DNA of 64,000 nt from Membranipora membranacea (Eukaryota; Bryozoa; Gymnolaemata; Cheilostomatida; Membraniporidae). Shown one piece after another: positions 1 through 64,000 of this stretch. Location of the stretch: assembly GCA_914767715.1 (NCBI GenBank), contig OU612067.1:26634162-26698161 (forward strand). Reading direction: 5' to 3'. The notes under the pieces were generated by a model that was not told the DNA's origin, made no database searches, and was given only the letters and a program-made list of their open reading frames with translations. Positions within the stretch are counted from its first letter, which is position 1, and each line of letters starts with the position of its first letter. The position numbers and the translations under genes were made by a program.

Positions 1-298
1 TCCGACATGCAGGGAGTGAGTACAATGAATTTGAGGCTTATTCACGAGCCTGCTGTTGATGCAGACTGATATCAAATTGGATCACCAAAAGTAAACAAGA
101 CATGCACCACAAGTTATGATCAAACTCATACACAACCATATTGCAAAGATGAATAAATTCCAACTACGTTTAACAACCCCTGTACAGACCTGTAACTGGA
201 AGCTTAAAACTGAGCACGAGCACCATCACGGGCGCATATGTTTATGCCTGCCATTTACACTGTTTAGGCCTTCATTTTTTCTGCATCTCGTTTGGTAG

Positions 299-3200
299 AA
301 TACAAGTCATCGTCAGAATCAAGTGTGTTGCGAGTCCGAGCTATCCTCCAACTGAGGCCCAGATTGGTTTACTCTGTGACTATGCTAAAGATGGAATCAA
401 GAAACACCTCGAATATGACCTTCTCAATGTTGATGGTAAGCAAAGTAGATAAACTCTATGTCATTATCATTGAGCTCAGATTTAATAATTCTGTGACAAT
501 ATTGTGGGGTGTGAGCAGAGGCTAATAGTGTTGACCTTGTACTTTACACAGGATAGATATTATAACTAATTTCAGAGCTGATATTTTTGTTAAAGGATCT
601 GTAAACTATGCCGTCACAATCAACGTGGTCGAGACAAACTTGTTGGCTAAGACATTGGTTCTGCAGTGGTTACCATCGGTGCCATATATTCCTGCATGGA
701 CAAATGCGTTCAACCTCGGAATACCATCTCTTCCAATGTACTTAAGATTTCAGAGTAAGTAGGCTCCTTCTATAGTAATGGCTGCCAATGGGACAAGATG
801 CCGTAGACAAATCAAATCGTTATCTCCCCAAAAGTTAAGGATGTGAAGTGAATGATATTGGGGCCGGGCTTCCTTACTTGCAATTCATTAAGCCACCCAT
901 ATGCTCAGAGTTAACTTCCCATGAAGAAAACGGAGAAACATCTTGATAATCACCCAAGGTCACACGTACATTTCCATATCACCAGGTTATTGGAATAGAC
1001 TAAATTACAAAACAAAAACCAATATACTTGCAGTGTGACTAGTTCATATTTTTCAATTTTAGCATCAAACCTTTCATCAATATTGTTTTTATTAGGTTGG
1101 CTGCCTAAACGGACAGCGATCTCGCAGTTTATGAGGGATGCAGCAAGTGGACTGCTACATGATTCTGATACAGCTCAAAATGGCCTCATGTCATCACTGA
1201 CTCACCAGTACACCAGTGACTATTGGGGGAACCCGATAACGACGTCCCCATCTGTGCCAGCTGCACCACAAGCTATCAACTTGTTTTCAGTCTACAGCGG
1301 AGGAGATTGGTCTGATTACATTGACAGGTAAGACTTGCCATGGACAGAATTGACTTCCTAATTTGATAATATTACACCATTTTAGTCATGTTACAAAAGC
1401 TAAGTGCGCTGATAATGAGATTATATGAGAATAATTGTTGACTCTGTTTTAGATCAAGGGTATCTCAAGATGATCTAGAAGCATTGGTGAACTATGCAAC
1501 ATTTAAATTCATGTTCAACCATTGCCCAGCAGCTGCAAAGAGAGCTCCATGTTTAGTGGGCTGCAAACCTCCTCGTAAGTGGTTTAACTTCATGGCTTTT
1601 AATCATCTGTATTGGGTTCCCACAAACTAAGGTCAGGTGTCTTAACCTGCCTGACATAAGAAGTCATGATACCCTGTTGTATTCAAAACTCTTGACACTA
1701 ATAATCATCAACATTATTCTAATACTTATTCGATCAGCTATGCAAAGCACTTTTCAAGTCACACAAGATATGATTTCAATACTCAATCTATAAATGATAG
1801 TAAATATATTGTTACTGATGCACGATTCTTTTTTGTAATTTAACTATAAAGAGTTTCCTCAACTCCTTTTTGTAGTTATCTGCTCGTGGTTCAAGTGCCA
1901 CGAGTGCAAGCTTGATAGTCACTGTGCGTCACACCAATACTGTCAGAACAGATTCAATCCATTCCTCGATAATGAGTGCGTCAACAAATTATACAGTGGA
2001 TTATGGTGCAACAGGGACGCCATGTGTGAGAGTGGTGAGCGAAAATAGTTCACATAATAATAACAATACTATATTTTGAAAAAGTTTCACTTTTATTATT
2101 TTTGTCTCATTGACTTTTTGTTAAGTTGTCAAGTGTATCTGCGATGGTAATGCTCTTTTTGTGCTGTAATCGCTCGTCATGATACAGTACTGTAATGTTT
2201 TTGAATTTTTGAAAAGTGAAGTTTTCCAGCAGGAAATCTGAAGCCATTATAGGCCTAATTGAAAGTTGAAATCAAAGTATTTTTTCCTGGGCATCTTGTG
2301 GTTTAGTTATTAGTTTAGTTGTTAGCCAGTAAAGTGGGTTAAAATCGCAAGTGTTGTCTCCGTTCGAGGACTGAGAAATATCAGTGCCTTAAGGGCGCGG
2401 CCGCCGTATTCGGCGCCAAGTTGCTCTCAGTTTGCAGGCAGGTCGGAGCACACCTGGTGCGTCATATGAGCCCAGTAGTCAGTAGACCGCAGCGGGATTC
2501 GAACCCGGGACCTCAAACGCTTGCGCGTTAGAGGGCAGCCGCTCTAACCAACTGAGCTTTATCCCTATGTTTTTTGTGCCATATTTTCTTACATGACTTA
2601 AAGGAATTCACCAGTATGTTTTTCTACACATAGGAATGTGTGATGGCTTAAGATGTGTGGAGTGTGAAGAGGATCACCACTGCGGACCTAACCATTTCTG
2701 TCACTGGAAGGGTTTACCACTAGTAGTCAACAAGTGTGAGGAAAAGAGACCTATCGGTGCCTTCTGTCTTAAAGATCATGTGAGACATAGGCTTATTAAC
2801 CTCAGCTTTCGAATTGTTATAAAATGTTCGGAATGTTTCATTCTTATTTTTAGCATTTGTTTCGATCAATTTATCTACTGTTCTTGGTAACAATGTGACT
2901 TGATCAGTTGTGTTCTATCTTTACCAAACAGTTCTGTGAATCTGGTATGTGTGATGGAGGACGCTGTGTGGAATGTGAGAATAATTCTAACTGCCCTGCT
3001 GGAGAATGGTGTCGCTGGAAAGATTACCCTCTGGTGCTTAATAAATGTGTACCTTATCTACCCAATGGAGCTTTCTGTGGTCAGGATCACCAATGCGCTT
3101 CAGGTAGGTCTAATATTATATTGTGTCTGCTGCTGCTTTCAAGAACAAGCACCATACCTTGAGGTTTCGTGTTCTGTTGGTAGGTATAACACACATACAT

Positions 3201-3711
3201 CATATTATACAATCGCAAAACAGGAGGACACAAGCCGGTTGCTGAATAGACCAGAATGAATAGAACATTTTACCATTTTCAAGGGTTCAATACTTATTCG
3301 TTCATCATTTACCGAACCTTCGATCATACTGTTTACTTTCTGACAATCATTTAACACTTAGTCAATGCAAGAGACTTTTCTTGATTCTTTAAATTTCTTT
3401 TGATAACAGATGCATCAGACAATCCCTCAGCCATCACAACCACAAAATTGGAAATGTGTGAGAAATGTGATAATTTTACCTTACTTTAATGAGTCAGCCA
3501 CTGTTCTTTTTTTACAGCAATGTGTGACGGAGGACGTTGTGTTGAATGTGAGGAGCACTCTGACTGTCCTCCTCATCAATACTGTAGATGGAAGAATGCA
3601 CCCCTCGTACTCAACAAATGTACAAATAAGAAGTGTAAAGGCTGGTGCAGTATGGACGCTGCCTGTATATCCAATGACTGTAAATGGTACCTGCGCTGCG
3701 AAAAGTGCTAG
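299..3711 (+). CDS. Secreted cysteine-rich protein with four tandem Dickkopf-N-like modules (5' end outside window)
   Basis: Eight exons are joined in phase: 299-435, 578-754, 1096-1327, 1453-1574, 1876-2034, 2634-2779, 2932-3103 and 3518-3711 (TAG), giving about 445 residues. The first four exons encode a region I do not recognise, with few cysteines until its end (HCPAAAKRAPCLVGC). Exons 5-8 each encode one cysteine module of pattern C-x2-C-x4-(D/N)C/HC-x4-(Y/F/W)C-x9-C, then an (F/W)C-x2-D-x2-C-like end; for example CVECEEHSDCPPHQYC. The spacing resembles the N-terminal domain of Dickkopf proteins, but this is a pattern match only. One module per exon points to growth by exon duplication. 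The start lies upstream: exon 1 opens with the last base of a split codon, and a possible previous exon may end near base 15 (GA before GTGAGT). Extracellular location is inferred from cysteine content; no signal peptide is visible here. Confidence 0.75.
2488..2564 (-). repeat. tRNA-derived (SINE-like) segment in intron 5 of the cysteine-rich gene
   Basis: On the minus strand there is an A-box-like stretch (GCTCAGTTGGTTAGAGC) and a clean B box (GGGTTCGAATCCC) at tRNA-like distance. The outer ends do not pair into an acceptor stem, so this is a tRNA-derived repeat rather than a working tRNA gene. It sits between exons 5 and 6 (2035-2633). Confidence 0.6.
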
Positions 3712-3898
3712 GTATTTGATACTAAAAATGACAGACCAGACAACCACAAACCCTCACTCTATTTTTCTCTAACGCTACCTAATACCTTGACTTTTAATGA
3801 TATCCCGTTTTTGTAACTCAAAATATGACAAATGTATGTTGGTATCATTGTTTGCGTAATTGATTTCCTTTCTTGCTTTTTCCTTTCTTACATTTATT

Positions 3899-3908
3899 GA
3901 ATAAATAG
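3899..3908 (+). terminator. Poly(A) signal of the cysteine-rich gene
   Basis: An AATAAA lies about 190 bases after the TAG at 3711, followed by more A/T-rich sequence. It is the first canonical hexamer downstream of the stop. Confidence 0.5.
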
Positions 3909-5797
3909 ATTTCCCCTCCGAGACTAAATAAATTTGCACGTTGCTTTCAGTCGAACATTTTATTTATTAGGGAGAAGGAACTATTAATCAGTTACCATAT
4001 CACAACTACAGAAATATCATCATCAGGAAATTGCATTGAGCGGCTGAAAAAAATAGAAAGATAATTAATTTGTTATGGTTGTTTGTTAACATGGTTGAAA
4101 AATGAAAAAACATTCCACAAAAAATTTATATTCTGTCATGATTGGGTTTATGAGTGGGGATAACTTCGGTTGTTTGCATTGGTTCTGATTAAGATGAAAA
4201 AGAATGTCACAACTACAAATAATTTATTAGTAGAAAACTAATCATTTTAACAGCAAAACTTAGTAAATCTGTGTAACTTGGTAATATAGTATTTAGCCCT
4301 TGAACGATTTGAAACTCCATCAAACACAAGTCAAGATGATTCCTCTTGGGGCAGTCATTAAAAAAGTACTGCTGCAACTCCACACGTTTAAGAAAAAAGA
4401 GATATCGAAGAAAAATGTGTCCTCTAATTCAAATCTCAACAGATTGTTTAAAAAAGAAATTCTGTTGCTAGTTTATTAAAATACCTGATGCATATAGTTG
4501 TGTAATTACATGGCGTGGCTGTATTGGGATTTGCGTAACGAAAATTAGTCTGAACATAAACAAGATGACAAACAACTCACTTCGAGAACTTACAACTCAC
4601 TTATCAGAGATAAACTGATGGTGCCCGACACAAAAGTTAGCATGATATTCATTGGTGTTTTATATCACCAAAGTAATTGATAACCTAATGTCAAATTCTG
4701 TACTGGTATATATTTTGGTTGTAATACAGCATTCTTACACATGTTGAGCTATATGAGATGTGCAATAGACACTCCAATGTCTTTTTCAAGTGTGACGATT
4801 TTCCAGCTGAGATGTTTATCGTTTGATTTTCCATTTTTTTTAACCCTGCACATTGTGTTGGAAAGATCCCAGCCTCACACGCCTTCAAATTATAAATTAA
4901 TGCACAATGAGTACATTGAATAAGCATCATGCCACATATGGGAGTTGTGTACACAATTACAGAGAGTTTAAAACTACAAAAGTTAGCACGTCATCTACAT
5001 TCTATGGTCACTCTGATGATGCCCCATCTGCTTTGCAGTGGTTATTGTGCAACTGATCACAGAGTTATAATAGTTATAGCAAATACAGGTATATGTAGGC
5101 TTGATCTCCTCAAATTCCCTTTGGTTACAGGATAACCCTTATGAGGGGTTCGCCGTACCACCTAGTGCATAATAATATATCAATCAGATTTTCACCTCAT
5201 CACTTTAGAAGACACGACATCCCTTATGGGTTATATTCACCTTGCCCTCTGTGATTTGAAATGGTTATATAAGCCTAATATCCACAGCAAATTATCAAAC
5301 ACTTGATATACCATACTCAACAACAACCTTGTAGAACATTTATTGGTAAGTCTTATTCATTTAATTACCATAGCCCCAACATCGTATTTAAGTAGGGCGC
5401 TGTTGTTACCCGGAAACTTATCTCCTGAGCATTAAAATATAAAAAAGCCAGTCAAAGGCATTTTTTATCGTATTGATATTTCAAAACTCTAAAACTTTTG
5501 GAATGGTGGATTTTGTTCGAAGAAATTAAGTTCAGACAAAGTATCATGCAAAACACATTGCATGTTAAATTCACCAGTATGACAGGATCATCACAAGCTC
5601 ATCATAATATATACTGGCCATTAGAGGTGAGAGCAAGAGCCTTGATAAATGACATCTAAATCACCCTGCATATATAATAAGAATCATCAGCACAATTTTT
5701 TATAAGTCTGTAAGGCAGATAATTTACTGTGTAAGTCTGCAAGGCAGATAATTTACTGTGTAAGGTATCATAAGCCAATTCAGGAGCTGTCTGTGTG
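3909..5797. other. Intergenic region with a 29-bp direct duplication
   Basis: No supported exon was found on either strand. At 5703-5760 a 29-bp unit (core CAAGGCAGATAATTTACTGTG in the second copy) occurs twice in tandem with one mismatch. It lies just downstream of the RUNDC3-like stop codon, within the likely 3' UTR. Confidence 0.6.
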
Positions 5798-8700
5798 TCA
5801 GGTACTGGTCAAACTAGATAATCCGTTAGCGTTATCTGAATCTGAAGCTAATGAGCCGTACATTGGCTTTAAACTAGAGTTATCTTCTCGTAAAGTCATA
5901 TCATCTAGTGAGAGATTATCGGAGTATAAGCTACTGCTGTCATGTCGCTGACGGTGGTTTCTACTAAAAAAATCAAAATCAAAGGCTTGTTTTATAATGT
6001 ACAACTAAAGTGAATTAAAACATACACTCAAGTTGAAGGGGGCCCCTTAAATGCGCAAAATTGCTGAGGTATAGCTTTTTTGAGCAAGTGACGAAAACTG
6101 TAAAATTCAACAAAGAATTTTCACATCACAATGCTTTGGATAGGAAGTTTGGCATTTAGCGGGAAGGAAGAGGTGAAAAATTCGATGTTATAACATGAAG
6201 CTGTACTCGGTAGCCACCTTAACAACGATTGTTATAATTGACACCAAAGGTCAGCATAAGTTGACCTAGGCTAATTTTCATACTGCTGTTATTTTATTAT
6301 TCTTACCTATCTGTATGATCGTTACTGTTCATCCTCTTATAAAGCTGAGATATCACTTTCTGCAACTCTTTGTTATTAGTTTTCACATGATGTCTAAAAT
6401 AGTAAACAAAAGAAATGAGGAGCACAAGAAATTACACTGTAGACAGGGCCAGCATGATTTACTAATTATTGGTAAGAACCAGGAATCACAAGCAATAACA
6501 GTGATGAGCAAGAACATATTTTTGAGGTGACATAAAAATTGTTAGTCTGAGCAGAATCACAGATCACAGAATCATAGATCACAGAATCGCAGATCACAGA
6601 ATCACAGAATCACAGATCACAGAATCACAGATCACAGATCACAGAATCACAGACGCGCTGGATTAAGATTCTTAATCTGAGGAGAAGCAAGCAGTTGTAA
6701 ATGCTCTAAGAATTATTCATCTGTTATTGAAGCAAAGACTAGACTATTCTTTGGAGGTGGGATTGAAGTCATAGCAACAGTAGACAACAGGCAGTTAGTT
6801 ACATAAGATGGTAATAAGTAAAGCACAGTATGTATATATTTATATCACTTTGCATGACGAAATCAACATGGTGCAGGCTCTGTGGATAAGCATATATCAA
6901 AGTTCATCGTAAACAATTCACTAAAGAAAGGCTATCATTTGAGAAATTTTTTTGTCTGATGTCAAATCTTACAGTTCATTTTGTAGCTCTAGTATAACGG
7001 TCTCCAACTGTTTCATCTCTTTAGAATGTGTCTCCTTTGTCATCTCCCACTCACTCAGAACTTTGTCATATTCTGCATGCCAAGAAGCCATCTCTGACTC
7101 CGCCTTCTTCAACATTTCTTCTAGGTACCCCTGAATCACATGTCTGTATTAATGTCCACGCTTATTAATCACAAGATTCAGTTTCATCATGGGATTTGGC
7201 AGCCGGCCATTGTGAAATAAGGTCATGCCAAGTTAGTTTTCTATGCATTGGATGTCAGTAATTCGCTATTCCATGGGTAGACCCACTTCAAATATGCGAT
7301 CAAATATTGAAATTGTTGGTCAATTATGTAGTGTCTGATGAACAGGAGCCAAATCTAGACACTTTGATATGTAAGAATTACGGGGTCAGAATAAAATGGT
7401 TGTGTTAACAACAGTCAGCCCCCCCCCCCCACATCAAATACTAACCTTCTGTTCACTGGAGGTTCTAAATGCTCGCTGTAGGGCAGCCAGTCTTTCCTCC
7501 ATCTCCTGCCTCTCCACACCACCAGTAAGAAGGTTATCTGCTGAGCTCGGGTCTGTGGGGAGAGTTGACTGGCAAGACTCGAGATCATCATCATCACCGC
7601 GTAATCGTGACGCTAAGGATTCTTGAACTTCTTGCATGTCATTTTCTATACCTTCAACACTGCAAATCATAAATGTTGTTAATAATGATGAAATATAGGT
7701 CAGAATAAAGTAAAATTTTAGATCGTTGTCTATATATAAAATGCCTTTTTTATTCGGATACTATCCGAGTTATCTAATCAATCTGAATACAGTGTTACAA
7801 AACTGACATTGTAATTTCGAACTCAGTTTTGATGTTAGCAAACGTACTGAATTAACTTCAATGCTCATTTCATGAGATAATCTACTAAATAACCATAACT
7901 ACCTGTCACCACTGTAATCACGCTAATCATGTTATTGTTTTACCAAGGAGTGTTTTACTCACCAGTGCTCAAATCTGAGATAAGGAGAATAATCTACTAA
8001 CATCCTCTCTATCAGATTATTATTTCTGTTACGCAGACAGAAGCTACAAGTAACGATAACAGGGCAGTGTTATGGATATGCGCTATTTCATGGGAAGCTA
8101 GGATAGGATTTTACGGGAATTAAAACATTTGAGGGACTAGAATATGTTATACAGTTACAATCCCCTATTGCAATGGAACTTACATCTTCTGCATCAACTT
8201 ACTGTTGATGAAAAGCGTCTCATCATCACTTGCATTGTGATTTAGGGCCTTCTAAACAAAGCTGAGCTCACATCCCATTCAACTCATACTGTTCAATCAC
8301 TGCAGCACTTCACAACTCACGCCACAGAGTATGGATATATCCTTACTTTGTCACTTACACACATAGGGCCGGTAGACCTTACATAGCTCATTACTGGGTC
8401 CACATGGCGTTTTTAAGCTGTCATTTCATGCCTTTCTATGGGTCAGTCACAGTCATGAGTCCATAAGACATTGGAGTGAGTAATATTTACTGACCTAAAA
8501 TCTACAGCACTGAGACCGATCATGTCAGCGTGTAATATATGCATCTCATCACTGGTCATTATAGCACCCTCTTCGTAATGTTTGCTGTAACAAAAAATGT
8601 ACTAAATAATAACACACCAAGCAGATAGAATAGCGTTATCTTAGAAAAATAGTTGAAACATGACCAGCAAGAATGGCTTTGTAAGGCATGACCCTTCAGT

Positions 8701-11514
8701 GAAGCTGTCTGAAAAGGAATCAATGATCTGCATCACTGACTCACAAATCAGCTGACATATTCATTGTCAATAAAATCAAGGCCTGTTCACAAATGCAGAG
8801 ATCGGCACTAGACACTGCAAACATAATCATCTGACTGCTGCCATTAGGTCATTAAAGGTGATCACCCTGACCATAGAAGTCACAAAACAAGGGCCAAACC
8901 TCAATATTTGTTGCTGTGACATCAGGGAATGTAGACTGTCGGCTAAGTTCTTCTCCATCAATGCTATTCGTAACCAAGCCCGTCCCTGAAACAAAACAAT
9001 GTATGTAAAACACATTTTTATATCAAAGTGGCAAAACACCTTCCTGGTTTGTCACACTCCTCTTAATACCCTTTGGTACAAACCACATAGAGTAAACTGT
9101 GTTTGGGGTGTCAGGATAAACAAAGTTGTACATTGTTAAGTCGCTTACACTGTTGTGATCCAGTATTTACCTTATCTAATCGAATCTGGCCTCATATGAC
9201 CAAAATAAGTGCATAGCTCAACTAGGCTACAATGATATCATTAGTGTTTATATGCATGATTGACAGTTTCGCAATCTACAAGTGTGACAATATCTCAAGT
9301 GTGATAAATCTCAAGTGTGATAAATACAAGTGTGATAAATCTCAAGGTTAACATGCTGACAGCTGTATCTCGCCAATGCGTGATGGGTAGTGACTGATTA
9401 TTTACAGATGCAATGAGCAACGTACTCCATATTAAATCTATACGGATACCATGTATGTGGACCAATTGATCGATAGTTTTTCTTTTGGGAAATCACACGA
9501 GATGTTCAATAACCATATCAAAACACTGTTGACATATCTCCATACATTTCATGTTTGATTAACATCGGCCTCTCCTCAAAGCTACCTTGCTGTAGCCAAC
9601 AGCTGTCTACAGTTACCACTCATTCACAACGAAACGCTGATAACAGCTTTCTTAGAACACCAATAATGTCATCTCTATCCAAGTGTCTTTGCTCTATCGG
9701 ATGATCAATCCATGAGAACTTAATTTTGGTAACTGTACCACAAAATTTGCAACACGTTCATATATTTCTATGGTTTGATGGTCTAGACTGGGATATTATA
9801 TAAGGTGTCTCATAATGGACAGCAATCTGTTTCACCTTCAATTCAAGCCTATAATTATGGGTGAGATATTGGCAGGATATTAGAATATTAATTCTTACGA
9901 TTAGTGTTAACTGTGCAAGGTTTCAGGTGGTAAATTTGATACCAATTATACTGATGCTACACATTTCTCTCATTTGTATATACGCTAATGAAACTGAAAA
10001 TAATAACTGCGTAAATATGGTTAGGAGGCAAAAATGTTCTCACAACTGTCATCTTTAAAAATATATTCTCAAGTAATTAAACCTCATAATCAGTGATTCA
10101 CTTTCACTGAGACAGGATCTGAGGTATTCAGTAATTTTTGGCATTTTATATGGAATGTTGACAGGTGGCACACTCAACGGCAGATAACTTACCCTAGCTA
10201 CGTTTGACTTGAGGGAGGACATTGCCAACACTTTTGAGATTGCAGCATTCTTTTTAGGTCCTGCATCTTTAAGGCAAACCCAGAATGAGGGTCGGTTTGT
10301 ATCAAACAATGATAGAGAAGCTGAAAGTACAGATATACCTTATCGGCACAGATGTAATAATACTGGTGTGAGTAGGGATAAGCTGGTGTGCGAATAATTA
10401 AAAAGAAATCATCCAATCACAAGGAACAAAAAATAGTTCTTAATACTCAAAGTTGATACCATTGGCTGAGACTGGCATGTGTAATACTAATCTGGCCTCC
10501 ATATCTTTAAAGGGCAACCAAGGTTTCAAACAACTTCTCATTGATGGCCATTGATTCATAGCAGATTGCACCTTCTACATGGGGAAAAAGACAAAATATA
10601 ATTCGGATGCTTATTCAGCCAGAATTCTTGTGAAACATTTCTTCCATCAGGTACTCAAACTCAGCTAAAAGAGAATACCACATAGCAGTTTCCTGTTCCT
10701 GTTATTATTTAGCCTGTGCTCTATAATTATTACAGCAAAGTCTTGGAACCTCCCCTAAACTGAAGTGTTACCCAACTTAGAGTCAGCAACTACTTTGAGT
10801 TTTGCATCGCGTAATGCACAAAGCTGATGCTGCCCAGCACATTATTTGCTACCCATAAATGCATAGCTGCGAAACCTTGGTTGCCCTTTAAGCTCCTTTT
10901 TATCTTAAAACCTTTCCTTTACTAGAAAAAAATATGTAATGTGAAAGAGTGAAACAGTGCATGCTTGTTCACACCAATAATTAGCATTCCTGTCAAGTCA
11001 GCAATATAGACTTTGTACGGTAGTCTGACCTTTCATCCTGTGGTTGAGTATGTGTTCTATTGTAGTGAGCAGATTAATAACTTCTGGTGAGTCTTCATCC
11101 AGGCCTCCGACGCTGGCCCTATCAATTACAGACTTGATCACCAACCTTTGTAAAACATGAAATATGACCGGTCAATACAATCCATGTTCAGGTATTGTGT
11201 TCATTTATGGCATATGTACTAGCAATGCACTACACTCTAAGAACATTATACAAATACCATAGAATATGGCAGGTTTGAGTAGGCTGCAGGAGTGCTGTGA
11301 ACTGTCCAGACTTCAAAATATAAATACATTTTTCTCCAGCCAATATGAGAGAAATAGATAGCACCTGCTGATTCTGTGAATAGTCTATAGATTTATTGAT
11401 TTAGATTTATGATTCATTCAAAACCCAGATTAGCAAATTGACTTACCTACAAACAAGCACCAAATTGTGTTTCTCAACATAGAAATTCCGTTCTTCTGCT
11501 GCACACTTATCCAT
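5798..11514 (-). CDS. RUNDC3: RUN domain-containing protein 3-like
   Basis: Eight exons, in gene order 11447-11514, 11030-11145, 10193-10320, 8900-8985, 8495-8584, 7446-7659, 6973-7130 and 5798-5963, join without phase conflict into 341 residues. Near the start VEKHNLVLVCR matches the opening of the RUNDC3 RUN domain. GRAWLRIALMEK followed by HADMIGLSAVDF are the RUN core motifs. An acidic linker (DDDD) follows, then a coiled coil beginning GYLEEMLKKAESE and ending LETVILELQNE, as in RUNDC3A/B, and a serine-rich tail. RUNDC3A in vertebrates is an effector of Rap2-type small GTPases; that role here is inferred. The usual CLKG segment after the RUN core is missing, and the protein is shorter than vertebrate RUNDC3A. 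ATG 11514 is chosen because it directly precedes the conserved start. The locus divides from RWDD4 across a 2.6-kb spacer. Confidence 0.88.
6551..6653. repeat. Minisatellite of ATCACAG(A) units
   Basis: Short tandem array of 7-8-bp units reading ATCACAGA/ATCACAG, with a few substitutions (ATCATAG, ATCGCAG). It lies inside the last intron (5964-6972) of the RUNDC3-like gene. Confidence 0.9.
9293..9346. repeat. Short tandem repeat, CTCAAGTGTGATAAAT units
   Basis: About three imperfect copies of a 14-16-bp unit (CTCAAGTGTGATAAAT) in the intron between RUNDC3-like exons 3 and 4. Confidence 0.85.
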
Positions 11515-13230
11515 AATTCTCTAATAGTAATCGGCTGCTGACAAAAAAAGTTCTTTGGTCTTGTTTGTAGGGCATCAGCTATAAGCATAAAGCATAACAT
11601 GTATTCATACGCCTAGGCTTAGCTAATAACTGATCAAAGTTTTTTTAATATTGATCTCACACCAAAGGCAGTAGACAATCATACCGTACACTGTGACCTG
11701 GATACAATCAGAGGCACCTTGGGATATGGCCGTTTTCCTTCCAGTATGAAACCTGTATCTAAGATACATAGATGATAATTTGGATGCAGGTTGCAAACCA
11801 CTGCAAAATACAGGCTTGCAAGCCCCTGCAGCCCATAGGACAAACCCAGATGTCCAAGGCTGCCGTGCAGTAGTGACATTTTTACGCGCTACTTAATTCG
11901 AAAAGGAGCAGTAGTGGGTAAATGCAGTAAGGTCCCATATCACAGCTGGCATCAGCCAAACTAGTTTTGACAAGTTTTGTTTGTTGATGTCAAGACAGGC
12001 TTTAGTCCTGTGCCTTGGGCAAGTGCTGACTAGTACTATTGACTTGTGGGGTTTGATAAGCTATCAATTCCTGTGTTGTGCCTTGTATTTTGTACCCAGT
12101 TCAGGAGCAGTGAAGATATTCATAGAAGGGAGACTTGGCTCAAGGTCTCCAGTAGAGTCTAGAGTCTAGACCAATAAGTTAGATAAAGCTCTATATCCAA
12201 GGAGTAGAACCAGGGAGTACTCTCCTTGCTATGAAGATAGTAGCCTGCCTTTTGAAAGCTTTGTTGTGTTGTCTTAATGTTTTATCTATGATACAGGCTG
12301 TCACCATTGATCACTCTCACTTCATTATCATTGCTAAGACCAAAGAAGAGTAATGGTGCTTTTACCCTCAGCTCAAACCTCCATATACTTAATATTAACT
12401 AATGTCTCCCTTGTTAAAATGTTCAGTGGTAATAACCTTTTTTTACATGCCAGGTGTAATCTTTCAAATTCAATCCTGTCTCATGATCACATGATCTGAA
12501 TGTTTATGTCACATGACATAGGCATTGGTATTCACTATTCATTGACTGCACTATCTTCTTTTTATGTCAGTTTGAGTTATTATTCTTGCCTCCTTTTGAG
12601 AAGAAACTGTTTCCTAGTCACCAACTTGAATTTTGCCATTTAGAAAAATACAGAAAAATCTAATTCAATGAACTTTCACCTGTTGAGGTTTACCAAAATA
12701 AGGGAAAAATCTGTTATTCATTACTAAAAACATTTATATCAAAGAGTGTGGTATGTATTACATTAGAGAAATTGTGACTGGACATGAATATAGCTAGCAA
12801 GGAGGAGTACTTCACAACATTTACATAGATAGATTCTTATGTTATGGATAGAAAATAATAATATTATAATTATAATAATAATCATTGAAATGTTACTTAC
12901 CTTACTGTAGTACTTACATGTTGAGTTTTGTGCAGTGAATGAGATATTGAACGTGTGGAAGGTCTATAAATCATGAAGATGCTTGTTATTGTAAATTATT
13001 GTTGTAGGTAAATATGTAACTCATTTTATCAAAAGTGAATTTCAAACATTAATGATTATAGTCATAGCCCCTGGCCTAGGCCTAACCAAGATGAGACAAT
13101 TTCACCCTAGCCTATTCTATCTTGACAACAAGTTTCTCAGGACCTACACTGGTGGGGGAACAATGATAGTTCTCCCTACCAAGTATAGTTTTTCAAGACG
13201 GGCTAACCCAACCTAGCCCTGACATATAGA
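11515..13230. other. Spacer between divergent RUNDC3-like and RWDD4 genes
   Basis: No exon with good splice sites and a continuing frame was found on either strand. It should contain the RUNDC3-like promoter and any 5' UTR exon, but I see no clear core promoter element. Confidence 0.5.
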
Positions 13231-13467
13231 CCTGTGGATGGAACAAACTTGTTGTAGGATTGAGGGCAGTGACTAGTAGTAGGGCATTGCCACTATAATA
13301 GTGGCAATGCCCTACTACTAGTCACTGCCCTCAATCCTACAAGTTTGTTCCATCCACAGGCCTTCTGTAGTTGGTGCAAGTCCAGTGGTCGAGTGCCCCA
13401 GTGGTCGGGGCCTCGACCACTGGGGCACTCGACCACTGGACTTGCACCAACTACAGAAGGCCTGTGG
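13231..13467. repeat. Two abutting near-perfect foldback repeats (MITE-like)
   Basis: Foldback A: left arm 13231-13296 and right arm 13298-13360 pair over about 63 bases around a single-base centre, with only a 3-base indel. Foldback B: arms 13361-13406 and 13415-13460 are perfect 46-base complements around an 8-base loop. The B pairing extends outward through CCACAGG (13354-13360) and CCTGTGG (13461-13467). Arms this perfect mean recent origin or ongoing correction. The sequence could form strong cruciforms or hairpin RNA. No coding function is seen. A decayed relative of foldback B lies at 48586-48711. Confidence 0.9.
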
Positions 13468-14161
13468 TTCCATATGTGAATGCTGAAGAATACTTTAAAA
13501 GCTGTGTATCAAAGTGCGGCCCCAGAGGTTCAGTGATGCGCGTTGATACACAACTTTTACAGTATCCTTTGGCTACCCCAGACAGAGGGTACAAAACTTG
13601 TTCAACCCCCATCCTACATTACCAAATTAAATTTGAACCAGCCATGGTCAGTGTTTTAATTCTAGCTGAAATTCAACATCGGCCAGACGTGACAGAAATA
13701 AATTCTATTAATCTTTGTCAGAGGAATCTGTCTTCAGTTGCAAGCTTGTTTGAATGTGACCCCATATTCCCATGGCCATGTAGTTAGCGTATTAATACTT
13801 TTTCTGTGATGCATGTTATTGTTATTACAAACCACTATTGTCTCATGACACCAACTTAGGCTATAATAGTGGCCTAGTAGATTTGGTCACGCCTGTTCAA
13901 GAAAATTTTATCCAGTACTTCAAGCTAGTAGCCTTTGTATGAGGTGATACATCAATCGTAAGACCATAGACTCAGCACAATGAAGAGGGGTTCTTTACTC
14001 AGGGAAAGCCATACCATCAACTCAAAACCAGTACCTAACTTATCAGCTATCGCAAACTCTGTAGTTCACCACTCCTGAATTTTCCTATCATATAAAACTA
14101 TACAAATCTTTTTTAATCAATTTTAGATTACCATTTACAGACAACTCCAGTTCTCCATAGT
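13468..14161. other. RWDD4 upstream region
   Basis: No supported gene. A reading frame at 13371-13787 begins inside the foldback repeat and has no recognisable content or splice context. The RWDD4 promoter should lie here. Confidence 0.5.
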
Positions 14162-16133
<1,972 letters not shown>

Positions 16134-16622
16134 ATATAGTATCTCTGAGCATCTGTGTGCTTCATGAGATACTGCTCATCTTTTAGACTAGCTGTTCCAT
16201 CAAAACTAGACCACTCATACGGGGCATACTTTAGCACGCTACCAGCTGGTCCGACCTTCATCACACATATCCATATGTACAGATACACTCATAGAGTCAG
16301 TATATACCATGATCTTATATTTGTATGTTTTACAGCCAGCCCTCAGTGCTGGTTGAGGTTCATGGGGATTGGATCTTTTTTGTTCTCGCACTTGAATAGG
16401 CTCTCCTGCAGGCTAGGGGGGCAATTACTATCTTTAATTTATGCAATAGCCTTGGCAAAATGAGTTTTCCAATCCAGGTGCTAGACGCTTCTGTCATTTC
16501 TCATGACAGTCGAGATAAAATTATTTGTTATTTTATCTCTGCTGTTGTCAACTGAATCATGACCATATTGTGTGTCAGTTCCAAATATGTATTATGTTGG
16601 CCACTTATATTATAATGGGCTC

Positions 16623-16628
16623 AATAAA
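16623..16628 (+). terminator. Poly(A) signal candidate for RWDD4
   Basis: AATAAA about 490 bases after the RWDD4 stop and 280 bases before the convergent enkurin stop. It is the only canonical plus-strand hexamer I noticed in the gap. Confidence 0.4.
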
Positions 16629-16759
16629 AACTGATATTCAACGTAATGAGCATAAATGTACATCAATGATAAAGTATATATTACTACAATCGGAAAATTC
16701 CAGAAACTGAGGGAATAACACAAACATTGTACCAGCATATGGCATCAAAACTTTTGTGC

Positions 16760-16765
16760 TTTATT
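16760..16765 (-). terminator. Poly(A) signal of enkurin
   Basis: TTTATT on the plus strand is AATAAA on the minus strand, 144 bases downstream of the enkurin stop. The RWDD4 and enkurin transcripts therefore converge with very little space between them. Confidence 0.6.
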
Positions 16766-16908
16766 TCCACTTTGAAAAATGTTTAATCCCAATCAAATTT
16801 TCAATCTCCTCCGTTGGCTGTCTCTTACTCAAATCATGACTTCCATTTTCCTTTAGCCCTTCAAGACATTTTGTAATCAATTCATTTAGTGCTGATGACT
16901 GGAAGTCT

Positions 16909-18928
16909 TTAGTTTGCAATGTAGATGGAGGAGTGTTTCTCCATCATTTGAATGTCTCTCTCTAGTTGTTTCATCTCATTCTCTAGGCGCTCCTTGCGAT
17001 GTTTCTTAGGTAATGTATCAGTAACCACAGATAGGCCTTGGTATTGATGATATAAATCCTCCCAGTTTGTTTTTAATCCTGATAGTATTGAGGTTCTCTC
17101 GGCCTCTGTCAGTTGTTTCATCGCTCCTAGAAAAATACATCAGGTTTTTATCAACAATGTGTCATGTTCGAAAGTATTTCATTTGATCAAACATATGCAT
17201 TGTACAGAACACTTGGATTTTTAAATATCAAATATTTTCCATCATATTTTATCGGAGTTGTCCATATGGTATTGAGGTAGTCACAACTCCCATCACATCA
17301 CTTTCCCCCTCATATGTATTTCCTGAGAAAAGTCACTGTATATTGATGAACATGGCTTTGAACTTTGTTGATTGTTCGAAAATTTACCTCGCTTGAAACT
17401 CTCAGCTATGTATGAGTTATATTCTTCTTGTGCCCTCTGCATCTCATCCTTTCTTTTCTTCAGATATGTTGGTACATCTCCGTATTCCTATAACAATTGA
17501 ACGCTCACTCATAAAATTTGTCTGTGTTTGATGAGATGAGATCTTAGATGCAACTATGATCAAACCAGAAATTGGTTATAGCAATCTAGCTATCCCAGTC
17601 ATCATTCAATGTCTTCTCTTCGCTGTTTGTCTTGGGTGAAAAGTCGGATTTTTGTCATCAATGTTCTATCCAAGGTGTGAAAAGTTGGCATGGGTTTGTC
17701 TCATTAAATCTTCTTCAAAATAATGATAATGGTACTAATGATCCAATAATAACGAAACCTTTACATACCTTCTTGTGAACAAATTTAGGCTCTAGTCCGG
17801 AAGGTATGAGGTTATGTGTGTCTCCTATTCTAGTGTCAGCAAACTTCTTCTCTGGTTTGCCTGGTACTGACATGATTGTCTCAACTGCATTCTTTGTGAT
17901 GAAGTTTTTGGTGGTTTTCAGACCGAGAAGAGGAGGCTCGCTTTTGGATGTCGGCACAGATGGTTTCTTTCTGTTTGCATCAGTATACTCAAACTTTTGC
18001 TCTACAAACATATTACATGGTCAAATCTAAATTTCGTATGTTTTAGTATCAGTTTCTGCTCTCCCCTCAAGTGGATCCTCCTCCCTTAGGACTTACACGT
18101 CTTGCTACAACTTAAAAGCTTTCCAGTGGTATGAATAGCATTGAAAAGAAACCTGATAAAAAAAGCTTTTTTACATCAGTCAATTTTGGTGAGCAGTAGA
18201 ACCCTGAAATATGTTTGTGCAGCAACAAAAAATAGATTTCATTCTGTTTGTAAACATTTGCCTTCGATCAATTGCCCTGTCACCCTACTTCGCTATCAAG
18301 CCAAAATTTATAGTCTCAAATCTAAGCGCACATCACAATATTCACTCACTCTGTGGCAGATGAGGTTCTTTTTCACGCTTCTTCAGGTAATTATCTGGCT
18401 GTGGTTTGTTGACTTCAGCTGGACCCATTGTCCGCGCAGGCTTCTTTGTTGCCTTCTCTTCAACCTTGACATTTTCTCTGAATTTTGAGGTGTGTCTGAA
18501 TGAAAGACAGAAAATAATACCGTCAAAATAAATCCTGAATATGGAGATTCAGACAGAATAGGACTGGCTTAGTTAGTAATTGTTTTCTCAATTGATATCA
18601 ATTAAGTGATAAAGTCACGCTTATCAAAGTGATGGAAGTGTGAGCCTTGCTTTATTACTTTGTTTGACTAGCTCACATAACCGGCATGTGATCAACCTGG
18701 ATCAACCATCTATAGCTAAGTGACCTGGGGAAAAGACAGATGCATTAAACACACTATTGACAAATCAAGGGGTTTGTCAATTTAAGTTGTAAAATAAAAT
18801 AGTAGAATCCCAACTAATATCTTTCTACTTTTGAACGAATGATTTACTCACTTCTTGGGTTTAGGCTGTTTAACCTCCTCATGTGGAATGAGGTTGTAAA
18901 TACTTTCTGTCATAATATAGGAATCCAT
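16909..18928 (-). CDS. ENKUR: Enkurin, axonemal adaptor protein
   Basis: Five exons, 18852-18928, 18350-18495, 17769-18001, 17388-17487 and 16909-17126, join in phase into 257 residues, about the length of mammalian enkurin. SIYNLIP near the N-terminus, ARTMGPAEV, the KNFITKNAVETIM block and SGLEPKFVHKK are family landmarks. The C-terminal enkurin domain contains GLKTNWEDLYHQYQGLSVV, PKKHRKERLENEMKQLERD and the ending IYIAN. In mammals enkurin binds calmodulin and TRPC channels in sperm and is a microtubule inner protein of motile cilia. A proline-containing segment (PSVPTSKSEPP) sits where the mammalian SH3-binding region lies. The gene indicates motile cilia or flagella. It is head-to-head with NOC2L, with about 1.1 kb between the start codons. 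Confidence 0.97.
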
Positions 18929-20015
18929 TTTGGTGAAGTGACACTTCTTACTAAGTCTATAACTTGATTTTCTATGAGCTCCAAGTCCTTGTGACAAAGA
19001 CTGAGTTGTATCCAAGCACAAAATGTTGTTCTGTTACTAGGTGTATCCAGGAAGCAGAAAACAAAACATTTCCTCTAAGTAATAGCTCGACTACAAATTA
19101 TTTATTTTGTCACAGAATGGATAGTAAAACCTAAATTTCTAGTTCCATTTTCTGCTCCACATTGATTTGCTCTACCTGTCCTATGTAAGACACTTTTACT
19201 TAGGCAATTTTATTTCTCTTTGCCCTTCCAACTGTCTCTCGTTGTATTTTTCAATAACATGATTTGCCATCAACAAAGGAGGACTATGTGGAATAATGGT
19301 CGAATGGGCCTGTTACACGTCATGCATTGGTCCTGGAGAGTATAGTAATGTATAGATAGTATAGTAGTATATATAGTAATAAATAAAAATAATAGTCCAA
19401 CTCCAAGGAAAGAAGCCTAGACCAGAGTTAAACTTACTTACTCACTTCCTTACTTACTTCCCATTTGATCCTAACCGCCTTGGCCCCATAGGGTGGGCAT
19501 GCAAGCTATATAATAATACACTAGCTACGGGTCATTCATTCATGAGAGACGCTGTTAGTGCGTCTAGTTAGCTATTAGAGTTGTTGTGAGGGTGCCTTTA
19601 ACAGTTTTAGAGTCTTTAAGGGACAAGAGTAATGAGGCTGTCTTGTGCAGCTGTGGGATTCAGGGGCTGGCGCAGTCGTGAAGGCTTGACAGGATATCAT
19701 GAGGGATGCACCACTTGGTGCACACCTATATCATTTCAAATCTCGGATTATTGTAATATAAATATGATTCTGAGGGCATGTACCGTCCGTAGTATGTTGG
19801 TTTACTCAAGTCATGCATTGGCGTTTAGGGCTTCAAAACATCAACACTGATCATACAATGTATTGCATTGGCAGTGTGAGTCCCCCATATATTTTATGAC
19901 GGTTCACTCTTCTGATCTTATTGTACAAATAGGAGAGTCTTGGATAATGCTTTGTTCTTGATCAGCCACGTTGTTCCGCTTGAGAAAGTTTTTCGTACTT
20001 TCAGACTCACAAGTT
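18929..20015. promoter_or_regulatory. Shared divergent promoter region of enkurin and NOC2L
   Basis: This 1.1-kb gap separates two start codons on opposite strands and must hold both promoters. An acceptor-like site (TTTCAG) directly before the NOC2L start exon at 20005 suggests an upstream non-coding or short coding exon here. I see no convincing TATA box or coding frame. Confidence 0.5.
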
Positions 20016-23000
20016 ATGGATGTTGAGACATTCATGAGAAATGGGTTGAAAGACCTAGACACTGACAATGATGCAGTTGGAAAGAAAACATCCAAAACAA
20101 AGAAACTGAAGAAAAGTAAAACTCCTGTATCTAAGAAACAAAAACAGAAACCAAAAGTATCTGATCCAGAAAATGTTGATTCAGAGGAGGCCCCTCCAAC
20201 TAAGTAAGTAACTACCATTCTGAGGAAAAATTCTAGTCTAGTATATACCATCAAGTCCAAACATAATTAGGGTCTTTGTTCTTTAGCATCTGCATAATCA
20301 AACGTTGCTCTCAAATAAAAAATGAGGAAATCTCCAACATTATAGGGCTAGAGTAATCCTATCCGGGTTAATGAATGTCGCCATATCTGGAAAGTTTCAA
20401 TGTCATGCATCCATACTGAACTGCATCCGCACCACAATTTGTGCGGATTATTGGTTTCATCCCAAATAATTTTTGAGGCCTTTCACTGATGTGTATCGAA
20501 ATTGGTACACTTGGTAGAGTGCAAATTCGCTGATATGCATGTTGGTTTAACATACCAGATATGATAGGATTCAGAAATGTGTTTATTGTTTTTCTGTTTT
20601 ACTATCTTTCCATAGATGGAGATTAGTTGACTTGATTTGGTAGAAATAAGGAGTAGTTCTCCTTAGTAGAATATTGAAGCCCTCATTGATCGTTACATAC
20701 ACCTTGTGTACTGTCACTATTGATCTGACTATTTGAATGATTTTGCTTCTATCCGTAGAACTGCGGCTGCTACAGTATCTAAGCACAAAGCTGTAGTGAA
20801 CACTCTCGAGTCTAAAGACCCCGAGTTTTATAAGTTTCTCTTAGAAGAAGATAAAAATCTGCTGAACTTTGACGATTCATCTGATGAAGAGGAGGAGGTT
20901 CATCAGCTACCAGATCAGCTGCTCGAGAAAGAGGTTAATACTTCATTCATCTGAACTCAGAGATTATAAATTTGATTTCAAATTCATCTCTTGCATCAGA
21001 AAATCACTACAATGGTTGTTGGCTTGTTACAACACATATATGTGTCTTTGATCCAAACTGTGCTCCCTAAGACAAGTGCGATGTTCCTATTGGAAGCAAC
21101 TAGATGCATTTCTCATTTATACCTTCACCCCTCAAACGTCATATAAACGTCATATAAACGTCAGATAACGTATGACAAAATTGAGCAATATCATATATTA
21201 TATGACATTGTTCGAATTCTGTAGGGGAAAGGAAATAACACTGTTCTTTTATTTAATGACTATAGAAGATAAGCGATTGGTACAAGAATATGCGTGTGCG
21301 GTTTGATTTGCTTTATCATTAGCCTGTACCTCAATCAGGTGCCAAGTAATAATCAATAATCCTCAACATTCCTTAGGATAAGCCTAAAGGCAAGGAGAAG
21401 AGATTCATTAACAGCTCAGATGAGGATAGTGATGACGCTGACGACTCAGATGAGGACGATTCTGAGGATGAAAGTGGATCTAAGTCTAAAGGTAATTTAG
21501 TCTTAACATGACTCTGTATACCTCATTTTTTGTTGTTGTAAATACTGAAAGTCATTTCGACTGATTGATCAGATAAACCCTTCAGATCAGGACTCAAAAT
21601 AATGGAGGTCTTCTGTCTGTACAACAACATCGTGCATGCAGTTAAAAGAACCCACCTATGTGGTATAGCTCAATGCAGGAGGATGCTGTAACCAGTCACT
21701 GCGGCTCTGGCCTTGTAGCGATATTATTCTCGCTGGGTTAAAGCTCTGCGTGGTTGGAGAGCGGTACTAATGACTTGGAAACCTAGTCGACACTACACAA
21801 CTTCGTCCTAGCACGCACCGTCTGAATAGACAGACAGCAACATTAAGTGCTAGGCTACACTCAGATATGTGACTTTTACCCAATATGAAATGGTTCCAAA
21901 GCTATTTTTTATTCTAATGGATAGACCCTTTGTTGTTTTAGTTACCGCTACCGCACTGCGTGGTGAGCATATAACTGAAGCTGTTATAGATAAATGGAGC
22001 AGAAGACTAGAATCTAATCCCAGGATTGAGGTAAGTACATCTTAGTTCCTCTCGCATATGTCTGGAATTGCTTCTACAGAAAATATATCTGCACTTCCAC
22101 CGAACCAAAATACCTTATATTCATCCCAGCGTGCAAAAATTGTTGCTAGCCAAAATTCTGTTGTCAAAAGATAGCGAAACTACACCAGCTAATATTACTC
22201 CTCAAGCGTAAGCAATATAAGCAATCTGTCAGTTGTGCTTGACATGATAGACATCACATAAAGTTACCTGCATGTTCGCACACAGCTCTTCTTGTTACTC
22301 TAGATAATAGAAGCCCTAGTGAGGTCTTTACAGGGAGCCGTACTGGAGGCCTCAGGTGATGATAAATCTGGAGAGGCCCAGGATGGATTTAAAGTAGAGG
22401 GACAAGCAAGTGAGTATGGTGTACATAACTTTCACCAATTTAGATTAACCCATCTAGCTAATAGTTGTTAAATCACTTGTTTAAATAAAGTCGCATAGAT
22501 GTCTTTTCCCATATCAATCATTCATGGGAAGAATTTATCATTCGCTAAGCAAAACATAAAATCAATTGATCCAATAGCTCATTGAGAGGAAAACTCTATG
22601 CATTATCGAGGAACAACACAGTAACACAGTAATAACTTTGAGGGATGATGCTATATAGTATTTATTTTCAGCCCTGACGCTGATCTATACAGATGTGCTT
22701 GAGACTTCTTAACTCAATTCAAGATCAATGATATGCAGCATAGTTAAATGAAATTCCCTGTATTATTTTGAAAGATAGATGATGACAAAGCCGTACCAAG
22801 CAAACTTCATCGAGTGTTTTGCTATATAATAAACGTTACACACGTTATCATAATATGATATTTCTTGGCAGATTTCAATGCAGTAGTGAGAGCGTGTCTC
22901 AGAAATTTCCCAGCTGCCTTTGCTGCTGTATTACAGTACAAGCCAGCTGTGCACTCAACACCAGCCAAGTGTAAGAGATGGACACAACTTAAACCAATCA

Positions 23001-26000
23001 TACGGACTTATCTAGGTGCTTTGTTAGACGTAAGTGGTTACCATGATAGATATATCAGTTTAGTTGTGCAAAAAGATGATTCTGTCATAGAAATGACCTA
23101 AAGAAAGGCGGAACTAAGAATGCTGGTTTTTCCTAATGACTCTGAATCATATTCCTAATAATAAACCAAGACATGACAGCATATATAGCTCAAATGGAGC
23201 ACTTAATTGCAAGTGACCTTACGACATTAGATTGCATAGTAGCAATGATGCTATCATTGATTTGCACTCCACAATCCAGGTTGTTGGTTTATAACCTATT
23301 CAATTTCGATCAGACTCTGAGTTGTGAAATAATTGTTCTGTTATTGGAAGATCATGGTCAAAGTAATACATCATCTACGGCCAGCCATTCCTTGATGTTT
23401 GCTGTTTGTACATTATTACATTATTAATGACACTGTAGGCTAATCAAGTCTGAGTCTAGTACATGCTTCAATCTGTTTATGCAGTAGAAACAATAGAAGG
23501 CTATACAGTAATTCTAACTTTAATCCTGTTTATCTTGCAGCTCCTGAAAAATCTGGCAGTTGCAGATGTGATAAATGCTGTTCTGAAGCACATCACATCG
23601 CTGGCAAAGTACATAGCGTGCTTCCCTAAACAGACCAGAATCTATATTAAAGTAAGTGTCATAACTAATAGTTCTATTATTTAAAATTTAGATATATTTT
23701 GTTGAGCAAGAAGATGTGGGAGTTGAAATAGTCATATTTTCTGTCAATATAATTTCTATAAAAGATAAGAAGCATACGCCAACAAAGCTGTACCAATTAA
23801 GCTTTCCATCTGTTTCGATGATCAATTACAACAAATTGACACAAGTTATCTACTGCTGCTTACATGTCGCCAGTATCTCATCTGTTTATAATCACATGAT
23901 TGACTTGTATGGTAACTTTCTCTTTAAAATGGTGTATGATGTGTTTTGACAGGCCATGATCAAAGTATGGAGTACTGGTGAGGAGACATCTCGAGTTTTA
24001 TCATTTCTATCTCTGATCAGATTAGTCAGACTGAAACAAGAAGATTTACTGGAGAAAACGCTCAAGGTATTTACTTGATACGGAATTCTCACCTCTCATT
24101 TGTTATAAAAGTAAATCCTTACTGATCTCATGTGGTCGACTCTATCATGTAACAGACTTATCAGACTAGGAAACTGCTTATAAACAACATATGATTTCAG
24201 CTGCAGCTAAAAGCTATCTTGAATTATTTTGATTGTGACCTGCATTCAAAAACTTCATATCAACCAATCAATTTACTTATTTGGGTATTCATATGCTTGG
24301 AAGCTGTTTCCCTATTGACTGTGAATGGACAACTCTGAATTCAAAAAGCTTCAATCCTAGCATTACATGCTGAGAGCACTCCAGTCACTTTTTTTGAGAG
24401 TGCATGGTGACAAGTTAGTTTTGAGTTTATTGTGTTAATGGCAATAAATACTGAATTTACTGAAATTACTATATTATTGTAGCTATACGCATGTTGCGTC
24501 ATTATTATTGTATACTTTCTATATGTTCATTGCAGGCTATATTATACATGTTAATATTACTGTTTGTTGTAGGCTATGTACATGGCATATGTGAGAAACT
24601 GTAAGTTTACATCTCCTACTATCATGCCCATGATATCCTTCATGCAGCACTCATTAGTGGAGATATTCAGCCTGGATAAGTTACTCGGTTATCAGTATAC
24701 ATTTGTATACATCAGGCAACTGGCTATACATCTCAGGAACGCTATGGCTAGTAAGAAAAAGGTAATGATTATAAAGCAGTGATAATCGTACCAAGAAAGT
24801 ATAGGTAGGGGGTCTATCAGTCTGTTTGTGTTAAAGAAAAATCAACTCTGTCATACCAGGGTGGCATCAGCTCTTACATTTCGCGAGTGCTATGTGATGA
24901 CCCTACACTACTGCATTCCCAATCAATGTGCTCGACGATGTAGCTCAGGTTTATGTATCTCATATAAAGTTTTTCATCCCTTGTCTCAATCCAAATGGAT
25001 ATATAAGTTTTTTCAGTCTACCATAAACCTTACCAGACTGCAATATACAGAAAGATGTCATATTTTTTACTATGTATCTTACCATATAAATTACCATATA
25101 TCATATGATCATATATAATATATCACCATATAGGTGAGCATCATACCCTTGTCCTGTTTCCCTGATTACGATTTATGCCCTTTCTTGTGTTGTGTTACCA
25201 GGAGGCTCACCAGGCCGTATATAACTGGCAGTTTATACACAGTTGTGGAATGTTCTCTAGACTCCTATCATCTCTACATAAGGATGAGAATATCAGTCAG
25301 CTTATATTCCCGCTTATACAGATTATACTCGGAACTATCAAGTAAGTATTACACATTAAGTTATAATCACTTATCAGACATGTTATAGCTGGTTGTTTTA
25401 AGTTAAATTGTAGAGTTGATCTTAACTAGCTTGTGGCTCAAACGTTGTTTTTAAGATCAAAGTTTCACGGTCATAAGCATCTCTGGTAACACGGTTGGTG
25501 CTCGCAACTCCAGGCTACAGTTTCAGCTTTATAGTCAACATGGCCTTCCATAAACACTTACCAGATATCCAGCAAAATTTTGCAGTATTGCCAAAACAAA
25601 GGATCATATCATCAACTTTTCTTCATTGAAATGTTGATCAGCTGGTTGGTGACTCTGCTGTTAGAAGTACTCATTGACTGACTGAGAACTCCTCCATTAT
25701 CACATACACAGTTACATTTGTCTTACTTTTCTATGTGTTTCTGTTTGACAGGTTAATACCTACAGCCAGATACTACCCACTGAGGTTTCTCTGTATTAGG
25801 ATGTTAAATCTGATATCACTTAAGACTGGTATATATACACCATCATTCACACATATACTTGAGGTAAGAAACAGCTTATTATTCTGTATTTTTACTGTCC
25901 AAAAGAATTTTTGGCTTGTCCATCAAATTGAAAAATTATTCTGATTCTTAACTGAACAGTGATCACTCGAGGTGAGGCCATTCATTGAACTAAAAACATA

Positions 26001-27498
26001 TAATCCCTGGTTTTACTTTGTGGCTGTCTTTTTTCAACATTGTTGTGTCCCTTATTTCAGCTTTTTTGTTCTTGGCATATTTTACCGTGAAAAGAATATA
26101 GCTCTTGTGTTGTTTCATTTTTTAGGTTCTAGAGATCACAGACTTTCAGAAGAAGATTTCAAAACTAAACACCAGGCCCATAGATTTCACTTGTGTACTA
26201 AAGCTATCTAAGGCACAGACTCAAGACCGAGCTTTTAAGGTACACAACCCAATCACACAATCATACATCTATTTTGAAACTTGATATTGAAATTGGATTC
26301 ACGATAACTTTTCAACAGTTGATAGACATACCTTTAAAAATGAGGATGGTTGGTGTATTTAAAGCATTCCCATTGTGATACCTTGGATGTACGTCAAAAC
26401 TGTAACTATTTGTATTGGTCAAAGAAATTGGTCGATTGTTTTATCTTTTCACGCTTTGTTCTAACTTCAGACATTTCATCTCCCTTTTTTATTACCGCTG
26501 TTTACATCGTATCATCAAACACTGCATAGTTTATCTTTTACCTCCAGGATGGAACTATGGACCAGGTATATGAGCTTATCATGGATACTCTAGTCTGTTA
26601 TTCTCATACAATGAACTTTCCTGAGCTGGTTATACCAGCTGTGCACCAGGTATATATACAAACTCAATACATACAAAATTAAATCATTTAGACCATAGAT
26701 GATCCACCCAGATGATCCATTCAATCAAATGTGGCAAACTCAAATCACACAAAGTACAACATTGAAATATATTTGGGACAGTTCAATTTTGGGCACATCA
26801 CTACAATAATATTGATGTCAAGCCCGCTCTCATCGTCCTGCATAAGAAAGCGCATATTTTAGTCTGATAATCCGCTGGATACTATCACCCCATATTTGGC
26901 TATCAGTATTCATGGTCTGATCAGAGCTTGGATACTGAGATTGTTATCATTATTATGTACTTTTTATTTGAAAAACATCCTGGTCATTGTTCATGTATAT
27001 ACGCTAAATGCTTCCAAATCGTATAAGCTGCCATTAATTTGTTGTGATGATAACACGGTAAATCAGCTTTATTTATTGAATACTTATAGATGAAGCAGTT
27101 TGTGAAGACGTGTAAAGTAGCAAACTTTACTAAGCAGATGAAGCAGCTGTTATCTAAGATTGAGGAAACTCGAGCTGTTATAGAGCTGAGGAGAAAAAGT
27201 AAATCTATCAATCTCACCGACTCGCAACAAGTGGTAAGATTCTTGTTCAAATAAGAGCTACAGTATTCAATCTTGGTTTTTATTCTGGTATGGAACATCT
27301 CATAGTGGGATACCCAGAAAGATGAAGTCTACGAAAAGGTATAGACTTGACCTCTCTAGGATTGCCAGACTAAAATTGTTTTGTTGGGAGATTCCATTTA
27401 GGAACTTCCTGCGTTTTTGAGAATCGTATATACAGTCAATCTTTTCCGTCCTTCTTGTTACACATTATATAAATACAATACATGAATAATAATTTGGT

Positions 27499-27545
<47 letters not shown>

Positions 27546-29647
27546 ACAGAGAGATTGGGAGGATAGAAGTAGATCAGAGGGTACACCAGTTACCATCTAC
27601 TACAAACAGTATAGATTACTACGTGATAGAGAAGTACGGTTAGATATCGCTGGTAAAGAGAGGGTAAGTACACAATATGCCATCAGTATGGTACAAAATG
27701 AACTGGAGCCAGTTATGATGACTAACAAACTGGTCTCATATCTCAGGGCATTCCAATGCCATTTAGAATGATATACTTTGGAACTTTGTAGTCCATTTAC
27801 TAATAATGTCTCAAGGGAGTCATTCTATTTTTTATGAGAAAGTTGTATAGTGGCGCATTAATTTAAGGAAGATATTTTCTAAGCACAACATCAGAACATT
27901 AAGGGTTTTCCAATCTTTCAATATAAGCAATGAATCTGACTAAGACCCAATATTCACCTTGGGGGGCTGTTCAGAAAGGGGAGATAACTTCAGAATAGTG
28001 CAGGTCAGAAAACATGCTGTTCTTTTCGAATACTCGAGTATTTTTATTTGAGCAAACAGGCAAACTAGCTAGAAAATGAGGCTGGTTCAAAACTTGCTCA
28101 TCATTTTCAACACAGAAAGCACATGTCAGTTTCATGTGTAATGAAATTTAGTTATTGTGTTGTTGCGCTTTAGCGAAAAACATTTTATTGGTGAACAAGA
28201 TTGACACAGACAATTTTTAACTATCAACACATGCTCTTTGTTTATGATAATACTGTTATATTATAGATGGAGGAATTAGATAACACACCTATTATCCCGA
28301 CAGGACAGCGTAAGGCTTCAGAAACTGAGAGACAAGAATTCTCTACTCTGTTTGATTCTGATGATGATGACTCGACCGATGATGAGTCCAGGTAGGCCTT
28401 ATTTTATCTGTTGGGACCAAAGGAGGAATCAATGATTGTAACGCCCTAAAACATGAGGATGAGAAATATGAATTGGGATGAATTTTTTGAGATCCAATAA
28501 ATTTAATTTTCATTATTCATCACATTGCTATATAGTTGATGTAGATGTTCCATGTAACCTAACGGGAATAAACATAGATCTGAAAATGACTGAATTAGAA
28601 GACTTCAATATAACAGTATCAGTTCTGTGTTTTTATTTTGAAAACTACATTAGTCCAATATCACACGACCATATTGATCAAGGCTATGTCCCTGTAGGAT
28701 ATTCTGAAAATGAAGACTACATATTATACATGTATTGGAACTCAGCTGATTTATACTATCAAATTAGGACTGACTGTAAACACTAGTATGTTTAGCTATT
28801 ATGCTAGATGATTAATTGGGGAGTTAGAAAAATCAGAGTTTTATGATAAAAATTTCTTTATCTATGATTCGATGGTGTTTTCTTTATTTGCAGATTCGAA
28901 CCTAAGGAGGAGAGAATGAAGAAGAGGAAACTTCAGGCCATGGAAGAAGATGATGATGATATCAGGTTAGTATCAACTCGATCATCTGTTTTTATAATCT
29001 CACAATGCACAGTTGTTATGATGCCCTAGAGTAGTACATAGTAGCTCAAGTTTAGTTTTGCTAGTTAGGGACCAACATTATGTTAGCAATGCTAGCTAGG
29101 GTGAGGATTTATATAATGTAAAGAAGTTGAGTAAAGGTAAGCTATTGGTAAGCTCTGCTATTTCTAGCCTTATCTATTTGGGTACTTGTACTTGCTGACC
29201 TGAAAGTATACCAAACAGTGATTATATTATTATGATTAATCATGTTGTGTTTGACCTGGCATGTCGATGAGAATTTCTCTTTTGCATCAAGCAAGTGGCT
29301 GACTCATGGGAGTTTGACTACAAGATGCCAGCCCCCATGATGGCTGTATACTTCCAATTAACATGCATACGTACATTTGTTTGTTTTGATGTACTTACAT
29401 AGAAACATTAGAAACATGCAAACATGGATTTTCAGCCCTTGTTAACATGAGATAATACATATTTATATTGTCTATTCTCAGCTCGTTGGATGATGAGGAG
29501 ATGGCTATGTTAGATAAGGATTACTCAGGTGATGATGACTCAGAGGAAGAAGGTGATGACGATAGTGAAGAAGGAGATGACTTTGATGATGATGATGATG
29601 CCGGAGATGATATAGTGGAAGATCTTAATCTCTCTGATATTGACTAA
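20016..29647 (+). CDS. NOC2L: Nucleolar complex protein 2 homolog (NOC2L)
   Basis: Eighteen phase-matched exons: 20016-20203, 20759-20933, 21377-21491, 21942-22030, 22304-22409, 22872-23029, 23541-23651, 23953-24066, 24573-24761, 25202-25341, 25752-25863, 26126-26239, 26548-26649, 27090-27233, 27550-27663, 28267-28391, 28894-28965 and 29482-29647. They give 777 residues (human 749). The N-terminus is lysine-rich then acidic. The Noc2 domain fills the middle, with [35 protein letters not shown] and [16 protein letters not shown], then [36 protein letters not shown] and [14 protein letters not shown]. The tail is very rich in Asp/Glu. Noc2 works with Noc1/Noc3 in assembly and export of pre-60S ribosomal subunits; the human protein also inhibits histone acetylation. 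ATG 20016 fits the expected start ([11 protein letters not shown]), but the exon is open to an acceptor at 20005, so a few upstream residues are possible. Confidence 0.96.
27500..27544. repeat. (ATT)n microsatellite at a NOC2L 3' splice site
   Basis: About fifteen uninterrupted ATT triplets end six bases before exon 15 of NOC2L (27550). The repeat takes the place where the polypyrimidine tract would normally lie. Confidence 0.95.
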
Positions 29648-29891
29648 ATCATCCCACAGCATCATGTTTTATACATTTTATACAATATTCATGTTAAATG
29701 AGGAGCCTATTAGAAAAAAGAGATTCGTGTCGGTGTCAATATACTCAATATAATCAAAAAGACAAAAAAAATCTGTTTTACTCTCTTTGGAGTTTTTGAG
29801 GACCGCATACCGGACACGCTTTTATTGTCATTAGAAGAATAGCTAATGTAGCCTAGGATTACATGAGCTAGACTCCTAGATATAATTATAT

Positions 29892-29897
29892 AATAAA
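29892..29897 (+). terminator. Poly(A) signal candidate for NOC2L
   Basis: AATAAA about 245 bases after the NOC2L stop. The rest of 29648-30533 shows no gene. Confidence 0.45.
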
Positions 29898-30533
29898 TAC
29901 TAGACCTTCACTGTTCACAAAAACAGACCGCTGCCGGGCAAAGTCTTCTTTCAACGCTCACTATTTTTGGCCTGCATTATCAACTCTAATATTTCAGCAG
30001 CTAAGTGGACAATATTTTTTGAAATCATGTCTAAGATAAAAAATGCATATTCATTCTGGCGGTGAAAGTAAGTTTGAAGACATTTCTGACCAGCTAGGAG
30101 AAGTGCAATTTATATTAATTTCATTACATTTACAAGCTCTCCATAGTGTTGTTTCAACATGGCAAATGTGCACATCTCACACACAATGAAAGTAGCCAGC
30201 TAAGTGCATCCACATAATTCTTATATTACACGCATATATCTGCCTCCTAATTGCTCATCCGATGTGTTGCATTTGTCTACTGGAAACAATAACTAATCAT
30301 AGACATGTCTGACAAATTAAGGATGAAACATTTCTTTTCCTAATTATTACAGCACTAATTACATAAAATATGGCTTATTACAGTGAGTGTATATTTGTTT
30401 ATATTCCTATAGAAGTTTTTCTTCTTGTTGGCTTTGTATAGTTTTGTGTAAGTCTATTGGGTTAGGTTTGTACTCTTAGACTAGTTATACATTGTCTGTC
30501 CAGCTGAGCAAAGCGAGTACACTACTGTCTGCT

Positions 30534-33309
30534 ATGGATCACCTTTTGAGAGGTAGGTAGATAATTTTGAATTAAAACTATTAGAAAAAAAACTTGGCGA
30601 CTTGTAAGTTTTGTACTGTAGCTTTTTCCGCCAATGTCACCTAAACAGACTTGCCTTATTGCTAACTATTCTCTTCGTAGTTTTATACGGCATCTCTTGC
30701 TCTCATATTGTAGGTTTAGTGGTCTGTGGACTGTGTATTGCAGTTTCTTGCCAAAGCCCTAGCTTATCAGAGATGCTGAGATCGTGCTACAACCAGACCT
30801 CAACACAGTTAACCCTCACCTTTAATACCAGCCACCTAGCAGTGGACAGTGATATCGTATATTATGAACCTTTTATTCAATTCATATATGGATCATATCT
30901 ACAATGGGACCTCGAGCGCTCATTAATGGACGACTCCCTACTTGATGATGACATCACAGTGGATGTGTTTGGCGAGTACAGCTTTGACTCTTTGGTATTA
31001 CCTTTCTTTGTGGAGCATTGCAGGTAAAAACAAACACAACATTTATATTGAGGATCAAATTTGTGTTAAATTGCTTGGATAAGCAATTCGAAAAGGGTCC
31101 ACATTCTCACTCAAATTGCATTATAAACCTAGATCAACCTCTAAGCTTTTGAATCCACAATTACTCTAATTTTGGGTCAAACAAATAATTTGGATAAATA
31201 TTGTGTTAATATTGTTTTATACATTGCTTTTTCTGTCGTTCTGCTGCAAAAGAACATCAACAGTCAATACAGATAGGGGATATGACAGCCTTCATAGAGG
31301 AATATATGAGTAGGGTTGTGTCCTCTGAAATGCAGGCCCTAACAACTTTTATGTTTCAGATTAAATTCTTTTGCTGGGATCAGGATCAAGTTTAATATAG
31401 TTTGCCCCCATTCTGGTTATTCCCATTCTACTGGTGAGTCTCCAATGGCACGAAGGCAGCAAGTCAAATCGCAGGCAAAGTTGATCATACTTTACCTAGG
31501 GATTCACGAAGTCTTATCAATGTGCAAAAATCATTAAAAATTTCCTGTAGCTGATATTTTTCTTTTTTAGGGAAGTCTTTCCAATATTTAAAGCCTGCAT
31601 TGTAGAACAATCTGCAGGCAGCCTATCTATTTTTGAGTATGGAATTTTTGCTGACAGAATCGATACTATCTCTGAGAGATACTGTGATACATCCACAAAT
31701 AATGCCAATGAAGAAGTTATATCAGGTAACACAAATCTTCAAAGTCTAAGACAAGTACTACATAGCCTAGTGTTTGTAATTCCCGTGGATACTCCAACAA
31801 GCTAATTACTTCAACCAGACTATACATTATGTAAAAAGAGTTTTCAAACGTAGGATCATGTGAGGTTGGTGTCCACAGGTTTGAGTCTTTTAGAAGCTTA
31901 TAAAATCTGTTTGCAGATTTACAGCGTGCCTATCTCATGGTTGGAGGACTTTATGACCTGCTCTGGAGTAGCAGTATGGATAAACTAGACTTCTCTACAT
32001 TTGAGGGAAACTGTGGCTCATTGAATCAAATCTATTCAGCGCTAACGAATAAACTGTCGGCGTCCGGTGACGAAAATATTCTAGGCCAAATCACCAATAT
32101 TGAAGGGTATGAAAACTGTTCTATTATATGGTCTTCATGATAAGAGATAAATAAAGTAGGCACTTAGAAGATAGATGTAATAACAAAATGCCACTACCAG
32201 CGACTAAGGCAAAATTTCAACATTTACAAAAATTTAGTTTGTGCCATCATCACCATCATCATCAGCCGGTGAGTGAACTGAATAAAACCCCCTGGTCTCT
32301 ATGAAAAATATGCAGCTAGGGTACTATAAAAAGAACATGTTACAGGAGGGTAGGACCCTGATTCTGACTAATACTGTTTATTTAATCATTGCATACTGAC
32401 CTACAAGCTACTTAGCAAAGTTCCCTGTAGGTTCGTTTTCACCGAATCCGCTACATTTCGCCATTGTCTGCCACCCGTTTTCACCGTACAAATTATTTAA
32501 TAAAGTTTTTTCGAGCTAATAATTTTGAGTTACACTCCCATCTGGAGTTACCTTCCCCGAGGGTGCAGTTTTACTGCTGTAGATCATTTATAGCGTGTTT
32601 TTCTGTTCCAGACACCTGATTGACAGTGCCAGCTGCTACATCAGAAGCCTGTCATCTATTAGTTCAGTAGAGGCCGAGCTTATAGACCTACTGGCAGAAT
32701 TGATAGCTCTGGTTATGGCTGTCGACAAACAGGATCTAAGCTTACCGGTATGCCCTACTCTGTAATTTGTACCAAATAAGGTCATCGTCATCGTTTATTA
32801 TTACAGTCTCATAAATCAGAAATATTTTGTTTTCGCTGAGCAATAAAAGTTATGGTGTAAACATTTCCAAGACACGTCATGGTGTTTTTCTTTGGCGAAC
32901 AAAACATCAATGGACTTAATGACAATGCCTAAAATTCCCACCCTTGTAGCTCTACATGCATATAAATAAGGTAACACAGCTCTTACTTACAGTCGAAGAT
33001 TTGTTGGTAATGTGAGAATATATCATAATAATCACTGTTCCCAAGTTTGTATTGGCTAGAAAATTTCTCCCTGTATATTTCTCTGGAAGCAAAGCATTAT
33101 ATGGACAACTTCATGAATTGTTTTCATATTTACAGGTTGCAACAACTGAACACAGTACAACATCGTCAACAGCACACACGGTCAAACATACTACTAGTAC
33201 TCTAAAAGGGGAAATTGTTGGAACAACCAACACAAGTAAAACACATAGGGCAACAGGGAATAGCTTACTGTTAGCTTTTGGACTGCTTCTGTTTGCGTGG
33301 ACTTCATGA
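30534..33309 (+). CDS. Unknown secreted protein with GPI-anchor-like C-terminus
   Basis: Six exons join in phase: 30534-30552, 30714-31023, 31571-31725, 31917-32106, 32612-32747 and 33136-33309, giving 327 residues. The first two exons together make a textbook signal peptide (MDHLLRGLVVCGLCIAVSC). The mature part has six cysteines, enough for three disulfides, and sequons NQT and NTS. Aromatic and acidic stretches are common, for example MDDSLLDDDITVDVFGEYS. The last exon is a threonine/serine-rich stalk (TTEHSTTSSTAHT) followed by a hydrophobic end, SLLLAFGLLLFAWTS, typical of a GPI-attachment signal. I do not recognise the ectodomain. A surface protein held by a lipid anchor is the inference; a type I membrane protein without cytoplasmic tail is the alternative. 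The start was chosen because it alone gives a correct phase and signal peptide. Confidence 0.8.
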
Positions 33310-34721
33310 TAATGATAATCAGCTGGATAGTAGTCCCTTGGACTTATTCCGCTGCAGCATAAATATGAATTATAAATATGGTAAAATAGATGCTGATTAT
33401 GTGGCACTCATCATTTTTAATACTACTTGCATGCTCGTTCAACGGTTATCCATGGTGTTGATATAGCTCATGGTTAGGCAAGTTTACCACGCTGGTCATT
33501 TAACTTTTAGAGTTGCTCCCACTTTTTTGAAGTGCACACAATTCTCTCCAAAACCTAAACTGCTGCCTTTATCTGCACATCATAAAAATTATATTATTAT
33601 GTTTACGCTTCCCACCTTCCCTTATCGAATACAATGTATATGTGCTGATATATAAATTTCATGGAGTATGGGGAGATTTCTGATTCTGAACAAGCATATG
33701 GCTATTTATGCACGGTTGCTGGAACTCATATCTCATCCTTGATTGATCCACAAGTTCAGTAATGCTACAGCTGAAAACTTGTAAACAGCAAGAAGCTTGC
33801 CTGAGCTTTTTAAAGTGGTTTTCTAAACATCAACCAATGCATAACGCTGAAGCCAGATTTTTAGCTATTCCCAATAACTGACACAGTTATAAAATGATTG
33901 AATTTCTCCACAAAAAACCTTACTGTTTATTCTCGCCATAGGTTTGATTCTAATTCATCAATACATGCAATAGTTTACTACTTTATCAGTGAACTGAGTT
34001 CTAGAATGTTTTTACTGGGATGTCAATCAATGCTTAATTTAAAAGCTGCCAAATTCTTAGTTGGTTCAAATTTCTGGAAGAAAGATAGAATTTCTCCTCA
34101 AATAGCAATACTGTGTATTTTACCACTGATCCATGAATTCATACCAATGGTCTCTGTGAATTGTATTTTAATGCAAATATATATATTTGTGTGTGTCAAG
34201 AAAACTATAGACATGGCCATGAAGACTGTGGCCAATTATTTTAATATGAGATATGAGCGTCTCAACAACCGGGAAAATAAGTAGAAAAATAAACATTACA
34301 GAATTTATAGCCTTGCTCATTTGATAGTTGAAAACACCAGAATTTTCTCCAACAAACTCGTCAAAAGTAAAAGTCCTACATAGCCTGCAAGATTAAAAAA
34401 ATCATCCGTTACTAATTATGCGGGTTTCCACGGCTATAATACTATTGTGGTATTGACAGCTGTTTAATCCCCGTAAGAAGAAGAAGGAGAGATCATGTGA
34501 CTCAGAGCCGTCCAATATGCAGACACACAAAGTCCCTCCATGTATCCTATTTGCTCTAAGTCCAACTAATTTGTTTTGTTTCACATTTGACATTGCCTGC
34601 AACTGAGATATGCTTCCTCTGCTGGCTAGCTAGGATGTCATTCCTCATGATATTCTTGCTGTATATGTATTCAATAAAGTGTGCATAGCTGCCTATGATT
34701 ATGTGTGTATGAGGAGGGCTG
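33310..34721. other. Intergenic region between the GPI-type gene and the GRL gene
   Basis: The two genes converge. A 128-codon frame at 33898-34284 has no family resemblance, no splice context and no repeat. I regard it as chance. Confidence 0.5.
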
Positions 34722-37700
34722 TCATGATGGGGTAGTATTCTGTATTGTGGTACAGTTACAGTGATTGGTCTGTGGGTTATCCGGTAGACTATTAAACTGT
34801 ACCATCACCAGATAATAGCTGACTATCACTCCAACAAGCTGCAAGTATTCAAACAAATCGGTAGTTACATAAATACAACTTTGATAATGGACGACTAAGT
34901 AGTTTCCTGGTGTGGTGCACTGGTTCGACTCTAAATCAAGTTTGTTCCAATTGCCTGCATTCCAGTTGCTCTTCTACTGGTCACACGTGACCAGTGGACC
35001 AGGAGAAATTCAGAATGCAGGCAAACTTGGTCTAGTTCGACTCCACAGAACAATCCAAAGAGACTATTATGAGTGCTATAATGCGAATAGAAAAATTTCC
35101 CATTAGCTTTTAGAAACCATGAACATTGCTACAGGGCATTGTAGCCAAACGCTCTGAATGCGCAGTTTAGAGTTGATGACCTTGTCAGAATTTTCAATTA
35201 TCCATGACGTTAAATATTTTGGACTCTGTATGAGTTTTCATGGTTCAGCACAAACGCCAGTTAATATTACATTATACAGGTGTTCAATGAAACTTGAGAA
35301 TGCGTTAACGCAACGGTTGTTAATTTATTCCCTGGACATACCGTCATGCCGAGTTCTTTATTTATATCAAGCAGGCCAACAGCAGTGAGAGGCTCGGGGG
35401 TCTGTATTCTGTTCTGAAATAGCTGCATCTAAATAAAACATCGCAAAAGTCAGGAATAAAGTTGCTCTGTTTTCACACCTGATAAATTTTAGTTCAAACC
35501 GAAACGATAAACGACATAAATGTGATTATTGGCCATAGTATTGAAGGTTTTAGTGTTGTAAAACAAGATTGGAATACTTTTGTTCAGAAAATACAGTCAG
35601 AACTCAGAGCCTAACTTGTACAGGAAAATAGGACTATACAGTTGGATGCCTAATTACACCATTGCGTAGTGGATTCTTGCCGTTTATTACCATTGCCTAA
35701 CAGTTTCATACCTTATTGACGGAAAACAATTAAAGGAACCAGATTTTTCAACAGTGCTATAATTTGTTGTCTGTTTGATTGTTGGAAAGTTTATACTTCA
35801 AGGTCCCATACACTGTGTTTCCATGGGGTCGATCTGAGCAAATTTCGGATCTGTGCGAATAGGATGCCTTCCTATTCACACCGACCTCAATTCTCGATAG
35901 GTGATTGTAAGTTTCAGCTCAGTCACAGCCCATGGGTACAAATGCAGTTTTCTAGGGCAAGCCAAGAAGTGATAACTTGGTTCAAAGCTCAAAATTGAAA
36001 TGGAAACACAGTGATTGTTGCATTTTTATTTGAGATCACTGCTCCACCAATCAGAATGCTGACTGTAAGTGACACGGAAAGTGTCACGACAAGCTGTGGT
36101 GGTAGGGGTCGTGTTTTCCCGCCCCCATTAAAACTCTCTATGATTAGATAGTAGATACTGTTTCTAAGTCTAACTCTTACCTGGTATATCTGTAGATTAG
36201 TGACAGGTACCTCTGTCTGTATCACTCTCTGTATTATTTTATATCCTTCTGTCGTCTAAAATTACAATTGAAAATATCATATATATTATAAATGTATGAT
36301 CGTACATGAATGTAAAACTGGAAACCACATCTAGCCTTACAAAACAGATAAAATATTACTCATTTTGATGCAGCAGTTTTAAGAAATGAGAGGTAAGGGC
36401 CATTGTTTCTGTGTCTTAAATAAGAATAATTAATCTACCCTAGGAGTAGCCTTGTTCACTCGGCCACATGAACAAGGATACTCAAATTTGCCATTCCATT
36501 CATGCTTAAAATATCTAAATTTAAGGCTAGCTCACAATTACTTGCCCTATTTATACTACAGATAGAGACTACCGACTAGATGCCAAAATATAGTGCTAGC
36601 TAACATTAAGTCACCCTAAGTTAGCTAAACTTAGCTCTAGTTAACAATTACTCCTCTAGAGTACATCACTGGATTGTCAGGTAACTTACCTCGTTAAATA
36701 CTTTGTGACAGAAGAATATGATGATGACTAGCGCCGCGACAGACATAATGATGTAGAAAAAGTATATTCCAAAATCGTAAAGTTCAGGATTGTTCACAGA
36801 CACTGACGCAAGATACAGTATACATAATAGAATCAAAGTATTCCCTCCGACCAATATTCCAAATTTGAACCTGAAAAGTATGTCAACCCGCTCGACCAGG
36901 TCACAAAGGTCCAGATGTGCTTTTCTGTAAGCTTCAAGATTCTGAAAGACCCTCGCAGCTGAGTTATTAATATCAGACTCTAAGCACTTATTATAGTCTG
37001 AGAGTAGTGTCCAGAGCACAAAGCATATAGAGACAAAGTATGCCTGTCCGTACACCCAGTGTAGGGTGACTATCGAGACAGCTGTTCGGACTACTAGTTT
37101 GATCAGTATTAGCTGCAGCTCAGAGGCAGAATTCTCTGTTTTCGTCCCTATCGTGGCATCATCGTATTCAGGAATTCTGTAATCCAGCACACGTAACCCA
37201 CAATTCCCCAGCGCAAATATCCAGGATAACAAAACAACGATCCTTATAAACCATCTCATTCTCTTCATCCTGATTTTGACGCCCAGCTTAATCAGGCAAT
37301 CTTCGACTTTACTAAGCTGTTTGTAATAGTCGATTAGTCCGCATTTCAGATGGCTAATTACGAAAAAAGCAGAGCACTGAACCCCGAGCCAGCCGGTGAT
37401 GATTAAAGAGGCTAGAGATCGGACAAGTCTATCAAGACCAGAATCCTCGGTCTCATCCCACGCACAGAGGAAGCCAGTAGCTAATCCTGCTAGAAGGAGA
37501 ATGCTTAGTGTCGCGTGTACTACTCCCGCTAGTATCCTCAGACATCTTGGTTTGATAAATACAGAAGGTCCGGATAGCGTACCGACGATGATCAGGCTAA
37601 ATCTGATAGGCGAGTCCAACTTCACCACCTCGCTTCTCTGTATCTCTTTGTCACAAGAGCGCTCTGCATCATCTGCCTCAAAGCTATCCACTCTGGTCAG

Positions 37701-37874
37701 CTTAGTTGTTGAGTTATTGATGTTGAGGTTGTAGTCTTTGGCAGTGCTGAAGGTATAATTATCCTTAGGAGTTTCAGTCTTGGTGAAGTTGTTATGGAGC
37801 GTGGTAGTCGAAGTGAATTTCTTCTCAGTGAATGGTGCAGGCTCAACAGATGAGGTTTTAATAAAGTGAGGCAT
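34722..37874 (-). CDS. Gustatory receptor-like (GRL) seven-transmembrane protein
   Basis: Four exons, 36690-37874, 36181-36255, 36010-36093 and 34722-34838, give 486 residues; all three introns are phase 0. The N-terminus (residues 1-110) is polar and threonine-rich. Seven hydrophobic helices lie near 112-137, 153-176, 208-230, 262-292, 336-358, 366-392 and 432-463. Before helix 5 is the block EAYRKAHLDLCDLVERVDIL; after helix 6 comes CHKVFNE. The last exon starts LVGVIVSYYLVMVQF, so residues 455-463 match the family signature (T/S)Y-hhhhh-QF. The 23-residue tail beyond it has two sequons (N476, N482), which fits an extracellular C-terminus. Insect members are ligand-gated cation channels with this inverted topology; GRLs are also known in cnidarians, placozoans and other invertebrates. 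Ligand and expression are unknown. The weak point is the exon-3 donor (ACT then GTGTTT); spacing, phase and family architecture support it. Confidence 0.82.
34935..35031. repeat. Imperfect foldback repeat in GRL intron 3
   Basis: Left arm 34935-34984 (CAAGTTTGTTCCAATTGCCT and onward) pairs with 34987-35031, which ends GAATGCAGGCAAACTTG, around CACGTG. It is imperfect, with small gaps. The pattern suggests an old MITE. A loosely similar stretch lies near 31390-31440 in the GPI-type gene. Confidence 0.6.
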
Positions 37875-38826
37875 TTTGTGAAATTGTGCTCAACAGGCTA
37901 GAAGAAGTCAAGCCGCCATCTTATAGCAGATTAAGAAGCTTTGTTCCAGTTTCGTTAGGCGCAGAACATAAAAGTTTTCTATTTATTTGCAAATGGACCA
38001 ATTATTATGAATAATTGATAGTACTAAATATCATGCTGCCTAAGTAAATTTGTCTTTAAATGAAAATAGAGGTTTTCTTTTTGTTTCCTACATGTGCACC
38101 TTGAATTAGCTGATAGAAAGATCATTCCAGACAATAATCTAATTCATGTTTCTCCTATATCTATATCAAATATTGTTGGAAGCCACTAAACAATCCAGCC
38201 ATTATCACATGACCCTTAAAATCCTAATTCCTTCTCTGTTTTAAATTATTTATTGATTTCTTTTGATAGAATAAAGAGTATTGTTCATCATGCCAACATG
38301 ACATAATATAAAGGCAATTCTGTTCTCTGAAGTAAAAATAAATAAATGAAACCGTAAATGAGCAGTGACACGCACAGAACTGACGTATTCTCTCAGCATT
38401 ATATCAATTAAACCCTGTGTAGAGTACTTGCGTTAGTGCAATGTCATCATGAGGTCATTTGAGATTCCTATAATGCGATAATTTTTATTGGTTGATAATA
38501 TAATAACTGCTAAAACTATCCATTGCATTTCTATCTAAATTGCCCAATGTACAAAAATAAATTTTAACAAAAATAATAAAACATAGTAAATAAAGTCATT
38601 AAAAGAGAAAAATGTACAGATCAAAAATAGAATTGCTTCAGCTTAATAGAACACTAAATTGAACTGCTCAGTTTTAAGGCTTCGGGTGGGTCAGTTTAAC
38701 TCTTCCAACACCCTATACATAACACAGCATCTTACAAATTTGATTATAAAGGGAGCGCGTAGACACTCCAGCGATTGAGCAACATCGTAGCTGCAGCTGA
38801 GTAATAATCATGTGCCACTTTTTAAC
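37875..38826. other. Spacer between GRL start and MTMR14 stop
   Basis: A/T-rich sequence with no supported exon. It holds the GRL promoter and the MTMR14 3' UTR; both genes run leftward. Confidence 0.5.
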
Positions 38827-41800
38827 TTATGCTAACTTATTACCGAAGGCGACGACTTTCTCTGCAAACATGTCAAGTAGTGAGGAGATACCACCCGGTC
38901 CACCGTCTGGTCCATTTTTGAAGCCGACTGTTGAGCCATAGGCGTTATAAAATAAGACTCTTACTTCCTCCAGTCTCTTCCTTCTCTCTGAAGGCTCGTA
39001 TTCTGCCATTTCTGATCTGTGTAAACAACAAAGAAAGACATAAGTACATCAGCACTATCAGTTACAGGATATACCCTGCAGTATTTACAGGTGAAAATGC
39101 TTGACTATTCACAAGGGTTGAGAGCAGTTAAACTGTTGCCTTAGCCTTCGATCAATAACCCACCTACTGCTTCCAACTTTAACTTCCTGGATGAAAAATC
39201 ATTAAAGCAATGCTATGGCATTGCATCTGTCGTTGTGCAATATCGCTACTCGCTACCACTGATTGTAAGCACTTTATAAGAGGACTAAATTGTATCGAAT
39301 CTGACCACATTCTGACCCCAGGTTCATTGCTAATCAACCAAACAACCTAACGATAGAATCCTTTCAAACTTACAGACTGATAGAATTCCTGGTGAGTTGA
39401 GCGCTGGCGACTGAAGAGCCGCTAGTAGCTGGAGATGTTGACCTTCTGGTAGTACTGAGCTCGACTGCTGACCCCTGGTGACCTTGATGGTGTAGTGATG
39501 CTGACGCCATATAACTCCCAGTACCGCTTACAACCTGCCAACTAAGATAAATCAAAGAGAGTATATACCACTAGCAAGAACAACTAAAATACTGTAAAAT
39601 CTGTCATTATATATCTAAGTGGTAGCCATCGATTTTACTGATAGGAGCATCCTGGCCAAAAGTACAATCATCATGTAGTTTTATTCCTCTGATATTTCCA
39701 GGTGCACATTGTCGGGAAATAACGCATGCCACATATTGTGGTATAAAGCATGTTTGAAAAATTTGCACAAGCGGCAACTCTGAAACTGATGGCCTTAACT
39801 TATTATTTAAATCTCTATTTTTAGATTTGAAAAATCTTTAATACATAATGCAAGCCTATTATTGCTCTATAGTAAGACCTGAAACCAATTAACCCAAACA
39901 TCGGAGGAATTCAGGGCAAATATTTCGACCAATCCATCACGCAACTTAAATGATTACCTATATCAATGGGTCAATCATTGATGGGTGGGTTAGATTCCAG
40001 TAGCTGAAAAAGTACAACTTTTAACTTTGACAAACTTTTTAGTTTGGGTTTGTTAATCGATTTTTTCATAAATTCTGATTAAAGTCTTTACTCAACATAC
40101 AAGCTGGAAGAAGAGGAATTGTCCTTTGATAAACTTTTAAATTAGTAAGCTGAGTGCGCAAGGTTCTCGGCAGAAGATATTGAATTTATGGAACAATGAT
40201 TAAAATTTTATGAAGCTATTCTTTAGGGCCAGAAAACTAATAATTGATAATAATTGATCAGTGCCTATTTAAGTGTTTGGATGTGATCTTGTTATATGCC
40301 AAACAACTTGTGGTTGTGGGAAATTTGCCAAGTTATAATGCTATTGAATGATGACGTCCATTGCACTTATATGACAAAATGCTGTTACAAATGTTCATGT
40401 TCACCTGTTCATTAAAATCGTTTTCTAATTATGCAGCATGTTTGATGATAATTTGTTAAAGCTTGCAGCTCACTCAAATATTATAAATACGCATTGGTTT
40501 ACCCAAGTCATAAGATTGTCTCAAAAGTTTTGAGGCTCTTAAGAGTCTCGAAATGGTCTAACAGTTCTTATGATTTTGAGGTTGATTTTTTGCATTTTCT
40601 TTCACTCTTGAAGCCTGGCAGCAGTTGTGGAATATTATCACTACTAAGAACGTGGTTTTCAAATACTTGCAGAATCTTTAAGATTAAAAAAACTAACTAA
40701 CTAAATTAATTCAGATCTAGCCAACTCGAGGCGTAATTGCTTAAATACTTGTGTAGACTTACCTGCCGACAGTGGGTGATTCACATCTGTACATTGATCT
40801 GTCTGAAGACCCATGAGCTCCCTGAGCCTGATGATTATGGCTGTGATATGCTGACTCTGCTGGAGCTGCACCTGCAGGGCTTTGTTTCTTACTCTGGTGT
40901 GTATCAGGCACTGTCATGGGTGTAGAACTGTTGAAATTATCACATTATATTGAACACAGGCAACGAGTACAATATCCAACAGAACTGCTATGCCTTAATA
41001 TACATACAACTATCAACTTAGTTGGTATGGGTGCCTGTCTTGAGAAACAAGTGTAAGGGGTTCAGGGTAATCTTCACCCTTGAATTTGGTCTAAAACCAT
41101 GCACTTATGGCTTTTTTTGTGCTCTGACCGGTCTGAATACTGAAGGCAGCTTACCAAGCCCTTAATAAAGCCATCCGTTCATCATCACCTCAACGGTTTT
41201 CCTTGTTTTAATCTTACTTTCTAAGTAAGCCAGATACTTTCCATACCTATAACTAGCAGTATTAGCTGATGTGGAGATATTAGTATGAGGTCCATCTTCA
41301 TCACCCGTCCCCACCATAAACAGCTGAGGGGGCGTGTCAATATGGCTGCCGCTCGTATAACTAACATCACTACATAAACTTGTACTGCTGCCTGTCAACG
41401 GAAAATAGCGGATGATATTAAATGAGCGGCAGCATCTGCTTCATGCATATGCAGACACTTGCTTCGCTTGGTTGCGGTTACTTGCGATGATGACATGGCG
41501 CTTTTACACTGATAACACCAAGTCTATAGTTAGAACGATGGACATTGAATCCCTCAAAGAAGACTACTGAGACAGGCATAAGTGAAGCCTTCCAATAGTA
41601 AGCTTTATTTAAGTTTGAAACATCCCTACAATGCATGATGGGATGATCATGATAGACACAAATATGCTGTATTTGCCTGGATCCTGCAAGCCATTCATGA
41701 AAATTGTGCTACAGGGTAAAATGTTGAGATGAGGAAATCACAGCACTTTAATAACTCTCACCAAAAGGAGGGAATTCGCAGTCATCCAGTAGAAGGCCTG

Positions 41801-44800
41801 AAGCACCTGCAGAAGCTAAAAGAGCTGACTCTGAATCTGCCCGTGAAATATGCCGACTGCGCTGCTTCATCCTAATAAGACAAAACAATGTAGATCTTAT
41901 TACATACAATGAAAGCTGGTCACAATTAGAATCCTGCTTATTCGAAATTCTGACTTATTTAACGAAATCCCTGCTTATACAGACAAAATTTTGAATAAAG
42001 TGATACTGTAAAAATGTATAATAAATGTATAAGGCTTGAGCAAAATTAGCTTCCTGGGTTATCAGAAAAATCTCTTGCTAGACCAGGTTGCATTGTTGGA
42101 ATAACTTAAAAATAATGTTTTTTGACTCTTCATTGGTTTATCACCCCTCTAAGCTCTGGCAGAACTGTATCAATAAATGTGCGTTTTTTAAAACTTTTTA
42201 ACGGGATGCTTATCATATCTACGGATACTATGGAGACAACACTTCAAGCTCAACACTTGGCTCGGGATGGGTGATTTTCACACCTCAGATCATGTTATAT
42301 ATAAGGTAAACTTACAAATGAGGGAATTTTCACTGCTCAGATCATGTTATATATAAGGTAAACTTACAAATGAGGGAATTTTCCCACCTCAGATCATGTT
42401 ATATATAAGGTGAACTTACAAATGAGGGAATTTTCACACCTCAGATCATGTTATATATAAGGTAAACTTACAAATGAGGGAATTTTCACACCTCAGATCA
42501 TGTTATATATATAAGGTGAACTTACAAATGAGGGAATTTTCACACCTCAGATCATGTTATATATAAGGTAAACTTACAAATGAGGGAATTTTCACACCTC
42601 AGATCATGTTATATATAAGGTAAACTTACAAATGAGGGAATTTTCACACCTCGGATCATGTTATATATAAGGTAAACTTACAAATGAGGGAATTTTCACA
42701 CCTCAGATCATGTTATATATAAGGTAAACTTACAAATGAGGGAATTTTCACACCTCAGATCATGTTATATATATAAGGTGAACTTACAAATGAGGGAATT
42801 TTCACACCTCAGATCATGTTATATATAAGGTAAACTTACAAATGAGGGAATTTTCACACCTCAGATCATGTTATATACATAATATTATATATATAATATA
42901 ATATATATAAGATAAACTTACAAATGAGGGAATTTGACGATGAATTCATCTTCCTGTATGAACTTTAGAAAGTAAAAACAAAAGAAAAATATCTCTTCTC
43001 CTTTCTGAAGTCTGTCTGGTAGATTGTGTCTAAAAAACAACATTAATTTACATTTCAGAATGCATTGTCTGGTACTGCAGCCCAAGAATCTTGACATTTT
43101 TTTTTCTCAATATCAACAAGAAAGAGGTTTGTTAAGTCACACTTCCCTTCTAAAAACAATCTCCATGTCAAGGTTGATCATAATCTCTGAGACCAGTGAT
43201 TATTAGTTGAGAGATACGTCAACATGACAAGTATGAATAGATGTGTGAAATTCATTTGTATACTTCCAGCTCAATATATCAATACTATTATAGCTCTGGG
43301 CTCTAGCTTTATATAATCATAATTATAAACTTTATTTAACACCGATCGATGCAAGAAGCAAATAAGACCATGTGTTTATCCAGGACTAATCATCATTTGC
43401 TTATTTTCACGGTTCTGGAATGACAAATCAGAAATGGGGGAAAAGACAACCACCATCTACATCTTAAATTATAAGAGTGAACAGTTATCGCATCATAGCC
43501 TGATGCCTCACAGTTTTCTGCATTGTTCTAACATTGATGACATTTTAGTGCCATCAGATCAAGAGTATGGAGGATATTTTCATATTGAAAATCGATCTTT
43601 ATATATCGCAAGCAGCAGATGAAATCACCAAAACACAAAATGAAGATATTGGAAGCTTTCTGACGTGAGGTAATGTTTTTTCAAGCTAGTAGAAAGTGTT
43701 CTGCTGCAGTGACTTACCCAAACAGATACCAGTCATATGCGACAGTGAGATAGAGTATCTCCAGAGCGGATAGTGATTTGTGTATGAGACCGTCGGCCCA
43801 CAGAGAGAGACGTAGTAAGGATACAAACAGTGGAGTACGATCCCAGCCTGATATACAGTGCACAAGTAAACCTGAGTCTCCTGTCAGTATATAATAATAA
43901 GTTACAAAGTGGGTAAATGATTTATGTAATAACAGATCAAATGAATCAATCGTCTCATGAGCAATGACGCCTCATGAGCAATGACGTCTCATGAGCAATG
44001 ACGCACATTGTCAGGTGATGTGACATTATGAAGAACATGCAAATCCAATAATTATGATGTAGATATACTGAAATCCACTTGTCTAAACATAACTTAGTGA
44101 GTAATAATACAAGCATAAGGTTTCCGTATCAACACGACTTTGGTCTGCAGGGGTGAGGGTCAGAATAATGGCCAGGTGGGATGAAATTTGTATTTTACCA
44201 TATGATTGAGTCAATTTACCTTCCTGAATGTGTTTGAGCATGACATGTAGATAATTCTGAGTAATCTGGATGAGTGTCCATGTTTTATATTGATTCCAGT
44301 GAATGGTGGGAACCCGTAAATGTTTCTCGTTTGGTAATTCTAATCGTGTGTTGACAAAATCCTGACTCCAGTCAAAAACAGATCTGTCTCCATCATAATC
44401 CTGATCTCTCCATGTCTGTAATAAACAAAGGGATAGCCATATTGTACTTCAATTATTTTAATATGATCTTTATAATGATTGTTTGCGCTCAGCAAGATTG
44501 CGCATCGGCAGCATCCTAGATGCAAAAACCAATCGGTTACCGCCTTAAAGAACTCAGACTAATACAGATAATGAGTAACATAATCTGTATGCCATACAGA
44601 TATGGCACCAGCTGGTAAACTGTGACGCTGATTGCTCTATTACTGAATGTATATTTTGATTTTAGTTAGTGCACACCATCCAATGAGTTCTGAAAACATT
44701 CTGTGAGTAACAAGATATCTTACCTTAAAGAATTCACAGCCTGGATATGGTAGACTCCACACTGAGAACTCACCATACCTGTTCAGCTTATCCACTTTCT

Positions 44801-47800
44801 CTGATGAGGTGACACTGAAAAATGTGAAGACAATAGAATTATGTTTTACTACTTATAAAAAGACCAATGCTAGGGGAAATCTAAGAGACAAGAAATAATA
44901 AAAGAGTGTTATGCTGATCAACCTTATAATTGTCTAGATATATTATTGCATCTCATCACCTACAAAAGTTATCCTCTTTGTCACAATGTTCTGACAACTC
45001 CTACCATCACAACAATTATTTGGGAATTAGCCAAGTAGAATGTTAGAAAGCAATGAGCCTATGCACCTTGCTTTTCATTCACTGTGCTGATATATGTAAA
45101 TATTCATGAAGCACACATCAGGGAAAATCTGTTGGACTTTAAGGAAAAAGACTTTACAAGAATTATTTGTGCGACTATCGATCACCACAGCTAGCCCACC
45201 TGAATTGGAAAAAAAACAGGAAGAGTTGTGTGTTTCTGATTTAATAAAGCCACTCCAAGAGACCAGTACGTACTTGAGAAAATATTTGACTTTCTTGTTT
45301 TCCAGCATAAGATCACAAATGTGTCTCACATTAAACTCCTTCAGCAGTTTTATATCCTGACCACGAATTCTGTCAAATATCTGTGAATCCCTGAAACAAA
45401 GTGACATCAAGTTCCTTTGTAATATGCGTTACCATAGATCAGCATACAGGTCAACACATATATTTACCAAATACGAGCTCTGTAGGTCTTACACGTTTCA
45501 CAAAAGTTAGTTTAGTTTCGGTTTTACTATAATGATTCATAATAAAAGACCATCCAATGTCAGTTTACCCAGTTTGGCCATTTAGCCTGTGATGAACTAT
45601 CAAGTTTGGTCAGACATTACCTCGGTATAAGTATTATAGTGTTATGAATCAATGCACTTCGTAATGCTCAGCTCTGGCAGCAGAAAAGAACACAAAATGG
45701 ATTCAGTGTTTGCAAATTAACCGAGACTAATGTATAACTGCTTACTCGTTTCTACTCCGATCTGCAGTGCTCCTGGCACCAGCATGATTCGGTACACTGT
45801 CTCCATCTATAGAATGTATAAAACTTGTAGACACAATTAAAAGCTTATCAATTGTATCTTATTTTACATCATTGAGACAATTAACAAGTAAACAATGTTT
45901 TGAAAAGGTAATAATTGAACAAACAGATTTAGCAGCAGCCATTAACATATCCAGCTTTTTCTACCATTGGTAGTACAGATAAACTCATCTCATCATCCCA
46001 ACAGTAAATGCTAAAGGACTAACTAATCTATGTAAACGCCATGATTTTCTAGGAGGTTCAATCATGTACCATACCGTTACAGGTAGTAATTCTTACTTCA
46101 CATTTTAAGCACTCTAACCAAAATAAAAATAATTATCAATCACAGCAAAGAAATCACTATCTAGGTCATCTGCAAGATGAGTGCAGAATATTGTTTCTTT
46201 TATTCCTATCAACAACTTCATCACCAATAACCTTAGGACCTTAGCACAGTATAAGAATATGTAGCTGTGGAGAACTCTTGGTGTTAGAAATTAATCATAG
46301 CTACCTAATATTATGTAGGTATAGACTACATATAACCCACCACCCAGTCGAATAGGTGAATTGAGACCCAGTGTGTAACAAATAAACAATCATTCCATAG
46401 CACCGTGACTGATTAATTGGGTAGTGACTTACTGTTGAACATGATATTGATACCCATTCTACCGTACATCTCTCCACCGCTGGATATGGTCGCTGATCTG
46501 CATATATGCTGTAAAGTAGAAAACAATATTTTAAAAGGTTGGATGAAAGATCAAACTTTTTTTAATCTAAACTGTGATACCAAACTTTTTCACATCATTA
46601 AAAACCTCTGTCATTTACATCGGACACTTTAACCTATGCGGGACGGTTCAGAGACGACAGACATGGTTTTAAAAAACACTTTGAATTATAATTTTATGTA
46701 AATCATATCACATAAGTTGACCTAGACTGTTTGACCTAAGAAACTGCTGTAAAGATTAGACGATTTCAAGGTATTCCAAGGTATTTCTCATTGCAAGCTA
46801 AAATTATAAAATAAGCATACAGAAATGCCTCACGTGAAATTAATTAATATCATTTATTCGTTTTGATGTTCATGTGCAACTGGGAATCTAATGGGAAACC
46901 GTAGAAATTCATGCTTACTTTTCCCTCGACGAGTATGACAGGTGAGACGAACCTGGTACGACACCTGGCAAACCTGGCTTTAGTGAACATCTCAGTAAGT
47001 GATTGCATAGAGTATATAGACTCATGATTCTGAGCACCATTAGAAGACGAGTCCTTAGTGCACTCGTACTCAAGTATGACAAGCTTAGAGGGGTAGTGAT
47101 TACATAACTCTCCTCCTCGGTTATCCAAAACCTGTACAAAGTAAAGTTTGTGATGAAACGTCAACCAAATAATCACCAACCAATATTACAACAAAGCACA
47201 TGTGAATTTCTATTGATTTAGCCTAGTTAAATATTTTATTGAGATAAAAGTGTATTTTTCATTTTTCAAGTAGACACACTAGATAGCGGGCATATAATAG
47301 TGAATAACAAGGATTTACTGAATATGAACCTGTTTCTCATACATGATTGATCATCACTTATCTGTTCATCACTATTCCAGAGAAATAGGATCTGGCTAAA
47401 GGCAAACATGAATAGTAGATAATATCTCACCTACTCATATGTACTTATACCGTACTTACTGTGTATTTATAATCTTTACCAAACAGGTTCAGACAGTGAG
47501 ACAGTACCTTCTCATCCTGTTTGAGAAAAAAGATATAATTCTGATATAGCTTGTATTATAATGAGTGGCTGATCCAGTGCATTTGGCACAAGCGGGTTAC
47601 TCACACGGCTAGTGATATTATTATTGATGAGGGAGACATCTCACCTCCATAATGATTGTCTGAGGGGCATAGTAGGTGCAACATCGTTGGAAAATAAAAG
47701 GATTTATACCAATATGCCTCAAAGTTTTGTTATGTCAAGATTTTTGAAGAAAAGATGGCTGACAAACATGTTATCCTCGTCAAATTGTTATCAACATTAA

Positions 47801-48088
47801 TAAAAACTCTGGAATTTATTCTTATAGGTATTACTATGAGGTGGTATGTTGTTTAGAGGATTAAATCGGAACTTATCGTACATTATAAATTCCTACAAAT
47901 ATGTTGGCCATGGCTGAGGCATATCAATACTGACATCATATGATAATCACAACTTAGTGATAAGAAGATATTCTAGACACCAGTACCCATACCGTTATAG
48001 TCGATTCTTTAGCTCTGTATGCAGTTTTGGACATGTGGTGTACCAGACTATGTAAGTCATTCTGTTTCAGTCGACCTGAGCCTGCCAT
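38827..48088 (-). CDS. MTMR14: Myotubularin-related protein 14, phosphoinositide 3-phosphatase
   Basis: Fifteen phase-matched exons: 47993-48088, 47460-47516, 46919-47131, 46433-46508, 45746-45806, 45274-45390, 44724-44814, 44220-44415, 43718-43880, 42922-43029, 41762-41871, 41247-41391, 40763-40927, 39374-39541 and 38827-39016. They encode 651 residues; human MTMR14 has 650. The catalytic loop HCISGWDRT provides the CX5R nucleophile Cys311 and Arg317. Close family matches flank it: VILVEGKHICRSATIS, DRIRGQDIKLLKEFNVR, VTSSEKVDKLNRYG, LPYPGCEFFK, LRLSLWADGLIH and ILYLTVAYDWYLFG. The C-terminal end (RLEEVRVLFYNAYGSTVGF) is also conserved, after a serine-rich variable region. MTMR14 (Jumpy) removes the 3-phosphate from PI3P and PI(3,5)P2 and restrains autophagy and calcium signalling in muscle. 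The active site is intact, so the enzyme should be catalytic. An acceptor just before the start codon implies a 5' UTR exon upstream. Confidence 0.97.
42273..42935. repeat. 52-bp minisatellite containing copies of a splice donor
   Basis: About twelve units of 52-54 bp, each with CTCAGATCATGTTATATATA and AACTTACAAATGAGGGAA. Differences between units are few; two have an extra TA. On the minus strand the second motif reads TTCCCTCATTT then GTAAGTTTA, identical to the end of MTMR14 exon 10 and its splice donor. The last unit (around 42916-42935) is the real exon boundary; the array fills the start of intron 10. Confidence 0.95.
43954..44004. repeat. 17-bp tandem repeat, three copies
   Basis: CTCATGAGCAATGACGC three times in a row with one C/T difference, in the MTMR14 intron between exons 8 and 9. 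Confidence 0.9.
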
Positions 48089-48585
48089 CGTACGGTATAC
48101 CTACACAAAAATAATAAATCTAGAATCTAGAATCTAGGTCCTGTAATGTTTTTATGTGAAGCTAATACTAGGCCTATGACTAGGGCAGGCCATGAATCTG
48201 CTGTACAGCCTCATTTCAGGCCTTATTTATTGATGGAGTAGTTTAATTGCTAAAACATATTCTCTAGTTAGTGGCCTACCCTCAGTCCGAGATAATGTGG
48301 GTTTATCATGAAACAAAAAGGTTCAGCCTAGCTTACTACTAGTAGAAATGGTATGAGAGAACACTGCTCTTACTGTCTGATAGTGCTACAGCCCTGAGTT
48401 CCAAGCTAGTGCCTTTGCCATCTCTACTCTAGCTTACAGTCTTAAAATTAAGGCTGATTATCACAAGTATGATATGTAAAAAAGAAGATATCTACTTTTA
48501 CAACTACTGTCTGTGTAGGCATCTTTGGCCCTACAACTAGCTAGGTGGAAAGAGTTAGTAAGTAGACTAAACTGAAATGTCCACT

Positions 48586-48711
48586 GGCCTTCTTTAGTTC
48601 TAGCAATACCAGTGGATTAGTACCTCAGTGCTCAAGGCCTCGACCACTGGAACATTCAACTACTGGTATTGCACCAACTACAACAAAGTCAAAGGGAATT
48701 GTTGGCCTGTG
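48586..48711. repeat. Decayed copy of foldback B
   Basis: The stretch contains CTCAAGGCCTCGACCACTGG and GGTATTGCACCAACTACA, similar in order to the centre and right arm of the foldback at 13361-13460. Its two arms still pair imperfectly (GCAATACCAGT with ACTGGTATTGC). It lies 5' of the MTMR14 coding start. Confidence 0.75.
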
Positions 48712-50182
48712 CTGAAACTCACCCTGTGAAAGTGACTAAGGCCTGTGTGTGAGTTTCTAAAACTTCAATATCTTCTCAGCGATTCAGAGAATCAATATCT
48801 CCTGTCACAGACCAGTAAATTGAACTTAATACTCAAGCATTACCTATTCTTACCTAACCTGATACAGAGGTACCCTGCTGTCTGCTGATCCTTGCTTCCT
48901 GCTTTCTAGCCTGCTGTATTTATTTGGCACCAAAAGTGATTTTTCCAAAACTGATTGTGACCTTGACCTCTGTGTATTTTGGCTGGATAAAGCACTCTAG
49001 TTGGAACTAAGGACAAGAGGAGAAGATAACTTCTCATGTATGATAATAACACCATCAGGAAGCAGGGAGGGTTCATCCCACCCTCCCTGCAGGAAGGGTG
49101 GTGATGGTGGGACAATATGGGATAGGATAATCTTCATTTGTCACTAGCATTAAAGGTGAAGCAAAACTGAATGGCTGACAAATTCAAAAAAGTGAAAACT
49201 TGTGGGGGAAAACCTGTTCCAATACCTGGTCGTTATGTTTATGCCACTAATAAACCTACATAACCCTGTAGGGTGGGCACGATTGCACGGGCATCAATAT
49301 AGTTGTTAGATATCTGACCTAGCCCATTTGTGATGTTAAGTGACTCTATAAAGGGGGTGTATTGTCCGACTGTCCGTCCAACGGCCTGGCTTGGGACATG
49401 AAGTCATATACTAATACACTTATTGTTGTAAAGCTCCTGGGTTATATTGCTTTTTTCAATGGTAATGAACAAATCATCATTAATTTCTATCTCATACTCT
49501 GACCCAAGTCCTATAAGGGAGTGTTAAACACAAGTCCCACCAGGGAGGGTAGAAGAATAATTCCACCCTCTGTTGGCACAATAACTAGCCAGGTGTCGTT
49601 TAGGAGTTGTTTCCTCTGTAATATTAAGAAGATAATCCTCATTCATTGCTATAAGAGTGATAAACCCCCTGCTGCCAGGGAGTTTCGGACCAAACTTCCT
49701 GCTGTTGCTATGTTGCCATACTTGCTGAGCATTTTGCAGTAATTACCAGAAATTTCAATTTACCTCTCGCAGACTCCAGAATATCCAATGATTCTGAAAC
49801 ACTTTCAGCATAATATATTCAGCCATAGTAGCATTGTGGGAATGTGAGATTCATCGATGACGTATATTATAATAACTGGAGGGGGATACCCGCCGCAACC
49901 AACACCGGGCCAGCAGACACCCTCCCCTAAAATGAACCTGGCAAAGTATGTATTATTGCTATTTGAGTAATTTGAAGTCACGTTCTGATGTAAACTGAAG
50001 ACCTTAAGGCATCATTCTGATAGAATTGAATTAAGCTTTATTTCTTAACCTTGCTTATAAGCAAATGAGACAAAAAAAAAGATTTTACGAGTGTTCCCCA
50101 CAGTTCAACAGTCACATCCAACCAATTTCATTTCTTACGAAAACAAAAAACACTAAGTGACAACAGATAGCAGGTGGCCACA
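48712..50182. other. Intergenic region upstream of MTMR14
   Basis: No supported coding exon. It should contain the MTMR14 promoter and 5' UTR exon. At 50037-50042 a minus-strand AATAAA (TTTATT as read) lies about 140 bases beyond the MIC19-like stop and is a fair poly(A) signal for that gene. Confidence 0.5.
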
Positions 50183-53100
50183 CTATGACGTATTTGGAGC
50201 TGCAGTCTCCACTACCTCCGGTTCTTCTATTACCATAAGCTCTGGTGGGTAGGGTGGCAGCTCCTTATTCTCCTCGTGATCGTAATATGGTCTGGCACGT
50301 GTGGGGTTCAGGTTTACCTTACATGATTTCTGTTTTCTCTTTGAGGCCGGCCCCATCCTGAAGCACACCTGAAAATAACAAAGTGTTTTAGAACTTGTTA
50401 AGATCACAAGCCAGCGTTGTCATTACATTACCATAACATCATTTGATGTACCACTTATTGAGCGATTTTTGATGTTTTTCAAAGTAATATATAAATACAT
50501 TATTCTATACCATAAAAACAATTGTACATATTTTTAAACCCTTGGGTACTATTATAGGTCTAAGGTTATCTACAAGAACGATTGTTCAAAGGGATACAGA
50601 CTCAAATCTTTTTCAGCAAAAAACTGCATTGGATACAAAAAAAACACAGTAAACAACTTACACTGGCATTCTTATTGATGAGACCAATATAACATATAGC
50701 GTCATCGTGACATTTCAGACTCTGAGAAGGATTTTTTCTGAAGCATGTGTACAATGACTCCTGGAGATCCTGGCACATCGGCTCCTTCTCGTTATCTCTA
50801 TCAAAAGATGTTCAGTAAAAATAATTCTCTTTATATGAAGAATGTGAGAAAATTTAACATCGAAACCAGGAATCGCAAAAACATCCTTCCTTCCTTCCTT
50901 AGTGAAAATTTCCGGTTTCTGTGATGTGGACAGGGTAAAAAACACCTCAATTGATTGATATGGATTCTGTGCCCTTCTGGTATAATCAATTCATTATCAT
51001 CGGATATTCAATTTTGGTACTGTGGAGATTAATCAACTGATTCGATTGTCACATTAATCATGGAAAGAATGGATATGTCAGCAAAGAGATCTAGCGCCTT
51101 CTCTTTTAGTAACTTACGCAAACTTTTCTCGTACCACATTTATACCTTGGGTGTGCTTACTGTGCATATCTCTGGACTCTCTTTTATGCTATAATCAATA
51201 AAAAACAAAAGCTGATTCGAGATAAAAGTTGTGGTCATATAATTTCAGCAACAAAAAGTGCATGTGCATGTTTGTGCTGGGGGCCAGACCCAGAAATCTA
51301 CAGAGCTCCACCAGTGGGTGTCAAAAAATGAAGAATGGGTTGATAAAAGCCACTCAGAGCCATCACATTGGCTAGATTGAGGGCTCTAATAAGTATGTCT
51401 GCTATTAACTACTTGCACCTCAGTTCATTAAAAGTATTGGGTGATTTTGGTGATTACCTCCTCCTGACCAAACTTTGAACTTCACTCTAGGGAAGTGTAT
51501 TTATCATGGGTGAACTAAACCCACATATAATTATGTATTATACCAATATAAACCCAATGAGCCACAATAATATTAAAAAAAATATTATTTCTCAAAGAAT
51601 TCTACAAAAAACAGCCGTCACTAACAAAGTAATGTATCGTACACCTACTTCCAATAGTCCGATTACTTCCAAATTTCTTTTGGTTATTCAGAATAGGGCT
51701 GTCCAGATATGCTGATTTTTGCATCATTGTAAGTTGCATGCAAGCAAAATGTAACATGTATATCTGTTTTTTGAAAGTATGCCTGATGTGTGCTTACGAT
51801 TGCGCAATACACCAGAGACCTTAGCCTTTGATATACTCTCTTTGTCTAAACAAAGCCTCTTCTATAACAAGCTTTCAATTCAACCGATGTATGAGGCACA
51901 ATAATCCTATGTCCCAAATGCGACAAGTACAATAATTATAATCTGCTACTGGTAGCCTTACACCGTGATTACCAAAGATTATAAATTGTTAATACTACAT
52001 TTTACAAAATATTCTATACATGAAATAAATTATTCGAATTCAGTAATTTAGCAGGAAATCTCATCATTCAACATCAAATGTGGAAATAAGTCTTAGGCAC
52101 AAATGGTCTTGATTGGTTTCCCATCTTATTTCAACGATTAATATCTCGACAAAATTTTTATTCATGTGTAGTTTAGTTGTAATTTCAGGTATATATAGGT
52201 TTTTTTCACCTTTGTCAAACATCTGATCGTCCAGAAAGTGCTTGAGTTTTATACTATTCAATCGACTTGCTCCACGACCAGTAGAGCCTCCTGAGTCAAG
52301 CTACTAGAAGTGCAAGGAAAGCTAGTGCAACCATGATGTGAATGGCTATTATTAACATTATTATTACAATTTTACATGACACATGCCTCCAAAATATTAT
52401 GCTGACTCTGTGGGTTCGGAAAGATCTTCTTTGTAATTTTGTGATGGCTTATTTAGTCAACACAAACGGGTATGAATCATTCAATTTAGAAATTGTGGTT
52501 AAAATAGATTATATTTTATTAGCTTCGATTGTTTGATGCAGAAAGCGTGCTATCAAGAAGGAGATGGATTTATGAGTTGGTGACATACGTTAAGAGTGTC
52601 AGTCGCACAGCGTGCATGCGTTGGAGGTCATGGGTTTGGTTAGCCCCGAGGGCTTGTCATTTGGGATGCATGGGTTTCTCTTTGATTACAGATTTTAGCA
52701 AGAAGCTGATCTATGAATACTGAATTGCAATCTAACTATTATGATAAATGGAAGGTTACCAACATATGTGCATGTCTTGGTACTGAGCATAGGGATTCAT
52801 AAGTTAAACTTGAGATAGGAGCTGGAAAGTGTTTAACACAGCGTAATTCATTATGCTAGCAATATCAATTGTAAGCAGAGGCTGTACACACAGCATTCTT
52901 CTCATAGAGTGTTATCATGTGTTGCTATTCATAATAAAATATGTAACTGTGTGGCTAATTAAAATTGTTTTGAAAAACAGGCGCATGAGCTATTGTTTGG
53001 TGACAAGATTAAGTCGACATAATCTCATAGTTGTGTTGGTTTGTGATGGTTTGTGTTGTCGCAACGTCTCTCGCTGTTTAGTCATACAATCAAATGATTT

Positions 53101-56100
53101 ACTTTGTAGTGCTCTCATATTTACAGGTAGGCATACTATTTATTTATTTATTTATAGAGGCTTACAAAAGGATGGCTAATAGTTTAGGTTAGCGCAATTT
53201 TGAATATTTTCATGGGCTAAGGCCCCTGTAACTCTTTGCTCTCTGTATGGCATCACAGCCATTAACACAGTGAGCAATATCCTCATGACAGTAGATACCA
53301 TAGTAAAAATCTTGCATACTGTGATTCATCTGGATACCCAACTAACCATATTGACTTCAAGCTGTTGATGGCATATGACCGAGGAGCTATTGGTGACTGC
53401 ATTTGAAAAAATTCTAACTCAAATTAAGCTGCAAAACAAAATCCCTCCCCTGCCTTCTCTTGTCTTCACCTGATTGATTTGATTGATTTATTACATATCA
53501 CAGACAATATTACCAGGGCTCTCAACCACTCAGGTTTAGCCCGAGTTACTCAGATTTTTGGGTTTAACTCAGGCTTGCCAGGGGATTTTACAATGTGAGC
53601 TAAAAACTCAGATTTTGCTTGTTGGCAGAGATGAATAATATATAAACAATGCTAAATGTTGCCTTTCAATAATTTATGTCATATTATTAATAAATGATCA
53701 GGTATTAGATTCTAATTGTGATAAGCAATGCTCTCACTGCGCTGCCTATTCAAGTCATTTATGTGAAATTGATATGGCTAAATTCCAATTTACATTTGAG
53801 AATGCTTTTAAAATTTAGCTTGTAATGAACTTGACATGATTGAATGAATCTAGTCTTTAATTTGAATATCAACACATTACACCCCAACTTGCCTTTCTGT
53901 CAAAGCATTTCGGTTCAGACTGAGATGACATGCATATTTGATCACAGGGTCAACACTGCTTGATGTTGTAAGCAGATAGTTGGACATTTATATCATTGGA
54001 AGGTGGCAAAATAATGCGCTTCCCCAGGAAAGTCTTATCTGCTTGTTTAATAGCCGATAGATTGACTTTCAGCTTGGCAGCATCTTAATATTGAGAAGCC
54101 ATGTTCTCGGGCATTACTAATAATATCCAAAGTGATTGTATCTAAATTATTTTTTGGTGTGGATAGTTGTGACAGCCCATTGAAATAATTAATTCATTGG
54201 TGACATGGAATTTCCAACTGCATTGTCAATTTGTTCAAGTGGTGTTTTCTGATGGTTGCTGACAGCAGCTCAGGATTGGTTTGCTTGTTGTTGAAGTCGC
54301 TTTCTTTATTTATTGCGTTTGCCTCTTATTGTGTATACTCTATTCTAGATCACCTTGCTTGCATTGCTAATTTTTGGCAGAGATGAATAATAAAGATAAC
54401 ATCAAACTTTTGCATGAGAATTATGTGTGGTATTTGTTGTGGGTATTTGATTTCATTTGTGATAAGCTACGCTCTTACTGCACTGCCAATCCCAGTGATT
54501 TGCGAAATAAATTATTATGGCTAAATAGAAATTTGAATTTTAGGAATGTTAAAAAAGTGATTTTGCGGGTGAACCGGATAAATCCAGGCAACATCAAACT
54601 TTTGCATGAGAATAATGTGTGGTATTTGTTGTGGGTATTTGATTTCATTTGTGATAAGCTATGCTCTTATTGCACTGCCAATCCCAGTGATTTGCAAATA
54701 GATTATTATGGCTAAATAGAAATTTGAATTTTAGGAATGTTAAAAAAGTCATTTTGCAGATGAACTGGATAAATCCAGGCAATGATTTCAATAGCATCAC
54801 ATTACATCAATTATATGCCTTTCTACCCTGGCGGCTCAATTCGTCAGCCTTTAAATCAATATTTTTACAAACATATTTTTACATCATGGGGATTCATTTT
54901 CACCTGTGGCGATGGCCTTGGTTAGTCCATATGAATTGGTTCATCTGGATCGAATCTAAAGTTATTTGCGATTTTATGTTTACAAGAAATGCTCTTGGTT
55001 TTTATTGATTTACTTGCTATCACAAACATGAAATGTTGCGAGAAAAGGATGCATATACTTTGTCATTAAAGGAGCTTGCTACTAATGTATGGAACTTGCA
55101 TTTGAGGGCATCGCTCTAGAAAATTTTGTATGATGTGATGCTCATTAGCAAAACAGCACAATAATATCGAGGTCGCCTAGGTCAAGCCTCAAACATTAAA
55201 AACTTTTCTTAGTAATTTCTTGTTTATGGCACATATGCTCGTGTGCAAAACAGGCAGACAATACATCAAGAGGGAAACTACAAAACTTTTGAACATCATG
55301 GAAGCTTATGGCTTTGTACTTAGATGCAACATTTTTTTAACAACATACATTCTTTGACTTGCTTTGCCAGCTATTATTTGCACATAATCATCTCAGGTAT
55401 TTCACCCGACAATTTTTCGGTGCCATCTCAGATGTACCCTCAGCTGTTTATGCTCAGGGCGTTTTACACCTTTAAAATACCACTATGAGACATTTAATAT
55501 CAAAACTCAGGTTTCGAATCCTCCCAGGTTGAGAGCCCTGATATTACATAATCAAATAGTAACTAGAAACCAGAAGGATTTTATATCTGATATAATATGC
55601 CTTCATAATAACAATACTACTACTATTAAAGCTTCTTTGAGGGAAGGATTTGGGATTTTAACGTGACATTTATTTTCGCACAAATCAGAAGCACCGCCCA
55701 ATCTATTCTTAAAAATTTTACTTGAAAGACATTAATTTATGTTTGAAACAACGCTAAAAATCTTCAATAATTTTTAATTGACATTGTTTCCTCAATCAAT
55801 CCTTGTTTAAAATGTGATAGTGTCAGGCCTTCTTGTGTATTTCTTAGGATTGAAATATTTCATAACTGTTTGATGGGTATCCCTGGCTTAAATTTAATTC
55901 ATATCGCTGGGTAAGGTCGGTTGACACAAGTAGGCCTACCAGTAGATGAATTATGCGACCTCATTTAATCCCCCCACTCAAAAACTTTGACCCCATCCAG
56001 CAAAAATTAAAACCAGTAGTATCAAATTTGGATTGGAAATAGTAAATCAAGTATCTATCGCTACCTATTCTCTTGCTATCTTGCAGCTATCTTACGGAGA

Positions 56101-58441
56101 GTTATTTAACCAGATTGACACAATTGATTGTTCTGCTTGGTGCTTGGAGTTTGAAATAAAACCTGTATACAGGGAGAACTTGTATGCTGGTATAATTACT
56201 GATATTTGGAGACATTAAATTTTGATCCTAGATTCTTCTTCTGTAAAGAATTCTCTCAGTTTTGTATGTCTACCTGGATACAAGGACGGGATATGATAAA
56301 TTAGGCAGAGTGGGATAACTTCTAATTCATAATAAGTACGACATTGTATGAAAATGAGAAGATAACTCTACAGCAACTTGAAGCCAAAATACTTTTAATG
56401 AACTGAGACTTGCTCACACTATTCCGCCATTACCACTATATTTAACAGAGCGTTATTATTAGGGTTATTAGGTCAAACATGGCCCCTGGTAGTGTTTTAG
56501 CCGGCTCTCTCCCTGTATCATAACAATGTAAATCCAGAGCCAGTGCCTATTTTTATGCTTACCACAAATTTGACCTTGATCACTTGATTTCATATATTGT
56601 ATTCTCTTCATCCTACCACAGTTTCTTTTTTAGTATGGTACTGAGACAGTGATAGGTGCGTTGGAACAGAGGAGTAGTTTTGAAACCCACCTCTTCATAG
56701 CAGTTTCCTATATAGCATATATAAGCATCAACCTACCTTGACTCTCAATGTTTCCAGCCAATTCATGTATTCTCTTTCTATGTTTTTACCGTATATCTCA
56801 TTGAGAGCTGGTCCAACTCTCTGTCGACTACAATCAGTAGCTTCATGATCCTGTCGAGGCGTAGAGAGAAATTATATATGAGGGGTGAGCAGTGAGCACT
56901 TGCTACAGAGGATATAAACAGTGACACTTGATCCCGAAAACTATACTTGATAGACATACATAACATATATTTTTCTATGCTTTAATCCAATCCGGATCGT
57001 TAGCATTCAGTTAGGTACAAGATGATTTGAGGCAATTTTAAACTTTTCTGTGACAACAACTTTTTGAACCTTTGACGCCATTCTTTTGTCCAGGTTTATC
57101 CCCAAAATTTCCATTCTATAACTGAACGCATCGGCTAAAGTATAAGATATATGGTGATAGTTGTCTGTTTGTAATTCATGACTCAGTGATTTTACTTACC
57201 ATTCTTTCTTTGAGTCTTGTGCTGCCTTTCTGCATTTGTTCCAGACATAACAGGTCACTTCTCTTATGTTCTCCTGATTTCAGAAGTGTGTTATACGCAG
57301 TAACCAGGTCCTGAATATCAACACATGCGTTTGTATTGTATGACCAAGGAGTGGACTCGTTGGTATAACGGCAGTTTGAAAGATTGTTTAGAAACAAAAC
57401 TTGTACCAGAAGTCAAAGAGCGGTGAGTCTGGTTTTTAGACCAAAAGCATTTCACTATTTTAATCCATCTGTTGAGTTAAGAGCCTCAGTGTTAGGAATA
57501 ATGTACATTTATTATAACTAGAGGGACCTGTGTTGTAGAGTGTGGGTTTCTTTGTGTTCACATCATTGTGTAAAGGAATTAGCGATCCACAGATGGATGT
57601 TGCACATGGGAAATCATGAATATTATTGTATATGGATCATAGATTAGCTGAAGATAAATTTCATGAACTTAGATATAGATGAAATCTATAAGGTGAAGGA
57701 TGAAGTCGCCCCGAAGTTATGATTGAAACAGCTGAAATCCATGTGCATGTGCATGTGTCAAAACAAAACCTCAGAGGATTGCACAACGTCACCATTTTCA
57801 ACATATATGCTGACAGCAGCCTCAGCTGATCCTCAGAGGTTCGATCAGCGGTTGCAACCTCAGAGTGCAGAGCAGTTTGTATGACGTCACATAACTAAGA
57901 TATAAGCCTCAGTTGTCTAAGTGTCTGCCTTGCAATCAGATGGAGGGTTATGTCCTGGGTTCGAATCCCAGCTTGGACATTTTTTTTTAATTTTCAAAAA
58001 AATTTAGTACTAAAAAGAAATTAGACTCTAGCTAAATTAAGCTCCTATAGGGTATATAAAAACCCATTGAGGATCCTCTGAGGTTGCAACCTCTCCCAGT
58101 GTGTTTAGATCCGTACGCTTTTCATTATACGGGTTAAAGAAAAAGAATCAATTCATGTGGGCACAGTATGTCACAGGCCAACATAACATTCATGTTTCCC
58201 TGGCCAAGAATTAGACCAGCAAACACGTCATCATGATAATGTTTTAATAAGTACAGGAAAAAATTACAGATATCTAACCTACTTTGGAAAATTTTCCCAA
58301 TATCATAGTATATGAGCCCGAACCCCAAAAATATAATATGATTATATATTATTATCTTATCACACATACCGTAGGGACTGTAGGAGGCGTATCATTTACT
58401 ACCGGCTGAGGATGGGAATATGAGCAGTTCTCTTGACCCAT
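50183..58441 (-). CDS. MIC19/MIC25-like MICOS protein with altered CHCH domain
   Basis: Six exons, 58370-58441, 57200-57310, 56737-56850, 51118-51188, 50662-50797 and 50183-50368, join in phase into 229 residues; human MIC19 has 227. It starts MGQEN, a possible N-myristoylation context as in MIC19. The segment INVVREKF, then EPMCQDLQESLYTCFRKNPS and QSLKC, resembles the MIC19/MIC25 C-terminal CHCH block, with a first CX9C pair and the next Cys at the usual spacing. The second CX9C is not standard: the last position is Leu, and Cys occurs five residues after the third. A 61-residue tail with PPYPPEL follows where the family usually stops. MIC19 shapes mitochondrial crista junctions with MIC60. 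The N-terminal half is short and less similar. The family call is moderate; exon structure is firmer. Exons 3 and 4 are separated by 5.5 kb. Confidence 0.6.
53514..55540. mobile_element. Non-autonomous hAT-like transposon, about 2.0 kb
   Basis: The left end CAGGGCTCTCAACC is repeated in inverse at the right end (GGTTGAGAGCCCTG), 14 of 14 bases. ATATTAC flanks it on both sides (53507-53513 and 55541-55547) as a target-site duplication. TIRs starting CAGGG suggest the hAT superfamily, whose duplications are normally 8 bp; 7 are seen. I found no clear transposase frame. Inside is a 191-bp tandem duplication. The element lies in intron 3 of the MIC19-like gene. Confidence 0.8.
54398..54780. repeat. 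191-bp tandem duplication inside the hAT-like element
   Basis: Two consecutive copies start AACATCAAACTTTTGCATGA, at 54398 and 54590, and differ at scattered sites. A weaker third relative lies around 53710-53820 (GTGATAAGCAATGCTCTCAC). The long open frame across the copies comes from the duplication and is not evidence of a gene. Confidence 0.85.
57903..57979 (+). repeat. tRNA-derived element with Pol III-like terminator
   Basis: A-box-like GCCTCAGTTGTCTAAGTG, B box GGGTTCGAATCCC, and a run of nine T directly after. There is no pairing 5' acceptor strand. CCTCAGAGGAT at 57769 and its inverse near 58075 may bound a larger repeat. It lies in intron 1 of the MIC19-like gene. Confidence 0.6.
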
Positions 58442-58534
58442 TTTCGTTTTTTGTGTGGGCAAACTAAATGGATCTACCATGTGTAACTGCACTACACTGT
58501 GTCTTAAACTATTTGCATGGTGACTAATTGTTTT

Positions 58535-58695
58535 CTATGAATTGTCTTATCTCACGAGCCTCCGTAATGTTATATTGACAAATACTTATGTATTATATTT
58601 GTTGCAAAAAGGAATGCTTTACCACCAATCGAGATAAATACAAAAGGTTAGAGGGAAAAAAGGGGAAAAAGAGGGGAGGGTTGCAATATTGAGAA
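58535..58695. repeat. Dispersed repeat, copy 1
   Basis: Contains TATGAATTGTCTTATCTCAC and, further on, CTTTACCACCAATCGAGATA followed by AGGTTAGAGGGAAAAA. The same motifs in the same order recur at 61252-61420, so this is a duplicated or mobile segment. It lies just upstream of the MIC19-like start. Confidence 0.75.
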
Positions 58696-58751
58696 AAAAA
58701 TGTTATGTTAGACTCAATCCACTGCTGCCACACAGCCAAATGTGTGCTTAT

Positions 58752-59042
58752 AGAATTCTGTATAGCTCAAAACTAATAAAATGAGGCTGCAATCTCAGCA
58801 TTGTCACCTAATGAGCAAATAATTTGCACAAACTGATCGTCAAAACTAGGGTATGAAATTAATTATCTACCGGCACGGGTGACGTAGTTACCGTCTTACT
58901 GATGCATACTGTACATGTCATTAGCTGGTGCGTAGATTTCATGCCCTGATTTTGAAGATCAGTTTGTGCAAATTATTTGCCCATTAGGTGACAATTATGA
59001 GATTTAAGTCTCAATTAATTATCTTGGAGCTATGCAGAATTC
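58752..59042. repeat. Long-arm inverted repeat (MITE-like)
   Basis: Left arm 58752-58859 and right arm 58936-59042 are inverse copies of about 107 bases at roughly 80 percent identity, sharing AATAATTTGCACAAACTGAT. The 76-base spacer holds no gene. The right arm directly meets a truncated hAT-type MITE at 59043. Confidence 0.85.
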
Positions 59043-59309
59043 GATTTTTGCATATCGGTAGCAAAATAGTGCAAGCAGAGAGGTATTTCAATAGCTCACT
59101 GAGCTGTTGGCTACTTTCAGAAAACAACTTACGGTTACGGTAAAATTTCTCCAGTTATAAAGCACCCATTTGAAAAAAAAACTGACCTTGAAGGGATTCG
59201 AACCCACAACAATCTTATTAACAATGATTATAAGGCGGACGCTCTACACACTGAGCTATTCAGCCACTCACGGAACTCCATGGGCCGTGAGTGTTAATAT
59301 ACGCCACTG
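59043..59309 (-). mobile_element. Truncated copy of the tRNA-carrying hAT-type MITE
   Basis: Reads as the reverse complement of the element at 63088-63490, starting from its TIR (CAGTGGCGTATATT at 59309 leftward). It keeps the tRNA-like segment (59182-59270) and the GAGGTATTTCAATAGCTCAC stretch. Its far end is missing where it joins the inverted repeat at 59042. Confidence 0.8.
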
Positions 59310-60134
59310 ATTGTCATTGCCACGTGAGCAGCTGTGAGAATCCTTGACATGCTCTTAAACTGTGCCGAGATAACTGGTAGTAGCATTCCATTATCCACCA
59401 TGTTTAATATTTGCTTAATTTTGCCTGCAATAGAGGCTTTTGTATTCTTCGGTAGTTTTATATTTCAATAAAAATATTACTTCTACTAATATTTGCCAAT
59501 ATACTGCTAATATTTGACAATAAGAGATCAGTGGGGGACTCCCCTATTTCACCGATGAACTAAAGGTTTAGTTCATTGATTTCACTATCATGAAAGTGTA
59601 CTTGCTCCTTTATTAAATTCAGCCACTCATTTTACAAGTTTATTGTGCAAGACCAGTACCATGCACAAGCAAGTGAGGTACCGCTGAGGTTTAAATTTTA
59701 AAGGCTTATATTAGTAATCCATTAATATCGATTCACCAGCCAAAGCTTGCCTCAGGTGAGCTACCATGTAAGTATAACTTCACCAACAAGGTTTGCCTAA
59801 GTTAGCAGATTCATTTGAAAATGATGACCAATATATCATCCTACGATTTATACTATCCATGCACATATGTCTCAAAGTGTTAAAACCATACATTGCTAGA
59901 TGTGGATCTTTATACTAACTAAGACAAGGAAGTGAACATGAATTCAGTAAGTGAACTTGCTCAGATATGCTAGTGATAGTGAGTTGAGGCTGCACAAAAG
60001 GGTTTGATTATGGTTCATCGCGATCTATACTTTTGGCTTAACCAACAATCATATATTGCATATATTGCATGCATGCATGCAACAACTAAAACCTGTATCT
60101 ACCACATTTTTTTCCTAATTTACAGCTGCTTATA
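59310..60134. other. Upstream region of the orphan membrane-protein gene
   Basis: No coding exon seen. A good acceptor (pyrimidine tract then TTACAG, ending at 60125) lies nine bases before the ATG, so a non-coding 5' exon probably sits in this stretch. Confidence 0.5.
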
Positions 60135-61193
60135 ATGGAATGGGCCACATATGAGACACAAACAGAGTGGTCAGATATAATGCCATCAGTTGTCACTACA
60201 TGGCTTCTATTCGTCATATTGTTTTGTTGGACACAGAATATCACCTTCCTAGAGTTTCATTGGAGTAGAGACAACATAATGGCACATTTATTCATAGTCA
60301 TTGTTCTATTTCTAAACGTTCTCTTCTTCACTGGCTTACCCAGACGATACATAATAGTAGAAAAATACTTTTGGCTTGCTGCAGTGGGAACAATCTGCGG
60401 TCTTTTGTATGGTATTAAACAGCAGGGATTATGTTGGCAGAGATTTAGAATCATTATCTTTGACAGTGTAATCACAGGCTGTTGTTTCCCTGGTTTTCAT
60501 GGTTGTTGTATAATACTTCTACCCATACTCTCATCACCTTGGGTTAGTATTTTGATAGTCATTTGTTTGCTGCTTATTGCCACAGCATATATTTTGGTTC
60601 AATTGTTGATCCAGCTTTTCACATCATTTCACCAATGCCTCTCTGTAGGGAAGGCATTTCATACCGTTGTAAGGGAGATGGCTGGAGCTACTGCAGAGGC
60701 TCTGTGTAGAAAAATCAGTGATGTGTCAGCGGCGGACGTTTCCCCATTAACCAATAAGATTGATGAATATCATGGGAAAGTTCTTGAAGCACTAAACAAG
60801 GCCAATACAACCAGTGTATTGAATCTCGTGCTGGCTACTTTGAGGGCCTACTTCAAGATGCAAAATGCAATTGCTGATAAAGATCGGAAAGAAGCAAAAC
60901 AAAATAAGTGTAAGCTTTCCACAGAAAAGCAAAGTGCTGGACAAACCACTACAGAACAGCCAACTGCTGGACAAACCACTACAGAACAGCCAACTGCTGG
61001 ACAAACTACTACAGAACAGCCAACTGCTGGACAAACTACTACAGATGAATACAGGATAGGACAATCCGTTGCGGCAGAGCAAAATGCTGATATTAGGACA
61101 GAAAATGCAAAACTGACATGTAAAAAAAAGAGAAGTAACTGGTTTCAAAGGAATAAGAAAAAGAAACCTCCCATTGGAAAAAATACACCCTAG
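60135..61193 (+). CDS. Orphan multi-pass membrane protein with 10-residue repeats
   Basis: One coding exon encodes 352 residues. Four or five hydrophobic segments occupy residues 18-180, including VVTTWLLFVILFCW, AHLFIVIVLFLNVLFF, CCIILLPIL and SILIVICLLLIATAYILVQL. The next ~90 residues are helical and contain AGATAEALCRKISD. Then a decapeptide, AGQTTTEQPT, is repeated almost four times (DNA 60935-61047), and a strongly basic tail ends KKKKPPIGKNTP. I do not recognise the family. The basic tail is probably cytosolic. An AATAAA at 61276-61281 is a good poly(A) signal. Neighbours do not suggest a role. Possible origins include a lineage-specific gene or a domesticated mobile-element gene; nothing seen decides between them. 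Confidence 0.7.
   Translation: MEWATYETQTEWSDIMPSVVTTWLLFVILFCWTQNITFLEFHWSRDNIMAHLFIVIVLFLNVLFFTGLPRRYIIVEKYFWLAAVGTICGLLYGIKQQGLCWQRFRIIIFDSVITGCCFPGFHGCCIILLPILSSPWVSILIVICLLLIATAYILVQLLIQLFTSFHQCLSVGKAFHTVVREMAGATAEALCRKISDVSAADVSPLTNKIDEYHGKVLEALNKANTTSVLNLVLATLRAYFKMQNAIADKDRKEAKQNKCKLSTEKQSAGQTTTEQPTAGQTTTEQPTAGQTTTEQPTAGQTTTDEYRIGQSVAAEQNADIRTENAKLTCKKKRSNWFQRNKKKKPPIGKNTP
60935..61047. repeat. 30-bp coding tandem repeat
   Basis: Unit GCTGGACAAACCACTACAGA plus ten bases, 3.7 copies and nearly identical, encoding AGQTTTEQPT. Near identity at synonymous sites points to recent expansion. Confidence 0.95.
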
Positions 61194-61251
61194 CAGCAAG
61201 AAATCCCGTTTTTACATCTTGTGATCAATGCTTTTCCAGGGATCTAGCATT

Positions 61252-61420
61252 ATTATGAATTGTCTTTTCTCACACAATAAAAAACTATATAGACAAACCT
61301 GCCATATTGTTATTATTGACAATAGCTAGGTACTATATAAGTGACAAAAATAAAAATACTTTACCACCAACTGAGATAAATGCAGAAGGTTAGAGGGAAA
61401 AAAAGGGTGGGTTGCAAAGC
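61252..61420. repeat. Dispersed repeat, copy 2
   Basis: Second copy of the segment at 58535-58695, sharing CTTTACCACCAA, GAGATAAAT and AGGTTAGAGGGAAAAA. It overlaps the 3' end of the orphan gene, including its poly(A) signal. The remaining bases to 61692 show no gene. Confidence 0.7.
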
Positions 61421-61692
61421 AGCAAAAAGCCGATAAGTTCGATTCAAGGCAAGCCCACTTAATATGACATTACATAGTATGTTTATGGACCCCCCTGTAT
61501 TGAGTCATTTATCAGAATGGAAACACAATCCGGACACATCATAACTGTCACACATGACAGAGCATGGTCTGAGTTCATTGTTTGCGACCAGTTACCATGA
61601 CAGCACCGGCCTCACTTCTGTGTAAAACAGTATTAACTCTTGCTTATGGCATAAGCCATAAAGGAATGTTCAAATTCCACCGCAACATCTCA

Positions 61693-62408
61693 TTATCTCA
61701 CAGGATGGCTATCAGATCGAAAATACACTCTCCTCCTGAGCGTATGCTGAGGAAGAGGCATCTGCTGTGCCATAGTGTCTTTGAATTTCTGCTCCTTTTG
61801 CATCACTTGATTATTGACCTCTGTGAGCATGGACAGCAGGTCCACCGAGTTATGGAACTTTTCTAGGATATCACATAGCGCCTGTATGTACCATGACCCC
61901 TTGCTTTTACTCCGGTAGCTTACAAATCCTAGCACTGCAATGGAAAATGAAACTGTATTTATATTTGCTGCAAATTTTTATTCTATGACTCACCACTGAT
62001 TCAGGCTAATTCTTGATGTGGGTTATGCAGCCAAGAGTGTTTTGCAATTCAGTTGAAAAGCAAATGTAAACAATAATTACCGCCCCATCTCTTATCATGA
62101 GCATGTTTTCATATAAAAGGCTTAGAGTGGAATTTCTTTTTTGTACTACAATCGTAGACAAACATTCTATCATTGTGATGTGTTATTTCTGTGAAAAAGT
62201 ACCTTGACTTTCTCACAAAAAGAATGAATAACCACAACATATATATTGACGCTGAGAGCTGTGGACATACCTGTAGCTAAGCCTAGTAAGTAGCCAGGCT
62301 GTCTGGGTATGTTTGTTACACTTGACAATCTACCCCCCTGATAATCCGTCTCTAGATCACCTCCTCCGTCTGTAGCTGATCCATCCAATACTGGTAGTGA
62401 TTCCGATT
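61693..62408 (-). CDS. Caspase, C-terminal part (linker and small subunit)
   Basis: Two exons, 62271-62408 and 61693-61934 (stop), join in phase 1. The protein reads through a linker to IPRQPGYLLGLAT, then GFVSYRSKSKGSWYIQALCD, the substrate-pocket region of the caspase p10 subunit. It goes on to LLSMLTEVNNQVMQKEQKFK and ends after LRRRVYF, as caspases do near their terminal beta strand. The linker has two likely processing sites, PVLD before Gly and LETD before Tyr. LETD is the classic caspase-8-type tetrapeptide, so an initiator-like, self-processed caspase is suggested. The p20 subunit with the catalytic His and Cys is not visible up to base 64000, so it lies outside or behind a long intron. 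Confidence 0.9.
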
Positions 62409-63087
62409 CTAAGAAAAGAACAACAATAAAAACAATCATTGTACTAAAAATAGATGGGGAAACTTTTGGTGTCATGACATTGCGTAAAAATTTCATCATA
62501 GAGATTGCCAAAGATGGGGGAGGGGGGATCAGCTGTTTTCACAGAGAATCAGGAGTTTGGCGCTGCATATTGCTTTCCTGGACTTTAAAGCAACCAAATT
62601 CCCTAAAATGCAATATAGAAGATTCAAAGTTTTGGGCATAATGTTGCTTCAAAAAAAGAAACTGGATTTGCGCAACATTTTCGATAACCTGTAGCAAGGC
62701 ATTTTTCCAACGATGCACGGAAAGTCAATATTTGTTGACCGTTGTGTCACTACCTTAAGCGTTCTCCGAGACGAAAATATCCAATGTAAGATTGTAAGCC
62801 ATGCACCTGGTTTGGAACAAAGCCAAGTAACTTCAATCATGTTATCTTAATTCAATGAACTTTTTGTTATCACCCTGAGTATAGGCTAACCCCCCTGTCC
62901 AAAATTCCCAAGCAGGAATAACTTCATAAATTTTTCACCCAATGTTAGAGCTATTGTTGTTTCCTGTTTTTTTGTCAAGCCGTTGCCAAGTTTTAGTTCA
63001 AACAATAACAAAAGATATAGGTATTCTTTACACATAGAGGTGGCTGGTACTTTACAACTATTCAGAATGACTAACGGAGCAATCAGA

Positions 63088-63490
63088 CAGTGGCGTATAT
63101 TACCACTCACGGCCCATCGATTTCCGTGAGTGGCTGAATAGCTCAGTGTGTAGAGCGTCCGCTTTACAATCACTGTTTATCAGATTGTTGTGGGTTCGAA
63201 TCCCGTCACGGTCAGTATTTTTTCAAATGGGTGTTTTATAACTGGAGCATTTTTACCGTAATCTTCTACTGCTATTGAGTTGTTTTCTGAAAGTACCCAA
63301 CAGCTCAGTGAGCTTTTGAAATACCTCTCTGCTTGCACTATTTTGCTACCGATATGCAAAAATTTCCGTGGTGGGAGGGCGCTTAAGCGCCCCTCCCACA
63401 CCCTCCCCGCCACGCCTACAGCCTGCGCCCGATCATTATGCTCATCTCTAAAAAGTCAGTGAGTGAAATTTTTTAGAATATACGCCCCTG
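63088..63490 (+). mobile_element. hAT-type MITE carrying a tRNA-like segment, intact ends
   Basis: The left end CAGTGGCGTATATT matches the inverse of the right end (CAGGGGCGTATATT) at 13 of 14 bases. CAATCAGA flanks both ends (63080-63087 and 63491-63498) as a perfect 8-bp target-site duplication. CAGNG ends with 8-bp duplications are typical of hAT elements. At 63130-63215 it holds A-box-like TAGCTCAGTGTGTAGAGC and B-box GGGTTCGAATCCC motifs. Length is 403 bp, with no coding capacity. Confidence 0.85.
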
Positions 63491-63498
63491 CAATCAGA

Positions 63499-64000
63499 CA
63501 TAATAAAAGCACAATGTGGGTCAAAGCTACATTATTTTAGATGTTGTAGGAAAGGAACCTTTATAATCCTTATAGCACTCAAGAATACAGTACTTTTGTT
63601 GAGAGACATGATGTTGTTATGTTTATAAGAATGCTGAGTGCCTTTCACTCTCTTAAAAATATAATACCATAGACCATAGTAAACTACGTCAGTCGGTAAA
63701 TTTATACATCTGTCCCGAGAGAATAGCTTTTTTACACTTGGGAATTAGACCTATATGGTGCTTATGAATGAAGAGCCTGGGCACTTTTCTGTGTAGACAC
63801 GTGTACTATTAAACTGTGAACTGGACAAGCACTACACTTATGTCAAGTTCCATTTTTAGCTTTAGCTGGAGAGGTGCCAGATTAGATGATAACAAGTAAC
63901 ACTCCCTGCACATGGTCAAGACACTGTCTGTGCAAGCGTACGCAGACATCAGCACTGACATTGTGAACTAACAGATGGAAAACTGGACAATATTTCCGGA
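63499..64000. other. No gene recognised
   Basis: No frame with caspase p20 content (QACRG-like) or other family resemblance was seen on either strand. If the caspase gene continues to the right, this is intron. Confidence 0.4.

Follow-up and report, generated by a model that had tools for sequence, protein, structure and literature searches.

On its minus strand the window, by which we mean the whole 64-kb stretch of DNA that was analysed, very probably carries an intact animal gustatory-receptor-like (GRL) gene, related to the ion channels by which insects taste and smell. The predicted model spans 37874-34722, and its four exons encode a product of 487 residues (Table 1). Because the length of each exon is a multiple of three and AG/GT stands at all six intron ends, each of which we inspected, the three introns, exactly this number in the model, are all in phase 0; all junctions are GT-AG and the splice sites are canonical. 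Exon 1 ends in phase 0 directly before GTAAGT, and exon 4 starts with LVGVIVSYYLVMVQF. A tblastn search of the 64 kb for further gene copies returned none: apart from the four exons it gave a single match, attributable to chance (E 6.0).

Table 1. Predicted exons, introns and helix 7 motif of the GRL gene, in the direction of transcription.
Feature	Position	Strand	Description
Exon 1	36690-37874	minus	395 codons: start codon, hydrophilic N-terminus of ~110 residues, helices 1-6
Intron 1	36256-36689	minus	434 bp, phase 0
Exon 2	36181-36255	minus	25 codons, TTEGYKIIQRVIQTEVPVTNLQIYQ; phase 0 at both ends, flanks TTTTAG / GTAAGA
Intron 2	35429-36180	minus	752 bp, phase 0
Exon 3 (corrected)	35342-35428	minus	29 codons, MQLFQNRIQTPEPLTAVGLLDINKELGMT; phase 0 at both ends, flanks TTTATTTAG / GTATGT
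Intron 3	34839-35341	minus	503 bp, phase 0
Exon 4	34722-34838	minus	38 codons and stop: LVGVIV, SYYLVMVQF (helix 7), 23-residue tail
Helix 7 motif SYYLVMVQF	34794-34820	minus	precisely six codons downstream of the last intron; LVGVIV precedes SY

Membership in the GR/OR superfamily, which an earlier note had proposed from the letters, is supported by the family profile, the helix 7 motif, the position and phase of the introns and the fold of helices 1-6. In the 7tm_7 search that the same note had suggested, the full four-exon model matched the Pfam profile with 48.3 bits (E 1.2e-12), above the curated cut-off of 26.6 bits. Downstream of exon 1, the choice lay among 57 candidate internal exons (phase 0, 60-120 bp) and 35 candidate last exons, making 9468 ordered combinations; multiplied by all of these, the E value is still ~1e-8. 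The best-matching stretch of exons 2-4 lies in exons 3-4 (profile positions 327-367 of 370), and exon 1 alone reached just 13.3 bits, under the Pfam cut-off. Exons 2-4 alone scored 29.3 bits (E 6.9e-7), and two exon-1 proteins related to that of the window, P0002 and P0003, scored 29.8 and 30.3 bits respectively, so the two halves of the gene independently indicate the same family. A third relative, P0001, had no Pfam match on its own. Searching the sequences of solved structures, either with the single sequence or with a four-row profile, gave no GR/OR match.

Three small phase-0 exons had been placed after exon 1 in the earlier note. Exons 2 and 4 stood, and all junctions are indeed in phase 0, but exon 3 as GGAVISNKN did not, this stretch being the frame of exon 2 that reads through into intron 2. 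With the limits that we set for it in the follow-up (acceptor CACAG before LVVTLS, end at ...NATIT), the model containing the former exon 3 had no 7tm_7 match at E up to 10 and was rejected; a model without exon 3 likewise had none. Skipping of exon 2, by which the 7tm_7 score falls from 48.3 to 37.9 bits, and an alternative acceptor for exon 3 (NRIQ...), which scored lower at 45.0 bits, were also discarded. The 18 residues between Gly and the Ser of SY, cited in the note as the spacing expected for the family, had been counted correctly; since both versions of exon 3 satisfy this spacing when counted on the sequences, it does not discriminate between them.

A passage of PMC2680840 gives the helix 7 consensus TYhhhhhQF together with a rule for the position of the last intron. 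Compared with this consensus, SYYLVMVQF has Ser for Thr at the first position and is exact at the other three fixed positions; it is also the single occurrence of the relaxed motif [TS][YF]h5Q[FYW] in the six frames of the 64 kb. As to the introns, a loss of conserved ones is described in part of the literature for some Daphnia genes, and the three-intron set is general but not universal according to a section of PMC9998090.

The description of the first exon as 395 residues with six helices was borne out, as six long helices appear both in the hydropathy profile (overlapping segments merged by hand) and in a structure model of exon 1. When this model was compared with insect OR and GR structures, another check proposed in the note, helices 1-6 showed the GR/OR fold, albeit at low confidence (mean pLDDT 49.7, with 197 of the 395 residues below 50) and with helix 7 outside the model. 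The lowest family rows in this comparison (Gr64a, 14.9) barely exceed ~14, the value that the tool gives as typical of helical models lacking a clear match. With helix limits set by hand, the prediction leans towards the inverted topology of the family, N-terminus inside: the parts placed inside contain 34 K+R in 243 residues and have a net charge of +3, versus 4 in 66 and -10 for those outside.

Helix 7 lines the pore in GR/OR channels. Spliced as modelled, exons 1-4 would yield a membrane protein whose N-terminus lies inside and whose C-terminus lies outside, the long N-terminal tail being cytoplasmic and beyond the conserved core. By analogy with insect GRs and ORs, four subunits may assemble into a cation channel whose pore would be lined by helix 7, with the Gln of the motif (residue 463) close to it. 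The channel would open when the helix bundle is acted on by a small molecule or by some other stimulus. That GRs and ORs are tetrameric cation channels is stated in a portion of PMC11526382. The work of such a GRL need not be taste: a developmental role, or one related to light or temperature, stands at a little less than an even chance in our judgement and is a variant of the GRL assignment, not its opposite. Reported precedents are LITE-1 and GUR-3, members from C. elegans that serve responses to light, and a Nematostella member that may have a role in patterning, both taken from parts of one review (Benton 2020, PMC7746228).

We looked for relatives of exon 1 among 5.8 billion proteins, scoring the 8000 candidates that shared most words. 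Three were found, all unspliced exon-1 ORFs, with identities of 97% (P0001), 71% (P0002) and 48% (P0003); a second, alignment-based search, which also scored the 8000 candidates sharing most words, returned the same three proteins. Exon 1 is open to its end in all three, and the next residue is in each case Val (GTN), fitting a phase-0 GT donor, which speaks for the gene being functional and its splice site conserved. Past this point P0002 and P0003 diverge, and P0001 continues like the intron read-through of the window. Because the relatives are unspliced exon-1 ORFs, splicing of the gene is predicted; a spliced relative or transcript was absent among the proteins searched (8000 best candidates scored), a result that would also fit a decayed gene or pseudogene. 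Against such decay, which we consider very improbable, stand the 395 open codons of exon 1, the canonical splice sites and the fact that relatives as far apart as 97, 71 and 48% identity have all kept exon 1 open. A translated pattern search for relatives of exon 1 confirmed none of 45 candidate stretches in genome_contigs and none of eight in viral_contigs. Chance resemblance of some other seven-helix protein, a GPCR or transporter, could draw on the low-pLDDT model and on exon 1 scoring below the Pfam cut-off by itself, but this reading was already disfavoured, the gene product matched no GPCR profile, and we regard it as scarcely credible.

To survey the rest of the window, we scanned 149 ORFs against Pfam, i.e. 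the 150 longest of at least 66 residues minus exon 1, which was scanned separately. Besides chance-level matches, this revealed enkurin, a caspase, two Noc2 pieces, a RUN domain, a weak myotubularin-like phosphatase and Dickkopf_N-like repeats. The caspase match is a C-terminal exon at 61696-61977 on the minus strand (Peptidase_C14, E 2.7e-14), and the RUN-domain exon lies at 8830-9051, minus (E 2.1e-5, 25.1 bits versus a cut-off of 22). An ORF at 43717-43971, minus, contains the myotubularin-like phosphatase loop HCISGWDRTP, its Pfam score of 18.6 being below the cut-off of 25. Dickkopf_N-like cysteine-rich repeats occur in a row of ORFs at 1839-3769 on the plus strand; the two ORFs tested scored 25.2 and 24.2 bits (cut-off 25). 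Two guessed locations for the Noc2 pieces gave no match. A single-exon long ORF at 60102-61190, plus, combines hydrophobic stretches with a 10-residue unit, TTTEQPTAGQ, that is repeated; it had no PHROGs match and no Pfam match attributable to it.

Several repeats were also noted. An inverted pair of ~270 bp, 59044-59309 and 63088-63363, is 89% alike and has a tRNA-like core (Rfam tRNA, 63132-63214); it looks like a tRNA-derived SINE. The Rfam and tRNA scan of the window gave one tRNA-like match over the gathering score. For a repeat element, a 22-base word was unmatched in genome_contigs and viral_contigs, and the element itself was unmatched in plasmids. A tandem array at 42222-42935 contains about a dozen copies of a 52-54 bp unit. 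Two near-perfect palindromes, 13252-13467 and 48580-48682, are related (~78% alike) and are possibly small inverted-repeat elements.

The enkurin gene (16912-19033, minus; about five exons joined by eye, Pfam Enkurin E 1.5e-22 for the last exon) was used to place the host. Among the best 120 of 380 matches, the first is a protein with 90% identity across 82% of the query, and the named ones come from gastropods (59-66%, and 70% for one partial match), annelids (61-62%), echinoderms (60-62%) and cnidarians (58-59%). All named matches among these 120 are animal, and the window is therefore animal DNA; with identities of 58-66% to the full-length named matches (70% to the partial one), no named species listed is a near relative. 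Sponges, annelids, tunicates and bryozoans, among others, are candidate hosts. Sponges were absent from the named rows of the best 120 of 380, most rows having no species name. We built two trees: a quick one from the window and the 120 listed matches, in which some named molluscs are unlabelled, and a careful one limited to 40 rows, namely the window, P0004 and 38 picked matches, with 81 listed matches omitted. In both, the window and P0004 share a stem, of length 0.73 (quick) or 0.66 (careful), that falls between the sampled phyla without support. No grouping tried was rejected by AU tests: p was 0.179 for a clade with cnidarians, which took in two unnamed cnidarian-like rows, 0.386 for one with molluscs, 0.127 for one with ambulacrarians and 0.18 for one with spiralians.

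To our knowledge, no GRL has been published from tunicates or sponges. One conjecture, which we hold tentatively and think rather unlikely, makes the host a sponge or a member of some other lineage without a published GRL, e.g. tunicates, so that the animal GRL would reach the animal base. If true, animals without neurons would possess an animal GRL complete with helix 7 motif and three phase-0 3′ introns. GRLs are known in protostomes, echinoderms, hemichordates, cnidarians and placozoans and not in chordates, according to passages of PMC7746228 and PMC11526382, and sponges are absent from the GRL-bearing groups given in those passages. In the portions of the open-licence literature covered, we met neither the presence nor an explicit absence of a sponge GRL, and the text of the Amphimedon GPCR paper PMC4302439 contains neither '7tm_7' nor 'gustatory'. 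As things stand, the gene adds a new and divergent member to a known family. Only a host phylum with no known GRLs would make it notable; in any other it is one more divergent member. An intact-looking GRL with three 3′ introns, together with its three relatives, is a probe for the depth of the animal channel form.

Among known systems, the structural alignments with the insect receptors BmGr9 and Gr43a (cryo-EM structures 8uvu, 8jm9 and others) have 9-12% identity, and the window protein differs from both by its long N-terminal tail. Insect ORs and Orco (6c70, 7lid, 8v00 and others) and the sugar receptor Gr64a have Z values below those of BmGr9 and Gr43a, an order that says little about kinship, the model being so weak. 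Outside insects, the gene can be likened, by stated features only, to the GRLs of Cnidaria, Placozoa, Annelida, Nematoda, Mollusca, Echinodermata and Hemichordata. The helix 7 motif and the conserved 3′ introns, which a section of PMC7746228 gives as the features of animal GRLs, are both present here, with splicing predicted. Plant DUF3537 proteins and unicellular GRLs have the wider seven-helix superfamily in common with the window gene (parts of PMC7746228 and PMC9998090); in contrast to these, which a passage of PMC7746228 describes as lacking the animal intron positions, the window gene is predicted to have them.
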